A stretch of DNA of 64,000 nucleotides from Devosia riboflavina (lineage in GTDB: Bacteria > Pseudomonadota > Alphaproteobacteria > Rhizobiales > Devosiaceae), in contig NZ_JQGC01000015.1 of NCBI RefSeq assembly GCF_000743575.1, positions 62,001 through 126,000 of the forward strand, in the 5' to 3' direction. Positions 1 to 64,000 of this stretch are shown in pieces; the stretch's first letter is position 1; the number at the start of each line of letters is the position of its first letter. The position numbers were made by a program, and so were the translations under genes. Under the pieces are notes generated by a model. It was not told where the DNA came from. It ran no database searches and worked only from the letters and a program-made list of their open reading frames with translations.

Positions 1-561
1 GCCGTGCCGGTGCCGCTCTGGAGGCTTTCCGAGGAGGGGCGGGAGAGAGCCGAAGCTTTTGCGGCTCGCCGGATTGTTCCGGCGGGCACTTTTGTGTTTT
101 CGAGCCGGGAAACCAAGGCGCTGGAACTGGCCGAGATCGTCGCGGCGCAGGCGGGGACGCCGGTATTGGCCGATCACCTGATGGGCGAGAACGATCGTAG
201 CGCTACGGGATTTTTGCCGCCGGCGCTGTTCGAGGAAACGGCGGACCGGTTTTTTGCCGAGCCGGAGGAGAGCATCGATGGCTGGGAAAAGGCGGCGGAT
301 GCGCAGCGCCGTATCGTCGAGACTGTCCTGGCCGCCCTAAGAAGCGTGCCGCCCGATACTTCGGTGATTTTTTGCGGGCATGGGGCGGTGGGGACGCTAC
401 TCAAATGCCATCTCGGCGGGCGAAAGATTGCGCGCAGCGAGGACCAGAGCCGGCATGGCCACCGCGGCGGCGGCAATGCCTTTGTGTTCGATTTGGCGGG
501 GACGGAATTGCACACCGAATGGATGGCTATGGAAGACCTGCCAGACGAGTGGTGGCGCTAG
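1..561 (+). CDS. Histidine phosphatase family protein, 5' end missing
   Basis: The reading frame is open at the first base and ends at TAG 559-561. About 186 residues are visible. The family's catalytic RHG motif should lie just upstream and is outside the window. The second catalytic histidine is probably in the segment FCGHGAVGTLL near the middle of the visible part. Such proteins are phosphoglycerate mutase-like phosphatases; the substrate cannot be deduced. The stop codon overlaps that of the [10 protein letters not shown] MarR gene by 2 bases, so the two genes meet tail to tail. Family call from the C-terminal half only. Confidence 0.75.
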   Translation, partial: AVPVPLWRLSEEGRERAEAFAARRIVPAGTFVFSSRETKALELAEIVAAQAGTPVLADHLMGENDRSATGFLPPALFEETADRFFAEPEESIDGWEKAADAQRRIVETVLAALRSVPPDTSVIFCGHGAVGTLLKCHLGGRKIARSEDQSRHGHRGGGNAFVFDLAGTELHTEWMAMEDLPDEWWR

Positions 562-992
562 GCCTTCTTTTCGCTGAGGGCAAAAAGGTCGAGCGCATCG
601 GCGAGGGCTTCGGTGAGACGATCGAGACGGGCCGGGTCGGTTTCGAGCTGACGCAGGCGATTGGGGCCGGCGAGGGGGACGGCGCCCACCAGGTCGAGAC
701 CTTTTTGGGTGATGGCAACGAGGCGGGCGCGGCGATCGCGCGGGTCGGTGCGGACGATGCAGAGGTCGAGGCGGCGGAGTTCGTCGATGGATTGACCCAG
801 GGTTGCCGCGTGCATGTCGAGGCCTTTTCTGAGGGCAGCAAGGGCCATATGGGGGCGTTCGGCCAGCGTGTGGAGCACGGCGAGCTGCAGCCCGGTAATG
901 CCGTGGCGCTGTTTCAGCTCGAGATGGAAGGCGGCGATGGCGGAATCGAGCCGCATCCAGGCGACCAGGGTGGAAAGGGCCTGCTGCTGCAT
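558..992 (-). CDS. MarR family transcriptional regulator
   Basis: A 144-residue protein with the size and layout of a MarR repressor: helical N-terminus, a winged helix-turn-helix near residues 30-100, and the wing motif DPRDRRARLVAITQKG typical of the family. These proteins bind DNA as dimers and usually respond to small phenolic or oxidative ligands; the ligand here is unknown. I use the ATG at 992, which gives the usual length; an upstream TTG at 1052 would add 20 residues without a good ribosome site. It is divergent from pyrF, and the 154-base gap between them probably holds its operator. Confidence 0.8.
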   Translation of the reverse strand: MQQQALSTLVAWMRLDSAIAAFHLELKQRHGITGLQLAVLHTLAERPHMALAALRKGLDMHAATLGQSIDELRRLDLCIVRTDPRDRRARLVAITQKGLDLVGAVPLAGPNRLRQLETDPARLDRLTEALADALDLFALSEKKA

Positions 993-1146
993 TTTGCTTT
1001 CGAGACAGAGATGAATCGGCTGTCTTATGGCGGCATAGGATTTTTCCCGCAAGGTGCTATGGCATCATAGGGTCGGTGATTTCGTCTTGCCCCGGGCTCG
1101 TCGATGTGCGACCCCAACCCAAATCAGCGACAGAAGGGATTTTGCC

Positions 1147-1848
1147 ATGGCCGGCCATTTGATCGTGGGGCTCGACGTTTCGACGCGCGCCCGTGCCGAG
1201 GAGATCGTCACCGCGCTGGGCGACACCGTCGACTACTTTAAGATCGGCTATCAGTGCTTTTACGGCGCCGATGGCTTTGCACTCGGCAAGGATCTGATCG
1301 CGGCGGGCAAGAAGGTGTTCTTTGACCTCAAACTGCTCGACATCGACAACACGGTCGAAAAGGGCGTGGCGGCGATTGCCGCGACCGGCGCGGCGATGCT
1401 GACGGTGCACGCCTATCCCAAATGCATGAAGGCGGCAGCCAAGGCGGCGGAGGGGTCTGACCTTTGCGTGCTGGGCGTGACGGTGCTCACTTCCATGGAC
1501 GATGCCGATGTGAAGGAAGCTGGCTATGAGCGCGATGCGGCGGGACTGGTGGCCCTCCGCGCACAGCAGGCCAAGGAAGTCGGGATCGGCGGCATTGTCG
1601 CTTCCTCGCATGAGGCGGAAATGGTGCGGACGATTTTGGGGCCGAAGATGGCGATCGTGACGCCGGGGATTCGTCCCGCGGGTGCGGCCTTGGGCGACCA
1701 GAAGCGGGTGATGACGCCGGCAGAGGCGCTGGCGGTGGGCGCGAGCCATCTGGTGGTGGCGCGGCCGATCGTCGAGGCGGCGGACCCGGCGGCAGCGGCG
1801 CGGGCGATTTTGGCCGAGATGGCTGGTTCCGGGACGAGGCTCGCCTGA
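1147..1848 (+). CDS. pyrF: Orotidine 5'-phosphate decarboxylase
   Basis: A 233-residue TIM-barrel enzyme that decarboxylates OMP to UMP in the last step of de novo pyrimidine synthesis. The catalytic D-x-K-x-x-D array is visible in [12 protein letters not shown] near residues 58-69, and the phosphate-binding TPGIRP loop lies near residue 180. The start at ATG 1147 gives the usual family N-terminus ([12 protein letters not shown]); the frame stays open upstream but that part has no family character. The stop TGA overlaps the ATG of the next gene by one base, indicating translational coupling with the isomerase-like gene. Confidence 0.95.
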
Positions 1849-2612
1849 TGCGCTATTCAGCCTGCATTGAAATGCTGTTCGTGCCGGAAACGCCCGATCC
1901 GGTGGAGCGGGTGCGCCTTGCCAAGGCGGCGGGGTTCGAGGCGGTGGAGTTCTGGCTGTGGTCGAACAAGGACCCCGATGCGGTGGAGCGCGTGCTGGGT
2001 GAAACTGGCGTGAAGCTCGCCGGGATCGTGGCGGAGCCTTTTGCCGAGCTGACGCGCGAGGGGGATCATGACCGGTTTCTCGCCGGGCTCGAAAAGAGCC
2101 GGGATGTGGCGCTGCGGCTCGGGGCAGGCGTGCTCATTTGCCAGTCGGGGCCGTTGCTGCCGGGGATCGAGAGGGCGAAGCAGCATGAGGGGCTGGCGAT
2201 TGCCATGCAGCGCTCGGCTGAGGTTTTGAAGGGATCTGGCGTGAAGCTGGGGCTGGAGCCGCTCAATGATCGCGTGGATCATCCGGGATATTATCTCACG
2301 AGCACGGTTGAGGCGCTCGATATCATGGATGCGGTCGATCGGCCGGAGATCGGAATCACCTATGATCTCTATCATTCCATGGTGATGGGCGAGGTGCCCG
2401 AAGAGGTGGTTGGGGATCGGGCAAGGCACATTGTGCATGTGCACGTGGCGGACCATCCCGGGCGCAATCAGCCGGGGAGTGGGGGGCTGGATTTGAAGCG
2501 GCCGCTCGGGTGGTTGCGGGGGCAGGGCTATGATGGATTTGTCGGGCTGGAGTTCCGGCCTACGGCTGGGACGGAGGCGGCGCTGATTCAGATGCGCAGT
2601 TCGCTCGGGTAA
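1848..2612 (+). CDS. Hydroxypyruvate isomerase-like TIM barrel protein
   Basis: A 254-residue xylose isomerase-like TIM barrel. It has the metal-ligand acidic residues expected of the Hyi/Otn family: EPLN near residue 137, YDLYH near 177, VHVADHPGRNQPGSG near 200 and LEFRP near the end. Hyi interconverts hydroxypyruvate and tartronate semialdehyde in glyoxylate metabolism; relatives act on other keto sugars, so the substrate is inferred. The start codon overlaps the pyrF stop (TGATG), so the two are probably one operon. A long palindromic repeat follows the stop codon. Confidence 0.8.
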   Translation: MRYSACIEMLFVPETPDPVERVRLAKAAGFEAVEFWLWSNKDPDAVERVLGETGVKLAGIVAEPFAELTREGDHDRFLAGLEKSRDVALRLGAGVLICQSGPLLPGIERAKQHEGLAIAMQRSAEVLKGSGVKLGLEPLNDRVDHPGYYLTSTVEALDIMDAVDRPEIGITYDLYHSMVMGEVPEEVVGDRARHIVHVHVADHPGRNQPGSGGLDLKRPLGWLRGQGYDGFVGLEFRPTAGTEAALIQMRSSLG

Positions 2613-2624
2613 GCCCAGGGTCTT

Positions 2625-2780
2625 CCTTCTCCCCTTGCGGGAGAAGGTGCCCCGTAGGGGCGGATGAGGGGTATTCTTGCGGTGCCCTAACTCGCTCCTC
2701 TGCGGAGGACGGATACCCCTCACCCTGGATTTTTGCTGAACGCAAAAATCCGGTCCCTCTCCCTCAAGGGGCGAGGGAGG
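2625..2780. repeat. Palindromic intergenic repeat, family A, copy 1
   Basis: About 155 bases made of nested hairpins: an outer CCTTCTCCC...GGGAGAAGG arm, a GCCCC/GGGGC arm, a long-range TGAGGGGTAT/ATACCCCTCA pairing, a CCTC/GAGG arm, and a GGATTTTTGC-TGAAC-GCAAAAATCC arm. A second copy lies at 17649-17808. The two are nearly identical except in the TGAAC-loop arm, where the sequence differs but pairing is kept. It sits between the [19 protein letters not shown] and PfkB genes. Confidence 0.85.
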
Positions 2781-2801
2781 GCGCGGCGGGTGGGGTAGCT
2801 C

Positions 2802-3803
2802 TTAGCCCGCCAGACCATGCTGCTTGCTGAGATCCTCCAGATCCAGCAAAGGCCTTGCGCCAATGTGGGAAATCACTTCGGAGGCGGCCAGGCACCCGGT
2901 TTTGAGGGCCGATTCGAGATTTTGGCCGCGGGCCATGCCGAGGAGGAAGCCCGAGGCAAAAAGGTCGCCCGCGCCAGTGGCGTCTACGACTTTGTCGATG
3001 GGGAAGGCGGGAACCGAGACGACTTCGCCATTGTAGACCGCCATAGCACCCTCGGCGCCCATGGTGATGGCGGCGAGTTCGGCATCCTGAGCGATGGCGC
3101 GGACGGCGGTGCCGAGGTCGTCGGTTTCGTAGAGCGATTTCAGCTCGTGCACATTGGCAAAGACGTAATCGATCGTCTTGGAGCGGATCAGGTCCAGGAA
3201 TTCGGCGCGGTAGCGGTCGACGCAGAAGGGGTCCGACAGCGTGAAGGCCGCGGCGCGCTCATGCTTGTGGGCATAGTGGGCGGCGAGGACGAAGGCCTTT
3301 TTGGCTTCCACCGGGTCCCACAAAAAACCTTCCATATAGGTGATGGCGGCGCCGCCGATTTCGTCGGGGCGGATATCGGCTTCGGTGAGCTGGTGGCAGG
3401 CGCCGAGATAGGTGTTCATGGTGCGCTCGGCCTCCGACAGGAAGATCATCGAGCGAGCGGTCAGCGCGCCGTTCTTGAGGCGCGAGGTGTTGTAGTAGAC
3501 GCCGATGGCGTCGAGGTCGTTGGCAAAGACATCGCCGAGGGGATCATCGGCCACCTTGCCCACAAAGGCAGCGCGGCCACCGAGCGAGGCGACGCCCGCA
3601 GCGGTATTGGCGGCGGAGCCACCGGAAATCTGCTGCCGGGTGAGCGGCATTTTTGAATAAAGGTCTTCAGCCCGATCGGTATCGATCAGGTGCATGATCC
3701 CCTCCTTCATGCCTTCGCGCTCGATGAAGCCGGGTTCGACAGGGGCGATGATGTCGACAATGGCGTTACCGATCGTCAGCACGTCGAAGCGGGTCTGGGT
3801 CAT
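2802..3803 (-). CDS. PfkB family sugar/nucleoside kinase, probable adenosine kinase
   Basis: A 333-residue ribokinase-fold kinase. The N-terminal substrate lid region (GNAIVDIIAPV, then ISGGSAANTAAGVASLGG near residue 55) and the C-terminal PfkB signature DATGAGDLFASGFLLG near residue 290, with its catalytic Asp, are intact. Relatives in Hyphomicrobiales are annotated as adenosine kinase, which converts adenosine to AMP in purine salvage; a different nucleoside or sugar is possible. I chose ATG 3803 because the family N-terminus begins there and the open frame upstream runs through a GC-rich repeat. Confidence 0.85.
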   Translation of the reverse strand: MTQTRFDVLTIGNAIVDIIAPVEPGFIEREGMKEGIMHLIDTDRAEDLYSKMPLTRQQISGGSAANTAAGVASLGGRAAFVGKVADDPLGDVFANDLDAIGVYYNTSRLKNGALTARSMIFLSEAERTMNTYLGACHQLTEADIRPDEIGGAAITYMEGFLWDPVEAKKAFVLAAHYAHKHERAAAFTLSDPFCVDRYRAEFLDLIRSKTIDYVFANVHELKSLYETDDLGTAVRAIAQDAELAAITMGAEGAMAVYNGEVVSVPAFPIDKVVDATGAGDLFASGFLLGMARGQNLESALKTGCLAASEVISHIGARPLLDLEDLSKQHGLAG

Positions 3804-3913
3804 GCGGGCAGTCCGGGGATCAAGGAAAATCGGGAGAGGGTTTAGCGCAGGCGGGGGACGGGGGCAATGTTTTGGGTTTTTTGGGGGATCGCCGGTGTCG
3901 TTGTTCTTGCCGT

Positions 3914-4019
3914 ACCCCCACCCTTGATCCCTCCCCACAGGGGGGAGGGAGACGATAGAACCGCGGGGCCAAGGCAAGCGCCTCCCTCCCCTTGATGGGG
4001 AGGGAATGAGGGTGGGGTG
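3914..4019. repeat. Palindromic intergenic repeat, family B
   Basis: An inverted arrangement of CCCACCCTTGATCCCTCCCC and its near complement GGGGAGGGAATGAGGGTGGG, each half carrying its own small hairpin (CTCCCCACAGGGGGGAG and CCCTCCCCTTGATGGGGAGGG). It fills the gap upstream of the PfkB kinase gene and downstream of the TetR gene. A related but diverged copy is at 9424-9530. Confidence 0.75.
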
Positions 4020-4041
4020 GGGGCTAAGCACGCCGAACCCG

Positions 4042-4602
4042 CTACAGACTTCCGATAATCTCCGCGATCAGCGCTTCGGTATCTTCGCCGGCTCTCAGCG
4101 CGATTTGGCCATCGAGCAGCAGGATGGACAACCCGTGGACTTTCGCCCAGGCGGCGAGCGCCTTGATGCGGCCGGTCTGCATGTCGCCGCCGACGACATG
4201 GCGCAGGGTATCGAAGGCAGCGTCGGCTGCCATGCGTAGGCCGGGGCGGCCGTCTTTCTTGAGTTGGGGCGAGAACATCAGGCGGAAGAGATTGGCGTTG
4301 CTGAGGGCGAAAAGCACATAGGTCTTGCCCAGGGCGGCCATGGGATCGGGCGGATTGCTAGCGGCTACCGCTTCCATGGCAGCAGAAAAGCGCTGGAAGC
4401 CGGTGACGGCGAGCGCTTCGAGCAAGGCGGCGCGGGAATCGAAATGGCGATAGGGCGCGGCGGCCGAGACGCCAACGGCACGAGCGAGGTCGCGCAGGCC
4501 AAGGCCGACCTCGCCTTCCTTTTCCAGAATGATCAGCGCAGCTTCAAGCAAAGCCTGACGCAGATTGCCGTGATGATAGGGCGAATTGGCAGATGTTGAC
4601 AT
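4042..4602 (-). CDS. TetR/AcrR family transcriptional regulator
   Basis: A 186-residue repressor with a TetR N-terminal helix-turn-helix: YHHGNLRQALLEAALIILEKEG followed by LRDLARAVGVSAAAPYRHFDSRAALLEALA, residues 9-65. The rest is a helical ligand-binding domain of the type often paired with this YHHGNLR N-terminus. Its ligand is unknown. It is transcribed away from the DUF2214 membrane protein with only 57 bases between start codons, so that protein is its most likely target, together with itself. Confidence 0.88.
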   Translation of the reverse strand: MSTSANSPYHHGNLRQALLEAALIILEKEGEVGLGLRDLARAVGVSAAAPYRHFDSRAALLEALAVTGFQRFSAAMEAVAASNPPDPMAALGKTYVLFALSNANLFRLMFSPQLKKDGRPGLRMAADAAFDTLRHVVGGDMQTGRIKALAAWAKVHGLSILLLDGQIALRAGEDTEALIAEIIGSL

Positions 4603-4659
4603 TGTTTACATATAGGAACTAAAAGTAAGCACCGTTAACACCTGGGTGAGGACAGGGCA

Positions 4660-5112
4660 ATGGATTGGAATTTGATATTGGCTTGCGCCCACCATCTGGC
4701 GGTCTTTTCGCTGGTGGGGATTTTTGCGGCGGAATTTGCGCTGATCAGGCCGGGGCTGGGTGGGGCACGGCTCGGGCAGTTGGCCCGCATTGATGGCGCC
4801 TATGGCGCAATGGCGACGGTGGTGATCGTCGTTGGCATCTTGCGGGTTTGGTTCGGGGGCGTCGATCCCTGGTACTATCTCGGCAATCACGCCTTTTGGG
4901 GGAAGATGGCACTGTTCCTAGTGATGGGGCTTCTTACCATCCAGCCCACCCTGGCCATAAGGCGCTGGGCAAAGGCCGGCGAGGGGATGGCTGATTATGT
5001 GGTGCCGGCAGGAGACATCGGGGCGAGCCGACGGTTCGTGCATCTGCAAGCAGGCGTGCTGCTGCTGATCCCGCTCTTCGCGGCGGCCATGGCGCGGGGC
5101 TATGGGAGTTGA
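4660..5112 (+). CDS. DUF2214 family membrane protein
   Basis: A 150-residue integral membrane protein with four predicted hydrophobic segments at roughly residues 5-25, 45-65, 78-98 and 128-148. The overall pattern and the segments AHHLAVFSLVG and RFVHLQAG match the uncharacterised DUF2214 family. It starts at ATG 4660 with GTGAGGACAG upstream. Its position opposite a TetR gene suggests induction by whatever ligand that repressor senses. No catalytic motif is apparent and no function can be assigned. Confidence 0.8.
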   Translation: MDWNLILACAHHLAVFSLVGIFAAEFALIRPGLGGARLGQLARIDGAYGAMATVVIVVGILRVWFGGVDPWYYLGNHAFWGKMALFLVMGLLTIQPTLAIRRWAKAGEGMADYVVPAGDIGASRRFVHLQAGVLLLIPLFAAAMARGYGS

Positions 5113-5130
5113 GCTCCCACACCTAGTTCA

Positions 5131-5210
5131 TCGTCATTGCCGGGCTTGCCCCGGCAATCCAGTTTTTGCGGAGGCATGGACCACCGGGACAAGCCCGGTG
5201 GTGACGATGG
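5131..5210. repeat. Palindromic intergenic repeat, family C, copy 1
   Basis: Two hairpins head to head: CATTGCCGGGCTTGCCCCGGCAATCC and CACCGGGACAAGCCCGGTGG, bounded by CGTCATTG...GTGACGATG so the whole unit is an imperfect palindrome. Other copies: 20802-20880, 41701-41780 (reverse orientation) and a shortened one at 43483-43531. It separates the [10 protein letters not shown] DUF2214 and nth genes and may also stop transcription. Confidence 0.85.
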
Positions 5211-5259
5211 GGGAAGCGCGGAGTAGCACGCAGAGGTTCCCGCTTTCGCGAGTAAGCTT

Positions 5260-5934
5260 CTAAGCCGCTCTTGGCAGCGGCATTTTCGGCTCGAAAAGAC
5301 ACCATTCGCTGATCGGGCAGCGCCAGCATTCGGGTTTTCGCGCCTTGCAGATATAGCGGCCGTGGAGGATCAGCCAATGGTGGGCGTGGAGCATGAAACG
5401 CTCGGGGATCTGCTTTTGCAGCGCCAGTTCCACCGCCAACGGGGTTTTTCCTGGGGCGAGGCCCGTGCGGTTGCCGACGCGGAACAGATGGGTGTCGACG
5501 GCAATGGTCGGCTGCTTGAACCAGATGTTTAAGACCACGTTGGCCGTTTTGCGGCCGACGCCGGGCAGGGCTTCGAGGGCTTCGCGATTGTCGGGGACTT
5601 CGCCGCCGTGCTGGTCGAGGAGAATCTGGGAGAGGGCAAAGACGTTCTTGGCCTTGCCGCGATAAAGGCCGATGGTTTTGACCAATTCGGTAATCTGCTC
5701 AACGCCCAAGGCGACCATGGCGGCGGGCGAGGGGGCGAGCTCGAAGAGACGTTTCGTTGCCTTGTTGACGCCGGCATCGGTCGCCTGGGCGGAGAGGACC
5801 ACCGCTACAAGCAGAGTATAGGCGTTGATATAGTCGAGTTCGCCCTTGGGCTCGGGCTCGATCTGATGAAAGCGCTCGAAAATTGCCTCGGCCTGGGCGC
5901 GGTTCAGTTTTTTCACTTTTTTAGGACTTGGCAT
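5260..5934 (-). CDS. nth: Endonuclease III, DNA glycosylase/AP lyase
   Basis: A 224-residue base-excision repair enzyme that removes oxidised pyrimidines and cuts the abasic site. The helix-hairpin-helix ALPGVGRKTANVV carries the catalytic lysine K129, and the catalytic aspartate is D147 in AVDTHLFRVGNR. The C-terminal 4Fe-4S ligands are complete: C196, C203, C206 and C212 with C-x6-C-x2-C-x5-C spacing. The start at ATG 5934 matches family length; the longer open frame upstream overlaps the divergent DUF2244 gene and is not protein-like. Confidence 0.95.
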   Translation of the reverse strand: MPSPKKVKKLNRAQAEAIFERFHQIEPEPKGELDYINAYTLLVAVVLSAQATDAGVNKATKRLFELAPSPAAMVALGVEQITELVKTIGLYRGKAKNVFALSQILLDQHGGEVPDNREALEALPGVGRKTANVVLNIWFKQPTIAVDTHLFRVGNRTGLAPGKTPLAVELALQKQIPERFMLHAHHWLILHGRYICKARKPECWRCPISEWCLFEPKMPLPRAA

Positions 5935-5979
5935 TCTCTCGACCCCGAATCTCTGCCAATATTTCAGGGCGAGTCCATC

Positions 5980-6465
5980 ATGCCAATGCAAACCAGCACA
6001 ACGACCAGTCCCCTGTTTTCGGCCACCCTGCGGCCGGACAGATCGCTGCGCGCCGCCGGTGGCTGGATCGGCCTTGCCGTGGCAGGGCTTCTGGGCCTGC
6101 CCTTCCTTGTTGCCGTGCCGGAATTTCTGCTGCCCGGCATTTTGGGTTTTGCCATTGCCGCGGGCGGGCTCCTCGCCTTTTCGCTGCGGCAGGCGCGGCG
6201 CGCGCGGTTGACCGAACAGATTACCGTCTGGCCCGGCCAGATCGAAGTGGTCACTGCGGGTCGGGGCGGGGACAGGCAGATGCGCCGGTTCGACCCCAAG
6301 AAGGTGCGGCTGGTGTTGGATCGGGACGAGAATGAACGCACGACCGCCATGTATCTCAGCCATGGCAATGAGCGCATCGAGATCGGCGCCTTTCTGGCGA
6401 TCAATGACAAGTCGAGTTTTGCGCGCGCTTTTGGTCAGGCCATGCGCAAGGCGCGCCAAGGCTAG
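5980..6465 (+). CDS. DUF2244 domain membrane protein
   Basis: A 161-residue protein with two adjacent hydrophobic segments near residues 27-45 and 48-68, then a soluble C-terminal half with the DUF2244-type pattern (ITVWPGQIEV near residue 80, MYLSHGNERIEIGAFL near residue 125). Close homologues in alphaproteobacteria are often found next to nth, as here, [11 protein letters not shown] with 45 bases between starts. Function is unknown. ATG 5980 is the first plausible start; a second ATG two codons later is possible. Confidence 0.82.
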   Translation: MPMQTSTTTSPLFSATLRPDRSLRAAGGWIGLAVAGLLGLPFLVAVPEFLLPGILGFAIAAGGLLAFSLRQARRARLTEQITVWPGQIEVVTAGRGGDRQMRRFDPKKVRLVLDRDENERTTAMYLSHGNERIEIGAFLAINDKSSFARAFGQAMRKARQG

Positions 6466-6540
6466 ACGCGTCAAAACCGGGTCGCGAACCGCTATCTTCC
6501 CGGACTAAAAAGGGCAAAAGCTCAATTGAAAGATACGGCC

Positions 6541-7410
6541 ATGAACCAGCTTGCCCATATCGCCCCGGCCAGCGACTACGACACCATTCGCGCGGCCATT
6601 CGCTATCTCAGCGAGAACGGTCCGGATGCGACCGATCTCGGCAAGTTTTCGCGGGCCCTCGGGCTGACAGAGCGGCAATTGACCGATCTCTTTCGGCGCT
6701 GGTGCGGGCTCAGTCCAAAAAGTTTCGCGCAGGCGGTGGCGCTCGACCATGCAAAGTCGCTGCTGCGCGACAAGGCCAGCGTCTTGGACACGACCTATGA
6801 GGTGGGGCTGTCTTCCACGTCGCGGCTGCACGATCTCTTCGTGACTTATGAAGCCATGCCGCCCGGGGTGTTTCGCGCCGGGGGTGAGGGGATCGACATG
6901 TTCTGGGGCGTGGCGCCATCGCCCTTCGGGCTCGCCGTAGTGACGGCCACGGAATATGGCATGTCGGGGCTGGGCTTTGCCGATGCAGATATGACCGTGG
7001 AAGAGGCGTTTGCCGATCTTGCCAATCGCTGGCCCAAGGCGCGGTTTACGCGGGACGATGCTCGGATTGCGCCCATGGTGGCGCAGGTTTTTGAACCTGG
7101 CCGTTGGTCGCCGGATCGCCCGGTACGGGTGGTTCTTATCGGCACGGATTTTGAGGTGAAGGTCTGGGAGACGCTGCTCAAGATTCCGTGCGGGAAGGCA
7201 GTCACATATTCGAGTGTCGCCAACCATATCGGGCGGCCGACGGCGTCGCGGGCCGTGGGCGCGGCGGTCGGCAAAAATCCAATCAGCTTTGTGGTGCCAT
7301 GCCACCGGGTGGTGGGAACATCGGGCGCACTGACCGGCTATCACTGGGGCGTGCCGCGCAAGCGGGCTATTCTCGGCTGGGAGGCCGGGGTGGTTTCGGC
7401 GGCGCACTAA
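6541..7410 (+). CDS. Ada-like AraC-domain methylated-DNA-protein cysteine methyltransferase
   Basis: A 289-residue fusion of an AraC-type helix-turn-helix (about residues 12-112) with an O6-methylguanine-DNA methyltransferase domain (about 120-285). The acceptor cysteine is C254 in VVPCHRVVG, and the DNA-binding helix SRAVGAAVGKNP precedes it. It repairs O6-methylguanine by suicidal methyl transfer and may regulate transcription. The N-terminal zinc domain with four cysteines that lets E. coli Ada sense methylphosphotriesters is absent, so induction by that route is unlikely. ATG 6541 is preferred to an in-frame TTG at 6526. Confidence 0.92.
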   Translation: MNQLAHIAPASDYDTIRAAIRYLSENGPDATDLGKFSRALGLTERQLTDLFRRWCGLSPKSFAQAVALDHAKSLLRDKASVLDTTYEVGLSSTSRLHDLFVTYEAMPPGVFRAGGEGIDMFWGVAPSPFGLAVVTATEYGMSGLGFADADMTVEEAFADLANRWPKARFTRDDARIAPMVAQVFEPGRWSPDRPVRVVLIGTDFEVKVWETLLKIPCGKAVTYSSVANHIGRPTASRAVGAAVGKNPISFVVPCHRVVGTSGALTGYHWGVPRKRAILGWEAGVVSAAH

Positions 7411-7412
7411 AG

Positions 7413-7440
7413 AAAAACGCGGCCCGAGGGCCGCGTTTCA
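7413..7440. terminator. Rho-independent terminator between [15 protein letters not shown]
   Basis: AAAACGCGGCCC, a two-base GA loop and GGGCCGCGTTT form a perfect GC-rich hairpin with A-rich and T-rich flanks, so it can act for both the Ada-like gene and gpmA. The 3' arm overlaps a parS-like palindrome beginning at 7435. Confidence 0.85.
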
Positions 7441-7448
7441 CGTGAATC
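7435..7448. other. parS-like site 1
   Basis: GTTTCACGTGAATC, the exact reverse complement of the sites at 28419, 28466 and 30851. The family consensus for ParB-binding parS is TGTTTCACGTGAAACA. It overlaps the terminator arm between the Ada-like gene and gpmA, about 24 kb from parAB. Confidence 0.6.
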
Positions 7449-7461
7449 CTACAGTCAGAAA

Positions 7462-8076
7462 TCAGAGCTTCAACCGCTCGACCAGCTTTCCATCCGGGCC
7501 GATCTTGTAGACCGTCGGTTCACCCGTGGCGATTTCGCGGGCGAGGATTTCGTCTGGCGTAAGACCTTCGATGGCCATCACAAGGGCGCGGAGCGAGTTG
7601 CCGTGGGCGGCGATGAGAACCGTCTTGCCGGCTTTGAGCTGGGGCAGGATTTCGGCTTCGTAATAGGGCAGGGTACGGGCCGCGGTGTCCTTGAGGCTCT
7701 CGCCGCCCGGAGGGGGTACGTCGAAGGAGCGGCGCCAGATAAGAACCTGCTCTTCGCCCCATTTTGCGCGCGCGTCGTCCTTGTTGAGGCCGGAGAGATC
7801 GCCGTAGTCGCGCTCGTTGAGCGCCACGTTGCGGGTGATCGTCACATTGAGGATGCCCATCTCTTCGAGGATGAGATCGAGCGTGTGCTGGGCGCGGCGC
7901 AGGGCCGAGGTGTAGAAGAGGTCGGGCGCGAATTTTTGTGCCTTGAGCGCCTTGCCCGTCGCGCGGGCTTCGCCTTCACCCTGCTCGGTGAGGTTGGGAT
8001 TGCGCCAACCGGTGAAGAGATTTTTCAGGTTCCATTCGCTCTGGCCATGACGGACCAGGATCAGTGTGCCGGACAT
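7462..8076 (-). CDS. gpmA: 2,3-bisphosphoglycerate-dependent phosphoglycerate mutase
   Basis: A 204-residue histidine phosphatase-fold enzyme that interconverts 3- and 2-phosphoglycerate in glycolysis and gluconeogenesis. The N-terminal motif [12 protein letters not shown] contains the phosphohistidine H10. [12 protein letters not shown] near residue 88 carries the family's catalytic Glu, and [10 protein letters not shown] near 157 has the second histidine. The length is typical of the short alphaproteobacterial form. It lies 15 bases downstream of dapB on the same strand, so co-transcription is likely. Confidence 0.94.
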
Positions 8077-8091
8077 TTTTTCAATCCCAAG

Positions 8092-8904
8092 TTAGTCGTT
8101 GAGGCCGAGGACGTCGGCCATGGAATAGAGACCTGCGGGCTGGTGGGTGGCCCAGAGGGCGGCGCGGACGGCGCCGTTGGCGTAGATGGTGCGGTCTTGT
8201 GCGCGGTGGTTCAACTCGATGCGCTCGGAGGGGCCGGCGAGAATGACCATGTGGTCGCCGATGACATTGCCACCGCGCAGGGTGGCAAAACCGATGGTGC
8301 CGAACTCGCGCGGACCGGTGTGGCCGTCACGGACCCTAACTGAATGGTCCTTGAGCGAAATATTGCGGCCCTTGGCGGCGGCATCCCCCAGCATCAGGGC
8401 CGTGCCCGAGGGAGCGTCGACCTTGAGGTTGTGGTGCATTTCCAGAACTTCGACGTCGTAGTCGGGCAAGGCTGCAGCGGCCTTTTCGACGAGGACGGCG
8501 AGGGCGACCATGCCGGGGGAGAAGTTGCCGGATTTTACGATGCGCGCGCCGGCGGCACCGGCAGCGGCGATTTCAGCATCGTCGGCTTCAGAGCACCCGG
8601 TGGTGCCGATGAGGTGGACGAGGCCCCTGGTCGCAGCCAGCTTGGCCAGCGCCACGCTGGAAGCGGGAGCCGTGAAATCGATGATGACGTCGGCTTGATC
8701 GAGGAGGGATGAGATATCGTCGGTGATGGTGACGCCGAGTGCCTCAATGCCGGCGAGAATGCCGGCATCCTTGCCCAGAGAGGATGCACCGGGGCGATCT
8801 ACTGCGCCGACGAGTTTGAGACCATGGCTCGCAGCAACTGCCCTGATATTGGCAGATCCCATGCGGCCGCCGGCGCCGGCGACAATGGTTCTGAGCTCGG
8901 TCAT
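8092..8904 (-). CDS. dapB: 4-hydroxy-tetrahydrodipicolinate reductase
   Basis: A 270-residue NAD(P)H-dependent reductase of the lysine/diaminopimelate pathway. It has the Rossmann GAGGRMG motif at residues 9-15 and the substrate-binding signature [15 protein letters not shown] near residue 157. The GTTGCSEAD segment near residue 100 belongs to the cofactor site. ATG 8904 gives the family N-terminus; the open frame continues 32 codons upstream but lacks family character. gpmA follows closely on the same strand. Confidence 0.95.
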
Positions 8905-9049
8905 GCCTCGTCTCCAAATATAGTCGCCAACGCCTATATCAGTGCCATGGCCAGCCGCCAACTCCATGCGGCGATTGGATGAATGCTTCGCAATCGACAC
9001 AATTGGCGGGAGACTCTAGGCTGGCGCAAAGCGAACACATGGACCCGCA

Positions 9050-9400
9050 ATGACCATCACCAATGCGCTGGCCAGCATTGCCGTCGACAGTCTCTCCGAA
9101 TCCCTCGTCTGGTATGAGTATCTGTTCGGCCGCAAAGCCGATGCGCGACCCATGGCCGACGTTGCCGAATGGAAGCTGCCGGGGGGTGGCTGGGTGCATG
9201 TGGCGACCGACGCCGACCGGGCCGGCGCGAGCGTTCTTACTCTTATTGTCGACGATATCGCGGATGAGCTGGGGCGGCTCGAAATGTTTGGCATCAAACC
9301 GGTGGCCAAGGCGATCGGCCATTTCTTCAGCACCGCGAAGCTCCGCGATCCCGATGGGAATTTGATCGTCCTGAGCCAGCCGCAGCCGGGGACGTATTAG
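9050..9400 (+). CDS. VOC (glyoxalase/bleomycin resistance) family protein
   Basis: A 116-residue single VOC domain with the usual beta-alpha-beta-beta-beta repeat pattern (NALASIAVDSLSESLVWYEYLFG at the start, RDPDGNLIVLSQP at the end). VOC proteins include dioxygenases, glyoxalases, epimerases and drug-binding proteins. The C-terminal metal-ligand position often held by Glu is not obvious here, so the activity cannot be named. It is divergent from dapB and followed by a palindromic repeat. Confidence 0.8.
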   Translation: MTITNALASIAVDSLSESLVWYEYLFGRKADARPMADVAEWKLPGGGWVHVATDADRAGASVLTLIVDDIADELGRLEMFGIKPVAKAIGHFFSTAKLRDPDGNLIVLSQPQPGTY

Positions 9401-9423
9401 GTAAACACGTACTCGATGCAGCG

Positions 9424-9530
9424 CCTCCCCCTTGACGGGGGAGGGTGGGAGGGGGTCGGGAGCCGCGATGTCATGGGGTGTGATCACCCCTCCCCAACCC
9501 TCCCCGTCAAGGGGAGGGTGCTGGCCGGTG
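9424..9530. repeat. Palindromic intergenic repeat, family B-like
   Basis: Two inverted hairpin units, CCTCCCCCTTGACGGGGGAGG and CCTCCCCGTCAAGGGGAGGG, face each other across about 45 bases that include GATGTCATGGGGTGTGATCA. It is related to the unit at 3914-4019 and separates the [10 protein letters not shown] VOC and coaA genes. Confidence 0.75.
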
Positions 9531-9547
9531 ATTGGGACGAGAGTTCG

Positions 9548-10501
9548 TCAAACCCGTCGCAGGCTCACATTCTCGATCAGGTGGTTTTTGCCCTTTTTCA
9601 GGATCAAGTCGGCGCGGCCGCGCGTGGGCAAGACGTTGTCGACGAGGTTGCGGAGGTTAATCGAGCGCCAGACCTGACGACCAAAAGTGCCGGCTTCCTC
9701 TTCGCTCATTTCGGCGAAGCGGCGGAAGAAGGAGGTGGGGTCCTTGAAGGCGGTTTCGCGCAGGCGGAAGAAGCGCTGCATGAACCAGGCTTCGAGATCG
9801 TCATTGTCGGCGTCGATGTAAACGGAAAAATCGAGGAAGTCGGAGGCGAAAATGATGGGCTTGCCGGTTTTCGGCAGTTCACCGGCCTGCAGGATGTTGA
9901 GACCTTCGACGATGAGAATGTCGGGGCGATCGACAGTGATTTCAGTGTCGGCAACGACGTCATAGACGAGGTGGGAATAGACCGGCGCCTTCACAGCCGC
10001 CTTGCCCGATTTGATATCGGCGAGGAAATTGACGAAGCGGGCGCGATCGTAGCTTTCCGGAAAACCCTTGCGTTCCATCAGGCCTTTTTCGGCGAGGACC
10101 GCATTGGGGTACAAGAAGCCATCGGTGGTAACGAGGTCGACGCGGGGGCTATTGGGCCAGCGCGAGAGTAGGGCTTGGAGGATACGGGCAGTGGTCGATT
10201 TTCCCACTGCGACTGAGCCGGCGACGCCGATGATGAAAGGCACCTTGTGGCCATGCGGGGTTTGCAGGAACCGCGACTGGACGTTGTGGAGGCCCTGGAT
10301 AGCCTCGACATAATAGGAGAGGAGGCGCGACAGCGGCAGGTAGACCTCTTCGGCTTCTTCCAATGAGATCGGATCGGTGAGGCCGCGCAGGCGATCGATA
10401 TCGCCCTGGTCGAGCGTCATCGGCTGGCCATCGCGCAGCTTGCTCCATTCGGCCTTGGTAAAATTGTGATAGGGGTCGAGCGCGGGGGAGCGAGGCGCCA
10501 T
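9548..10501 (-). CDS. coaA: Pantothenate kinase, type I
   Basis: A 317-residue P-loop kinase that phosphorylates pantothenate, the first and regulated step of coenzyme A synthesis. The Walker A motif [15 protein letters not shown] is near residues 92-106, and [21 protein letters not shown] near 190 belongs to the substrate pocket. The N-terminus ([20 protein letters not shown]) is typical of alphaproteobacterial CoaA. Its ATG overlaps the hisE stop by one base, placing it last in the histidine gene chain, a neighbourhood common in Hyphomicrobiales. Confidence 0.95.
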
Positions 10502-10818
10502 TACTGCTTTTCCGATCGGGAGGCTTTTTCGGCGAGGCCGGACTGGGCCGTCCGCGCATCGAGCTCGGCCATGACGTCGGCGAGCGGAACGTTCGCGGCC
10601 TTCAGGACGACGAGGAGGTGGTAGAGGACGTCGGCCGACTCTTTCACCAGCTCTGCCCTGTCGCCGGTGACGGCGGCAATGACGGCTTCGGTGGCTTCCT
10701 CGCCCAGCTTCTGCGCCGTCTTGTTCATGCCGCGCGAAATCAGTTTGGCGGTGTAGCTTTCCTCGGGCGAGGCGGCAGCGCGGAGAGCGATGCGGGCTTC
10801 GAGTTCTTCAAGGGTCAT
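10501..10818 (-). CDS. hisE: Phosphoribosyl-ATP diphosphatase
   Basis: A 105-residue all-helical MazG-like pyrophosphatase that makes phosphoribosyl-AMP in histidine synthesis. The metal-binding EEATE motif near residue 39 and [13 protein letters not shown] near 57 are present. ATG 10818 is chosen because GGAGAAA lies about 8 bases upstream; an earlier in-frame start at 10848 adds ten residues. It overlaps coaA by one base and is separated from hisF by a family D repeat. Confidence 0.93.
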
Positions 10819-10863
10819 GGGCAGGGTTTCTCCACGCTGTGACGCCACAGCTCCACCTCGATG

Positions 10864-10939
10864 TCACTCCCGCGAAAGCGGGAACCTCTGTTTACTTTGA
10901 GAGAGCCCAAACAGGGGTTCCCGCTTTCGCGGGAATGAC
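10864..10939. repeat. Palindromic intergenic repeat, family D, copy 1
   Basis: TCACTCCCGCGAAAGCGGGAACC and its near complement GGTTCCCGCTTTCGCGGGAATGA face each other across about 30 bases. Each arm also folds on itself through CCCGCGAAAGCGGG. A second copy lies at 17566-17632 and a single arm at 5231-5251. It interrupts the otherwise tight hisF-hisE junction. Confidence 0.85.
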
Positions 10940-10974
10940 CCTGTGATGGAATTTTGATTAAGAGCAATCCCTAC

Positions 10975-11775
10975 TCAAGCCGCAGCCGCATCCATGCGCA
11001 TGGCAATGCCGTGCTCGAGCATATAGCGCTTGGCTTCGGGAATCGTAAAAGTGCCGAAGTGGAAGATGGAGGCGGCAAGGACCGCGCTGGCGTGACCTTC
11101 GGTGACGCCATCGACGAGGTCCTGCAGCTTGCCGACACCGCCCGAGGCGATGACGGGGACTTCCACTTCATCAGCGATCATGCGGGTCAGTTTCAGATCG
11201 AAACCGGATTTTGTGCCGTCGCGATCCATGGAGGTCACAAGCAGTTCGCCGGCACCGCGCTCGACCATTTTGGCGGCGAATTCGACCGCGTCGATGCCGG
11301 TGGGGCGACGGCCACCATGGGTGTAGATTTCCCATTCGGATCGGTTGTCGCCGCCGACTTTTGCGTCGAGCCGTTGCTTGGCATCGACCGAAACGACGAT
11401 GCACTGATTGCCGAATTTATCCGCCGCGCGCGCGATGAAGTCGGGATCGTTCACCGCGGCGGAATTGATCGCCACCTTGTCGGCACCGGCGAGGAGAAGC
11501 TTGCGGATATCTTCGATGGAGCGGACGCCGCCACCGACGGTTACGGGCATAAAACAGTGTTCGGCCGTGCGGGCGACGACGTCGAAAATCGTGTCGCGGC
11601 CTTCGTGGCTGGCGGTGATGTCGAGGAAGGTCAACTCGTCGGCGCCGGCCGCGTCATAGGCCATGGCAGCCTGGACGGGATCACCGGCATCGATGAGATC
11701 GACGAAGTTGACGCCCTTTACGACGCGGCCACCGGCGACATCGAGGCAGGGAATGATTCTAGTTTTCAGGGTCAT
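10975..11775 (-). CDS. hisF: Imidazole glycerol phosphate synthase, cyclase subunit
   Basis: A 266-residue TIM barrel that, with HisH, converts PRFAR and ammonia to imidazole glycerol phosphate and AICAR. The catalytic aspartates are in [15 protein letters not shown] (about D11) and VVSVDAKQ (about D132). [22 protein letters not shown] is the characteristic second half-barrel motif. Its ATG overlaps the stop of the preceding small membrane protein gene by four bases (ATGA). Confidence 0.96.
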
Positions 11776-12101
11776 GAGCGTTTGCCCTTCTGCATCTGCC
11801 CCCAGGCGATGCGGTGAATGATGAGCGTGGCGAGCCAGACGAAGAACGCGGCACCGCCAAGCGGCAATGTGGCTATGGCAAACCAGCCGAGCACGAAGAG
11901 GGTGTAGATGGTCGGGCCGAGATCATTGCCGCCGACCACGCAGGTATTGATGCTGCCCTCATTGAGCGCGCAGCCATTGCTTTCGGCAATAAAGCTGGCA
12001 GCCAGCACCGAGAGCACCGGCGCAAAAGCGAAGAGCGCGATGACGACGAGAAAGAGCCAATAGGCCCACCATGCAAATCTGGCAGGCCGCTCTTCGCTCA
12101 C
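11772..12101 (-). CDS. Small membrane protein of unknown function inside the his chain
   Basis: A 109-residue protein with two strong hydrophobic segments near residues 11-35 and 64-95. The loop between them has two cysteines ([17 protein letters not shown]) that could form a disulfide if the loop faces the periplasm. It overlaps hisA by ATGA on one side and hisF by ATGA on the other, so it is translated with them. I do not recognise a family. The tight coupling supports a real gene rather than a chance frame. Confidence 0.72.
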
Positions 12102-12829
12102 GCCACGGCCCTCAGCTTTGCCAGTGCTTCACGTGAATCAATCCGACCATCATAAAGCGCGCGGCCGGAAATAGCGCCTTCGAGCACCTGATATTCGGGG
12201 CGCGTCATGCGCTCGATATCGTCCATCGAGGCGAGGCCGCCGGAGGCGATGACCGGAATGGGCGTGGAGCGGGCGAGCTCAAGGGTGGAATCCCAGTTGA
12301 TGCCGGTCAAGATGCCATCGCGGTCGATGTCGGTATAGATGATGGCCGCGACGCCGGCGCCTTCAAAGCGCTTGGCGAGTTCCACGATGGAAAGCTCGGA
12401 GGTTTCCGCCCAGCCTTCCACCGCCACCATGCCGCCCTTGGCATCGGTGCCGACGGCGACCTGGCCGGGCCATTTTTTGGCGGCTTCCTTCACCAGTTCC
12501 GGATTTCTGACAGCGACCGTGCCAAGGATGACGCGGGCGAGGCCCTTGTCGAGCCATGCTTCGATATGGTCGAGCGTGCGAATGCCGCCGCCGAGCTGGA
12601 CGGGGAATTTTACCGTCTTCAGGATTTGCTCGACTGCAGCGCCGTTGACGCTCTCGCCGGCAAAGGCGCCGTTGAGGTCGACGACGTGCAGATATTCAAA
12701 GCCCTGGTCTTCGAATGACTTTGCCTGCGCTGCCGGGTCGTCGTTGAAGACGGTGGCCTGGTTCATGTCGCCAAGTTTCAGGCGCACGCACTGACCGTCC
12801 TTGAGGTCGATGGCTGGAAAGAGGATCAC
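12098..12829 (-). CDS. hisA: Phosphoribosylformimino-AICAR ribotide isomerase
   Basis: A 243-residue TIM-barrel isomerase (ProFAR to PRFAR) paralogous to HisF. The N-terminal [16 protein letters not shown] carries the catalytic Asp near residue 8, and [12 protein letters not shown] near 166 holds the second. I chose GTG 12829, which overlaps the hisH stop as GTGA and gives the family N-terminus; GTG 12838 would add three residues. Near its 3' end the coding sequence contains a parS-like palindrome. Confidence 0.95.
12126..12139. other. parS-like site 2, inside hisA
   Basis: GCTTCACGTGAATC, one mismatch from the 14-mer repeated elsewhere in the window. It lies within the hisA coding sequence, where the core is read in frame as Ser-Arg-Glu. 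Confidence 0.5.
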
Positions 12830-13479
12830 GGCGTCCACCCCAAGAAGTTTTCGATCAGTTTAAGGCCGAGGGCCTGGCTCTTTTCCGGGTGGAACTGCGT
12901 CCCGAAAATATTGTCGCGACCGACGCAGGCGGTCACCGTGCCACCGTAATCGGTGGTGGCGAGGAGATGCGCCGGGTCTTCGGTGAGGAAGTGATAGGAG
13001 TGCACGAAATAGGCGTGCAGCCCATTGGGGCCATCCGGAATGCCGGCGAGGAGGGCATGGGGTTTTACGACCGAGATGGTGTTCCAGCCCATATGCGGAA
13101 TCTTCAGGTTCGGATCGGACGGCTTGATCTTTTCGACGGCGCCGGGGATCCAGCCAAGGCCCTCTGTGATGACCTTTTCGCGGCCCTCGCTGGCGAGGAG
13201 TTGCATGCCGACGCAGACGCCGAGGAAGGGCGTGGTACCGCGGATGACGCGTTCTTCGAGAACTGCCGTCATGCCGGCGACGGCGTCGAGGCCGGCTTTG
13301 CAATCGGCGAAGGCGCCGACGCCGGGCAGCATGATGCGGTCGGCGCGACGGACGACTTCGGGGTCGGCGGTGACGATGATTTCGGGGCTGTTTGCCAGCG
13401 AGGCGGCGACGCGCTCGAAGGCGTTGGCGGCGGAGCGGAGATTGCCCGCGCCATAGTCGATAATGGCAACAGTGCTCAT
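12826..13479 (-). CDS. hisH: Imidazole glycerol phosphate synthase, glutaminase subunit
   Basis: A 217-residue class I glutamine amidotransferase that feeds ammonia to HisF. The nucleophile elbow is GVCVGMQLL (Cys near residue 86), and the His/Glu pair is in [10 protein letters not shown] near residues 195-204. The N-terminus [12 protein letters not shown] is typical. It starts at ATG 13479, overlapping the DUF2628 gene stop by four bases (ATGA), and it overlaps hisA by GTGA. Confidence 0.96.
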
Positions 13480-13832
13480 GGACGAGATTCCATAACGGCA
13501 AGACGGGCGAGGTCGGCATCGGCAGCGAAGCGGTGGCCCGCGGAGACAAGGCCACGACGTTTCAGTGCACGACGCTCGGCGCCCGGCGCGGCAAAGCCGC
13601 AGGCGATAGCGAGGAGAATGTAGAGCCAGAGGCTCGCATCGGGCCCGAGATAGCGCGCGCCAAAAACCAGCGCGACGAGGCCGACGACGAAAAGGCCCAA
13701 GAGATCCCAATGTCGATAGATGAGCGCATGGACGGGCGGCAACAGGGCCGAAAACCAGGAAAAGCGCTCGGAGACGGCCACGGGCAGGGCGGTCGGGTCA
13801 TCGACAGATCGATAAAGGGCGAAAAGGGTCAC
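13476..13832 (-). CDS. DUF2628 family membrane protein
   Basis: A 118-residue protein with hydrophobic segments near residues 45-62 and 68-90. The N-terminus ([12 protein letters not shown]) and the [19 protein letters not shown] segment fit DUF2628 proteins, which are often found between hisB and hisH in Hyphomicrobiales. GTG 13832 is preferred because GGGAG lies five bases upstream; an earlier in-frame start at 13862 adds ten residues. It overlaps hisH by ATGA. Function unknown. Confidence 0.75.
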
Positions 13833-13909
13833 GGGGAACTCCCAGGACGGAATGAGGTCCACTTAGTGCAAAATGCACGATGGGGGAAGGGCGAGGGCAC
13901 CCCAAGAGA

Positions 13910-14012
13910 CCTCATGGTGAGCTTGTCGAACCACGGGGTCGAGCGAGTGGAGTTTTGGTGCCACGCCCTCGTGGTTCGAGGCTTTGCTCGCGCAAAGCAC
14001 CTCACCATGAGG
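13910..14012. repeat. Palindromic intergenic repeat, family E
   Basis: A large inverted repeat: CTCATGGTGAG at 13911-13921 pairs with CTCACCATGAG at 14001-14011. Inside it, TCGAACCACGGGG pairs with CCTCGTGGTTCGA, and GCTTTGCTCGCGCAAAGC forms a third arm. The sequence resembles palindromes scattered through many alphaproteobacterial genomes (from memory, not searched). It lies between hisB and the DUF2628 gene. Confidence 0.85.
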
Positions 14013-14025
14013 GCTACTTTTGAGC

Positions 14026-14613
14026 TTACAGCGTGCCCTTGGTGCTGGGGACGCGGTCGGCCTGGCGGGGGTCGATTTCGAGCGCATCGCGGAGAGCCCG
14101 GGCCACGGCCTTGAACATCGACTCGGCCAGATGATGGTTGTTGTCGAAGTAGAAGTTTTCAATGTGCAGCGTGATGCCGGCATTGATGGCGAAGGCTTGA
14201 AAAAACTCGCGGAACAGTTCGGTGTCGATATCGCCGATCTTGTCGCGGTTGAACTCGGCCTTGAAGACGAGGAAGGGCCGGCCCGAAACGTCGAGCGCCG
14301 CGCGGGTCAGCGTGCCGTCCATGGGCAGGTCGCATGAGGCATAGCGGCGGATGCCCTTCTTGTCGCCAATCGCCTGGCTGATGGCCTGGCCGAGGGCAAT
14401 GCCGACATCTTCCACCGTGTGGTGGAAATCGATGTGCAGGTCGCCCTTGCAGGAAACGTCCATGTCGATGAGCGAATGGCGCGAGAGCTGGTCGAGCATG
14501 TGATCGAAGAAGCCGACGCCGGTCGCCATTTTATGCGCGCCGGTGCCGTCGAGATTGATCGAGACGGAGATCTCGGTCTCGTTGGTCTTGCGGGCGATGG
14601 TGGCGGTGCGCAT
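14026..14613 (-). CDS. hisB: Imidazoleglycerol-phosphate dehydratase
   Basis: A 195-residue manganese enzyme that dehydrates imidazole glycerol phosphate to imidazole acetol phosphate. The duplicated metal-binding histidine motifs are [12 protein letters not shown] near residue 36, [10 protein letters not shown] near 62 and [11 protein letters not shown] near 158. This is the monofunctional form, without the phosphatase domain of E. coli HisB. It starts at ATG 14613 and is the first his gene here; hisG, hisD, hisC and hisI are not in the window. Confidence 0.95.
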
Positions 14614-14736
14614 GGCGTGTCTCCAAAACTGCGGCTCCACTAGCAGATATGCGCAAAGGCATAAAGATGGCGTTGCTGCCGGCTTGCGGTCCATGGGCGG
14701 CGGGCGCAGTCTGCCGCCGGGGTTGGAGGGACAATT

Positions 14737-15078
14737 ATGCAAATCATCGAGCAGAACGAATGGGCCACGGCGCCGGGCCTTTGGAACGGCATTTGGGAAG
14801 GCGGCACCCATGGCGCGCCGATCACCGTGATCTTTCACAGCAGCGAGGGTTTTGGGCACGGCCCGAAACTCCATACCCATCCCTATTCGGAGACCTTCAT
14901 CATCGAGGTGGGCCGCGCGCTTTTCGTCATTGGCGAGGAAGAGTTCGAGGCCGAGGCGGGCCAGATCCTCGTCTGCCCGGCCGGGGTGCCGCACAAATAT
15001 ACCAATCTCGGCCCGGGCCTGCTCAAGGCGGTGAATATTCACGCCAATGGCACAAGCGTGATCGACTGGCTGGAATAG
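14737..15078 (+). CDS. Cupin domain protein
   Basis: A 113-residue single-domain cupin. Motif 1, [16 protein letters not shown] with its His/His/Glu metal ligands, is near residues 46-62, and motif 2, [15 protein letters not shown] with the last His, is near 83-97. A metal is therefore probably bound. Cupins of this size include isomerases, dioxygenases and sugar-binding regulators; no specific reaction can be assigned. GGAGGGACAATT precedes ATG 14737. Divergent from hisB. Confidence 0.85.
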
Positions 15079-15160
15079 GCGGCGTGGCGAGGCCGGGGCT
15101 GTGTTGCAATCCGGCTTGCCGCGCCTAAATAGGACTCAACAGTTCGGAGTACCTCCCCAA

Positions 15161-15715
15161 ATGAGTGATAGTGCATTTCCCGGGTGGCACGGGACGACGA
15201 TCGTTTCCGTGCGCAAGGGCAACAAGGTCGTGGTCGCCGGCGATGGCCAGGTTTCCATGGGCCAGACGGTGATGAAGCATACGGCGAAGAAAGTGCGCCG
15301 CCTGGCCGGCGGCAAGGTGATCGGCGGCTTTGCCGGTTCGACCGCCGACGCCTTTACCCTCTTCGAGCGGCTCGAAGGCAAGCTGGAACAGTATCCTGAT
15401 CAGCTCATGCGCGCCGCCGTCGAATTGGCCAAGGACTGGCGGACCGACCGCTACCTCCGCAAGCTCGAAGCCATGATGATCGTAGCCGACAAGACCGATA
15501 CGCTGGTTCTTACCGGCACGGGCGACGTTCTTACGCCCGACCATGGCGTGATCGCCATCGGCTCGGGCGGCAATTATGCGCATTCGGCGGCTTTGGCCTT
15601 GCATCAGGCAACCGATCTCGATGCCGAAGATATCGCCCGCCGCGCCATGAAGATCGCAGAAGAAATCTGCGTCTACACCAACGGCAACGTAACCCTCGAA
15701 ACCATCGAGCTCTAA
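15161..15715 (+). CDS. hslV: ATP-dependent protease HslV, peptidase subunit
   Basis: A 184-residue proteasome-like peptidase of the HslUV (ClpQY) complex. The mature N-terminal nucleophile is expected to be the first Thr of TTIVSVRKG, after a short propeptide ending [15 protein letters not shown] near residue 30 and [14 protein letters not shown] near 135 are family signatures. ATG 15161 is used; upstream codons are not conserved in kind. It is followed by a GNAT gene and hslU, with the last two overlapping, so the three form an operon. Confidence 0.96.
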
Positions 15716-15717
15716 CC

Positions 15718-16236
15718 GTGACCTTTTCCATCCGGCAACTCGGCGTGAAAGATGTGGCGGCCTATCGGGCCATAAGGCACGAGGCGCTGGCCAATCATCC
15801 CGAGGCCTTTGTGTCTTCGGCGGAGAATTTTGCGCTGCGGACCGATGCCGACATCAGGCAGATGCTGGAAACCCTGACGGTTTTTGGTGCCGAAATGCCG
15901 GATGGCTCCATTGGCGGCATCAATGCCTTCATGCGCAATGATGCCGCCAAGGAGAGGCACCGGGGCTGGATGATCCAGGTCTATGTGCAGCCAAAACATC
16001 GCGGCAGCGGCATGTCGAAGGCCCTTTGCGAACATCTGATCGAGCACGCCCGGGACAAAGTCATCCAGGTCCATCTCGGGGTCTGGGCCGAGAACGAGCC
16101 GGCGATCCGCCTCTACCAAAAGCTGGGCTTTGAGACCTATGGGACAGAGCCCCGCTACCTCTATGTGAACGGTCGATATATCGACGAACACCTGATGGTG
16201 CGCTTCCTCGACAAGGCACCAGGAGCAACAGAATGA
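15718..16236 (+). CDS. GNAT family N-acetyltransferase
   Basis: A 172-residue GCN5-type acetyltransferase. The acetyl-CoA loop is [22 protein letters not shown] near residue 90, and the C-terminal [21 protein letters not shown] is characteristic. It starts at GTG 15718, two bases after the hslV stop, and its stop overlaps hslU (ATGA). This insertion between hslV and hslU is common in Hyphomicrobiales. The substrate is unknown. Confidence 0.88.
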
Positions 16237-17543
16237 CAGAAACCAATTTTTCGCCGCGCGAAATCGTCTCGGAGCTGGACCGCAATATTGTCGGCCAGCA
16301 CGACGCCAAGCGCGCCGTGGCCGTGGCGCTGCGCAATCGCTGGCGCCGGCAGCAGCTTTCCCCCGAGCTGCGCCGCGAAGTGACGCCGAAGAATATTTTG
16401 ATGATCGGGCCAACCGGTGTCGGCAAGACCGAGATTTCGCGGCGCCTGGCCCGCCTGGCGCAGGCGCCGTTCGTGAAGGTGGAAGCCACCAAATTCACCG
16501 AAGTCGGCTATGTCGGGCGGGATGTCGAACAGATCGTAAGGGATCTCGTTGAAGCCGGAATCACCGTGTTGCGCGACAAGCGCCGGCGCGATGTGCAGGC
16601 ACAGGCGCATCACAATGCCGAAGAGCGCGTGCTCGACGCATTGGTTGGCACTTCGGCGACGCCGTCGACGCGCGACTCGTTCCGCAACAAGCTCAGGAAC
16701 AACGAACTCGACGACAAGGACATCGAGATCGAGATGCAGCCGGCCCCGAATACGGGCGGGTTCGAAATTCCCGGCATGCCCAATGGCGGCATCGGCATGA
16801 TCAACCTCTCCGACATGTTCAAGTCGGCCATGGGCGGTCGCGGGGTGAAGCGCAAGGTCAAGGTAAAGGACGCTTATGAGCCGCTGATCGCCGAAGAGGC
16901 CGACAAGCTGCTCGACCAGGAACAGCTCAAGACCGAAGCCATCGAGCTCGTGGAAAACCACGGCATCGTCTTCATCGACGAAATCGACAAGGTTGCGGCC
17001 CGCGAGGGTGGCGTTTCCGGTGGTCCCTCGCGAGAGGGCGTGCAGCGGGACCTGCTTCCTCTGATCGAGGGCACGACGGTGTCGACGAAATATGGGCCGG
17101 TGAAGACGGACCATATTCTGTTCATTGCTTCGGGCGCGTTCCATGTGAGCAAGCCCAGCGACCTCCTGCCGGAATTGCAGGGTCGCCTGCCGATCCGGGT
17201 GGAACTGAAGGCGCTGACGCGCGAAGACTTCATTCGCATCCTCAACGACACCGAGGCGAGCCTGGTTCGCCAGTACGTAGCGCTGATGGGCACCGAGGGG
17301 GTGACGCTGACTTTTACCGCCGATGCCATCGAGGCGATTGCCGACGCGGCGGTGAAGGTCAATGAGAGCGTAGAAAATATCGGCGCGCGGCGGTTGCAGA
17401 CGGTGATGGAGCGGCTGGTCGAAGAGATTTCCTTCGATGCGCCTGACAAGGCCGGGCAGACGGTGGCCATCGATGCCGCCTTTGTCCGCGAAAAGGTGGG
17501 GGTTCTCGCCAAGGATACCGACCTCAGCAAGTTCGTGCTCTAG
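16233..17543 (+). CDS. hslU: ATP-dependent protease HslU, ATPase subunit
   Basis: A 436-residue AAA+ unfoldase that feeds substrates to HslV. Walker A is GPTGVGKTE near residue 57; Walker B is [12 protein letters not shown] near 248. The variable I-domain lies between, about residues 110-230. The C-terminal sensor 2 region [16 protein letters not shown] and the final hydrophobic residues (DLSKFVL) that insert into HslV are intact. It overlaps the GNAT gene by four bases and is followed by a strong terminator-like hairpin. Confidence 0.97.
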
Positions 17544-17563
17544 GGCTCGATTGCCGTGAGGTA

Positions 17564-17592
17564 AAACTCCCGCGAAAGCGGGGGTTTTCTTT
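17564..17592 (+). terminator. Rho-independent terminator after hslU
   Basis: AAAACTCCCGC, a GAAA tetraloop and GCGGGGGTTTT make a long stem with one wobble, followed by CTTTT. It coincides with the left arm of a family D repeat, so the repeat has probably been recruited as the operon terminator. Confidence 0.75.
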
Positions 17593-17632
17593 TACGCGTC
17601 CAAACAGAGATTCCCGCTTTCGGGGGAATGGT
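17566..17632. repeat. Palindromic intergenic repeat, family D, copy 2
   Basis: ACTCCCGCGAAAGCGGGGG and ATTCCCGCTTTCGGGGGAAT around a short spacer containing CCAAACAGAG. It corresponds to the copy at 10864-10939. The left arm serves as the hslU terminator. Confidence 0.75.
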
Positions 17633-17648
17633 GGCGGTCACTGTTCTA

Positions 17649-17808
17649 CCTTCTCCCCTTGCGGGAGAAGGTGCCCGAAGGGCGGATGAGGGGTATTCTT
17701 GCGGTGGTATCACTCGCCCCTCTGCGGAGGATGGATACCCCTCACCCTGACCAATTTGCTGAACGCAAAGTTGGTCTGTCCCTCTCCCTCAAGGGGCGAG
17801 GGGAGGGG
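17649..17808. repeat. Palindromic intergenic repeat, family A, copy 2
   Basis: Nearly identical to 2625-2780 in the outer arms. The TGAAC-loop arm reads GACCAATTTGC-TGAAC-GCAAAGTTGGTC here, against GGATTTTTGC-TGAAC-GCAAAAATCC in copy 1; both arms are self-complementary (one bulge in this copy). It lies between hslU and the [10 protein letters not shown] XRE gene. Confidence 0.85.
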
Positions 17809-17815
17809 CAGTGGC

Positions 17816-18184
17816 CTACCGCTTCTTTGTGGCCCGCTTCACCAGTTCATCCCGCAAAAATTTGAGGTCTTCCGGCTCCAGCCGTTCGATATTGTCGCGC
17901 AAGCGATTGGTGAACTCGGTGGCTTCGGGGGCAAGGCCGCCAGTGTCGATGGTCACTTTCGGGTCCGACAGTTCGGCGAGCCGTTGCAGCTCTTCGGCTT
18001 CGTCCCAGATGACATTGAAATAGGCGATGATGCGGTGGAGCAAAAAACTCGTCGGCGTGCCGCGGCGGCCGTGTTCGAGGGCTGAGAGATAGGCGCTCGA
18101 CACATTCAACGCGGCGGCCATTTCCTTGAGCGAAATGCCGCGGGCCTCGCGCAACGCCCGAAATTTTGCGCCAAGCGGGGTCAT
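17816..18184 (-). CDS. XRE family helix-turn-helix regulator
   Basis: A 122-residue protein with a Cro/CI-type helix-turn-helix in its first 60 residues (LREARGISLKEMAAALNVSSAYLSALEHG), then a helical, charged tail. It starts at ATG 18184, overlapping the Smr-domain gene stop by four bases, so the two are translationally coupled. Target unknown. The repeat family A copy lies directly downstream. Confidence 0.88.
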   Translation of the reverse strand: MTPLGAKFRALREARGISLKEMAAALNVSSAYLSALEHGRRGTPTSFLLHRIIAYFNVIWDEAEELQRLAELSDPKVTIDTGGLAPEATEFTNRLRDNIERLEPEDLKFLRDELVKRATKKR

Positions 18185-18762
18185 GGACGGCGCAGGCGCA
18201 CATACCAGGCGCCCTCCCCACCATGGCCGCGCGCCGCAAGGCTCCAGCCGGAAATCATGTGCGACAGGCCCGGCTCGGACAGCCAGATGGGCAGCATGGT
18301 GCGCAAAATGCCGCGCTCGGTCATGGCGGCGATATAGTCGTTTTCGGTCTTGGCACCCTTGCCGGTGATGACCAGCAGGGTGCGGTCACCGCGGGCGGCG
18401 CGGGCACCGATGAAGCGGCGCAGGGTTTCGCGGGCCTCGGTCTGGGTCATGCCATGAAGATCGATGGTGCCGTCGATGTCGATACGGCCGCGACGGACCT
18501 TTTTGTGGATCGCCGGATCGACGTTCTTTTCCACCACCTGTACCGGCTGGGTCGGCGCCTGATAGGGCGGCAGGAACGGCTTTTTGGGTTTGCCCATCTT
18601 GGGCGGCGCCTTGATGGCGGGGGCCGGCTCAGGCTCGGGGATGGGCAGCGTGCCGTGGCCGAGTTTTAACAGGCCCTTGCGGCGCAGGGGTTCGACCGTG
18701 GCGGACACGGTCGTCCACAGGTGGAAATCGTGCGGCAGGCGCTTGGGGTCGCGCTTTGACAT
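18181..18762 (-). CDS. Smr/MutS2-like domain endonuclease family protein
   Basis: A 193-residue protein: a proline- and lysine-rich N-terminal linker of about 95 residues, then a C-terminal Smr domain with IDLHGMTQTEARETLRRFI near 100 and LLVITGKGAK near 130. Smr domains of stand-alone proteins can nick DNA or cleave RNA; which applies here is unknown. ATG 18762 is chosen over an in-frame start at 18819 because family members begin MSKRD-like. It lies 23 bases after the Tim44-like gene. Confidence 0.85.
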   Translation of the reverse strand: MSKRDPKRLPHDFHLWTTVSATVEPLRRKGLLKLGHGTLPIPEPEPAPAIKAPPKMGKPKKPFLPPYQAPTQPVQVVEKNVDPAIHKKVRRGRIDIDGTIDLHGMTQTEARETLRRFIGARAARGDRTLLVITGKGAKTENDYIAAMTERGILRTMLPIWLSEPGLSHMISGWSLAARGHGGEGAWYVRLRRP

Positions 18763-18785
18763 GGAAGGGCCTGCCGCAAAAAACT

Positions 18786-19511
18786 TTAGTCGAGCTGGCT
18801 CGTGGTGATGACCTTCCAATTGGGGTCACGCGATTTGGGATTGCGCGCAAAGGTCCATTCGTCAGCAATGGTCTGTACCTGGTCGGCATTGCCTTCCACC
18901 AGGTTGCCGTCCTTGTCGCGGATGGCCGAGACGACTTCGGCGTGGAAGTCGACCGTCACCAGCACGTTCTTCTTGTCGTATTCGGCCGAGACGATGGCGA
19001 TCTTGGGGAGGCCCACAAAGGTAAAATCGTTCTTCTGGCCGGCGGCCTCGCGCTCGGTGATGGCGCGGGCAAAGCTGTCGTAGACGTCCTTGTCGAGGAG
19101 GTTTTTGAGCGTCTGGCGATCACCTTCGGCAAAGCCGGTGACGATCATCTCGTAAGCTTGCTTGGCGCCTTCGAGGAAGGATTTTGGCGTAAAGGTCGGG
19201 TCGACTTCGGCTACGGCGCGGAGACCAGCGGCGAGATCGGCATTGCCCGCGGCAGCCTGATCGATTTCGGCTTCCAGCTTGCGGGTGCGGCGCTCGTCGT
19301 CGAGATTGGGCCCGTCGGTCGGGCGCGGCCGGATCGGCACGACGGTTTCGTCTGCATTGGCGGCCTTTTTCTCGGTCGGGGTCGAGCGCGAGCGATCGAC
19401 AGGCGGGCGTTCATTGCCCGTCCGCGTTCCCAGGACCGAGCGGAGGCGGAACAGCACGAAAACCGCAACCACGATGGCGATGAGAGTGGGCAGATCGAGA
19501 AAATCGTCCAT
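18786..19511 (-). CDS. Tim44/TimA family membrane-anchored protein
   Basis: A 241-residue protein with one N-terminal hydrophobic segment (LPTLIAIVVAVFVLFRLRSVLG, residues 7-27), a polar linker, then a C-terminal Tim44-like domain beginning around residue 95 (DPTFTPKSFLEGAKQAYEMI). The mitochondrial Tim44 domain tethers the import motor to the membrane; the bacterial homologue's role is unsettled. Adjacency to secB and to the Smr gene is a recurrent alphaproteobacterial arrangement. ATG 19511 used; GTG 19523 is possible. Confidence 0.85.
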   Translation of the reverse strand: MDDFLDLPTLIAIVVAVFVLFRLRSVLGTRTGNERPPVDRSRSTPTEKKAANADETVVPIRPRPTDGPNLDDERRTRKLEAEIDQAAAGNADLAAGLRAVAEVDPTFTPKSFLEGAKQAYEMIVTGFAEGDRQTLKNLLDKDVYDSFARAITEREAAGQKNDFTFVGLPKIAIVSAEYDKKNVLVTVDFHAEVVSAIRDKDGNLVEGNADQVQTIADEWTFARNPKSRDPNWKVITTSQLD

Positions 19512-19638
19512 GAATCGGTGCACCTGAGAAGTTGGGCGCTCGCGGAGCGCTTTTCGTTTCCTATATATAGGGAAAGCTTTAGCTCAAAACCAGTTCACTC
19601 AAGGTAGCGCGATTTGCCGCGCCCTTCACAAACAAAGG

Positions 19639-20112
19639 ATGACCCGGGTGATCCGCTTCATTCCCCTTTTCGTTCTCGCGCTGCCGCTGATCGAAATCGC
19701 GCTGTTCATCGTGGTCGGCCGCGCCATTGGCGTATTGCCGACGCTGGGCCTCGTCATCGCCGCCATCATCATCGGCGGCTTCGTGCTGCGCCAGCAGGGG
19801 CTCGGCGTGCTCAACCGCATGCGCACCAATATGCAGACCGGCACGCTGCCGGGGCAGACGCTGTTCGACGGCATGCTGCTGGCCGTCGCCGCAGTGCTGT
19901 TGATCATTCCCGGCTTTCTCGGCGATTTCGTCGGCATCCTGCTGCTGCTGCCGCCGGTGCGTGCCTGGCTCTACAAGACCCTGACGCGAAATATGACCGT
20001 GGTTGAAACGACGACCAGCTATCGCCGCTCTTCCCCATCCGAGCCGACGCCGACCCATCTTAACGGACCGGGAACCATCGATCTCGATGACGACGATTGG
20101 CAGCGCAAATAG
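19639..20112 (+). CDS. fxsA: FxsA family membrane protein
   Basis: A 157-residue inner membrane protein with three or four hydrophobic segments (residues 5-27, 30-50, 75-110). The family signature region FVLALPLIEIALFIVVGRAIG and FDGMLLAVAAVLLIIPGFLGD are present. E. coli FxsA affects exclusion of phage T7; no such role is shown here. The tail ends in a run of acidic residues (DLDDDDWQRK). Divergent from the Tim44-like gene and upstream of secB. Confidence 0.88.
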   Translation: MTRVIRFIPLFVLALPLIEIALFIVVGRAIGVLPTLGLVIAAIIIGGFVLRQQGLGVLNRMRTNMQTGTLPGQTLFDGMLLAVAAVLLIIPGFLGDFVGILLLLPPVRAWLYKTLTRNMTVVETTTSYRRSSPSEPTPTHLNGPGTIDLDDDDWQRK

Positions 20113-20205
20113 CGTTGCAAAAGGCCTCTTTGCTTGTTCACCTCCGGCAAAGATGGTAGCCACCGGCAAGACCGTTCCAATCGGAATTTTTTAGAGGGAC
20201 CAAAG

Positions 20206-20724
20206 ATGGCCGACGAAAACCAGGGCGCCGCAGCGCCGGAACCCGGCACCGCACCCAGCATGAACCTGGTGGGCCAGTATGTGCGCGACCTTTCCTTCGA
20301 GAACCCCGGCGCACCCGGCTCGATCATGGCCGGTGGCGGCAATCCGGCCTTCAACGTTTCGATTTCGGTCGGCGTCAAGAAGCAGTCCGACGAACTCTAT
20401 GCGGTCGAATTGAACCTCAAGGCCAAGGCCAATCGCGAAGAGACGCTGCTGTTCAACGTGGAACTGGTCTATGGCGGCGTCTTCCGTCTGAAAAACATTC
20501 CAGAAGCCCAGCTCAGCGGCCTGCTCATGGTTGAATGCCCGCGCCTGATCTTCCCGTTTGCCCGCCAGGTCCTCGCCAATGTTACCCAGCAGGGCGGTTT
20601 CCCGCCGCTGATGATGGAGCCGGTCGATTTCATGGCCATCTACCGCCAGAACCTTGCGGCCCTCGCTGCCAAGCAGCAGGAAGGCGGCGCCGCTGCCGCC
20701 CCGGCCACCGACCTGCCCAACTGA
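20206..20724 (+). CDS. secB: Protein-export chaperone SecB
   Basis: A 172-residue cytosolic tetrameric chaperone that keeps preproteins unfolded and hands them to SecA. VGQYVRDLSFENPGAP near residue 22, the acidic EETLLFNVELVYGG strand, and CPRLIFPFARQVLANVTQQGGFPPLMMEPVDF near 108 match the family. It has short Ala-rich ends. ATG 20206 has AGAGGGA seven bases upstream. Followed by a strong terminator. In alphaproteobacteria secB is commonly near dnaQ and coaE, as here. Confidence 0.97.
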   Translation: MADENQGAAAPEPGTAPSMNLVGQYVRDLSFENPGAPGSIMAGGGNPAFNVSISVGVKKQSDELYAVELNLKAKANREETLLFNVELVYGGVFRLKNIPEAQLSGLLMVECPRLIFPFARQVLANVTQQGGFPPLMMEPVDFMAIYRQNLAALAAKQQEGGAAAAPATDLPN

Positions 20725-20750
20725 TCCTTTTGGATTTTTTCAGTTTGAAG

Positions 20751-20785
20751 AACCCCGGCGAGAGCTGGGGTTTTTTGTTTTTTTG
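20751..20785 (+). terminator. Rho-independent terminator after secB
   Basis: AACCCCGGC, GAGA loop, GCTGGGGTT with one wobble pair, followed by a T-rich run (TTTTGTTTTTTT). Confidence 0.9.
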
Positions 20786-20801
20786 CCAGATATCAAGGCC
20801 G

Positions 20802-20880
20802 TCGTCATTGCCGGGCTTGTCCCGGCAATCCATCTCGCCTCCGCATGGACCACCGGGACAAGCCCGGTGGTGACGATAGG
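20802..20880. repeat. Palindromic intergenic repeat, family C, copy 2
   Basis: TCGTCATTGCCGGGCTTGT then CCCGGCAATCCA, a spacer with CCTCCGCATGG, and CACCGGGACAAGCCCGGTGG ending TGACGAT. Full-length copy lying between the [13 protein letters not shown]B and dnaQ genes. Confidence 0.85.
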
Positions 20881-20905
20881 GGGGAGAATTGAGATGGGAA
20901 GGCCG

Positions 20906-21616
20906 CTATTCCGCCGCCGCGACCTCGGCATATTGTGCCCAGATCGCGCTTTCGCCCATTTTGCCGACAAACGCTTCGTGGGCTGCAGCTTCCGAAGCCG
21001 TAACGCGCGAGGGCAGGGGAATGGGGCGGGGCAGAGCCGCGACGCGCGTCGCAAGAGCGTCGCTGCCGTCGCTTTCGACTTCGGCCATCAGCGCCAGGCT
21101 CACCTGCTTGCCGCCGATCAGCTCGAGATAGACTTCGGCAAGGATCTCGCTGTCGAGGAGCGCGCCGTGCAGCGTGCGGCGGGAATTGTCGATGCCGTAA
21201 TGCTTGCAGAGCGCGTCGAGGCTGACGCGGGCGCCCGGGTGCTTCTTGCGGGCGAGCATGACGGTATCGATGACTTCGTTGTCGAGGATGGGCAGGCCAG
21301 CCCAGCCCAGCTCGGCATTCAAAAAGCCCATATCGAAGGGGGCGTTATGGATGATGAGCCGCGCATCGTGGATGAAGTTTCGAAACTCCACCGCCTTGTC
21401 CTTGAACAGGGGCTTGTCGGACAAAAATTCCTCGCTCAGCCCGTGTACGCGAAAAGCCTCTTCGGGCATGGAGCGTTGCGGGTTGAGGTAAATGTGAAAA
21501 TGCTCACCCGAAGGAATATGATTGATCAGCTCGACGCAGCCGATTTCGACCAGGCGATCGCCTTCGGCATGGGAAAGGCCCGTGGTTTCGGTATCGAGCA
21601 CGATTTCCCGGATCAT
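20906..21616 (-). CDS. dnaQ: DNA polymerase III epsilon subunit, 3'-5' proofreading exonuclease
   Basis: A 236-residue DEDDh exonuclease that proofreads for the replicative polymerase. Exo I is VLDTETTGL (Asp and Glu near residues 8-10), Exo II is HNAPFDMGFLNAE near 90, and Exo III is RRTLHGALLDSEILAEVY near 146 with the catalytic His and last Asp. The ATG overlaps the coaE stop by four bases (ATGA). Position beside the putative origin is conserved in the group. Confidence 0.96.
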   Translation of the reverse strand: MIREIVLDTETTGLSHAEGDRLVEIGCVELINHIPSGEHFHIYLNPQRSMPEEAFRVHGLSEEFLSDKPLFKDKAVEFRNFIHDARLIIHNAPFDMGFLNAELGWAGLPILDNEVIDTVMLARKKHPGARVSLDALCKHYGIDNSRRTLHGALLDSEILAEVYLELIGGKQVSLALMAEVESDGSDALATRVAALPRPIPLPSRVTASEAAAHEAFVGKMGESAIWAQYAEVAAAE

Positions 21617-22209
21617 ATTTTTGGTCCCTTTGCCTTGAGGTCGGCGATCAAAGCCGCGACCTGGGCGTCGATTTCCTCGCGCGGGCGCTCGGTATCGAAG
21701 AGATAGGTGGCCCGCTTCTTCTTTTCATCCTGCGGCATCTGCCGGGCAAGCAGGGTATCGCGCTTTTCCACGGTCATGCCCGGCCGCGCCATGATGCGTT
21801 CATTCTGGATTTTCGGGTCGACGAAGGTCACGGCAATGGCATCGAAGCCGTAATCATAACCGCTCTCGAAGAGGAGCGGGACTTCCACGGCTGCGGCGAC
21901 GTAACCTGCAGCCTCGGCGCCATCCATGAACGCGGCAATCTTCTGCCGGACCAGCGGATGGACCACGGCTTCCAGCTTCGTGAAATTTTGCGGCGCGGCG
22001 GCAAGGCGCCGGGCCAATTCCTGCCGATCTATTTTTTGGTCTTTTGTGACCCCGGGAAAGAGCGCTTCGACCGGAGCGACGGCTTCGCCCTCATAGAGCG
22101 CGGCGACGGCCGCATCGGCCGAAAATGTCGGGACACCGACCTTTTCGAAGGCGGCGAGCAGAGTCGATTTGCCGGTTGCGATCGATCCCGTGACCCCGAT
22201 CCGCCACAT
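21613..22209 (-). CDS. coaE: Dephospho-CoA kinase
   Basis: A 198-residue P-loop kinase that phosphorylates dephospho-CoA in the last step of CoA synthesis. The Walker A loop is GVTGSIATGKST at residues 5-16. VPLLFESGYD near 106 and the substrate-lid region RQMPQDEKKKRATYLFDT near 155 are typical. ATG 22209 begins right at the family N-terminus MWRIGVTG; the gene starts two bases after the aroE stop and overlaps dnaQ at its end. Confidence 0.95.
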   Translation of the reverse strand: MWRIGVTGSIATGKSTLLAAFEKVGVPTFSADAAVAALYEGEAVAPVEALFPGVTKDQKIDRQELARRLAAAPQNFTKLEAVVHPLVRQKIAAFMDGAEAAGYVAAAVEVPLLFESGYDYGFDAIAVTFVDPKIQNERIMARPGMTVEKRDTLLARQMPQDEKKKRATYLFDTERPREEIDAQVAALIADLKAKGPKI

Positions 22210-22211
22210 GG

Positions 22212-23042
22212 TCAATGACCCAATGTCGCTTCGATACGGGCGCGCAGCGCCGGCGTCACCTGCGGCCGCACGCCGAACCAATCGGCAAAACCAGGCACGG
22301 CTTGATGAAGCAGCATGCCAAGGCCGTCGACGATTTTTAGGCCATGGGCCTGGGCATCGGCGAGGAGGGGGGTAATGAGCGGGGTATAGACGATGTCTGT
22401 GACGAGGCTGCCCTTGGGGAGGAGGCTCATGTCGAGCCAATCGAAGCGGCTGCCATGCATGCCGATAGAGCTGGTATTGACGACAATGCCGACCTTTGGC
22501 GCGAGTTCTGCAAAGGCTTCAAAGCCATGCGCCTCGAAGGGACCCTCGATCTCCTCGACCAGCGTTTCGGCATTGGCAAGGGTGCGATTGAGCACATGCA
22601 CCCGGCCGAAATTGCGCTCGCGCAGAGCAACGAGAATGGCGCGGGCTGCCCCGCCGGCGCCGATCACCAATGCATCGCGCGGACCATCGGACCAGCCGGG
22701 CGCCGCGGCATCGAGATTGCCGAGAAAACCGAGATAGTCGGTATTGTAGCCGTGCACTTTTCCATCGCGAACAACGAGCGTGTTCACGGCGCCGATGGTT
22801 TTGGCGAGATCATCGACACTGTCGCAGAGCGCAAACACCGCTTCCTTGTGCGGGATAGTGACATTGCCGCCGGCAAATTCGCCTGAACGGAGCCGCTCGA
22901 AAAAGGCCGGGAGTTCGGCCGGCGCCACATCCACCGCTTCATAAGAGCCGTCAATGCCATGCTCGGCAAGCCAGGTGCCGTGAATGAGCGGCGAGCGCGA
23001 ATGGGCGATGGGATGGCCGATGACGAAAGCTTTGGTGGTCAC
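22212..23042 (-). CDS. aroE: Shikimate dehydrogenase
   Basis: A 276-residue NADP-dependent reductase of the shikimate pathway. The substrate-binding motif HSRSPLIHG is near residue 16, TIPHKEAVF with the catalytic Lys near 64, NTDYLGF near 101, and the nucleotide loop GAGGAARAIL near 126. The start is uncertain: GTG 23042 is two bases past the maf stop, while TTG 23048 would overlap it by four. Both give a family-like N-terminus. Confidence 0.93.
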   Translation of the reverse strand: MTTKAFVIGHPIAHSRSPLIHGTWLAEHGIDGSYEAVDVAPAELPAFFERLRSGEFAGGNVTIPHKEAVFALCDSVDDLAKTIGAVNTLVVRDGKVHGYNTDYLGFLGNLDAAAPGWSDGPRDALVIGAGGAARAILVALRERNFGRVHVLNRTLANAETLVEEIEGPFEAHGFEAFAELAPKVGIVVNTSSIGMHGSRFDWLDMSLLPKGSLVTDIVYTPLITPLLADAQAHGLKIVDGLGMLLHQAVPGFADWFGVRPQVTPALRARIEATLGH

Positions 23043-23044
23043 GT

Positions 23045-23647
23045 TCAAGCCCTGATGGAAAGAAGCTCCGGAGCGATATCGCGCAGTGCGCCGATCAGCG
23101 GCAAGAGCGGCAGGCCCAGAATAGTGAAATAATCGCCCGTGATCGTCTCGAAGAGGCGGATGGACGGGCCTTCGAGGCGATAGCCGCCAACGGCGGTCAG
23201 GGCCGCATCGCCCTCGAGATCGAGCACCAGGTCGCGTTCTTCCGGCTCGAACGGGCGCATGGTCAATTCGGCGGTTTCGATATCGGACCAGAGCAATTCG
23301 CCATTGCGCACCAGGGCAACCGCAGCATGGAGGCGATGGGTCTTGCCGGCGAGGTGATCGAGCTGGCGCGCCGCGTCTTCCCGCGAAGAAGGCTTGTGGA
23401 GCAATTCCGTGCCGAGAGCCAAAGTTTGATCGGCACCGATCACATAGGCGTTGGGATGGAGTTTTGAGACCGCTTCGGCCTTGGCCCTGGCCAAGAGTCC
23501 CGCGAGATCCCGGCCATCGGCACCGGCCTCCAAAGCCTCTATTTCAAGAGCCCGTTCATCGACAGACGCGGGAACCACGGAGAAGGAAAAAGAAGCCTTT
23601 TCCATCAAGGATTTGCGCGTCGGACTTGCGGAGGCGAGGATCAGCAT
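23045..23647 (-). CDS. maf: Maf-like nucleoside triphosphate pyrophosphatase
   Basis: A 200-residue house-cleaning pyrophosphatase that hydrolyses non-canonical or methylated nucleotides. The N-terminal ILASASPTRKSL and the VIGADQTLALG motif with the catalytic Asp near residue 70 are intact. ATG 23647 gives the family start; an upstream start at 23665 would run into a DnaA-box-like sequence. First gene leftward of the putative origin, followed by aroE, coaE and dnaQ in a compact chain. Confidence 0.92.
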   Translation of the reverse strand: MLILASASPTRKSLMEKASFSFSVVPASVDERALEIEALEAGADGRDLAGLLARAKAEAVSKLHPNAYVIGADQTLALGTELLHKPSSREDAARQLDHLAGKTHRLHAAVALVRNGELLWSDIETAELTMRPFEPEERDLVLDLEGDAALTAVGGYRLEGPSIRLFETITGDYFTILGLPLLPLIGALRDIAPELLSIRA

Positions 23648-23885
23648 GGGGAGAAGTTTTTCCACACTGTCATCCCCAGCTCAAGGCCGAATTGGGGGAA
23701 AGACTCGTAACTTTCCGAAGGGCCGAAACTTGTTCGACCTATTCGATAAAAAGTTAACAATTCCTTTCCGAGATTTTCGGAAGGGGGCTGGGGGAATCTA
23801 TGGGGATAAGCGGAAACGGCGGGAGCGGCTTTTCACACCCCTCATCCACAGGCGTTACCGAATCGTTGACTCGGGAGTCGCCCTG

Positions 23886-23900
23886 TTAAGCTCCTCTTAA
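23886..23900. promoter_or_regulatory. CtrA-type box 1
   Basis: TTAAGCTCCTCTTAA, an exact TTAA-N7-TTAA, the alphaproteobacterial CtrA consensus. A further TTAA follows six bases later (23907-23910). Inside the predicted origin. Confidence 0.6.
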
Positions 23901-23941
23901 ACTCCATTAACGGGCCGGGCCAGTGAGGCCGGCCACAGATG

Positions 23942-23956
23942 TTAACAAAGCGTTAA
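23942..23956. promoter_or_regulatory. CtrA-type box 2
   Basis: TTAACAAAGCGTTAA followed by C, an exact TTAA-N7-TTAAC match. It lies 140 bases upstream of hemE and inside the predicted origin, where CtrA could block initiation or act on hemE. Confidence 0.65.
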
Positions 23957-24095
23957 CGAAGCGCTGTGCTGAAGTGCCGCCGCGGGTGCCGATTGTGGAG
24001 CGCCATGAATTGCGGATACACACCGCCATAAAGAAGAAGATAGGAAGACTAAGAGTCTCTTTTGGGTTTTCGAAGGGGACGGAAGGGTGAGTGCA

Positions 24096-25121
24096 GTGGC
24101 CAAGAAAAGATTGCTCGCAACGGTCCTCGGAGAACGCCAGGACACCCCGCCCATGTGGATCATGCGACAGGCAGGACGCTATCTGCCGGAATATCGCGAG
24201 CTCCGCGCCAAGGCCGGAAGCTTTTTGGATCTTTGCTACAATCCTGATTTTGCGACCGAGGTAACGGTGCAACCGCTTCGTCGGTTCGATCTCGACGCGG
24301 CAATCCTGTTCTCGGACATTTTGGTCATCCCCGATGCACTGGGACAAAAGGTTCGCTTTGAACAGGGAGAAGGACCAGTCCTTGAGCCTCTAACCGTAAG
24401 TGATGTGGATCGGCTGGAGCACGGCGGGGCTTTGGATCATCTGGCGCCTGTGCTGGAGACGGTGCGCCGGCTGCGTGGGGTCCTTGCTCCCGAAAAGACC
24501 CTGATCGGCTTCTGCGGCTCTCCCTGGACGGTTGCGACCTATATGCTCAACGGCAGGGGCTCGCCCGACCAATGGGTCGCCCGCCGCTTTGCGCTAGAAC
24601 ACCCCGCCGCATTTTCGAAGCTGATGGATGTGCTGGTTGAAACCAGCATTGATTACCTCGTCGCCCAGTTTCAGGCCGGCGCCGATGTGGTGCAGCTTTT
24701 TGAAAGCTGGGCGCTCAATCTCGACGATGCGGCTTTTGAAGCTCAGGTCATCGAGCCCAATCGGCGGATCGTCGAAGGCGTGCGAGCAAAAGTGCCTGAT
24801 GCCCCTGTTATCGGTTTTCCGCGCGGCGCGGCTGGCAATTTGAAGCGCTATGCCGAAAAGACTGGGGTCAATGCGCTGGGCCTCGACTATGCGACACCGC
24901 TGTCCTTTGCCGACGATTTTCTGCCAAAGACTTTGCCGGTGCAGGGCAATCTCGATCCGCTGCGGCTCGTCATCGGCGGTAAGGCGATGGAAGAGCGCGT
25001 CCACGAGATCAAGGCAGCGTTTGCGAAGCGCCCGCATATCTTTAATCTCGGCCACGGCATTGTGCCCGAAACCCCGATCGAACACGTTGAGCGGCTCGTT
25101 GAGCTGGTGAAGAAGGGCTAG
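24096..25121 (+). CDS. hemE: Uroporphyrinogen decarboxylase
   Basis: A 341-residue TIM-barrel enzyme that decarboxylates uroporphyrinogen III to coproporphyrinogen III in heme synthesis. PPMWIMRQAGRYLPEYRELR near residue 20 carries the conserved substrate-binding arginines, and FSDILVIPDALGQKVRFEQGEGP near 72 the conserved Asp. GTG 24096 has GGAAGG nine bases upstream; GTG 24087, three codons earlier, is the alternative. First rightward gene from the predicted origin; hemJ follows after eight bases. Confidence 0.96.
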   Translation: MAKKRLLATVLGERQDTPPMWIMRQAGRYLPEYRELRAKAGSFLDLCYNPDFATEVTVQPLRRFDLDAAILFSDILVIPDALGQKVRFEQGEGPVLEPLTVSDVDRLEHGGALDHLAPVLETVRRLRGVLAPEKTLIGFCGSPWTVATYMLNGRGSPDQWVARRFALEHPAAFSKLMDVLVETSIDYLVAQFQAGADVVQLFESWALNLDDAAFEAQVIEPNRRIVEGVRAKVPDAPVIGFPRGAAGNLKRYAEKTGVNALGLDYATPLSFADDFLPKTLPVQGNLDPLRLVIGGKAMEERVHEIKAAFAKRPHIFNLGHGIVPETPIEHVERLVELVKKG

Positions 25122-25129
25122 TTGAAAAA

Positions 25130-25555
25130 ATGTATGAATGGGTGAAGGCGCTGCATGTCATTTCGGTCATCGCCTGGATGGCCGGCATGCTCTATCTGCC
25201 GCGGCTTTTCGTCTATCACACCAAGGCCGAAATCGGCTCCGTGCAGTCCGAAACGTTTAAGGTTATGGAGCGCAGGCTTCTCAAGGGGATCATCAATCCG
25301 GCGATGATCGCGACCTGGGTGTTTGGCCTGACCATGATCCATCTCGGCGGCGTCGATTGGGGTTCGGGCTGGCCCTGGGCCAAGGCGGCTATGGTTCTGG
25401 CGATGAGCGGCGTGCACGGCATTCTGGTGGGTCACCAAAAGCGCTTTGCCCGCGACGAGAATGTTAAGGAACAAAAGTATTTTCGGATCATCAATGAAGT
25501 GCCGACCGTGCTGATGATCGGTATCGTCATCATGGTGATCGTGAAGCCGTTTTGA
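25130..25555 (+). CDS. hemJ: Protoporphyrinogen oxidase HemJ
   Basis: A 141-residue membrane protein of four hydrophobic segments that oxidises protoporphyrinogen IX in bacteria lacking HemG and HemY-type oxidases. The conserved His is in KALHVISVIAWMAGMLYLPRLFVYH near residues 6-30, and the R-rich SETFKVMERRLLKGIINPAM segment near 45 is typical. It starts eight bases after hemE. A perfect 11-bp hairpin lies about 55 bases after the stop. Confidence 0.9.
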   Translation: MYEWVKALHVISVIAWMAGMLYLPRLFVYHTKAEIGSVQSETFKVMERRLLKGIINPAMIATWVFGLTMIHLGGVDWGSGWPWAKAAMVLAMSGVHGILVGHQKRFARDENVKEQKYFRIINEVPTVLMIGIVIMVIVKPF

Positions 25556-25848
25556 GGATGGGTTCCAAGTGTTCGTACCATTCGAGCATAGCTCTCATGG
25601 CCTTCTCGGCTTGAAAGGCTCCATTGGAGCCTTTCATCCGCTACGCGGAACGCCTCGAAGTTTCACGTGAATCCGCCAAAATCGACTGAGGCTCTTGGTT
25701 TTCCGCCTTGAATACCGGCTTCGATCACGCTACATGAAGCCATCAAGCATCCTTCCTTATGCGCGGCCGATTCCGGCAATGCGCGGTGCATTCCCCAAAA
25801 AAATAAAAATCTCTCCTCTACGATTTACCCCAAGGGTCCATCGCATCC
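25556..25848 (+). promoter_or_regulatory. Leader/intergenic region upstream of rho
   Basis: Nearly 300 bases without a gene. It holds a perfect 11-bp inverted repeat, TGAAAGGCTCC at 25612-25622 and GGAGCCTTTCA at 25626-25636, with only three loop bases and no T-run, a parS-like site at 25660, and an A-rich tract (AAAAAAATAAAAAT) at 25797-25810 before the rho start. rho is autoregulated through its leader in several bacteria; that this holds here is inference. Confidence 0.5.
25660..25673. other. parS-like site 3
   Basis: GTTTCACGTGAATC, identical to site 1 and to the one at 43456. It is in the rho leader, about 1.7 kb from the predicted origin. Confidence 0.65.
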
Positions 25849-27114
25849 ATGCAGAATATCAAGCTCAGTGAGCTGAAGGCCAAATCCCCGGCCGAATTGC
25901 TGGCGTTCGCCGAAGAACTCGAAGTCGAGAATGCTTCGACCATGCGCAAGCAGGAGTTGATGTTCGCGATTCTGAAAGAACTCGCATCGCAGGACATCGA
26001 CATTGTCGGCGAGGGCGTGGTCGAGGTCCTGCCAGACGGCTTTGGCTTCCTCCGCTCTCCTGACGCAAACTACCTTCCGGGCCCTGACGACATCTATGTC
26101 AGCCCCAGCCAGATCCGCCGCTTCGGCCTTCGTACGGGCGACACGGTCGAGGGCGAAATCCGCTCTCCCAAGGAAGGCGAGCGCTATTTTGCGCTGCTCA
26201 AGGTCAACACCATCAATTTCGAAGACCCCGAGGCGGTTCGCCACAAGGTCAATTTCGACAATCTTACCCCGCTTTATCCCGAAGAACGGCTCCGCATGGA
26301 ACTGCCCGATCCGACGTTGAAGGATCGTTCGGCGCGGCTTCTCGATCTCGTGGCGCCGCTCGGCAAGGGCCAGCGCGCCCTGATCGTTGCTCCTCCGCGT
26401 ACTGGTAAGACGGTATTGTTGCAAAATATTGCACAATCCATCGCGACCAATCACCCGGAATGCTATCTTATCGTTCTTCTCATTGACGAACGTCCGGAAG
26501 AAGTGACGGACATGCAGCGCTCGGTGCGCGGCGAAGTCATTTCCTCCACCTTTGACGAACCGGCATCGCGCCACGTTCAGGTCGCCGAAATGGTGATCGA
26601 GAAGGCCAAGCGTCTTGTCGAACACAAGCGCGACGTCGTCATTCTTCTCGATTCTATCACCCGCCTCGGCCGCGCCTATAACACCGTGGTTCCGAGCTCC
26701 GGCAAGGTGCTCACGGGCGGTGTCGATGCCAATGCTCTGCAGCGCCCCAAGCGTTTCTTCGGCGCCGCGCGCAATATCGAAGACGGTGGTTCCTTGACCA
26801 TCATTTCGACGGCGCTGATCGATACCGGTTCGCGCATGGACGAAGTCATCTTCGAAGAATTCAAGGGCACCGGTAACTCGGAAATCATTTTGGACCGCAA
26901 GGTCGCCGACAAGCGTATTTTCCCCGCGCTCGACATTACCAAGTCGGGTACCCGCAAGGAAGAGCTGCTGGTCGAGCCCGATATTCTCAAGAAGATGTAT
27001 GTGCTCCGCCGTATCCTCAATCCGATGGGCACGATCGACGCGATGGAATTCCTTATGGACAAGGTCCGCCAGACCAAGACCAATTCGGATTTCTTCGACT
27101 CGATGAACACCTAA
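25849..27114 (+). CDS. rho: Transcription termination factor Rho
   Basis: A 421-residue hexameric RNA helicase. The N-terminal RNA-binding domain includes the cold-shock-like [15 protein letters not shown] near residue 55. Walker A is [11 protein letters not shown] near 181, the Q-loop region with [13 protein letters not shown] near 265, and the R-loop [14 protein letters not shown] near 285. The C-terminal DIFFDSMNT-like end is typical. Followed closely by mnmE. Confidence 0.97.
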
Positions 27115-27127
27115 AAGCCCAAAAAAA

Positions 27128-28420
27128 ATGCTCGCCGGCGATACGATCATGGCGCTCTCTTCGGGCGCTCTTCCCTCCGGCGTTGCGGTTATCCGCCTCT
27201 CGGGCCCCAGAGTCCGGGAGGCGTTTTTGTACCTCGCTGGTGAACTGCCGGTACCGCGGACAATGGCCCTGCGCCGGATCGGTGCGGACACTCAGCTCGA
27301 TCAGGGCCTAGTGGTCTGGTTTCCGGGCCCGCACAGTTTTACCGGCGAAGACTGCGCCGAGTTTCACGTTCACGGCTCCCCTGCGGGTGTAAAGGCGATC
27401 CTTCGTAGCCTAAATACTTTTGGTATTCGCTTGGCCGGCCCCGGCGAATTTACCCGGCGCGCCTTTGAAAACGGCAAGCTTGACCTGATCGCTGTCGAAG
27501 GTCTTGGTGACCTCCTGAGCGCCGAAACGGAAAAGCAGCGCCAGCAGGCTTTGGCACGCTACGATGGTCGTCTCACCGAAAGGGTCGAAACCTGGCGTGA
27601 TGTCCTGCTCGATCTGCGGGCTGAGATTGAAGCGCGGCTCGACTTTTCCGACGAGGGCGATGTTACCGAGGAACTGCCGTCCAGTTTTGTCGACGAACTG
27701 GCCAATCTCAAAAATTCTCTGGTTGAGGCTTTGGCCAGCATCAACAGCGGCCGCATCGTCCGCGAAGGGGTTCGCGTGGCCCTTGCCGGTGCGCCGAATG
27801 CCGGAAAATCCAGCCTGATCAATGCTCTGTCGAAATCCGACATTGCCATCGTTTCCGACGAAGCCGGCACGACGCGCGACGTTCGGGAAGTACCACTCGA
27901 TATCGGCGGCCAGCTCTTTATCCTTTTGGATCTTGCCGGTCTGCGCGAGACGGATAGTCGCGCGGAAGCCGAAGGCATTCGCCGCGCCGAACGCGCCATC
28001 CAGGATGCTGACATTTTGCTTTGGCTAGAAGCGCCCGATACCGAGGTTGCGCTTCAACCGGCCACGAATGCGACAGTCGTTCGGATTGGCACTAAGTCCG
28101 ACCTCGGCCCCACAGGCAGCTATGACCTTCAGATATCGACCGCCACCGGATTTGGCCTGGATGCCTTGGTAGATCGCCTCCGAGCCATAGGTGAAAATCT
28201 CGTCGGCGGTGAACCATCCTTGGTCAGCCACGAGCGCGATCGGCTAGGGCTGGAGCAAGCCGTTTCCGCAGTAGACGAAGCCGTCCTTTACCACAGCAAT
28301 TGGGAGCTGGCCGCCGAGGCACTCCGCCACGCCTCACTTGCCCTTGAGCGCATGATCGGCCGAGTTGACGCGGAGCAGGTACTGGATCGCTTGTTTGTCA
28401 GCTTCTGCATTGGCAAATGA
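27128..28420 (+). CDS. mnmE: tRNA modification GTPase MnmE
   Basis: A 430-residue GTPase that, with MnmG, forms the cmnm5 group on wobble uridine 34. The N-terminal folate-binding domain ends near residue 115. The G domain has G1 GAPNAGKSSLIN near 220 and the DLAGLRETD G3 loop near 265. The C-terminal C-x-G-K motif is intact as FCIGK, the last residues. It follows rho after 13 bases. The stop codon TGA is the first part of a parS-like site. Confidence 0.96.
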   Translation: MLAGDTIMALSSGALPSGVAVIRLSGPRVREAFLYLAGELPVPRTMALRRIGADTQLDQGLVVWFPGPHSFTGEDCAEFHVHGSPAGVKAILRSLNTFGIRLAGPGEFTRRAFENGKLDLIAVEGLGDLLSAETEKQRQQALARYDGRLTERVETWRDVLLDLRAEIEARLDFSDEGDVTEELPSSFVDELANLKNSLVEALASINSGRIVREGVRVALAGAPNAGKSSLINALSKSDIAIVSDEAGTTRDVREVPLDIGGQLFILLDLAGLRETDSRAEAEGIRRAERAIQDADILLWLEAPDTEVALQPATNATVVRIGTKSDLGPTGSYDLQISTATGFGLDALVDRLRAIGENLVGGEPSLVSHERDRLGLEQAVSAVDEAVLYHSNWELAAEALRHASLALERMIGRVDAEQVLDRLFVSFCIGK

Positions 28421-28432
28421 TTCACGTGAAAC
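28419..28432. other. parS-like site 4
   Basis: GATTCACGTGAAAC overlapping the mnmE stop codon. It is part of a 16-mer with two mismatches to TGTTTCACGTGAAACA. Confidence 0.75.
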
Positions 28433-28465
28433 GTTGTCTTGGGACACGACGCCCAGCCGTCTCGT

Positions 28466-28479
28466 GATTCACGTGAAAC
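28466..28479. other. parS-like site 5
   Basis: GATTCACGTGAAAC within TGATTCACGTGAAACA (28465-28480), one mismatch from consensus, in the mnmE-mnmG gap 33 bases after site 4. Confidence 0.82.
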
Positions 28480-28595
28480 ACAGCGAGAGGTTTTCTTGGG
28501 GCCAAAGACGCTGTATGAGAGCGTCAAACTTCAATTGATCGCTCAGATTTCGTTGCGCCATTTTGTGCGCCAGTGAGCCGTTCAGGAAAATTCCT

Positions 28596-30457
<1,862 letters not shown>

Positions 30458-30458
<1 letters not shown>

Positions 30459-31105
30459 TGGCCGACTACGAGGCGATTGCGCCCTACGCGGCGCATTTTG
30501 GCCGCTCGCTGGATGCAGTTGGTCGCGATCTGGAATCCTATGCTGCCCTGCTGAAGAAATGGCAGGCAGTGCAGAATCTTGTTTCACGTGAAACGTTGGC
30601 TTCTGTCTGGGAACGGCACTTTGCCGACAGCTTGCAGGTATTACCACGGCTAAATGTCGGGGATCGCGAGTTCATGGACCTCGGGAGCGGGGGCGGCTTT
30701 CCGGCTTTGCCACTGGCCATCGCCAGCAAGGGACTTGATCGCCATTTTGTGTTGGTCGAGCCGACCGCAAGAAAGGTCAGTTTTCTGCGGACGGTGGCGC
30801 GTGAGCTCGATCTCAACGTGACGGTCATTGGCCGGCGTAGCGACGAAATTGATTCACGTGAAACACCGGTCCCGGATGTGATCACGTCCCGCGCCCTCGC
30901 CGCGCTGCCACTCCTTTGTGATTGGATGGAGCCGTTTTTCGCTGCGAAAACAAGGGCGATCCTCCATAAAGGGCGGGAACATGTTGATGAACTCACGGAA
31001 TCGGGTGCGCATTGGCACTATGACGTGGTAGTAAACAAGAGTGATACTGATCCGGGCGGCGTGATCCTAACGATCACAAATCTCAAAAGAAAATCAGCGT
31101 CTTAG
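30458..31105 (+). CDS. rsmG: 16S rRNA (guanine-527-N7)-methyltransferase
   Basis: A 215-residue SAM-dependent methyltransferase acting on 16S rRNA. The SAM loop FMDLGSGGGFPALPLAI is near residue 70 and VEPTARKVSFLRTVARELDL near 100. ATG 30458 overlaps the mnmG stop. Two parS-like sites are embedded in the coding sequence, each read as Ser-Arg-Glu in frame; the encoded residues fit the family well enough that the gene is not disrupted. parA follows after 22 bases. Confidence 0.95.
30580..30595. other. parS-like site 6, inside rsmG
   Basis: TGTTTCACGTGAAACG, one mismatch at the last base from the consensus and the most symmetric site in the window. Confidence 0.88.
30850..30865. other. parS-like site 7, inside rsmG
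   Basis: TGATTCACGTGAAACA, one mismatch from consensus, 270 bases after site 6 and 278 bases before parA. Confidence 0.85.
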
Positions 31106-31127
31106 CGGCACAACTGGAGGCCTTCTC

Positions 31128-31928
31128 TTGGCACCCCGTATCCTGACCCTGGCAAATCAAAAGGGTGGCGTCGGCAAGACGACCACGGCGATCAATCTGG
31201 CGACGGCGCTGGCAGCCATTGGCGAGCGCGTGCTGATTGTCGATCTCGACCCGCAAGGCAATGCTTCCACCGGTCTCGGCATTTCGCGCGATAATCGCGA
31301 GGTCTCGTCCTATGACGTGCTGGTTGGCGAAGCCAGCGTCGCGCAGGCAGCGATCATGACCAGCGTGCCGAACGTCGCGATCATTCCCTCGACCATGGAC
31401 CTCCTGGGCGTAGAATTGACGATCGCGGGGCAGGCCGATCGCGCCTTCAAGCTGCGCGACGCTTTTAAGCAGCTTTCCGACCTGCGGATCAATGATCAGC
31501 CGGTCAGCTATATTCTCATCGATTGCCCGCCCTCGCTGAACCTGCTTACGGTTAATTCCCTGGTGGCGGCCGATGCGGTGCTGGTGCCGCTGCAGTGTGA
31601 ATTCTTTGCGCTGGAAGGCCTCAGCCAGCTCCTTCAGACCATCGAGCAGATTCGCTCGACGCTCAATCCGCGCCTGTCCATTCAGGGCGTGGTGATGACC
31701 ATGTTCGACAAGCGCAACAATCTTTCCGAGCAGGTGCTGGCCGACGTGCGCAGCGAAATGGGCGATCTCGTCTATGACACGGTTATTCCGCGAAACGTGC
31801 GGCTTTCCGAAGCGCCGTCCTACGGAAAACCGGCTTTGCTTTACGATCTGAAATGCGCCGGCAGCCAGGCCTATTTGCGCCTCGCCACCGAAGTCATCCG
31901 CCGCGAGCGGCGGCTGGCAGCAGCCTAG
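31128..31928 (+). CDS. parA: Chromosome partitioning ATPase ParA
   Basis: A 266-residue deviant Walker-type ATPase that moves ParB-parS complexes. The signature KGGVGKTT is at residues 12-19, DLDPQGNASTGLG near 40, and the Walker B-like ILIDCPPSLNLLT near 130. The start is TTG at 31128; CTGGAGG lies seven bases upstream and no later ATG fits. parB follows after ten bases. Confidence 0.96.
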   Translation: MAPRILTLANQKGGVGKTTTAINLATALAAIGERVLIVDLDPQGNASTGLGISRDNREVSSYDVLVGEASVAQAAIMTSVPNVAIIPSTMDLLGVELTIAGQADRAFKLRDAFKQLSDLRINDQPVSYILIDCPPSLNLLTVNSLVAADAVLVPLQCEFFALEGLSQLLQTIEQIRSTLNPRLSIQGVVMTMFDKRNNLSEQVLADVRSEMGDLVYDTVIPRNVRLSEAPSYGKPALLYDLKCAGSQAYLRLATEVIRRERRLAAA

Positions 31929-31938
31929 GAGTTCTAAA

Positions 31939-32814
31939 ATGAACGACAAACCCACACGACTTGGCCGGGGTCTGGCTGCTCTCATCGGTGATATGGCTTC
32001 CCTGGAAGCAGCGCGCGTCACTGACACCGGTTCGGCGGGAAAACGCCTGCCAGTCGATTTCATTATCGCCAACCGCGCCAATCCGCGGCGGACTTTCGAT
32101 CCCGATCAGCTTGAAGAGCTGACCAATTCGATCCGCGAAAAGGGCGTTATGTCGCCGCTGCTGGTGCGGCCGACCGATGATCCCAATATTTTCGAGCTGA
32201 TTGCCGGCGAGCGCCGCTGGCGCGCGGCGCAGAAGGCGGGGCTACATGATGTGCCCGTGATCGTGCGTGAAGTCGATGACAAGGAAGCGCTCGAGCTCGC
32301 CATCATCGAAAACGTGCAGCGTGCCGATCTTAATCCGCTCGAAGAAGCCATGGGCTATGGCCAGCTCATTGAACAGTTCGACTATACGCAGCAGGACCTG
32401 GCGCAGGTGATCGGCAAGAGCCGCTCGCATGTGGCTAACACCCTGCGCTTGCTGAAATTGCCCGAAGACGTGCGCGGCATGGTGTCGAGTGGCACTCTTA
32501 CCGCCGGTCACGCGCGCACGCTGATTACGGTGGAAGATCCATCGGGCCTGGCGCGGCAGATCGTCGACAAGGGACTGTCTGTCCGCGAAGCGGAAGCGCT
32601 TAGCCAGCAGCGAGAGGCGCCGGCGCGAAAAATTTCGCCCGGTGAGCCGGTGCGCGATGCTGATACGGTGGCGCTGGAGCGTCGTCTGTCGGATGTTTTG
32701 GGTCTGTCCGTGTCGCTGAACCATTCGGAGCGCGGCGGGCGGGTGGAAATCCGCTACAAGACGCTGGAGCAGCTCGATGCGCTGTGTCTAAAACTCACCG
32801 GGCAGCATAATTAG
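31939..32814 (+). CDS. parB: Chromosome partitioning protein ParB
   Basis: A 291-residue CTP-dependent DNA clamp that loads at parS. The N-terminus RLGRGLAALIGDM is the ParA-stimulating type. The CTP-binding arginine patch GERRWRA is at residues 90-96. The helix-turn-helix YTQQDLAQVIGKSRSHVANTLRLL is near 150-173, and the C-terminal dimerisation domain ends GQHN. The many parS-like sites nearby are its expected targets. Followed by a terminator. Confidence 0.96.
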   Translation: MNDKPTRLGRGLAALIGDMASLEAARVTDTGSAGKRLPVDFIIANRANPRRTFDPDQLEELTNSIREKGVMSPLLVRPTDDPNIFELIAGERRWRAAQKAGLHDVPVIVREVDDKEALELAIIENVQRADLNPLEEAMGYGQLIEQFDYTQQDLAQVIGKSRSHVANTLRLLKLPEDVRGMVSSGTLTAGHARTLITVEDPSGLARQIVDKGLSVREAEALSQQREAPARKISPGEPVRDADTVALERRLSDVLGLSVSLNHSERGGRVEIRYKTLEQLDALCLKLTGQHN

Positions 32815-32838
32815 GCTGCTCAGAATGCCGAAATTGAG

Positions 32839-32872
32839 AAGGCCCCGGCGTGAGCCGGGGCCTTCTTTTTTG
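32839..32872 (+). terminator. Rho-independent terminator after parB
   Basis: AAGGCCCCGGC, GTGA loop, GCCGGGGCCTT perfect stem, followed by CTTTTTTT. Confidence 0.92.
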
Positions 32873-32886
32873 TCTCTACGAGCAAT

Positions 32887-32901
32887 GATCCACGTGAAAC
32901 A
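32887..32901. other. parS-like site 8
   Basis: GATCCACGTGAAACA; the 16-mer from 32886 has two mismatches to the consensus. Between parB and holA. Confidence 0.65.
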
Positions 32902-32910
32902 CGTTTAAGA

Positions 32911-33933
32911 TCAATGCGTTGCGGCCATCATGCAGAGGGCTAGAGTGGTGCGGTGCAAAATCGCGGTCGCCAAGGCGGGCTTGCGGCGGCTGTCGCTGGT
33001 GGCCTGCAGGAGCCGGTCGGAGGCTTGGGCGAGAGCTGGATCGGTCCAGAGACGAAGCTGCTGTTCGAGCTGGCCGGCGCGCGAAAAATGCGGCTTTGGT
33101 TTTACGTTGTCGAGCACCGCGCGTGGGCTCTTGCCGGAATCCACCTCGACGCGCCACCGGCGAAGATTGGCAAAATGGTTGGTCAGCATGGCCAGCAATT
33201 GCTGCGGATTGACGGACGAAGTGAGGGCGCGATTGAGCGCCATTTCCAGCTTTTCGGCGTGGCCGCCGCCAGTGGCGTCGAGAATCGCGTCGATGGCGAG
33301 GGCGCCGTTGTCGGCGCAGAGGGTGAGAACGTCTTCGCGCGTCAGGGATTTGGTGCTGGCGGCAAAAAGGGCGAGTTTTTCGAGCTCGCGCCGGGTGATT
33401 TCGCGATCATTGCCCAAAATTTCGCGCAGCGTGGGAATGACGTCGGAATCGGTGCGGATACCAGCCTGATTGAAGGTTTCACGCATCAGGTTGGTGAGCG
33501 TTTCGTCGGTATCGGGGTAGCAGGGCAGGGCGCGGCCGAGTTTTGCGGCTTCTACCAGGGCCCGCAAGGCGTCGCGAGGCGCTAAATTGCCGGCTTCGAG
33601 CACGATAGCGGTGCCGCCGGGGTCGTCGCGGAGCTCGGTGAGCGGCATGACGAGGCTTTTGCTGGCATTGCGCACGCGGATGATGCGCTTGCCGCCAAAA
33701 AGCGAGGTGCTGCGGGCCTCGGTGATCAGGCGGCCGGGTTCAGCATCGACTTCGGGGCCGTCGAAGACGAAAACGTCGGCGGAGGCGGGGTCGTCGCCGC
33801 TCAAATAGCGAATCAGGCGCTGCGCGGTTTCGCGGACGAGGCCGCCATCGGGGCCATAGGCCAAAAAGATGCCTTCGGTGAGGTCGGGCCGCGCCAGAAA
33901 GCGCTGGACCTCATGGGCCTTGAGTGCGGTCAT
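32911..33933 (-). CDS. holA: DNA polymerase III delta subunit
   Basis: A 340-residue clamp-loader subunit that opens the beta clamp. The N-terminus ([41 protein letters not shown]) and the overall three-domain length fit HolA; the AAA-like region lacks a nucleotide-binding loop, as expected for delta. Its ATG overlaps the lptE stop by four bases. The chain leuS-lptE-holA is a widely conserved arrangement. Confidence 0.92.
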   Translation of the reverse strand: MTALKAHEVQRFLARPDLTEGIFLAYGPDGGLVRETAQRLIRYLSGDDPASADVFVFDGPEVDAEPGRLITEARSTSLFGGKRIIRVRNASKSLVMPLTELRDDPGGTAIVLEAGNLAPRDALRALVEAAKLGRALPCYPDTDETLTNLMRETFNQAGIRTDSDVIPTLREILGNDREITRRELEKLALFAASTKSLTREDVLTLCADNGALAIDAILDATGGGHAEKLEMALNRALTSSVNPQQLLAMLTNHFANLRRWRVEVDSGKSPRAVLDNVKPKPHFSRAGQLEQQLRLWTDPALAQASDRLLQATSDSRRKPALATAILHRTTLALCMMAATH

Positions 33934-34436
33934 CCCTTGGCTGTTGCCGCCAGAACGGCCAGGCGCAGCGATTCAGCCACGGAACGGGCGGCGCGCTCCT
34001 GGGCCTCGATGATCCCCTGTTCGTCGGCCAGGACCTGCCCGCTGCGCGTGTGCTGGGCTTTTGCGACCCGGGTAATGGTGATCGGCTTGCTGTCGACGCC
34101 ATCGCGCGGCGTGATCGTCAGCGTGGCCGTTACGGTCATTTCGCGGGGCTTGTTGGGATTGGCTGTGGCGCTGAGATAGGGCTCGGCGTCGCCGGCGGAG
34201 ACGGTAACCGAGACCAGCGGCGCCGTGGGCGAGGTGGTCTTGCCGAGGCGGAAGGCCAGTTCCTGATAGACGATCTGTTCCAGCCGCGTCTTAGGCGCCG
34301 CATAGGCGAGCTGCAATTGCGGGTTTTCTGCCAGCGCGCCAGAATAGACCGGCTGGAAGGAACAGGCCCCAAGCCCGGCCGAAGCCAGAGCAAGGGGGAC
34401 GATCAGGGCGAAGCGCTTGAGCCTAGACAACGACAT
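33930..34436 (-). CDS. lptE: LPS-assembly lipoprotein LptE
   Basis: A 168-residue outer membrane lipoprotein that plugs LptD and helps insert LPS. The signal peptide ends in a lipobox, ASAGLGAC, with the lipid-bearing Cys at residue 25, followed by SFQPVYSG, the usual start of the mature protein. It overlaps leuS by 14 bases at its start and holA by four at its end. Confidence 0.9.
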
Positions 34437-37035
34437 TGACGATCCTGTCCTGGACCACGACGATTTTCTTCGGGGCTTTGCCCTCTAGGATGCGGACAAC
34501 TTCGTCGAGTGACAAGACGCGTTGTTCCACTTCGGCTGACGCAAGGCCCTTGGCAACGGTGATTTCGGCGCGACGCTTGCCGTTGATCTGGATCGGCAGG
34601 GTCACTTCGTCGTCGACGAGCAAAGCGGGATCGACATCAGGCCAACGCGCATCGGCAACAAGACCAGTCTTTCCAAGCACTTCCCAGCAGGTTTCCGAGA
34701 GGTGCGGCATCATTGGGCTCAAAAGAATCGTAAGCTTTTCGACGCCTTCGGCGATGGCGGCGCGCTGGGCTTGGCCCAGATTGCTGCCGAGTGCCTTCGT
34801 GAGGGCGTTGGTCAGTTCATAGATCTGTGCCACGGCACGGTTGAAGCGCAGGCCTTCGATATCCCCGGCTATGCCGTGAACCGAGCGATGGATGATGCGG
34901 CGCAGGGCCAAGGCGTCAGAAGCATCGTTTGTCGAAACAGTGTCCGCAGACTGTTTGGCAATCTCGATCGATTCGTTGACCAAGCGCCAGACGCGCTGCT
35001 GGAAGCGGCTGGCGCCTTCGACGCCGGCCTCCGTCCACTGCACGTCGCGTTCCGGCGGAGAATCCGAGAGCATGAACCAGCGGGCGGTATCGGCGCCATA
35101 GGTGGCGACGATCTCGTCGGGGTCCACGACGTTCTTCTTGGATTTGCTCATCTTTTCGACCGAGCCGATGCTGATCGGCGCGCCGGTCTTGAGATCACGG
35201 GCGGTGCGGGTGTCGCCAGTGGCCTCGATGACGATCTCGGTGGGGTTCACCCATTCGCCTGATTGAGACTTGTAGGTCTCGTGCGTCACCATGCCCTGGG
35301 TGAAGAGGCCCTTGAACGGCTCGCTGATGTCGACATGGCCGGTCGCCTTCATGGCGCGGGTGAAGAAGCGCGAGTAGAGCAGGTGCAGAATCGCGTGCTC
35401 GACGCCGCCGATATACTGGTCGACCGGCAGCCAGCGATTGGCGATCGAGGGAATGGTCGGGGTGTCGGCCTGCGGGGCCGTGAAACGAGCAAAATACCAG
35501 GACGAGTCCACAAACGTGTCCATGGTGTCGGTTTCACGACGGGCGGAACCGCCGCATTGCGGGCAGTGGACGTGCTTCCAGGTCGGGTGATGGTCGAGGG
35601 CATTGCCCGGCTTGTCGAAGGTGACGTCCTCGGGCAGGCGGACCGGGAGGTCCTTCTTGGGCACGGGAATGGTGCCGCACACTTCGCAGTGGATGACCGG
35701 GATCGGGCAGCCCCAATAGCGCTGGCGGGAAATGCCCCAGTCGCGGAGGCGATAGTTTACTTCGACCTTGCCTTGTACCTTGCCGTCGACGGTGCGGGCG
35801 CCAAAGTGCTTGGCGATCTTTTTCTTCGCGTCGTCGATGGAGAGGCCGTCGAGGAAACCGGAATTGAAGATGTTGCCGGCGTCAACATAGGCTTCATTGC
35901 CGACTTCGAATGTTGCCGGGTCGGCGCCGTGCGGCAGCACGACGGGAATGACGCTGAGGCCATACTTGCGGGCCAGGTCAAGGTCGCGCTGATCATGCGC
36001 CGGGCAGCCGAAAATGGCGCCGGTGCCGTAATCCATCAGGATGAAATTAGCGACATAGACCGGCAGCGTCTGACCTTCGATGACCGGGTGCTTGACGCGC
36101 AGACCCGTATCAAAACCCTGCTTTTCCGCCTTTTCCAGCGTTTCCGTGGCGGTGCCATGGCGATGGCATTCGGCAACGAACTCCGCGAGGCCAGGATTGT
36201 TAGCAGCCAAAGCAGTTGTCAGCGGATGGTCGGGCGAGAGGCCGACGAAGGAGGCACCAAAGATGGTGTCCGGGCGGGTGGTGAAGACCTCGATGCTTGA
36301 CGCATCGGTCTTGTCACTCTTTTCCAGTTCGAAGAGCAGGCGCAGGCCTTCGGACTTGCCGATCCAGTTGCGCTGCATGGTGCGGACTTTTTCCGGCCAT
36401 TCGGTCAGCGTGTCGAGCGCTTCGAGCAGGTCTTCGGCAAAGTCGGAAATCTTGAAGAACCACTGGGTCAGCTCGCGCTGTTCGACGACGGCGCCCGAGC
36501 GCCAGCCTTTGCCATCGATCACCTGCTCGTTGGCGAGCACGGTCATGTCGACCGGGTCCCAGTTGACCTTGGAGTTCTTGCGGGTGATCAGGCCCGCTTC
36601 GAGCATGTCGATGAACAGCGCCTGCTGGTGCTGGTAATATTCGGGCGAGCAGGTGGCGAATTCGCGCGTCCAGTCGATGGAAAGGCCCATCGATTTCAGC
36701 TGGGCCTTCATCGCCTCGATGTTCTGATAGGTCCAGGTGCCGGGATGGGTCTTGCGTTCGATGGCGGCATTTTCGGCCGGTAGGCCAAAAGCGTCCCAGC
36801 CCATGGGGTGGAGCACATTGCGGCCGCGGGCGCGATAATAGCGCGCGACGACATCGCCCATGGAATAGTTGCGCACATGGCCCATATGGATGCGCCCCGA
36901 CGGATAGGGGAACATTTCAAGGACATAGTAGGGCTCGCGCGGATCGTCATTGGCGGTGACGAAGCTTTTCGCATCGTCCCAGATTTTCTGCCATTTCGGT
37001 TCGCTTTCACGCGGATTGTAGCGTTCGCCGCTCAC
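34423..37035 (-). CDS. leuS: Leucyl-tRNA synthetase
   Basis: An 870-residue class I synthetase. The HIGH-like motif is HMGH at residues 50-53, the editing domain (CP1) runs about residues 225-430, two cysteine pairs near the zinc-like insertion are visible (CEVCGT and CPQCGG), and the KMSKSKKN motif is near 630. GTG 37035 is chosen because AAGGACGA precedes it and [16 protein letters not shown] is the family start; an upstream start at 37083 is less likely. First gene of leuS-lptE-holA. Confidence 0.96.
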
Positions 37036-37174
37036 TTGCTCGTCCTTGAAAATTCTTTGTCCGAAGCGCGCGTTTGACCTCAAAGGGCTGGGCCAGCTTG
37101 CGCTTTTGGGGGATTTTGGCTACCGGACCATCACCAGAAATCCCCCTCAAGGTCAACAGAAACGGGGCCTTCTC

Positions 37175-37858
37175 ATGGCCGATCGCGTCAACAGCGCCCG
37201 CGCGGCGCTCGATACCATCAAAACTCGCATGGAAAAGGCGCGTCGCCGCTTCGGCGCGCCGCCCGAAAGCGTCGAACTCATTGCGGTATCGAAGACTTTT
37301 GACGCGGACCAAGTGCGGCCGTTTCTCGAAGCGGGGCAGCGTGTTTTTGGTGAGAATCGCGTGCAGGAGGCCAAGGAGAAGTGGCCGGGGCTGCGCGAGA
37401 CGTTTCCCGATGTCGAGCTGCATTTGATCGGGCCGCTCCAGACCAACAAGGCGCGCGAAGCCGTGGCCCTGTTCGATGTCATCGAGACGGTCGACCGCGA
37501 AAAGCTTGCCGGTGTTCTGGCCGAGGAAATGAGCCGCGCGGGAAAACGTCTGCCGTGTTTCGTGCAGGTCAATATTGGCGGCGAAGAGCAAAAGGCGGGC
37601 ATTCCGGTCGATGAGGCGGTAGCGTTCGTGGCGCGTTGCCGCGAGGTGCATGGCCTCGATATTGTGGGCCTGATGTGCATTCCGCCCGATGCACAGCCGG
37701 CCGGGCCTTACTTCGCGCAATTGGCGGGGCTGGCGAAACTGTCAGGGGTCGAAAACCTCTCCATGGGCATGAGCGGCGACTTCGAAACGGCCATCGCCAT
37801 GGGGGCGAACCATGTTCGCGTCGGCTCCGCGCTCTTCGGCCGGCGCGATCAAATTTGA
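37175..37858 (+). CDS. YggS family PLP homeostasis protein
   Basis: A 227-residue alanine racemase-like TIM barrel that binds PLP without known catalytic turnover and buffers cellular PLP. The PLP lysine is in ELIAVSKTFDADQV near residue 38; FGENRVQEAKEKW and HLIGPLQTNKAREA follow, and LSMGMSGDFETAIAMGANHVRVG near the end is the phosphate-binding signature. ATG 37175 is used although the frame is open upstream. Divergent from leuS. Confidence 0.93.
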   Translation: MADRVNSARAALDTIKTRMEKARRRFGAPPESVELIAVSKTFDADQVRPFLEAGQRVFGENRVQEAKEKWPGLRETFPDVELHLIGPLQTNKAREAVALFDVIETVDREKLAGVLAEEMSRAGKRLPCFVQVNIGGEEQKAGIPVDEAVAFVARCREVHGLDIVGLMCIPPDAQPAGPYFAQLAGLAKLSGVENLSMGMSGDFETAIAMGANHVRVGSALFGRRDQI

Positions 37859-37986
37859 GGCGCTGCAACTTTTTCCGGGGTGCCGGCGTTACTTTGAGCC
37901 GAATAACGTCGATGTGATTGGCGGGCCAAGAACAGGTCGCAATGATGTGATCTTGGTCCGCTGAATGTAAAAGTCCGGAGACTGCA

Positions 37987-38670
37987 ATGAATAAGCGACG
38001 CATCCTTGTTGTAGACGACGATGCGGATCTTCGCGAAACCCTGGTCGAGCAGCTCAAGAGCCAGCCTGAATTCGACATTGTCGAAGCCGGCACCGCCAAT
38101 GATGCGCTGAAAGCCCTGCGCGAGAACAATGTCGAATTGACCATTCTCGATGTCGGCCTGCCCGACATGGATGGCCGCGACGCCGTCAAACTGATGCGCC
38201 AGGAAGGTTTCAAGAGCCCGGTGCTGATGCTGACCGGGCACGACACCGAGGCCGACGAGATCAAGGGGCTCGATTCGGGGGCCAATGATTATCTCACCAA
38301 ACCCTTCCGCTTCCCCGTGCTGCTCGCCCGCATCAATGCGGCCCTGCGCCAGCACGACCAGAGCGAGGATGCCGTTTTCACCATCGGCCAATACAGCTTT
38401 CAGCCGGCAGCAAAGCTCCTCGAGAGCAATGACGGCATAAAAGTGCGGCTGACGGACAAGGAAACTTCCATTTTGAAGTATCTTTACCGCCAGGGTCCGA
38501 AGACGATCACGCGCGATGTGCTGCTCAAGGAAGTCTGGGGCTACAATAATCGCGTGACCACCCATACGCTCGAAACGCATATCTACCGTCTGCGCCAAAA
38601 GATCGAGCGCGACCCCTCCAATGCACGGCTTCTGGTGACGGAAGACGGGGGATATCGCCTCGTTCCATGA
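37987..38670 (+). CDS. OmpR-type response regulator, CenR-like
   Basis: A 227-residue two-component regulator. Receiver domain residues 5-118: acidic pocket D10-D11-D12, phosphoacceptor D55 and switch K105 in YLTKPFRF. The winged helix DNA-binding domain covers residues 130-227, ending THTLETHIYRLRQKIERDPSNARLLVTEDGGYRLVP-like. The closest recollection is the essential cell-envelope regulator CenR of alphaproteobacteria; I cannot confirm that by search. No sensor kinase is adjacent. A 128-base gap separates it from the YggS gene. Confidence 0.88.
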   Translation: MNKRRILVVDDDADLRETLVEQLKSQPEFDIVEAGTANDALKALRENNVELTILDVGLPDMDGRDAVKLMRQEGFKSPVLMLTGHDTEADEIKGLDSGANDYLTKPFRFPVLLARINAALRQHDQSEDAVFTIGQYSFQPAAKLLESNDGIKVRLTDKETSILKYLYRQGPKTITRDVLLKEVWGYNNRVTTHTLETHIYRLRQKIERDPSNARLLVTEDGGYRLVP

Positions 38671-38777
38671 GCAAGCCCGTCAAGGGTGTTCATAAAGTGG
38701 AAAAACTGCCCTATAGACAGATGCGTTGACCCGCCGGAAGCTTTTCGGCGGGCGGGGCGCATTCGGGTCTGTGGCTG

Positions 38778-39236
38778 ATGAGAATGGACGATGCGGCCGC
38801 CATTCTGGGGCGGGCCGATTTCTTCATGATATGTGACGACGAGCAGCGGCGCATGCTGGGCTTTGCCAGCGATCGCCGCCATGTCGAAGCCGACGAAGTC
38901 ATCTACAAGGCCGGAACCGTGCCCGAGGGCGCCTATGTGCTGATCGAAGGCACGCTCAAGGCGCGCAATGAGGGCGTCGAGGCCGGAAAGCCCTATGCGC
39001 TGTCGGAACCGGGCAGCGTCGTTTCCACCATGGCGCTGATTCTCGACAAGCCACGGCCCGTGACCATCACCGCCGTCACCGATTGCGAACTGCTCTTCGT
39101 GCCGCGCACGGCATTCTTGAAGCTGGTTCGGCAATATCCTGAGCTGGCTCAGAAAGCGGCGCAGCGCATCGAACGCGAGCTCAACGGCTATCTCGGCGCG
39201 CTCGATCCGCTGCGGCGGAAGATGAAGAGCCGCTGA
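38778..39236 (+). CDS. Stand-alone cyclic nucleotide-binding domain protein
   Basis: A 152-residue protein comprising only a CRP-like beta-barrel: EADEVIYKAGTVPEGAYVLIEGTLKA near residues 37-62 and GSVVSTMALILDKPRPVTITAVTDCELLFVPR near 75-108, then a C-terminal helix. There is no helix-turn-helix, so it is not a CRP-type regulator. The phosphate-binding cassette arginine is unclear, so nucleotide binding is uncertain. Start is ATG 38778 or 38784. Confidence 0.82.
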   Translation: MRMDDAAAILGRADFFMICDDEQRRMLGFASDRRHVEADEVIYKAGTVPEGAYVLIEGTLKARNEGVEAGKPYALSEPGSVVSTMALILDKPRPVTITAVTDCELLFVPRTAFLKLVRQYPELAQKAAQRIERELNGYLGALDPLRRKMKSR

Positions 39237-39277
39237 AACTCCCAAAATCAGCCGCAAAGCCGGTTCACGCCCAACCT

Positions 39278-39958
39278 ATGCGGGGCGCGGTTCAATTGCA
39301 TTGGCGGAAACAAGGTTCGTTCGCCGGATCGCTCCTGGCGCATGGTCTGTTGCTCGCAGCGATTTTCTGGCTTTCGGTGCCCAAGCCGCTGCCCGTCCCG
39401 CCCTCGGGCGCGATTATCGTCGATCTCATCCCCGAAGCCGAGGCGCCGGCCAGGCCTACGGCAGCGGCCAAGATGCTCTCAGCGCCAAGTCTTGAGGTCG
39501 AACCGCTTGCCGCGCCGGTCGAAAATCCGGAACCCCGGGAGGCACCATCCGCGCCGGAGCAGGGCGATGGCATGACCGCGGCGACGCAGTTTTATGCGGC
39601 ATCGATCCTTGATGACCCTGTAAACAGCGAGGTGCGGGAAAACTTTCCGCTCCTCGCGAACGAGGAGCAGGTCATCCAGCTTTGCAATATCGAAGCGCTG
39701 GAGCAGTTGCGCGAGACGGAGCCGGGGGAGGCGCCCGATGCGCTGGTTGGCTATGCCTTCGATTCGATCGATGTGGCCGGGCTCGATCTCGTTGCCGATG
39801 GCGGGGCCTTCCGCAGCCACGGAACATGGCGCCATATCCGTTATCGCTGCGCGGTGGCATCAGATATCCGCAGCGTGGCCGCCTTCGAATATGTTTTGGG
39901 CGAATTGGTGCCGGAAAGCGAGTGGGAAGCTCACTTTCTCAACGGCACCGACGAGTGA
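39278..39958 (+). CDS. DUF930 domain protein with TonB-like N-terminus
   Basis: A 226-residue protein. Residues 16-34 are one hydrophobic segment after positively charged residues, followed by a proline/alanine-rich stretch to about residue 98, a layout like TonB. The C-terminal domain (ENFPLLANEEQVIQLCNIEALEQL near 118, then two further Cys-bearing segments) matches DUF930, a periplasmic family of unknown role seen mostly in Rhizobiales. The start is the ATG at 39278. No ExbBD is nearby. Confidence 0.78.
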   Translation: MRGAVQLHWRKQGSFAGSLLAHGLLLAAIFWLSVPKPLPVPPSGAIIVDLIPEAEAPARPTAAAKMLSAPSLEVEPLAAPVENPEPREAPSAPEQGDGMTAATQFYAASILDDPVNSEVRENFPLLANEEQVIQLCNIEALEQLRETEPGEAPDALVGYAFDSIDVAGLDLVADGGAFRSHGTWRHIRYRCAVASDIRSVAAFEYVLGELVPESEWEAHFLNGTDE

Positions 39959-39961
39959 TTT

Positions 39962-40774
39962 CTATGGTTTTGCGAAGCGCGCGATCACCGGCACGTGGTC
40001 CGATGGCTTGTCGGTCCAGCCGCGGGCGGGGCGGATGATTTCCGCGCCAATGGACTGATCGGCGACATCGGCGGTGGACCAGATGTGGTCGAGACGCCGG
40101 CCCTTGTCGGCGGCGTTCCAGTCGGCGCTGCGATAGCTCCACCAGGAATAGAGTTTCTGGTCATAGGGCACGTGCTTGCGCACGATATCGACCCAGCCAT
40201 GGCCGCCCGTAAGCAGGCCATTGAGCGCTTCGGTTTCGACCGGCGTGTGGCTGACGATCTTCAGGAGTTGCTTGTGGCTCCAGACGTCGTTCTCGTGCGG
40301 GGCAATGTTGAAATCGCCGGCGATGAGATGGCCACGCTGAAACACCGGCTCGTTGAACCAGGTTTTCAGCTCGGACAGGAACCCCAGCTTGTGCTTGAAT
40401 TTTGGGTTGAGCTCCGGGTCGGGCTCATCGCCGCCGGCCGGAATATAGAAATTGTGCAGCGTGAAGGGGCCATGGCCGATATCGACCAGCGCCGAGACGT
40501 GGCGCGATTCGGGGATTTCGCAGAAGACCCGGCTCGATACGTCGGTCAGCGGGAATTTCGAGACGATAGCGACGCCGTGATAGCCCTTCTGCCCATGCAC
40601 CGCCATGTGCGGATAGCCGTTCTCGATGAAGGCATTGCGCGGGAACTGGTCATTGGTGCACTTGATCTCCTGCAGCATCAGGACGTCGGGCTGATACTGG
40701 CGCAGAAAATCGAGCACCATATCGAGGCGCAGGCGAACCGAATTGATGTTCCAGGTGACGACGGAAAGGGTCAT
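39962..40774 (-). CDS. xth: Exodeoxyribonuclease III (AP endonuclease)
   Basis: A 270-residue Mg-dependent endonuclease/exonuclease/phosphatase-fold enzyme that cuts abasic sites. VVTWNINSVR at the start, LMLQEIKC with the metal Glu near residue 36, LIAGDFNIAPHENDVW near 150, RLDHIWST near 222 and the catalytic SDHVPV near 260 are intact. ATG 40774 gives the family start. It meets the DUF930 gene end to end. Confidence 0.95.
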   Translation of the reverse strand: MTLSVVTWNINSVRLRLDMVLDFLRQYQPDVLMLQEIKCTNDQFPRNAFIENGYPHMAVHGQKGYHGVAIVSKFPLTDVSSRVFCEIPESRHVSALVDIGHGPFTLHNFYIPAGGDEPDPELNPKFKHKLGFLSELKTWFNEPVFQRGHLIAGDFNIAPHENDVWSHKQLLKIVSHTPVETEALNGLLTGGHGWVDIVRKHVPYDQKLYSWWSYRSADWNAADKGRRLDHIWSTADVADQSIGAEIIRPARGWTDKPSDHVPVIARFAKP

Positions 40775-40895
40775 GGGGGAGATCCGGACTTTTGCAGGGC
40801 TTTTGGGCCGAGGCACTTTTAGGACCAAGCCGGGGCAGGGGTAAAGCCGGAAATGGCAGGGCAGGGCGGACTGCTGACGGGAGGTGTCAGTGGCC

Positions 40896-40926
40896 AACAA
40901 AAAAGCCCGACCTTGCGGCCGGGCTC
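40896..40926 (-). terminator. Rho-independent terminator after rplS
   Basis: On the minus strand AGCCCGGCC, GCAA loop, GGTCGGGCT with one wobble, followed by TTTTT and GTTGG. Confidence 0.88.
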
Positions 40927-40952
40927 TAATCGTTCAAGCTTGAGCTAAAAGC

Positions 40953-41495
40953 TTATTCGCTCTTGGCTTCGCCTTCAGCCGATGCTGCGGCAGCAGCGGC
41001 GGCTGCAGCTTCCGCGTCCTTGGCGGCCTGTTCGGCGGCAAAGGCTTCGGCAGCGGCGATCTTTTCAGCTTCGCGGGCTTCGCGAGCGGCCTGGGCTGCT
41101 TCGCGTTCGCCGGCTTCGATCTTGCGGGTACGAGCGTTGGTCGATTCGAAAATACGAGCCGATTTACCGCGACGATCACGCAGGTAGTAGAGCTTGGCGC
41201 GACGGACCTTACCGCGCTTGATCACTTCGACCGAAGCGATATTGGGCGAGTAAAGCGGGAAGACGCGTTCCACACCTTCGCCGTACGAAATCTTGCGCAC
41301 GGTGAAGCTTTCGGTGATGCCGCCGCCGGAGCGGGCAATCACGACGCCTTCATAGGCCTGGAGACGTTCCTTGTCGCCTTCGCGAATCTTGACCCACACC
41401 TTGACGGTATCGCCATGGGTGAATTCAGGGAGTTCGCGCTTGGCAGCCTGCAGGGCAACCTGCTCGGCATTGAGCTGTTCGATAATGCTGCTCAT
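40953..41495 (-). CDS. rplS: 50S ribosomal protein L19
   Basis: The first 120 residues are a normal L19 ([45 protein letters not shown], then [38 protein letters not shown]). About 60 extra C-terminal residues are almost entirely Ala, Glu and Lys (helical), as is common in alphaproteobacterial L19. It starts at ATG 41495, 293 bases after trmD, with repeat C between; a terminator follows. Confidence 0.97.
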
Positions 41496-41700
41496 TTTCG
41501 ATCCGTTCTGATCTTATCGTGGGGCGACTTTGTCACCCGGTCTTGTTTGATAACGGAGGGTAGTCTTTTTGGTCTTGGCGCACGCCGGGTCCGATCCCGG
41601 ACGCACGAATGGGCGGCTCATAGGGTAAAACAGGCGGAGAGTCCAGCGTTTTGGGTCTTTTGGGCGCCTAAAAGAGGTCGAACGCCAAATCTTCAAATCC

Positions 41701-41780
41701 GTCGTCACCACCGGGCTTGTCCCGGTGGTCCATGCGGAGGCGAGATGGATTGCCGGGACTAGCCCGGCAATGACGACTGA
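41701..41780. repeat. Palindromic intergenic repeat, family C, copy 3
   Basis: GTCGTCACCACCGGGCTTGT...CCGGTGGTCC, spacer CATGCGGAGGCGAGATGG, then ATTGCCGGGACTAGCCCGGCAATGACGAC: the same unit as copies 1 and 2 in reverse orientation. It lies between trmD and rplS. Confidence 0.85.
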
Positions 41781-41788
41781 GGGGGATA

Positions 41789-42484
41789 TCAATTTCTTTG
41801 GAGATCTGCCTTCAGCAAATCCGGCCGTCTTGCTCTGGTCAGAGCCAGCGATTGCTCATGCCGCCATCTGGCGATTTTGGCGTGGTCGCCGGAGGTCAGG
41901 ACGGCGGGAATATCCGTGCCCTCAAACGTCTGGGGCCGCGTATAGTGCGGATATTCGAGCAGCCCGTTTTCAAAACTCTCCTCGTCGCGGCTGTCCAAAG
42001 CGCCGAGCACACCGGGGATCAGCCGAACCACGGCTTCAAGCAGCACCATGGCCGCTACCTCGCCGCCGGCAAGTACATAGTCGCCTATGGAAATCTCTTC
42101 GAGATTTCGCGCATCGATGACGCGCTGGTCAACACCCTCGAAGCGGCCGCAGACGATGACGGCGCCGGGGCCGGTCGCCAGTTCATGGGCGCGGGCCTGG
42201 GTCAGCGGTTTTCCCCGAGGCGACATGAGAATGCGTGGGCGCGGATCGCCGGCGGGGGCAATGGCATCGATGGCCTTGGCGAGAATATCGGGCTTCAGCA
42301 CCATGCCGGCGCCACCACCCGAAGGGGTGTCGTCGACGGTGCGGTGCTTGTCCGTGGCAAAATCCCGCAAATGCGTGGCGCGCAGGGTCCAGAGCCCGTC
42401 GGCCATGCCGCGGCCCAGGACAGAGGCGCCGAGCGGCCCCGGAAAGAGATCGGGAAAGAGGGTGATAATATCAGCCGAAAACAT
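41789..42484 (-). CDS. trmD: tRNA (guanine-37-N1)-methyltransferase
   Basis: A 231-residue knotted SPOUT methyltransferase acting on tRNA G37. [13 protein letters not shown] near residue 114 and the knot segment [31 protein letters not shown] near 132-162 are diagnostic, and DTHYTRP-like [15 protein letters not shown] near 178 contains the catalytic Asp region. It begins nine bases after the rimM stop. Confidence 0.96.
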
Positions 42485-42493
42485 TTATTCCGC

Positions 42494-43030
42494 TCAGTCC
42501 GGCTCTTCCTCGCCCGGCTCGGCGTCGAGCGGCGGGGCAATCACCAAAAAGCCGTCGGCAATGCGGATGGTCGGCACGACGGCCTTGGTAAAGGGGTAAA
42601 GAAAGGTATCGCCCGAGCGCGGGTCGCGCACTTCGAGGAGATCGCCGGCACCGTAGTTGAGGAGGGCCGAAACTTCGCCAATGCTGACGCCGGTATCGAG
42701 GCGGGCATCGAGACCAATGAGGTCGGCGTGATAAAAATCGTCCTCGTCATCCGGGTCGGGCAGGCGGCTGCGATCGACGAAAAGGGAAACGCCGTTGAGA
42801 AGCTCTGCCGCATTGCGATCGCGAATACCCTTGAGGCGGGCAACGAGCACGGTCTTGTTGAGGCGCGCCGTCTCGATGGTCACGGTGAGGCCGGGACGGT
42901 CGGTGTCGAGCGGGCCATAGCTGGCGATGGCTTCGGGATCGCCGGTGAAAGTGGTGATGCGGACTTCGCCCTTGATGCCATGGGCGGCGCCGATCTTGCC
43001 CATCAGAATGCGGTTCTCTGGCGCTGCCAT
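42494..43030 (-). CDS. rimM: 16S rRNA processing protein RimM
   Basis: A 178-residue 30S maturation factor. The N-terminal domain starts ILMGKIGAAHGIKGEVRITTFT, the PRC-barrel follows with HADLIGLDARL and IRIADGFLVIAPP near the end. ATG 43030 is chosen; a longer in-frame extension to 43129 has no family character. Upstream lies a divergent small gene rather than the usual rpsP and ffh. Confidence 0.94.
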   Translation of the reverse strand: MAAPENRILMGKIGAAHGIKGEVRITTFTGDPEAIASYGPLDTDRPGLTVTIETARLNKTVLVARLKGIRDRNAAELLNGVSLFVDRSRLPDPDDEDDFYHADLIGLDARLDTGVSIGEVSALLNYGAGDLLEVRDPRSGDTFLYPFTKAVVPTIRIADGFLVIAPPLDAEPGEEEPD

Positions 43031-43149
43031 TTTCGTCCCTATTGGCTGAAAGAGAGCTGCACCCTTAGCAGGCTTGTGCCCCAGCGCAAACGGCGGAACC
43101 TTGCGCCGCATGGCGCTTTCTTCTCGCAAGAGATTCCAAGGAGAGCGTC

Positions 43150-43449
43150 ATGTCCCAAATTCTCACCGACCGCAGGGCTATTCGTGAATGGGTGGAGGCA
43201 CGCGGTGGCAATCCCGTCCTGATGGATGTGCCCGACGGCACCGGCATCCGCACGGTGCTGCAGCTCACGTTCGGGCAGGACGCACTCAATGCCGAGGGCA
43301 ATGAGGGGCCGGACCGGATCGACGGGTTTCAGTTGGTAAGCTGGGAGGAGTGGTTCGTGGCACTGGAGAAGGGTAATTTGGCCATTGAAGTGACCGATGA
43401 CCCAGCGGGTGGGAACGAGGCCGAGTTTACCTTCGTGCCGCGGGACTAA
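43150..43449 (+). CDS. Small acidic protein of unknown function
   Basis: A 99-residue soluble, acidic protein (SQILTDRRAIREWVEARGGNPVLMDVPDGTGIRTVLQLTFGQ at the start, then WEEWFVALEKGNLAIEVTDD). There is no signal peptide or membrane segment. CAAGGAGAG lies six bases before the ATG, a good ribosome site. Codon use is like its neighbours, supporting a real gene. I do not recognise a family. Divergent from rimM. Confidence 0.7.
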   Translation: MSQILTDRRAIREWVEARGGNPVLMDVPDGTGIRTVLQLTFGQDALNAEGNEGPDRIDGFQLVSWEEWFVALEKGNLAIEVTDDPAGGNEAEFTFVPRD

Positions 43450-43455
43450 GCCAAC

Positions 43456-43469
43456 GTTTCACGTGAATC
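43456..43469. other. parS-like site 9
   Basis: GTTTCACGTGAATC, identical to sites 1 and 3, just downstream of the small acidic gene and adjoining a shortened family C repeat. Confidence 0.6.
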
Positions 43470-43482
43470 CATTTCCCAATCT

Positions 43483-43531
43483 GTCGTCATTGCCGGGCTT
43501 GTCCCGGCAATCCATCTTGCGGTGGTGACGA
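43483..43531. repeat. Shortened family C repeat
   Basis: GTCGTCATTGCCGGGCTTGT...CCCGGCAATCCATC is followed directly by GGTGGTGACGA. The first arm is complete but nearly all of the second arm is missing, as if deleted between two short direct matches. Confidence 0.75.
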
Positions 43532-43566
43532 GGAGGGTGGGACGCAGCGCCCGCCCTTCGGGACGC

Positions 43567-44001
43567 TTATAAGCCACCCATCTTGCACAGCATCTTCCAC
43601 TCAGCTTCGCTGACCTTCGACACCGACAGGCGCGAATATTTCACCAGCTCGAATTCAGCCAGCGCTTCCGTGGCCTTGATCTCTGCAAGGGTCACCGGAC
43701 GCGGAAACGGCTTTACCGACTGCACGTCGACACATTCCCACACCACTTCGCCCTTGGCATTGAGTTCGGCGGTCGAATCGGGATGGGCTGATGCCACCAC
43801 CTTCATGATGCCGACGATCTCCTTGCCGATATTGGAGTGGTAGAAGAAGGCTTCGTCGCCGACGGCCATGACCCTCATATTGTTGCGCGCCGTATAGTTG
43901 CGAACGCCATGCCACTCTTCCACTTCGCCGCGGCCGGTCTTGGCGACGAGATCGTCGAAGGAAAAAACGTCCGGCTCGGATTTCATCAGCCAGTAAGCCA
44001 T
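43567..44001 (-). CDS. EVE domain protein
   Basis: A 144-residue PUA-like EVE domain, which can read modified bases in DNA or RNA. MAYWLMKSEPDVFSFDDL at the start, EWHGVRNYTARNNMRVM near residue 33 and VGDEAFFYHSNIGKEIVGI near 52 match closely. Stand-alone EVE proteins occur in many housekeeping loci, so a defence role is not implied. It starts at ATG 44001, five bases after the YciI gene. Confidence 0.92.
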   Translation of the reverse strand: MAYWLMKSEPDVFSFDDLVAKTGRGEVEEWHGVRNYTARNNMRVMAVGDEAFFYHSNIGKEIVGIMKVVASAHPDSTAELNAKGEVVWECVDVQSVKPFPRPVTLAEIKATEALAEFELVKYSRLSVSKVSEAEWKMLCKMGGL

Positions 44002-44005
44002 GGGA

Positions 44006-44299
44006 TCAGAACTCCACTGAGGTGTTGTTGATGGCAATGCGCCAGCGCTTGACCTCGTAGCTGGCAAAGACGCCGGCCGGCACGAAGGGATCGGCGGCCG
44101 CCATGGCTTCGGCTTCCGCCAGAGTTTCGGCTGCGAAGACGACGATGGAGCCTTCCGGCTGCTCTTCGGCATTGAGCAGGGCACCGGCAAAAACCAGTTT
44201 ATTGCCCAGCGACTTCAGGTGCTCGAGATGGACCGGACGAGTATCGAGGCGGGTCTGCAGGGCGCCGGGCGCGTCCTTGGCGATCATGGCATAGAGCAT
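44006..44299 (-). CDS. YciI family protein
   Basis: A 97-residue small ferredoxin-like domain with the YciI pattern: HLEHLKSLGNKLVFAGALLN near residues 24-43 with the conserved His, and the ADPFVPAGVFASYEVKRW tail with the conserved Asp. Some relatives have muconolactone- or peroxidase-like activity, but none is established here. Four bases after the gpsA stop and followed by the EVE gene. Confidence 0.88.
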   Translation of the reverse strand: MLYAMIAKDAPGALQTRLDTRPVHLEHLKSLGNKLVFAGALLNAEEQPEGSIVVFAAETLAEAEAMAAADPFVPAGVFASYEVKRWRIAINNTSVEF

Positions 44300-44303
44300 T
44301 TTC

Positions 44304-45290
44304 TCAGTGTTCCCTCTTGAGCGGGCGGGACATCAAGCCCGCAACGATGGTGGCGATATCGGCGCGGCCGGCAACGAAGGCGTCGACGGCGTCGACCAGC
44401 GGGGCGTCGACATCGAGACTTTTGGCAAGGGCCGCGGCGACCGGCGCGGTGGCAACACCCTCGGCGAGCTTAGCGCCACCAGCCAAAATGTCGGCCGTCC
44501 GACGCCCGGCGCCGAGCGCCATACCGAACTGATAGTTTCTCGACTGCACCGAAGTGCAGGTCAGCGTGAGATCGCCGAGGCCGGCAAGGCCGGTCAGCGT
44601 ATGGGCGGAGCCGCCGAGGGCATGCACCATGCGGGCCATTTCAGCGTAGCCGCGGGCAATGAGGGCCGAGCGGGCGGAGGCACCGAGATTGGCGCCTTCG
44701 ACGGCGCCGCAGGCGAGGGCATAGACATTTTTCAGCGAACCGGCGATTTCGACGCCAATCCGGTCATCGGCCGCATAGGGCCGAAAACTGGGGCCAGCGA
44801 GCGCGGTGGCAAGGTCCGAAGTGGCGCTGGCATCGTCGCCGGCAAGGGTGACGGCGGTCGGCCGGCCCGCAGCGACATCGGCGGCAAAGCTTGGGCCCGA
44901 GAGTACATAGCCAATGGCATCGGGCGCCATGTCGGCCAAAATCTCGCTCTGCCGGGCCAGAGTGCCGGTTTCGAGCCCCTTGGCCGAAAGCACGACCGGC
45001 TTGCCTGTCAGCAATTTCGCATCAAGCGATGTGAGCAGTGTTCGCGTCGCCTGTGCCGGCACGGCGAGGATAAAAATATCGGCGGGGACTGGCTCGGCGC
45101 TGGCCGAGATATTGGAGAGCAGTACCTGGCCGGGCAGGGCGGCTTCATTGACATGGGTGGCGTTGAGTGCGTCGGCCTGCGCCGGGTTGCGGAGGACCAG
45201 CGTCACCTTGCGGCCTGCCATGGCGGCGGCCTGCGCGAGAGCGGTGCCCCAGGCGCCTCCCCCGAGAACAGCAACTGTCTCAAGTGCCAT
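44304..45290 (-). CDS. gpsA: Glycerol-3-phosphate dehydrogenase [NAD(P)+]
   Basis: A 328-residue soluble enzyme that reduces dihydroxyacetone phosphate to sn-glycerol-3-phosphate for phospholipid synthesis. The Rossmann motif is [11 protein letters not shown] near residue 9, VLSAKGLE near 100, and the catalytic lysine region [17 protein letters not shown] near 185. It starts at ATG 45290, overlapping tsaD by 11 bases. Confidence 0.95.
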
Positions 45291-46359
45291 GGCTTTTCAC
45301 CCGCATGTCTTCGTCCTGCAGCGGCCAGCGCGGCCGGGCGGCAATGGTCAGGCTATCGGTATCGTCGAGCGCCAGGCGCTCGGCGCCGGCCCAGGCGATC
45401 ATGGCACCATTGTCGGTGCAAAGCGCAATGGGCGGCACGATGAGATCGGCGCCGAACTCGGTGCAGGGCTTTTGCAGCGCCTCGGCAATGCGACGATTGG
45501 CGGCGACGCCGCCGGCCACGACGAGGCGAATCGGTTCGCCCGGAAACTCAGCCGCAAATTTCTCGAGCGCCTGGCGTGCTCGGAAACCGACGATCTGTGC
45601 CACTGTCTCCTGAAAGCTGGCCGCGATGTCGGCGACGTCCTGGTCGCTCAGCGGCGCCAGCGCTTCGGCCTGCAGGCGCACGGCAGTCTTCAAACCGGAG
45701 AAGGAAAAATCGAGCCGCTCTTCGCGCAGCAGCGGTTTCGGGAACTTGAAGCGCCTGGGGTCGCCCTGCTGGGCGATCCGCTCGACCGCGGGGCCTCCGG
45801 GATGGCCCAGTGACAAAAGCTTAGCGACCTTATCAAAGGCTTCCCCCAGCGCGTCGTCGATGGTGCCGCCCCAGCGCTCATAGTCGCCGACGCCGCGCAC
45901 CAGCACGAATTGGCTATGGCCGCCGGAAACGAGCAGCATCAGGTACGGAAATTTCACGCCATTGGTCAGCCGTGCGGTAAGGGCATGGCCTTCGAGGTGG
46001 TTGACGGCAATCAGTGGTTTGTCGAGCGAGGCGGCAAGCGCCTTGGCGGTGGTGAGGCCGACCAGCACGCCGCCGATGAGGCCAGGGCCGGCCGTGGCAG
46101 CGACGGCGTCGATGTCATTGAGGTCGATGCCGGCCTCGTCGATCGCCTGCGCGATGATGTGATCGAGCCATTCGACATGGGCGCGGGCGGCAAGTTCGGG
46201 CACCACGCCGCCAAAGGCGGCATGCTCGTCGAGCTGGCTGCGCACCACGTTGGAACGAATGGTGCCGTGGCCGGATTGATCCCGCACGACTATGGAAGCC
46301 GCGGTTTCATCGCAGCTTGTCTCGATACCCAGAATGATGGCTTGCGCTTGCCCGGTCAC
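45280..46359 (-). CDS. tsaD: tRNA threonylcarbamoyladenosine synthase subunit TsaD
   Basis: A 359-residue ASKHA-fold subunit that forms t6A37 in t[17 protein letters not shown] begins the ATPase-like domain, VNHLEGH carries the metal histidines near residue 108, and [11 protein letters not shown] near 132 and [12 protein letters not shown] near 270 are signatures. The start is uncertain: GTG 46359 gives the family N-terminus, while TTG 46380 would add seven residues. Divergent from hemC. Confidence 0.93.
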
Positions 46360-46437
46360 GACGAACTGGTCTACTCCCAAGGGTGAGGCGGCGCGAGGCG
46401 CCCATGACGGTTTTCGCTACACTAGGACAGAGCCATA

Positions 46438-47376
46438 ATGCAATCGCCAGCCCCCTTCGCCCGGATCGGAACGCGCGGTAGCCCGCTGGCGCTGGCCCAG
46501 GCGAAACTGGTGCGCAGCCTGCTATCTGCAGCGCATGGCGTTGGTGAAGACGACATTCACATCGAAGTGTTTTCGACCGGCGGCGATCGCAGCCAGGACG
46601 CCAATGTTTCTCTCTCGACCATTGGCGGCAAAGGCGTTTTCACCAAGGAGATCGACGAGGCGCTGCTTTCGGGGCGCGTCGATATCGGGGTGCATTCGAG
46701 CAAGGACGTAGCGACGGGCTTGCCCGCAGAGATGGCGCTGGCGGCGTTTCTCGAGCGCGAAGATGTGCGTGATGCTTTCTTGTCCCTGAAGGCGGCGGGC
46801 ATCGACCGATTGCCCGAGGGCGCAAAATTCGGCACCTCGTCCATTCGCCGCGCCGCGCAGGCCTTGCGGCTGCGACCTGATCTCAACATCGTGCCCTTCC
46901 GCGGCAATGTGCATACGCGGCTGCAAAAGCTGGCGGATGGCGTAGCGGATGCGACGCTGCTCGCCATGGCCGGCCTCAATCGGCTCGGTGAAACGCATCG
47001 CGCCACGAGCATTCTCGACGTCGACAATTTCATGCCCGCGCCGGCCCAGGGGGCCATCGGGCTTGCCGTGCGCAGTGGCGACAGGCGCTTTCTCGATCTC
47101 GTCGCCCCGCTCGATCATGCGCCGACGCATGCGCGGATCGCGGCCGAGCGAGCCATGTTGGCCGTGCTCGACGGGTCCTGCCGCACGCCGGTTGGCGCCT
47201 GGACCCAAGAGCAGGCCGGCACCCTGACGCTCAAGGGCGAAATCCTGAGCCTTGATGGGCAGACGACATTTCGCGCTGAAGCCAGCGGTGGTGATCCCCA
47301 GGCCTTGGGCGAAAAAGTCGGAAAAGACCTGCTCGATCAGGCCGGGCCCGATTGGCTCGAACAGTGGATGGCGTGA
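46438..47376 (+). CDS. hemC: Hydroxymethylbilane synthase
   Basis: A 312-residue porphobilinogen deaminase in heme synthesis. The dipyrromethane cofactor cysteine is C248 in LDGSCRTPVGA. The catalytic Asp is D90 in VHSSKDVATGLP, and RIGTRGSPLALAQ near residue 8 is conserved. hemD follows in a different frame near its end. Divergent from tsaD, a conserved alphaproteobacterial pairing. Confidence 0.96.
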   Translation: MQSPAPFARIGTRGSPLALAQAKLVRSLLSAAHGVGEDDIHIEVFSTGGDRSQDANVSLSTIGGKGVFTKEIDEALLSGRVDIGVHSSKDVATGLPAEMALAAFLEREDVRDAFLSLKAAGIDRLPEGAKFGTSSIRRAAQALRLRPDLNIVPFRGNVHTRLQKLADGVADATLLAMAGLNRLGETHRATSILDVDNFMPAPAQGAIGLAVRSGDRRFLDLVAPLDHAPTHARIAAERAMLAVLDGSCRTPVGAWTQEQAGTLTLKGEILSLDGQTTFRAEASGGDPQALGEKVGKDLLDQAGPDWLEQWMA

Positions 47377-47384
47377 AAAAGATC

Positions 47385-48116
47385 ATGCGCATGCTTGTCA
47401 CCCGCCCCGAGCCCGACGCCCAGGCCAGTATCGACCGGCTGGCGGCGCTCGGCATCGAGGCAGTGGCAGCGCCATTGCTGACCCGGGCGGCGCTCGATTT
47501 TCACCTGCCTGATCTATCGGGATTTGCTGCCCTGGCGGTCACCAGCACCAATGCCTTGCGGGCGCTGGAGGACAAGGGGGTGCTGGCGGACTTGCTGCAT
47601 CTGCCGGTCTATGCGGTGGGCGATCGCACGGCGCATGAGGCAAGGGCGCTTGGATTTGACGAAGTGTTCAGCGCCGGCGGTACATTCGAGCGGCTGTCGA
47701 CCATGTTGGCTTTGGCTGGGATCGAGGGGCCGGTGCTTTATCCGGCCGGCAAACATCTCAGTGGCGATCTCGCCCAGGCGCTCGTGCCCCATGGAATCAT
47801 GGTGGTGACGGCGACGGTCTATGACATGGTCGCCGAATCAAGTTTTCCCGATGGGACGCTGGCGGCACTCGAAAGCGGCGAGCTTGGCGCGGCGCTGGTC
47901 TATTCGCGGCGAACGGCCGAAATTTTCTGCCATCTCGTCGGGCCGAGGCTGAGCGCGGCAAAAAGGCGCGACCTCGTGCTGTTCTGCCTCTCGGAAAACG
48001 TGGCGCAGCCGCTTGTCGAACAGCATTTTACCCGCGTGCATCTGGCCGATCGGCCGGATGAAGAAGCGATGATGTCCCTGGCGCTGGCTTTTGCCCGCGA
48101 GCAATCTGGGTCATGA
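47385..48116 (+). CDS. hemD: Uroporphyrinogen-III synthase
   Basis: A 243-residue two-domain enzyme that cyclises hydroxymethylbilane. The family is weakly conserved; LVTRPEPDAQASIDRLAALGIEAVAAPLL at the start, AVTSTNALRAL near residue 52 and ALVYSRRTAEIFC near 178 are the main matches. ATG 47385 is used, with ATG 47391 equally possible; earlier in-frame starts overlap hemC. hemC-hemD-Mic60-HemY order supports it. Confidence 0.88.
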   Translation: MRMLVTRPEPDAQASIDRLAALGIEAVAAPLLTRAALDFHLPDLSGFAALAVTSTNALRALEDKGVLADLLHLPVYAVGDRTAHEARALGFDEVFSAGGTFERLSTMLALAGIEGPVLYPAGKHLSGDLAQALVPHGIMVVTATVYDMVAESSFPDGTLAALESGELGAALVYSRRTAEIFCHLVGPRLSAAKRRDLVLFCLSENVAQPLVEQHFTRVHLADRPDEEAMMSLALAFAREQSGS

Positions 48117-48140
48117 TCGGGCCAGGCAAAAGGAAGGCAC

Positions 48141-49397
48141 ATGGCTGATCCCAAGGACAAGGCAAGCGCCGCAACCCCAACCAGCCCCGCCGGCAAGTCC
48201 GGCGCGGTAAAGCCGCCGGTGCTCGAAGGCACGGCGCGCCCGGCCGAATCGGTCAAGCCAAGCGCGACAGCGAAGCCTGAGCCGGAGGCCAAGCCCGAAG
48301 CGTTCAAGCCCGGTCCGGCCAGCGCGACGACGCCGAAACCCGAATCAAAGCCGATCACACCGCCGCTGGTTCCTTCGGCCGAAGCTGGGGCAGGGGCGGC
48401 GTGGCTTGCTGGTCTTGTCGGGGGTATCGTGGGTCTGGGTGCCGCCTATGGGCTGGCACTATTGGGCTATTGGCCCGCGGTCGCTCCGGCGCCGCAGCCG
48501 GCGGATCCGCGTATAGCAACCATTGCCACGGCCGTGCCGGAGCTCGAAACCGTCACCTCCACCCTGCAGGGGGAATTGGCGCGGCTGACGGCACGGGTCG
48601 CCGGGCTCGAAGCCAATCCCGGAACTGCGGCTCCGGCAGGCGATTCGGCACCGGCAAACCAGCTAGCAGGTGATCTTGCCGCACTCAGTGCCCGGGTCGA
48701 CGAACTGACGGCTGCGCCGCAGGCCGCGGGTGAGACGGCGGCACAAAATGCTGCCGCCATTGCCGCGCTTGAAACCGAACTTGCAGCTCTCCGCCAAAGC
48801 GCCGCCCAGACCCAGACCAATCTCGATGGCGTTTCGGCCAAGGTCGCGACGCTCGAAACCGATTTGTCCGAAGGCACGGCGCTCGAAGCGGGGCAGGTGC
48901 GCCTGCCGCTGATCGTTTCCGGCTTCGAAACCGCCTTTGCCACCGGCGCCGCCTATGATGGGGAAGTCGCCGCGCTCCGCCAGGCGCTTCCCAACCTCGC
49001 CGTGCCCGACGCGGTGCTTGCCAATGCCATGACCGGGCTCAAGCGGCCCGATCTGATTGCGCGCGATTTCAACGCCGTGCTGCCCGATGTCCTTGCCGGA
49101 AGACCGGTCGGGGCCGATGCGGGTTGGCAGGAAGCGACCTCAGACTGGTTCCGCGGCATTATCGCCCTGCGCCCCACCGAGGCGGTGGAAGGCGATGGGC
49201 CCGAAGCCGTCGTGGCCCGCCTTGAAGGCGCTATCGGGCGCGGTGATTTCATTGCCGCCAAGACCGAACTCGACGCCCTGCCGGCCTCCATGCGGGCGGC
49301 CACTGGCGCGGTGGCCGATGAAATCTCCAATCAGGCAGCCGCCCAGACCTTTCTTGCATCGCTGCGTCAGGCAGCGCTGGCGGGAGGGAATGGCTGA
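48141..49397 (+). CDS. Mic60/mitofilin-like inner membrane protein
   Basis: A 418-residue protein. Residues 1-85 are Pro/Ala/Lys-rich, one hydrophobic segment spans about 90-112 (WLAGLVGGIVGLGAAYGLALLGYW), residues 125-250 are coiled-coil rich in Ala and Glu, and the C-terminal third carries the mitofilin-type helical signature. Bacterial Mic60 shapes the inner membrane in alphaproteobacteria and is encoded beside hem genes, as here. GGAAGG precedes ATG 48141. The stop overlaps the next start by one base. Confidence 0.85.
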   Translation: MADPKDKASAATPTSPAGKSGAVKPPVLEGTARPAESVKPSATAKPEPEAKPEAFKPGPASATTPKPESKPITPPLVPSAEAGAGAAWLAGLVGGIVGLGAAYGLALLGYWPAVAPAPQPADPRIATIATAVPELETVTSTLQGELARLTARVAGLEANPGTAAPAGDSAPANQLAGDLAALSARVDELTAAPQAAGETAAQNAAAIAALETELAALRQSAAQTQTNLDGVSAKVATLETDLSEGTALEAGQVRLPLIVSGFETAFATGAAYDGEVAALRQALPNLAVPDAVLANAMTGLKRPDLIARDFNAVLPDVLAGRPVGADAGWQEATSDWFRGIIALRPTEAVEGDGPEAVVARLEGAIGRGDFIAAKTELDALPASMRAATGAVADEISNQAAAQTFLASLRQAALAGGNG

Positions 49398-50782
49398 TGA
49401 TCCGTCTCGCCCTCTGGATCGTCGGTTCTCTGGTCGTCGCGGCGCTTGCCGCCTGGTTGATGGCCTTGCCCGGCACGCTGACGCTGGAACTGGCCGGCTA
49501 TCGCATGCAGCCGCGCCTCGGTACTGCCGTCGTGCTGATCTTGCTGGCCGCCGCCCTGATCATTCTGATCTGGGCCGTGCTGCGGCGCATTTTTGGCGCA
49601 CCGCGGGCCATGGCCCGGCGTCGTGCCGCTCGACGCCGCGAGCAGGGCGTTGAAGCCCTCTCCGATGCCGTCATTGCCCTGCAATCGGGCGATCCGGCAC
49701 GGGCAAGGCTGCTGGCTCGCGAAGCACAAGCCCGCCTCCCCGAAAATAGCGCCGCAAAGCTGCTCGAAGCACGGGCCGACCTCGCCGTCGGCGATATGCC
49801 GGCGGCACGCGAGCATTATCGTGCCCTGATCGCCAGCGACAAGACGGCGCTCGCGGCTCTCACCGGCCTTTACGATCAGGCCCGCACCCAGCAACGGCCG
49901 GAAGCGGCACTCACCTTTGCGCGCAAGGCCCTCAGTCTGGCGCCCGACAGCTCCTGGGCCGCTGAGGCCGTGTTCGACGATCTGGTGCGGCGCGGCCACT
50001 GGGCCGAGGCGGTGGCCATGGTCAATGCCGAGGTGCCACCGGGCCGCGAGGGCCGCGCCAAAAAGCGCCGCCGCCAGGCTGTCATCGAGACGGCAAGGGC
50101 CCGTGAGGCCGAAACCAGCCAGCCGCTGGTGGCACTCGAACATGCGTTGACGGCGCTAAAACTGTTGCCCGATTTCGTGCCGGCGGCGCTGATCGCGGCG
50201 CGCGTCCATATCAATCAGGGCGAGAGCCGCAAGGCGATGAGCCTGCTTAGACGCATCTGGCGGGCAACCGGCCATCCCGATGTCGCGGCGCTCTATGGCC
50301 ATGCCCAGCCCGGCGCCTCGGCCGTCGAACGGTTGAAACGCATGCGCGAAATCGTGGATACGCCGCCCGAACACCGCGCCGCCGCCATGGCGCTGGCGCG
50401 TGCCGCCATTGACGCCTATGACTGGCCGCTGGCGCGCGATGTGCTCTTGCCCTATGCCGGTCCCGATCTCACCGAAGGTGTTGCCAGCCTCATGGCCGAG
50501 ATCGAGGCGGGCGAGAGCGGGGACCAGGGCAAGGCGCGCGAATGGCTGGCGCGGGGCCTTCGGGCAGTGCGCGACCCGGCCTGGACGGCCGATGGTCTTG
50601 TCAGCGCCGAATGGGAACCAACTTCCCCGGTGACCGGCAAGCTCGACGCCTTTGAATGGAAAGTGCCTGTCACCGGCAACGCGCGGCCCTTGCCGCTGCC
50701 GGCGGCTTCAGGCGAAGGGTCCGAGGATTTCCCCAAGCCCGCGCCGGTCTTGCCTCTTGCGCCCGCGGAAAACCAACAGTAA
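49397..50782 (+). CDS. HemY N-terminal domain tetratricopeptide protein
   Basis: A 461-residue membrane protein. Two hydrophobic segments (residues 3-23 and 40-62) are followed by a HemY-type region and helical TPR-like repeats to about residue 400, then a low-complexity Pro-rich tail. HemY is named for its place in heme operons; it is not a heme enzyme, and the role may be scaffolding. It overlaps Mic60 (TGATGA). Confidence 0.88.
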   Translation: MIRLALWIVGSLVVAALAAWLMALPGTLTLELAGYRMQPRLGTAVVLILLAAALIILIWAVLRRIFGAPRAMARRRAARRREQGVEALSDAVIALQSGDPARARLLAREAQARLPENSAAKLLEARADLAVGDMPAAREHYRALIASDKTALAALTGLYDQARTQQRPEAALTFARKALSLAPDSSWAAEAVFDDLVRRGHWAEAVAMVNAEVPPGREGRAKKRRRQAVIETARAREAETSQPLVALEHALTALKLLPDFVPAALIAARVHINQGESRKAMSLLRRIWRATGHPDVAALYGHAQPGASAVERLKRMREIVDTPPEHRAAAMALARAAIDAYDWPLARDVLLPYAGPDLTEGVASLMAEIEAGESGDQGKAREWLARGLRAVRDPAWTADGLVSAEWEPTSPVTGKLDAFEWKVPVTGNARPLPLPAASGEGSEDFPKPAPVLPLAPAENQQ

Positions 50783-50817
50783 AAGACCGCAATCTGTTCG
50801 GGCCATGCCCGGCCGGA

Positions 50818-50893
50818 GCCGCTTTAGCTCAGTCGGTAGAGCACATCATTCGTAATGATGGGGTCAGGTGTTCGAGTCACCTAAGCGGCACCA
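50818..50893 (+). tRNA. tRNA-Thr (anticodon CGT)
   Basis: A cloverleaf fits: acceptor GCCGCTT pairs with AAGCGGC, the D-arm is GCTC-AGTCGGTA-GAGC, the anticodon stem CATCA/TGATG encloses TTCGTAA with anticodon CGT, and the T-arm is AGGTG-TTCGAGT-CACCT. The discriminator base is A and CCA is encoded. The sequence reads Thr by the CGT anticodon. It follows the HemY-like gene by 35 bases; no integrase or att-like repeat is seen. Confidence 0.95.
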
Positions 50894-50912
50894 TTTTTCC
50901 CCCTACAATCGG

Positions 50913-51692
50913 TCAGATTTGTTCCGCCATTTCCGCGCGCGCGCTTTCATAGGCGTGGCGCGCTGAAGCGCGGATGCGCAGATGCGTGCCCTGCTTGACG
51001 GTCTGCGTGAAGAGTTGCTCGCGTTCCTCTTTGGTCGAGAGAAAGAACGGAAAGCGCTGGGCGACGCGGCTGCGGATGTTTTCGACCGGCGCGCCGAAGA
51101 GCGCCACCGGAAAATGCAGGCCCGGATAGGTCCGCACATCGCTCATGATTTCCGAGCCGAAGACGCGCTTGTAAAACGGTCCGTGCTCGGGACGCACCAG
51201 CGCCAGGCACAGATCGGCATTGAAATGCACCGAAGCCATGGCGGCGACGCGCAGCGTCAGGAAAGGCAAGGCCGGATAGGCCAGCGAGGCTTCGCGATCG
51301 GCCGTAAACCGGCTGGGATCGATGAAGGTCCTTCCAGCGTCCACCATCGGGGCCAGGATATCGGGGCAGACCTTCATGCTGGGTGAGCGCCGATACTGCG
51401 CCGTCAGGTGGTGAAGGCGGATGGAACTAACCAGTTCGCCCTTGATATAGATGCCAAAGCTCATGGCATTGGGCGTTTCATCGAGATCGTCGATGCAGAT
51501 TTCCTCCGCATTGTGATCCATGAAACCCTCACGCACATAGGCGCGATAGCGCAATTTATAGATCGGGTCGTCGATGACGCTGGCATCGACCCGCGCATAG
51601 CTCACATCGTCGAGCACATCGATGAGGGCGCCCGAAAAGCGCGAGGGTTCTCCGGCGCGGGCTGCAGCCGCGCTGTCCTTGTCGATCGCCAT
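50913..51692 (-). CDS. N-acyl amino acid synthase FeeM-like / acyltransferase
   Basis: A 259-residue GNAT-fold protein. RYRAYVREGFMDHNAEEICIDDLDETPNAMSFGIY near residues 48-82 and the following strand (ELVSSIRLHHLT) match FeeM-type N-acyl amino acid synthases and acyl-homoserine lactone synthase relatives. The substrate, an acyl donor plus an amine, is unknown. ATG 51692. Between 41 and 55 bases upstream of the start lies a perfect CtrA-type box. tRNA-Thr lies just beyond its 3' end. Confidence 0.75.
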   Translation of the reverse strand: MAIDKDSAAAARAGEPSRFSGALIDVLDDVSYARVDASVIDDPIYKLRYRAYVREGFMDHNAEEICIDDLDETPNAMSFGIYIKGELVSSIRLHHLTAQYRRSPSMKVCPDILAPMVDAGRTFIDPSRFTADREASLAYPALPFLTLRVAAMASVHFNADLCLALVRPEHGPFYKRVFGSEIMSDVRTYPGLHFPVALFGAPVENIRSRVAQRFPFFLSTKEEREQLFTQTVKQGTHLRIRASARHAYESARAEMAEQI

Positions 51693-51732
51693 GCTGATAT
51701 GTCCGCCGCCTTCAATTGCCTCGGCGGGGACG

Positions 51733-51747
51733 TTAACGTTTCATTAA
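51733..51747. promoter_or_regulatory. CtrA-type box upstream of the FeeM-like gene
   Basis: TTAACGTTTCATTAA followed by CC; exact TTAA-N7-TTAAC match. The box is 41-55 bases before the start codon, a typical promoter position. Confidence 0.6.
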
Positions 51748-51829
51748 CCCTGACAAAAGTTGACATTGCCGACGTGGTTAATTTGCCGGCCTCGCTCGTC
51801 TAGGCGCGTCGCCGTGCCTAGCCTATTTA

Positions 51830-51888
51830 CGCATGTCTTGGCCCTGAAACCGCTCTCCACTTTCGGGAGACATGCTTCAGGTCGAGGA
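51830..51888. repeat. Palindromic element with conserved GGTCGAGGA flank, copy 1
   Basis: GCATGTCT at 51831-51838 pairs with AGACATGC at 51868-51875, with CCACTTTCGGG in the loop, followed by TTCAGGTCGAGGA. Related to the copy at 54479-54530. Its right side contains the stop codon of the minus-strand GGDEF-EAL gene, so it may serve as that gene's 3' end. Similar palindromes with a CCACTTTTCGGG core are, as I recall, scattered in Rhizobiales genomes. Confidence 0.65.
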
Positions 51889-54183
51889 AACGAGGCGCAG
51901 GGGAACCGTGTTTTGACGGTAAACCTGCTGTTCGAGCAGGCGCGAGATCGCGTCAAAACTCATTGGCGCGCCATAGAGGAACCCTTGGATCAGGTCGGCC
52001 CGCGTGTGGTTGATGACGAAGTTGAGCTGCACCTCGGTCTCGACGCCCTCGATGGTGGTCACAAGATCAAGATCCTTGCCGATCTGCACCACATTGGTAA
52101 GGAGTTTGAGGGCGTGTTCGTCCGTCTCGATCCCCGTGAGAAATGAGCGGTCGATCTTGAGTTTGGTAAAGGGCAGGGCGCTGAGATAGCTCAGCGAGGA
52201 ATAGCCCGTGCCAAAATCGTCGAGCGCCACGCCGACCCCGCGATTGCAGAGTTTGAGCAGGGCCGCGGCCGCCGCATCGCGCTCCTCGATGACGGTTGTT
52301 TCCGTCACCTCGATTTCGAGGCGGGCGGCGGGGAGGCCGCTTTCCTCAAGCGCCTGATTGACCATTTCCTCGACATCGGTGGAGCGGAAGTCGCGCGCCG
52401 AGATATTGACCGCGACATGGGTGGTTCCGGGCCAGGTGTGGCAGTCGCGCGTGGCTTTGCCGAGCACGAAACGCGTCAGATCGGTGATCATGCCGGTTTC
52501 TTCGGCGATCGGAATGAAGGTTGCCGGCGAGATGGCGCCAAAAGTCTCGTGATCCCAGCGCGCCAGCGCTTCGCAGCCGACGATGCGGTTTTCGCGCGGA
52601 TCGACCACGGGTTGATAGGCGAGGTGCAGCTTGCCTTCGGCAATGGCAGTCTTGAGGTCGGTCTTGAGCTGCTGGCGGAACTGATATTCGGTATCCATGC
52701 GCGCATGGAACGGAATGATGCGATTCTTGCCGCCCGACTTGGCGGCATTGAGCGCCAGGTCGGCCTTGATCATCAATTGCTCGAAATTGTTGTTGCGGTC
52801 CGGCGAGGAGACGAGGCCGGCGCTGACATCGATATCGAGCCGGCGATTGGGCAATTGATAGGCCTGGTGGAGGCCTTTGAGCAGGCGTTCCGCATCGGCC
52901 TCGATGCCTTCGGGTCCTGCGGGCGAAATATAGAAGGCGATGAATTCGTCGCCGCCGAGGCGCCCCACAATGGCGTTTTCGGGCAGGGCGCCGGGCAGGC
53001 GGCGGCCAAGCTCGTGCAGCAATTGATCGCCGGCAAGATGACCGAGCGTATCGTTGATATGCTTGAAATCGTCGATATCGAGAATCAGCAGCGCCACATG
53101 GCCCGCTTCGACCGTATCGAGCCGGGCTTCGAGCGCCTTTTCGACCAATTCGGCGAAATAGGCGCGGTTGGGCAGACCCGTCAGCGCGTCATAGCGCGCC
53201 ATATAGCTGATGCGCTCCTCGGCGGCGATGCGATCGGAAATATCTTCGAACAGCAGCACCGATTTGGTATCGCGCGAGGAGATCGAGGCTTCAAAATACC
53301 GCCCGCCTACGCTTGATATCAGCACCTTGCCGCTCGATCTGGTTTCGATCAGCATATCCATGCGCCGGGCGGCCGCCTGCGGGATGGCACCGGTTGTAAG
53401 CGCATGTTCGAAAAGCTCATAGAGCGGCCGCCCGATCCAGTCAGTGGGATTGTCGATGCCGAAGGCGAGGAGTGCGCTGTCATTGGCCACTTCGATCAAG
53501 TGGTTCCGGTCGAGCATGAGCAGGCCATGCGCCATGGTATCAAGTGCAGCGTCGAGCTGGCCGGCGAGAGCCGAAGCCTTGGTGCGACCATGCACGGCGC
53601 GCAGCAGCACGTTTCGCGCATTGCCTGCGATCTTGCGCAGCGACAGGAAGAAGGGCAGCAGCAAGAGGGTCAGAAGCGCGTAGTAGATATTGCCCACGAG
53701 CAGCAGGCCCAGGCACAGGGGCACCGCGATCAGCAGGACCTGGATGGTCATCAGCTTGTCGATGGCGAAATTGCGCTGCGAGACGCCGACCAGCACGGAA
53801 ACCGAGACGCTGGCAGCGGTCAGTTCGGCAAAGGCATCATCGACGACCCAGAAGCTGATCAGGCACCAGACGCCGTAGATCAGCGCGATGGCGGCGGCGC
53901 CCAGGGTGGCGCGCCCTTCCCAATAGAGCGCCGTTTCGACGTCTTCGTCGCCAAGAGTCGCGTGTTCGAAAGCCTTCATGTCGAGATGGCGCAGGAAGCC
54001 AACCACGATGAACAGAAAGGCGATGCAGCCAAGTTCGGGCGATTGCGCCTCGAGCGCTGCGACGGATGCGGCGAGAGCCGAGCCATAGGCGCCAAGCAGC
54101 ATCGACAGCCGGTCGGCATAAAGCGAACGGATCATCGACACATAGTCGACCGGCGGCAGCAATTTATGGGCGGCTTGAAACAT
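51877..54183 (-). CDS. Membrane GGDEF-EAL protein (cyclic-di-GMP turnover)
   Basis: A 768-residue protein. Five or six hydrophobic segments occupy residues 28-182 (a sensory membrane domain), a PAS-like region about 205-320, GGDEF about 325-490 and EAL about 505-765. Both signature motifs are intact: GGDEF at 410-414 and EAL at 538-540, with the EAL loop DDFGTGYS present. The RxxD inhibitory site just before GGDEF is absent (PENA instead), so product inhibition is unlikely. ATG 54183. Direction of activity, synthase or phosphodiesterase, is not determined. Confidence 0.9.
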   Translation of the reverse strand: MFQAAHKLLPPVDYVSMIRSLYADRLSMLLGAYGSALAASVAALEAQSPELGCIAFLFIVVGFLRHLDMKAFEHATLGDEDVETALYWEGRATLGAAAIALIYGVWCLISFWVVDDAFAELTAASVSVSVLVGVSQRNFAIDKLMTIQVLLIAVPLCLGLLLVGNIYYALLTLLLLPFFLSLRKIAGNARNVLLRAVHGRTKASALAGQLDAALDTMAHGLLMLDRNHLIEVANDSALLAFGIDNPTDWIGRPLYELFEHALTTGAIPQAAARRMDMLIETRSSGKVLISSVGGRYFEASISSRDTKSVLLFEDISDRIAAEERISYMARYDALTGLPNRAYFAELVEKALEARLDTVEAGHVALLILDIDDFKHINDTLGHLAGDQLLHELGRRLPGALPENAIVGRLGGDEFIAFYISPAGPEGIEADAERLLKGLHQAYQLPNRRLDIDVSAGLVSSPDRNNNFEQLMIKADLALNAAKSGGKNRIIPFHARMDTEYQFRQQLKTDLKTAIAEGKLHLAYQPVVDPRENRIVGCEALARWDHETFGAISPATFIPIAEETGMITDLTRFVLGKATRDCHTWPGTTHVAVNISARDFRSTDVEEMVNQALEESGLPAARLEIEVTETTVIEERDAAAAALLKLCNRGVGVALDDFGTGYSSLSYLSALPFTKLKIDRSFLTGIETDEHALKLLTNVVQIGKDLDLVTTIEGVETEVQLNFVINHTRADLIQGFLYGAPMSFDAISRLLEQQVYRQNTVPLRLVSST

Positions 54184-54537
54184 GCCGATCCTGTATAGAG
54201 TTCGGATCTTCCGGGGTGATCCGCCGCGCCGACTCCGGTCGGCAGCGGTTTGTGTAGGTCGCCACGCGCGTGGCTTATGGCCGCCCATTCTTGGCGTGGC
54301 CGTTCTGGTTGACGTTTGAGTTCAACGTAACTGCGGTTAAGACCGTCTTGAATGTTGAGGGGAAGATGAACTTCGTCGCCGCTTTCCCGTTGCCAAGGTG
54401 AACTCTTGCTTAATGCGGTTCGCAAAAGCGCGTCGAGATCCCCTGGATTGGCTTGGCGCGCCTTGATTTTTGTTTTCGCGCATGCCTCCGAACGGGTACC
54501 CTTTCGGGGAGGCATGCTGCAGGTCGAGGAGGCCGAA
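54184..54537. other. Gap between GGDEF-EAL and phhB
   Basis: About 350 bases without a convincing gene; the phhB frame is open backwards to 54406 but without family character. Its last 60 bases hold copy 2 of the palindromic element (54479-54530). I see no certain promoter. Confidence 0.5.
54479..54530. repeat. Palindromic element with conserved GGTCGAGGA flank, copy 2
   Basis: GCATGCCTCC at 54480-54489 pairs with GGAGGCATGC at 54508-54517, followed by TGCAGGTCGAGGA. Relative to copy 1 the stem has a C-G pair where copy 1 has T-A. The flank GTCGAGGAGG contains the phhB ribosome site (GAGGAGG, six bases before ATG 54538). Confidence 0.7.
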
Positions 54538-54825
54538 ATGGCAGACAAGCTCAAACCGGATGAACTTGCGGCAGCGCGCAGCAAGCTGAGGGGCTGGACC
54601 ATCGAGAATGGCGAGACGCAGCTCAAACGATCCTTCAAGTTCAAGGATTTTTCCGAAGCCTTTGGCTTTATGAGCCGCGTGGCCCTGCTCGCCGACAAGG
54701 CCGATCACCATCCCGATTGGTCCAATAGCTACAACAAGGTCGAGATCGTGCTCTCCACCCATGATGCAGGCGGGCTGACGCAGAAGGATGTCGACCTCGC
54801 CGGAAAAATCAGCGCTCTGGTCTGA
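54538..54825 (+). CDS. phhB: Pterin-4a-carbinolamine dehydratase
   Basis: A 95-residue PCD that recycles the pterin cofactor. The conserved metal-free active-site histidines are H57, H58 and H75 in [10 protein letters not shown] and STHDAGG. The start at ATG 54538 is set by a GAGGAGG ribosome site; the hairpin immediately before it could affect translation. No phenylalanine hydroxylase is adjacent, and such proteins can have other roles. Confidence 0.9.
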
Positions 54826-54832
54826 TCGTCTT

Positions 54833-57800
54833 TCAGTGGAAATTGCGGCCCTTCGGCATGGCGCCATAGGCACGGCGGCGGGCCATTTCGATCTCGCGAA
54901 TGGCATTGCGGTCACGGCTCTGGCTGCCCGGCGGGCCGGATTTGCCTTCGTCGGCCCGGGCCACGACCCGGTCGCCAAAATCCTTGCCATGCGAAAGGTC
55001 GAGCAAGTGCGGGGTCAGGTCGACCATGTCCTCGGCAATGATGTGGATGACGAGACCCTCTTTCTGCAATTGCCCCCGCACCGCCAGCATGCGGCTCGAG
55101 AGCAGCGTCTTTCGCATGACGTCGTTTTCAAACAGCTTTGGCCAGACGACGATATTGGCGACCCCGGTTTCGTCTTCGAGCGTCACGAAGATGACGCCGC
55201 TCGCCGTGCCCGGCCGCTGCCGCACCAGCACGAGCCCCGCCACTTCGATGCGGTGGCCCGGCGTCACCGTCGAGAGATTGGCGGCCCACGTCGTACCCCG
55301 CTCCATGAGCATGGGCCGCAGGAATTGTACCGGGTGGCCCTTTAGGGACAGCGACAGGGTCGCATAGTCGTGGATGACCTCCTCACCCGGCGCCATGAGC
55401 GGCAGGCCGGCGGGCTCTTCGACCGGTGTTTCCCTGGGTGGCGCGATGGCAAAGAGCGGCAGGGTTTCGGCGCCATGGGTGCCCATGAGCCCCTTTACCG
55501 CCCAGAGCGCCTCGCGACGATTGAGCCTGAAACCGGAAAAGGCATCGGCTCGGGCGAGTTTTTCGAGGCTGGCAATGGGCACGCTCGTACGCAGCCAGAG
55601 ATCGCGAATGGAAGTGTAGCGCCCCTTTTCGCGCATTTTTACAATCTGCTCGATATCCTTTTTTGCAAGACCTTCAACCTGTCGTAGTCCCAGGCGCAGA
55701 GCTTTTTTGGTCCAGATGTCGTTCTGCATGACCGCGTGGCGCGGCCAGATGTGGTGGGCAATTTTCCAGCCATCTGTTTCGAGGCTGGAATCGTGGTTCG
55801 ACAGATTGATATCGGGCGGCCTGATCTCGACGCCATGTTCGGTCGCGTCACGCACCAATTGGCTCGGCGCATAAAAGCCCATGGGCTGGGAATTGAGCAG
55901 GGCACAGGCAAAAACATCGGGATAATGGCATTTGAGCCAGCACGAGGCATAGACAAGCAGGGCAAAGCTGGCCGCGTGGCTCTCGGGAAAACCATATTCG
56001 GCAAAGCCTTCGATCTGGGAAAAGCAGCGCTCGGCAAATTCCTGGCTGTATTTTTTCCGCTCGTTGTTCTTCATCCCCTCGATGAAGCGCTCCTTGAAAA
56101 TCTCGATCTTTCCGGTGCGCCGCCAGGCGGCCATGGCGCGCCGGAGTTGATCGGCTTCGCCGGCGGAAAAGCCGGCACCCTTGATCGCCATCTGCATGGC
56201 CTGTTCCTGAAAGAGCGGAATACCCAGGGTTTTCTTGAGGACCTGGTCGAGCGGATCGTCGGGATCGGCGACCCAGGGTTCAATACCTTCGCGCCGTTTT
56301 AGGTAGGGGTGGACCATGCCGCCCTGGATCGGGCCTGGCCGGACGATGGCGACTTCGATGACGAGGTCATAAAAGATCTTTGGCTTGAGGCGCGGCAACA
56401 TGGACATCTGTGCCCGGCTCTCGATCTGGAAGACGCCAATCGTGTCGGCCCTGTGCGTCATCTCATAGACCGGCTTGGCGATTTCCGTTCCTTTATCCTC
56501 GTCACTGAACCCTTCGTCTTGCAGCTCGGCTAAGGTTACGTCGCGCTTATAGTGCTCCTTCATCAGGTCAAAAGCCCGCCTCAGGCAGGTCAGCATGCCC
56601 AGTGCCAGAACATCGACCTTCAGGATTTTGAGGGCGTCGATATCGTCCTTGTTCCATTCGATGATCGTACGGCTATCCATGGCCGATTTGCTGATCGGCA
56701 CCAGGCTTTCAAGGCTATCGCGGGTGATGACGAAGCCGCCCACATGCTGGGAAAGATGCCGCGGAAAGCCGCGCAGCACTTTTACCACCTCGAACATCTG
56801 CGCCAGCACGGGGTCGTCGGGATTGAGTCCGATATTTTTCACATTTTTTAGATCAAGCGAGGAGCCCCAGCCCCAATGAAGCTGGTTGAAGGCGGCAATG
56901 GTGTCGTCGGAAACGCCGAAAACCTTTGCCGTTTCGCGAATGGCACTTTTGGAGCGGTAGGAAATGACATTGGCCGTCAGTCCCGTCCGCCGCCCCCCAT
57001 ATTTCTGATAGACATATTGCATCACCTCCTCGCGCCGTTCGTGCTCGAAATCGACGTCGATATCGGGCGGTTCGTCGCGCTCGGTGGAGATGAAACGGCC
57101 AAAGACCAGTGTAGCTTTATTGGGATCGACCTCGGTGATCTCGAGGCAGTAGCAGACAGTCGAATTGGCAGCCGATCCGCGCCCCTGGCAAAGAATCTTC
57201 TTTTCGTAGCGGGCAAAGTGGACGATGTCGTGCACGGTCAAAAAATAGGCCGCATAGCCTTTATAGGCGATCAGGCAAAGCTCGGTCCAAAGCGTCTTCT
57301 TGAGGTCATTGCTGAGACCCTTTGGAAAGCGCTTTTCTGCCCCGGCCCAGGTCAGCCGCTCCAGCGTTTGCTGCGCGGTCTCACCATTGCCGATAGTTTC
57401 TTCGGGATAGTTGTAATGGAGCTGGTCGAGCGAAAAGCCGATCCGGGCGATGAACTTTTGCGTCTGGGCGATGGCGTCGGGATGTTCGGCAAAAAGCCCG
57501 GCCATTTCGCGCGGGCTTTTGAGGTGCCGTTCGGCATTGGCGGCGAGGCGAAAGCCGGCTTCGTCGAGGGTAACATGTTCGCGGATGCAGGTGACGACGT
57601 CCAAGAGCATGCTGCGATCGGGCTCGTGATATTGCGCATCATTGCTGGCGATCATGAAGGCCCGATGGCGCCTCGCTGATGCCTCGACCCGGTTGAGCCG
57701 GGCCCGATCCTGGCCATCAAAGCGTGGCGTTCCGGCGATCCAGACTCGTCCCGGGGCCTGCCGGCTCAGGCGATCAAGCGTCTTTTCGGTGAGCGCCCAG

Positions 57801-58294
57801 TCGTTCTCGTCGGGAAGCAGGATGAACAACTGGCCTTGCGAAAAATCCTCGGTCGGGCCGTGCTCCTCTTCAGAAGCGGGATTGGCCGAGCCGAAGAGAT
57901 CGTCGAAAAAGAGCGTTGGATTGCCCTTTTCGCCCCGATGATTGCCAATCGTAAGCAGCTTGCAGAGGCGGCCATAGGCGACGCGATCGCTGGGATAGGC
58001 GACGATATCGGGTGTGCCATCGGCAAAGGCCAGCCTGACGCCGACGAGATAGCGGAAATCGGGGCTGCGATCCTTGTTGTCGCGCGCCGTCACATAGCCG
58101 CGGACAACCCCGGCAAAGGTATTGCGATCGCAGATGCCGAGGGCCGTCATGCCTAAAAACATGGCTGACGCCACCATCTCCTCGGGATGCGAGCCCGAGC
58201 GCAGGAAGGAAAAATTACTGGTGGTGATGAGCTCGCTATAAAACGGGGCTTCGAGTTCGATGACTTTTTCCGGAATGGTGGCGGGGGCACTCAT
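54833..58294 (-). CDS. dnaE2: Error-prone DNA polymerase DnaE2 (ImuC)
   Basis: A 1153-residue DNA polymerase III alpha-like enzyme used in SOS mutagenesis with ImuA and ImuB. The PHP-type N-terminus YSELITTSNFSFLRSGSHPEEMV, the catalytic region PPDIDVDFEHERREEV near residue 410, and C-terminal helix-hairpin-helix and OB-type parts are present. ATG 58294 overlaps the imuB stop (ATGA). This is the second-copy polymerase typical of Alphaproteobacteria. Confidence 0.94.
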   Translation of the reverse strand: MSAPATIPEKVIELEAPFYSELITTSNFSFLRSGSHPEEMVASAMFLGMTALGICDRNTFAGVVRGYVTARDNKDRSPDFRYLVGVRLAFADGTPDIVAYPSDRVAYGRLCKLLTIGNHRGEKGNPTLFFDDLFGSANPASEEEHGPTEDFSQGQLFILLPDENDWALTEKTLDRLSRQAPGRVWIAGTPRFDGQDRARLNRVEASARRHRAFMIASNDAQYHEPDRSMLLDVVTCIREHVTLDEAGFRLAANAERHLKSPREMAGLFAEHPDAIAQTQKFIARIGFSLDQLHYNYPEETIGNGETAQQTLERLTWAGAEKRFPKGLSNDLKKTLWTELCLIAYKGYAAYFLTVHDIVHFARYEKKILCQGRGSAANSTVCYCLEITEVDPNKATLVFGRFISTERDEPPDIDVDFEHERREEVMQYVYQKYGGRRTGLTANVISYRSKSAIRETAKVFGVSDDTIAAFNQLHWGWGSSLDLKNVKNIGLNPDDPVLAQMFEVVKVLRGFPRHLSQHVGGFVITRDSLESLVPISKSAMDSRTIIEWNKDDIDALKILKVDVLALGMLTCLRRAFDLMKEHYKRDVTLAELQDEGFSDEDKGTEIAKPVYEMTHRADTIGVFQIESRAQMSMLPRLKPKIFYDLVIEVAIVRPGPIQGGMVHPYLKRREGIEPWVADPDDPLDQVLKKTLGIPLFQEQAMQMAIKGAGFSAGEADQLRRAMAAWRRTGKIEIFKERFIEGMKNNERKKYSQEFAERCFSQIEGFAEYGFPESHAASFALLVYASCWLKCHYPDVFACALLNSQPMGFYAPSQLVRDATEHGVEIRPPDINLSNHDSSLETDGWKIAHHIWPRHAVMQNDIWTKKALRLGLRQVEGLAKKDIEQIVKMREKGRYTSIRDLWLRTSVPIASLEKLARADAFSGFRLNRREALWAVKGLMGTHGAETLPLFAIAPPRETPVEEPAGLPLMAPGEEVIHDYATLSLSLKGHPVQFLRPMLMERGTTWAANLSTVTPGHRIEVAGLVLVRQRPGTASGVIFVTLEDETGVANIVVWPKLFENDVMRKTLLSSRMLAVRGQLQKEGLVIHIIAEDMVDLTPHLLDLSHGKDFGDRVVARADEGKSGPPGSQSRDRNAIREIEMARRRAYGAMPKGRNFH

Positions 58295-59934
58295 GGGAAA
58301 AACCCATGCAGGTACCAAACCGGCCTATTGCCCTCGCCATAAAGTCCCTGCCGAAACACCCAGAAGCGACTGCCGTGCTGGTCTTCCACCACGTAGTAGT
58401 CCCGCGTTCCTGCCGTGGGGCTGAACTCCGGCAGGTTGGGTTCATAGGGTTTCGGTTTTTGGGGATCGGGCTCCACCAGGTTCAGCCGCTCTTGCTTCCG
58501 CCACCACTCTGCGCTCAGGCGCTCCGGCCCCTGGCCACTGACCAAACGAAAACTTTCGCCGCGCCAGACCATGGAGGCGGGGAGGCCATGGGGCACTTCG
58601 GCCATGATGGCGACGACCTCGGGTATGGGCAGCAGTTTTACCGGGCGCTGCAGGGCTGGCGCTACAATCGGAGCATCGGCCTGGCCTGATTGTGTCGGCA
58701 CCAGTCTGGCCGCGCGCTCGGGCAGGCGGCTTGCCACCATTTCCGTCCGCAGAACCGCGAGCGGGCCGAGCCGGCTGCTCAGCCGGTCGTTGAGCCTTGC
58801 AATGTCTTCGGTGCCTTCCTCGATGGAAAAGGCGCCCGTCTGCACCGCATCGAGGCGATCGGTGCTGCTCGCGGCCAGCCGCACCATGTCGATACCAAAG
58901 CCGGGATCATATTCGACTTCCAGCCGCTGCGCCCGGTGGCGAAAGAGGTCCGCAATATGCTCGGGGTCTCGCGTCACCCGTCCGGCATTGAGCGACAGGG
59001 TCATTACCTTGTGGTCGACCCGATAGAGGAAGAGATGAAAGCTCTGGCCGCCCAACCCTTCGGCTTCGAGCGTCTTGCTCAATTTGACCGAGAGGTCATG
59101 GGTCGTGCGCAGCACATCGTCCATGAGGCTGATGGGATCGGCAAAGCGCTGTTCGGCAAGATAATCGACCAATGGCAGGCGCGGTGCCATCCGCTCCTCG
59201 ATCACGCCAAAAGCCTGGTCCATGCGCAGGAGGATTTGGCCAAAGCGGGTGTGCAATGATTTTCGGGGATATTGCCTGACTTGCCCGATGGTTTTGAGCC
59301 CCATTTGACCAAGAGTAAGCAACTGGCTTTCCTCAAGCCGCAGGGCGGCAACCGGCAGGGCATCGAGCAGAGCGGCAAAACTATCGTCCCCGACCACCTG
59401 GCTCCGGGCAAAATGGCTGACGGCCCAGGCGGCGCCAATGGTCGGGGCAATGGCGCCGGAAACGCGGTAGCCCAGTTTCCGCAGGCGGATGATGAGCGTG
59501 CGCAGCATTTCGGTTTCGCCACCGAAAAGATGCGCCACCCCGGTAATGTCGAGCACGAGATCACCAAAACGGCTGATATCGGTCATGACCGAAACCAGCG
59601 GACTGGCATTGGAATGCCAATCGGCAAAGTGGCCAAAGGCGGCTTCGAGCCTTGGGCGGTCGATCTCGAGCACAGTGAGAGCCGGCCAGATGGCGCGGGC
59701 ATCGGCGAGGTTCTGGCCGAGGCGTAGGCCGTTCTGCAGGCCTTCAGGATCGAGTGCGGCAAGGCGCAACCCGCCCTTGATGCGCTCGTAAAGTGCCAGG
59801 GGTTTTTCCTTGAGCCTTGGCTCAGCCCGCTTGAGATAGTCGGTGGCCCAATAGGGCAGGTGCAGCGCCAGGAAGCGGCGTTTCTGCCTGATATCGACCA
59901 GGGCCAACTGGCTTGGAGAAGATTGCAAAGCCAT
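58291..59934 (-). CDS. imuB: Inactive Y-family-like polymerase subunit ImuB
   Basis: A 547-residue protein of the SOS mutasome that joins ImuA, DnaE2 and the beta clamp. It has the Y-family fold, but the N-terminal segment reads RFLALHLPYWATDYLKR, without the two acidic residues of active Y-family enzymes, as expected for ImuB. The C-terminal half carries the ImuB-specific region. ATG 59934 overlaps the end of imuA by 113 bases in another frame. Confidence 0.9.
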   Translation of the reverse strand: MALQSSPSQLALVDIRQKRRFLALHLPYWATDYLKRAEPRLKEKPLALYERIKGGLRLAALDPEGLQNGLRLGQNLADARAIWPALTVLEIDRPRLEAAFGHFADWHSNASPLVSVMTDISRFGDLVLDITGVAHLFGGETEMLRTLIIRLRKLGYRVSGAIAPTIGAAWAVSHFARSQVVGDDSFAALLDALPVAALRLEESQLLTLGQMGLKTIGQVRQYPRKSLHTRFGQILLRMDQAFGVIEERMAPRLPLVDYLAEQRFADPISLMDDVLRTTHDLSVKLSKTLEAEGLGGQSFHLFLYRVDHKVMTLSLNAGRVTRDPEHIADLFRHRAQRLEVEYDPGFGIDMVRLAASSTDRLDAVQTGAFSIEEGTEDIARLNDRLSSRLGPLAVLRTEMVASRLPERAARLVPTQSGQADAPIVAPALQRPVKLLPIPEVVAIMAEVPHGLPASMVWRGESFRLVSGQGPERLSAEWWRKQERLNLVEPDPQKPKPYEPNLPEFSPTAGTRDYYVVEDQHGSRFWVFRQGLYGEGNRPVWYLHGFFP

Positions 59935-60625
59935 TTTTCCGTGCCTCCAGCATCCAGTCCAGTTGATTGCCGGCGATGCGACCCTTTTCGAGCCGCAGGT
60001 GCCAGCGCGCCATGCCTGGGGCCCGATCGTCAAAGGCGTGGCGGCCACTGCGATGGGGCATGAGCCGCCAGCGCAGGTGTCCGGCGCTGCTTTCCCGCCG
60101 CTGGCCATAGCGCAGCATGAAGAGCGATACCCGGTTGGCGCTGGCGCGCAGGCTCAGCCGCCGGCTGGCGGTAAAATTGAGCAGTTTGGGATTGCCCTTC
60201 ACCTCGGCGATGATGGCGGCAACCGCCCGACAGGCGGTGGCTTCCTCGGTGGCCCATAAAAATTCGGTCATGTCGGCGACGCGTACGATCACCAGTTTTG
60301 TCGGATCAATCCCGAACCAGTGCAAACCAGGCCCATAGGGCAGGCCGAGATGTTTCCCCTCATCGGCCAATTGCACGTAGTAGATCGTCGAGCGCCGCGC
60401 CGTGAGCAGGGTTTTGGCCTGGGTCAGCGCAAAGGCGAGGTTCGCGCCGCTGTCTCGGGCCCCGTCGGCATAGACTTCCTGCACGAGACCTGCCGGCAAG
60501 GTGGGAAAAATGCCGGGTTCACCCCGCGGACGATTGGCCGCTTCCGCCAGTGCTGGCTTGCGCTCGATATCGGCAATGGTGTCCCGCAGCGCGGCAAGGC
60601 GCTGTTGGCGTTCCGGGGCCTGCAT
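59822..60625 (-). CDS. imuA: SOS mutagenesis protein ImuA
   Basis: A 267-residue RecA-like accessory protein of the ImuABC mutasome. FPTLPAGLVQEVYADGARDSGANLAFALTQ near residues 40-69 and the GPGLHWFGIDPTKLVIVRVADMTEFLWATEEA stretch near 100-131 fit the family. The ATG at 60625 lies 18 bases from an SOS box. The 3' end overlaps imuB by 113 bases, longer than usual, so the last residues are less certain. Confidence 0.88.
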   Translation of the reverse strand: MQAPERQQRLAALRDTIADIERKPALAEAANRPRGEPGIFPTLPAGLVQEVYADGARDSGANLAFALTQAKTLLTARRSTIYYVQLADEGKHLGLPYGPGLHWFGIDPTKLVIVRVADMTEFLWATEEATACRAVAAIIAEVKGNPKLLNFTASRRLSLRASANRVSLFMLRYGQRRESSAGHLRWRLMPHRSGRHAFDDRAPGMARWHLRLEKGRIAGNQLDWMLEARKNGFAIFSKPVGPGRYQAETPLPGAAPALLGHRLSQAG

Positions 60626-60642
60626 GATGAAACCGTCTACTA

Positions 60643-60657
60643 GAACAAAACAGGAAC
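60643..60657 (-). promoter_or_regulatory. LexA (SOS) box of the imuA-imuB-dnaE2 cassette
   Basis: GAACAAAACAGGAAC, which is GTTCCTGTTTTGTTC on the minus strand: an exact GTTC-N7-GTTC alphaproteobacterial LexA operator. It is 18 bases before the imuA start codon. Confidence 0.88.
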
Positions 60658-60867
60658 AATTTGACTCCGAATCCCTCGGGAGTCGAGTCCCTTTCTGAAG
60701 GCCCTCAAAAGAGGGTGTGGCTCGCCTGCATCAGCGGCGGTCAAGACCGCGTGAGCAGTACTTGCGCCCATTGAGCAAAACCAGCTTCTGCCCCAGTCTT
60801 TGTTTCGCGGCCCTCCCGGCTCAATCGCAAACCCGTTCCTTCACCCCCGTGCACGAGGCTGAAAGCC

Positions 60868-61317
60868 ATGTTCGAGGCCCTGACCCGTCTGTTCCAGAAA
60901 ACCGAGACGGCGACCAATAGCAATGACCCGAAACTGTCGGTGGCGGCGCTCCTCGTGCACCTTGCCGCGGTCGATGGCACGATGAAGGACGAAGAGCGCA
61001 AATCCATTCGTGGCGCGCTGATGGATCACTACGATCTCGATGAGCCGAGTGTCGATCGCCTGATCAAGCAGGCGGCCGAGAGGGATGCCGAGGCGGTGGA
61101 TTTTTACCGCTTTACCACCGGCATTACGCAATTGCCGATGGAAGACCGCGTCGAAATCATCCGCATGATGTGGACCGTGGTCTTTGCCGACCGGCAGAAT
61201 CACGAGCTCGAGGACAATATGGTCTGGCGCATTGCCGAACTGATCGGCGTTTCGAGCCGCGACCGTACCGTGCTGCGCAACCAGATTCGCGGCAAGGCCG
61301 ACGAAGCCGAAGCTTAG
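60868..61317 (+). CDS. TerB family protein
   Basis: A 149-residue all-helical protein of the TerB/tellurite-resistance-associated fold: LSVAALLVHLAAVDGTMKDEERKSI near residues 23-47, a second EF-like acidic stretch near 60-78 and ADRQNHELEDNMVWRIAELIGVS near 105-128. These proteins appear in many contexts and bind metal through acidic residues. No other ter genes lie nearby, so tellurite resistance is not implied. Divergent from imuA. Confidence 0.8.
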   Translation: MFEALTRLFQKTETATNSNDPKLSVAALLVHLAAVDGTMKDEERKSIRGALMDHYDLDEPSVDRLIKQAAERDAEAVDFYRFTTGITQLPMEDRVEIIRMMWTVVFADRQNHELEDNMVWRIAELIGVSSRDRTVLRNQIRGKADEAEA

Positions 61318-61865
61318 TAGGCGGTAAATTTCCCGATCACTTCCGGCTCGTCATTGGCGCAGTCAAAGTCACCAGACTTGTCGGCGGCGGCGCGCGCCAG
61401 CTCGTTGGCGTCCTTGTTGGCCAGGGCATCCACATAGGCGATGTGGCAGGAATTGCCCTCGGCGATTTGCGTCACGACCAGCACCTGGCCCTTGTTCTCG
61501 CCGGTTTCGACATCGGCGGTGTGATAGCGCACGATGGTGGCCACCGGGAAAAAGTAGCCCTTTTCGTTCGACAGTCGCCATTCGAGCTTTGAGCCGAGAT
61601 TGTTGAAGGGCGGCAGGGTCTGGAAACCGGCTGAATTCTTCTCCGGTTCAAAGCCGTAGCTGATGGAAAAGCGCAAGTCGCCTTCCTGCACCATGACCGG
61701 AAAACCCTTGTAGCCGGGACAGGCCCAACTGGCACCAAAGTCGTCGGCTTCGAGCACCAGGCACTGCTCGATATCGAGGTCGGTATAGGCGCTGGTAAAG
61801 CCCGACTGGGCAAAGGCAGGCGTTGCGCAAGTCACGGTCAGAACCAGAAAAAGACGCTGCAACAT
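61314..61865 (-). CDS. Exported protein of unknown function
   Basis: A 183-residue protein with a clear signal peptide (LQRLFLVLTVTCATPAFAQS, cleavage likely after AFA near residue 19). The mature part has four cysteines in two pairs (IEQCLVL and ASWACPGY, then SCHIAY and FDCAND) that could form disulfides. I do not recognise a family; similar exported small proteins occur in Rhizobiales. Start ATG 61865. Its 3' end overlaps the TerB stop by four bases in opposite orientation. Confidence 0.72.
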   Translation of the reverse strand: MLQRLFLVLTVTCATPAFAQSGFTSAYTDLDIEQCLVLEADDFGASWACPGYKGFPVMVQEGDLRFSISYGFEPEKNSAGFQTLPPFNNLGSKLEWRLSNEKGYFFPVATIVRYHTADVETGENKGQVLVVTQIAEGNSCHIAYVDALANKDANELARAAADKSGDFDCANDEPEVIGKFTAY

Positions 61866-61975
61866 GGACCGGCCTCCTCGCCGCAATATGATCGAGACCA
61901 TTGCTAGACTCAATGATCGAGATCAATTGCCGGACACAATGATCGGGTTATTGTGCCGTAAACAAGGAGAAGAGC

Positions 61976-62425
61976 ATGTTCAAATCCCTGCTTATTGCCA
62001 CTGATGGTTCCGAACTGGGCGACAAGGCGGTGGCGGCCGGCGTCGAGCTCGCGAGGGCTCATGGTTCGAAAATCCTGGTCCTGACCGCGACCGACCCGGT
62101 GGCGACAGGTATCGGTGCGGGCGGTTTCGGCACTTTCGATGCCGGCCCGATCATCGTCCAGCTCGAAGAAGACTATGCTGCCCAGGCCAAAAAACTGCTC
62201 GATGACGCCAAGGCCAAACTCGATGCATCGGGCATTGCGGCGGAAACCCTGCATGTGCCGCGCCACCGTCCGGCCGATGCCATTCTGGAAGCCGCCGCGG
62301 CGCGCGGCATCGATACGATCGTTATGGGTTCGCATGGCCGCCGCGGCCTGGGCCGGCTGCTGCTCGGCAGCCAGGCCTCCGAGGTTTTGGCCCGCTCCAA
62401 TGTGCCGGTGCTGATCGTCAAATAG
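61976..62425 (+). CDS. Universal stress protein (UspA family)
   Basis: A 149-residue USP domain: MFKSLLIATDGSELGDKAVAAGVELA at the start with the conserved Asp, and the ATP-binding pattern GSHGRRGLGRLLLGSQASEVL near residues 119-139 with the G-x2-G-x9-G spacing and a Ser. It is likely of the ATP-binding type, with a role in stress adaptation that is not specific. AAGGAGAAGAG precedes the ATG. Downstream is ppa. Confidence 0.92.
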   Translation: MFKSLLIATDGSELGDKAVAAGVELARAHGSKILVLTATDPVATGIGAGGFGTFDAGPIIVQLEEDYAAQAKKLLDDAKAKLDASGIAAETLHVPRHRPADAILEAAAARGIDTIVMGSHGRRGLGRLLLGSQASEVLARSNVPVLIVK

Positions 62426-62564
62426 GCTTTTGCAATTTGTCGAAGCCATTGGTCCTGCGGCGAATGGCTTCGGCGCCTCGCCGATTTACGGCTTGCCTTT
62501 GCCGGGCGTTCTGCGGCAGAACGCCTCTCGTTCAGCCCCTCCCTGACGCAACGGACACGCCCAA

Positions 62565-63098
62565 ATGAACATCGACGCCATCCCGACCGGCAAGAATCCG
62601 CCCGAAGACCTCAATGTCATCATCGAAGTTCCGCTTGGCGGCGAGCCGATCAAGTATGAAATCGACAAGGATAGCGGCGCCCTTTTCGTCGATCGCTTCC
62701 TCTATACGCCGATGCGCTACCCCGGCAATTACGGCTTCGTGCCGCATACTCTATGCGGTGACGGCGATCCGCTCGACGTGATCGTGATGAATTCGCGCCC
62801 CCTCGTTCCGGGCGCCGTGGTGCGTTCGCGCCCCGTCGGCGTGCTCTTCATGGAAGACGATGGCGGCCAGGACGAAAAGATCATCGCCGTGCCGGTTTCC
62901 AAGCTGACCCGCATGTACGACAACATCAAGGACATCGAGGATTTCCCGGAAATCCAGCTTGAGCGCGTGAAGCATTTCTTCACCCACTACAAGGATCTCG
63001 AGCCCGGCAAGTGGGCCAAGATCGACCGGATCGGCAACCTCGCCGATGCCAGGCGCGTGATCCTCGAATCGATCGAGCGCCATAAGAGCGAAAAATGA
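62565..63098 (+). CDS. ppa: Inorganic pyrophosphatase
   Basis: A 177-residue family I pyrophosphatase. The active-site segment [18 protein letters not shown] near residue 66 has the metal-binding acidic triad, and [18 protein letters not shown] near 132 holds the conserved Lys/Tyr. It starts at ATG 62565. Hydrolyses PPi to drive biosynthesis. Preceded by a 139-base gap. Confidence 0.96.
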
Positions 63099-63177
63099 GT
63101 TTCGGAATTGGGCTGGAGCGACCCAGCCCTTTTCTTTTGCCCTTGCCGATGGGCGGCAGCGTGGCTTTCATGGCGGC

Positions 63178-64000
63178 ATGACGCTTCCTGCCTTCGACAC
63201 CAGACTTTTCCAGATCGCCACCAAGCCGCTCGACCCGGCGGACTGGCTCGATCCCGATGCGGATATGGCGGCGCAACTCGCCGAAAAGGCGCGCCTTCAA
63301 AAGACTCATTTTTCCGAGATTTTTGCGGAACTGCCCGAAAGCCGACCGGCTCAGGCCGAGCTGCTTTCCCTCTTGGCCGAATATCTGCCGGAGCGCTTTC
63401 CGCATCTCTGGCAAAAGCGCGACAATGGCCTCCTCATCGTGCCCAGTGGCGAAGTGGTTGATCTCGCTGGCATTCCGTTGCTGCAGGCGGCAAAACTGGT
63501 GCAGGACGATCTTCTCATTCTCTCCCGCACCGAGCCCGGCTGGCGCTTGGTGGCGGCGAGCCTCAGCTTCCCGTCCTCCTGGGTGCTCTCCGAGAAAATC
63601 GGAAAGGTGCTCGACGCCATTCATCAGCCGGTTCCCGGCTTTGGGCCCGAAACCCGCTCGGCCCAGCTCATGGCGCGCATGTTCGATGCCCTGCGGCCGG
63701 AAATCCCGCTTATTCGCTGGAACTGGTCGCTCTATGGCGACCGGCGATTGTTTCACCCCGATGTTTCGGGACCCGACATGCCGCGCTTCGGTACCGGCGA
63801 GCGGGCCGATCCGGTGCACCTGCGCATCGAGCGGCAAACCCTCAGGAAACTGCCTGAGACCGGCGCCATCGTCTTCACGATCCGGATTTCATTGGTCGAT
63901 CTCGACACGTTTGCTGGCCATCCCGATGCCAAAATTTTGGCCGCAACCCTCCATGCCCAGCTTCTTGCCCTTACGCCCGAACAGCTCGACTACAAAGGGC
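63178..64000 (+). CDS. DUF3445 (heme-dependent oxidative N-demethylase-like) protein, 3' end missing
   Basis: The reading frame runs off the window, so at least 274 residues are seen. The DUF3445 core is present: LSFPSSWVLSEKIGKVLDAIHQPVPGF near residues 128-155 and IRWNWSLYGDRRLFHPD near 178-194. Some members are heme-dependent N-demethylases. The heme ligand and full C-terminus are not visible. ATG 63178 is used; no earlier start is possible because the frame is closed upstream. Confidence 0.85.
   Translation, partial: MTLPAFDTRLFQIATKPLDPADWLDPDADMAAQLAEKARLQKTHFSEIFAELPESRPAQAELLSLLAEYLPERFPHLWQKRDNGLLIVPSGEVVDLAGIPLLQAAKLVQDDLLILSRTEPGWRLVAASLSFPSSWVLSEKIGKVLDAIHQPVPGFGPETRSAQLMARMFDALRPEIPLIRWNWSLYGDRRLFHPDVSGPDMPRFGTGERADPVHLRIERQTLRKLPETGAIVFTIRISLVDLDTFAGHPDAKILAATLHAQLLALTPEQLDYKG

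Follow-up and report, generated by a model that had tools for sequence, protein, structure and literature searches.

A conserved, putatively CtrA-bound gap beside hemE in Devosia occupies the position of Caulobacter-type origins, with strand polarity that contests an initiation role

Among the known systems closest to the Devosia locus described here, those of Sinorhizobium meliloti and Brucella belong to the same order as Devosia, and that of Hyphomonas neptunium lies outside it. The origin of Caulobacter crescentus, Cori, adjoins hemE, is 404 bp long, and is described as combining an A+T content above the genome mean with five TTAA-N7-TTAA CtrA boxes and weak DnaA sites (PMC1914354, PMC4468827). 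Its boundary is given as hemE/COG1806 (PMC1914354), and CtrA is proposed to keep DnaA away from this origin, whose DnaA sites are deliberately weak (PMC4468827). The predicted origins of Rickettsia and Wolbachia have a hemE boundary with CtrA, DnaA and IHF motifs found in silico (PMC1914354), but both genomes are very A+T-rich and Wolbachia has another boundary gene. In H. neptunium, ChIP-seq is described as placing CtrA at a site adjoining the origin (PMC7200025), whereas the Devosia locus is known from sequence only. The S. meliloti origin, unlike the box-bearing Devosia gap, is reported to be without CtrA motifs and unbound (PMC4433202), and the CtrA of B. abortus is reported not to bind the origin (PMC2877005). 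A literature search, covering papers available without subscription, found nothing on Devosia with CtrA or a replication origin.

In this study, we examine a gap that an original prediction had called a CtrA-linked chromosomal origin. It lies in the window, the 64-kb stretch of DNA analysed here (bases 62001-126000 of the 259-kb contig C15 in G000, a 113-contig draft genome of the genus Devosia). The gap adjoins hemE, its anatomy is conserved among relatives, and the genome encodes CtrA. The genes around it, in window coordinates, are as follows.

23045..23647, minus strand: maf (Maf family), matched by Maf models with a best E of 3.2e-67, below the NCBIfam curated cut-offs
23648..24086, no strand: the origin-like gap between divergent maf and hemE, non-coding, conserved and of near-constant length
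24087..25121, plus strand: hemE, uroporphyrinogen decarboxylase (TIGR01464, above the NCBIfam cut-off)
25849..27114, plus strand: rho (TIGR00767)
27128..28420, plus strand: mnmE (profile match)
28563..30458, plus strand: mnmG (TIGR00136)
31128..31928, plus strand: ParA-type ATPase, named by reading the translation
31939..32814, plus strand: ParB-type protein, named by reading the translation

Read rightward, the order is thus maf on the minus strand, the gap, then hemE, rho, mnmE, mnmG and predicted parA and parB on the plus strand. The length of 448 bases first given for the gap holds if hemE starts at 24096; up to the GTG at 24087 it is 439 bp. Like Cori, the gap is richer in A+T than its surroundings (G+C 0.531, against 0.614 for the window) and carries weak DnaA-like sites and TTAA-N7-TTAA boxes. 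It differs in being bounded by maf rather than COG1806 and in having one or two exact boxes rather than five. Its IHF-like content does not exceed chance, its strand polarity shows no switch in most maps, and what is known of it comes from the bases themselves. CtrA is encoded elsewhere in the genome, at G000:C19:79263-79940 (NF045991, 425 bits; cut-off 350). This protein is 84% identical to the Caulobacter CtrA sequence.

To compare the gap among relatives, we assembled a Devosia-family set, a grouping of our own, from 30 genus loci (out of 49 genus genomes) plus those 11 named loci whose hemE is most nearly identical (69-84%). The alignment leaves out L157 and L161, which have no recognised maf beside hemE, and after removal of duplicates it holds 37 distinct gaps. 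These are 425-462 bp long with a mean column identity of 0.693, and blocks at 90-100% identity span the whole gap at near-fixed spacing, with strong conservation also less than 100 bp from hemE. In three genomes of the collection (G026, G039, G015) hemE itself is split or contains a stop, which may be sequencing error. The features within the gap, with their conservation in the alignment, are listed below.

23658..23666, plus strand: DnaA-like box TTTTCCACA, one mismatch from TTATCCACA
23670..23678, plus strand: weak DnaA-like box TCATCCCCA, two mismatches; identical in 26/37 gaps, with TCATCCACA in 4 more
23702..23706, no strand: GANTC site, from the window GANTC scan
23794..23798, no strand: GANTC site, from the window GANTC scan
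23801..23809, minus strand: DnaA-like box TTATCCCCA, one mismatch; identical in 12/37
23842..23850, plus strand: DnaA-like box TCATCCACA, one mismatch; identical in 7/37, poorly conserved
23860..23879, no strand: GANTC cluster next to box 1, with sites at 23860, 23868 and 23875 within 20 bp
23886..23900, plus strand: CtrA-type box 1, TTAAGCTCCTCTTAA, exact in the aligned columns of 34/37
23942..23956, plus strand: CtrA-type box 2, TTAACAAAGCGTTAA, exact in the aligned columns of 13/37
24053..24057, no strand: GANTC site near hemE; a GANTC column two bases further on is held in 30/37

The two exact TTAA-N7-TTAA boxes predicted at 23886 and 23942 are indeed present, and the window holds three such motifs; over 100 dinucleotide shuffles the count averages 0.09 and never exceeds 1. 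Across the draft genome, TTAA-N7-TTAAC gives 25 strand rows, read as 19 sites, against 18 rows for a backwards control, so that genome-wide the motif barely exceeds its control; the unusual feature is two TTAA-N7-TTAA copies only 56 bp apart in one gap. The absence of boxes from relatives had been named as evidence against the prediction, and they are found there: at least one exact box occurs in 36 of the 37 distinct gaps and two in 15, where a simple shuffle predicts 0.004 per gap, and L157 and L161, outside the alignment, each carry two. Of the 30 genus loci, 29 have an exact box 1 and 12 an exact box 2. Within box 1, identity averages 0.97 over the eight half-site columns and 0.61 over the seven spacer columns. 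There are 24 distinct spacers, and their columns fall short of the regional mean (0.69). Half-sites kept beside a varying spacer are what one expects of a protein-binding site under selection. The pattern is weaker in box 2, whose half-sites average 0.88 with one degenerate column at 0.49. On these grounds the gap is very probably a conserved CtrA-bound regulatory element.

Other copies of the motif lie far from the gap. A further close pair of TTAA-N7-TTAAC occurs at C3:216411 and 216443 of G000 (216411-216458), 32 bp apart. The third exact TTAA-N7-TTAA of the window, at 51733-51747, is about 40 bp upstream of a minus-strand open reading frame (50913-51692) whose translation reads by eye as an acyl-homoserine-lactone-synthase-type protein, and the 16-mer at 51733 is found again at G000:C1:301176.

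The DnaA-box-like 9-mers predicted at 23658, 23801 and 23842 are likewise present, each one mismatch from TTATCCACA. The first is near-invariant (TTTTCCACA in 35 of 37 gaps, TTATCCACA in one). As a class such 9-mers are not enriched in the window (6 observed, 4.3 expected). The CcrM-type motif GANTC is threefold depleted across the window (98 observed, 310 expected), with six copies within the 439 bp of the gap. The columns at 23860, 23868 and 23875 are held in 30, 33 and 20 of the 37 gaps, respectively. At the far end of the window, four GANTC sites lie within 27 bp (60663-60689) despite this depletion. IHF-like sites, sought with one mismatch to the consensus, number 18 in the window against 18.2 expected, none beyond chance, and the sole match inside the gap overlaps box 2.

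The position of the gap was compared with that of Cori in a profile search of 81 genomes. PF03618 (COG1806, Kinase-PPPase) was matched in 30 of the 32 genomes of other families and in none of the 49 genus genomes, some of which are incomplete. In 26 of those 30, COG1806 diverges from hemE at a distance of 397-610 bp, hit to hit, as read off match coordinates and confirmed with Pfam for one Mesorhizobium example; in the remaining four the two genes are on separate contigs. The genus thus appears to be without COG1806 yet has kept a gap of the same size, and maf now adjoins it. Upstream maf is also found in the sampled Rhizobium, Agrobacterium and Brucella loci.

Exact boxes at this position are found beyond the Devosia family. 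Twenty of the 26 same-contig hemE/COG1806 gaps were sampled, each from a different other family, and eight contain an exact box. Shuffling predicts about 0.5 for the 20 together, and a single very A+T-rich genome, itself without a box, contributes half of that. The view that CtrA boxes are a peculiarity of Devosia within the order was dropped because of these eight gaps. At the motif level, therefore, the Sinorhizobium and Brucella reports cannot be extended to the whole order. Among 69 named loci outside the Devosia family, seven carry an exact box upstream of hemE. Four of these are Cohaesibacter, and the others are a Nitratireductor MAG, an Aurantimonas and an uncultured alphaproteobacterium; no box was found in the Mesorhizobium, Rhizobium, Agrobacterium, Brucella and Bradyrhizobium loci of that sample.

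Chromosome-segregation sequences also cluster here. Motif scans placed the following parS-like sites in the window, not far from the predicted parAB genes at 31.1-32.8 kb.

25659..25674, plus strand: parS-like site downstream of hemE, with a counterpart at the matching place in 13/13 genomes scanned
28418..28480, plus strand: two parS-like sites (28418, 28465), from the parS-like motif scan
30580..30865, plus strand: two parS-like sites (30580, 30850), from the parS-like motif scan

In all 13 genomes scanned, parS-like sites (TTTCACGTGAAW) lie within 77 kb of hemE and nowhere else; the backwards control gave no match in 11 genomes, two in G044 and one in G027. The array is lopsided, reaching 46-77 kb upstream of hemE and, in 11 of the 13 genomes, 5-18 kb downstream; in G025 and G040 the downstream reach is 43-44 kb.

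Strand composition gives a different picture. A skew minimum away from hemE was the other outcome named beforehand as evidence against the prediction. Minima were taken within sampled stretches of a draft genome and of relatives, and they do not bear out a GC-skew minimum at hemE. In the 0-340 kb stretch of G016 the minimum is at 39 kb and hemE at 203 kb; on contig C15 it is at 19.9 kb and hemE at 86 kb. The minima of G048 and G007 fall at or near the end of the stretch and that of G044 is shallow, so these three locate nothing, and none is at hemE. Synonymous-site skew, computed with the transcription part removed, shows no switch at hemE in four of the five genomes: C15, G048 and G044 have positive values to its left and right, and G016 has a positive value on the left and one near zero on the right. 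In G007 it changes sign at hemE, from -0.087 on the left to +0.013, +0.062 and +0.098 on the right. When the 10 kb on either side of hemE are compared, the right side is the more G-rich in none of nine Devosia-family loci (2 of 11 dropped) and in 7 of 18 loci of the Bradyrhizobium group (2 of 20 dropped). Of the 49 loci belonging to neither, six had flanks too short to use, and in 38 of the remaining 43 the right side is the more G-rich. Skew has been judged insufficient in several alphaproteobacteria (PMC1914354). Gene-strand bias was uninformative, and a search for the dif consensus found none in 11 Devosia genomes and one weak match in a Mesorhizobium contig.

The polar octamer GGGCAGGG (KOPS), which runs 125 to 2 in the sampled arms of G016, is the ground for a less likely alternative: that the active Devosia origin lies upstream of hemE, by 70-166 kb in the three genomes where the switch could be placed, and that the maf/hemE element is the ancestral origin site kept for another task, perhaps as a promoter of hemE under CtrA and CcrM control or as a site that titrates DnaA. 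Summed over five long maps (C15, G016, G048, G007, G044), KOPS in the 40 kb on each side of hemE number 34+/2- on the left and 33+/2- on the right, which means that they run rightward through hemE without a switch. The switch is placed at 208.3-208.9 kb of the joined G007 stretch, 70 kb left of hemE; at 192-205 kb in G048, 82-95 kb left; and at 37-61 kb in the complete genome G016, with hemE at 203 kb and so 142-166 kb away. In every map, rightward KOPS between switch and hemE outnumber the average for 55 permuted octamers, ranking first to third among the 56, in segments whose ends were picked after the maps had been seen and with permuted octamers leaning likewise in C15 and G016. In 15 of 16 pairwise comparisons the conserved sites make up less than half of those that can be aligned, and in the other exactly half, so many sites arose separately. 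In G006, KOPS among the matches listed are 23+/0- left of hemE over 1.2 Mb. All those listed over 2.3 Mb of this genome (C2:131626-2473142) share one orientation, also across hemE (1.378 Mb); G006 either has its origin at a great distance from hemE or is a rearranged assembly.

Several maps weigh against this displaced origin. The KOPS of G044 are mixed and its switch could not be placed, the sparse map of G010 would suit a switch at hemE or as far as 97 kb to its left, and the synonymous skew of G007 switches at hemE itself. Sampled round the circle, KOPS put the G016 terminus at about 2.3-2.4 Mb; by arithmetic, the point opposite the terminus falls close to hemE in G016 and G010. In G048 that point is 80-165 kb from hemE, and the KOPS switch fits it better. 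Around hemE, moreover, KOPS do not guide reliably in this order. In the pooled 10-kb flanks of 49 other loci they show no switch (left 20+/17-, right 22+/18-) though skew does, and Mesorhizobium AR07 failed as a polarity control, its KOPS being sparse and mixed without marking hemE and its skew about zero round hemE. In Azorhizobium, both KOPS and skew are described as supporting the origin (PMC2443382). When the 11 named loci of the Devosia family are pooled, their 10-kb flanks show no polarity (left 12+/11-, right 14+/10-). The five with the highest hemE identities, L152-L156, have 11+/3- on the left and 4+/0- on the right; the more distant L157, L161 and L162 have 0+/7- on the left, reversed as in the Bradyrhizobium group. 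This contrast marks the rightward pattern as a trait of closer Devosia relatives.

Nor did the stretches scanned yield another origin-like sequence. A DnaA-box cluster scan of the G016, G048 and C15 stretches found a cluster at hemE in C15 only, with none at hemE in G016 or G048, and a looser scan of all five stretches found none anywhere, the hemE gap included; because they miss even hemE, these scans are weak. In the 190 kb of G007 from 150 to 340 kb, the maf/hemE gap has seven GANTC sites against 0-2 elsewhere and the highest A+T among the best 22 of 30 intergenic stretches, and no second A+T-rich, GANTC-rich origin-like gap is found among those 22. Many conserved intergenic stretches there are GC-rich and resemble missed genes, and the short stretches inspected at the KOPS switch are coding or terminator-like. 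As a candidate origin we also considered an exact TTATCCACA that adjoins a parS-like site in G007 and in G048, and rejected it: it is a single box, and none was seen at the parS sites inspected in C15, G016 and G044.

We therefore weigh two sets of evidence. The hemE-adjacent position, the CtrA boxes, the GANTC cluster, the near-constant length and the parS-like sites nearby count for an origin of the Cori type. KOPS without a switch at hemE, synonymous skew without one in four of five genomes, the few and mostly weakly conserved DnaA-like boxes and the lack of an IHF-like excess count against an origin. We prefer to read the gap as the Devosia family's version of the Caulobacter-type origin, which the balance moderately favours; that it is also the active origin of replication seems somewhat probable, at a similar strength. 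Of the original prediction, what stands is conserved boxes at the alphaproteobacterial origin position in a genome that encodes CtrA, and what does not is a skew minimum at hemE: the two clear GC-skew minima are elsewhere, and so is the KOPS switch in the three genomes where it was placed. A conserved Cori-type element is well supported; its role as the active origin is probable but contested by polarity.

By analogy, the gap may work in Devosia as Cori does in Caulobacter, including repression of initiation by CtrA. Phosphorylated CtrA would bind box 1, and box 2 where that is intact. Box 1 has the GANTC cluster beside it and weak DnaA-like sites on either side, and CtrA bound there would hinder DnaA assembly, so that initiation would be held until CtrA is removed. 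Methylation of the GANTC cluster by CcrM could mark whether the origin has already been copied.

Two further readings are less probable than a displaced origin with a relict at hemE. It is rather unlikely, though compatible with the maps, that the start of replication, or at any rate the junction of the replichores, has shifted by 70 kb or more, leaving the Cori-type element with its CtrA and CcrM sites, and the parS array, behind at hemE. That the gap is a promoter region only, through which CtrA and CcrM regulate hemE or maf, is very improbable: CtrA is mainly a transcription factor and the stretches less than 100 bp from hemE are conserved as a promoter would be, but conserved blocks cross the entire gap at near-fixed spacing, origins of the class have their boundary here, and the genus kept the gap without the neighbouring gene.

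At this locus, then, a Cori-type element and the strand polarity around it do not match. If the start of replication did move, segregation and cell-cycle control would be spatially uncoupled from initiation in Devosia. For the order, the reported failure of CtrA to bind the origin in two well-studied members, Sinorhizobium and Brucella, invites the reading that the link between CtrA and the origin was lost. The boxes of the Devosia family, together with those in eight of 20 gaps from other families, suggest instead that this link is widespread and its absence local.
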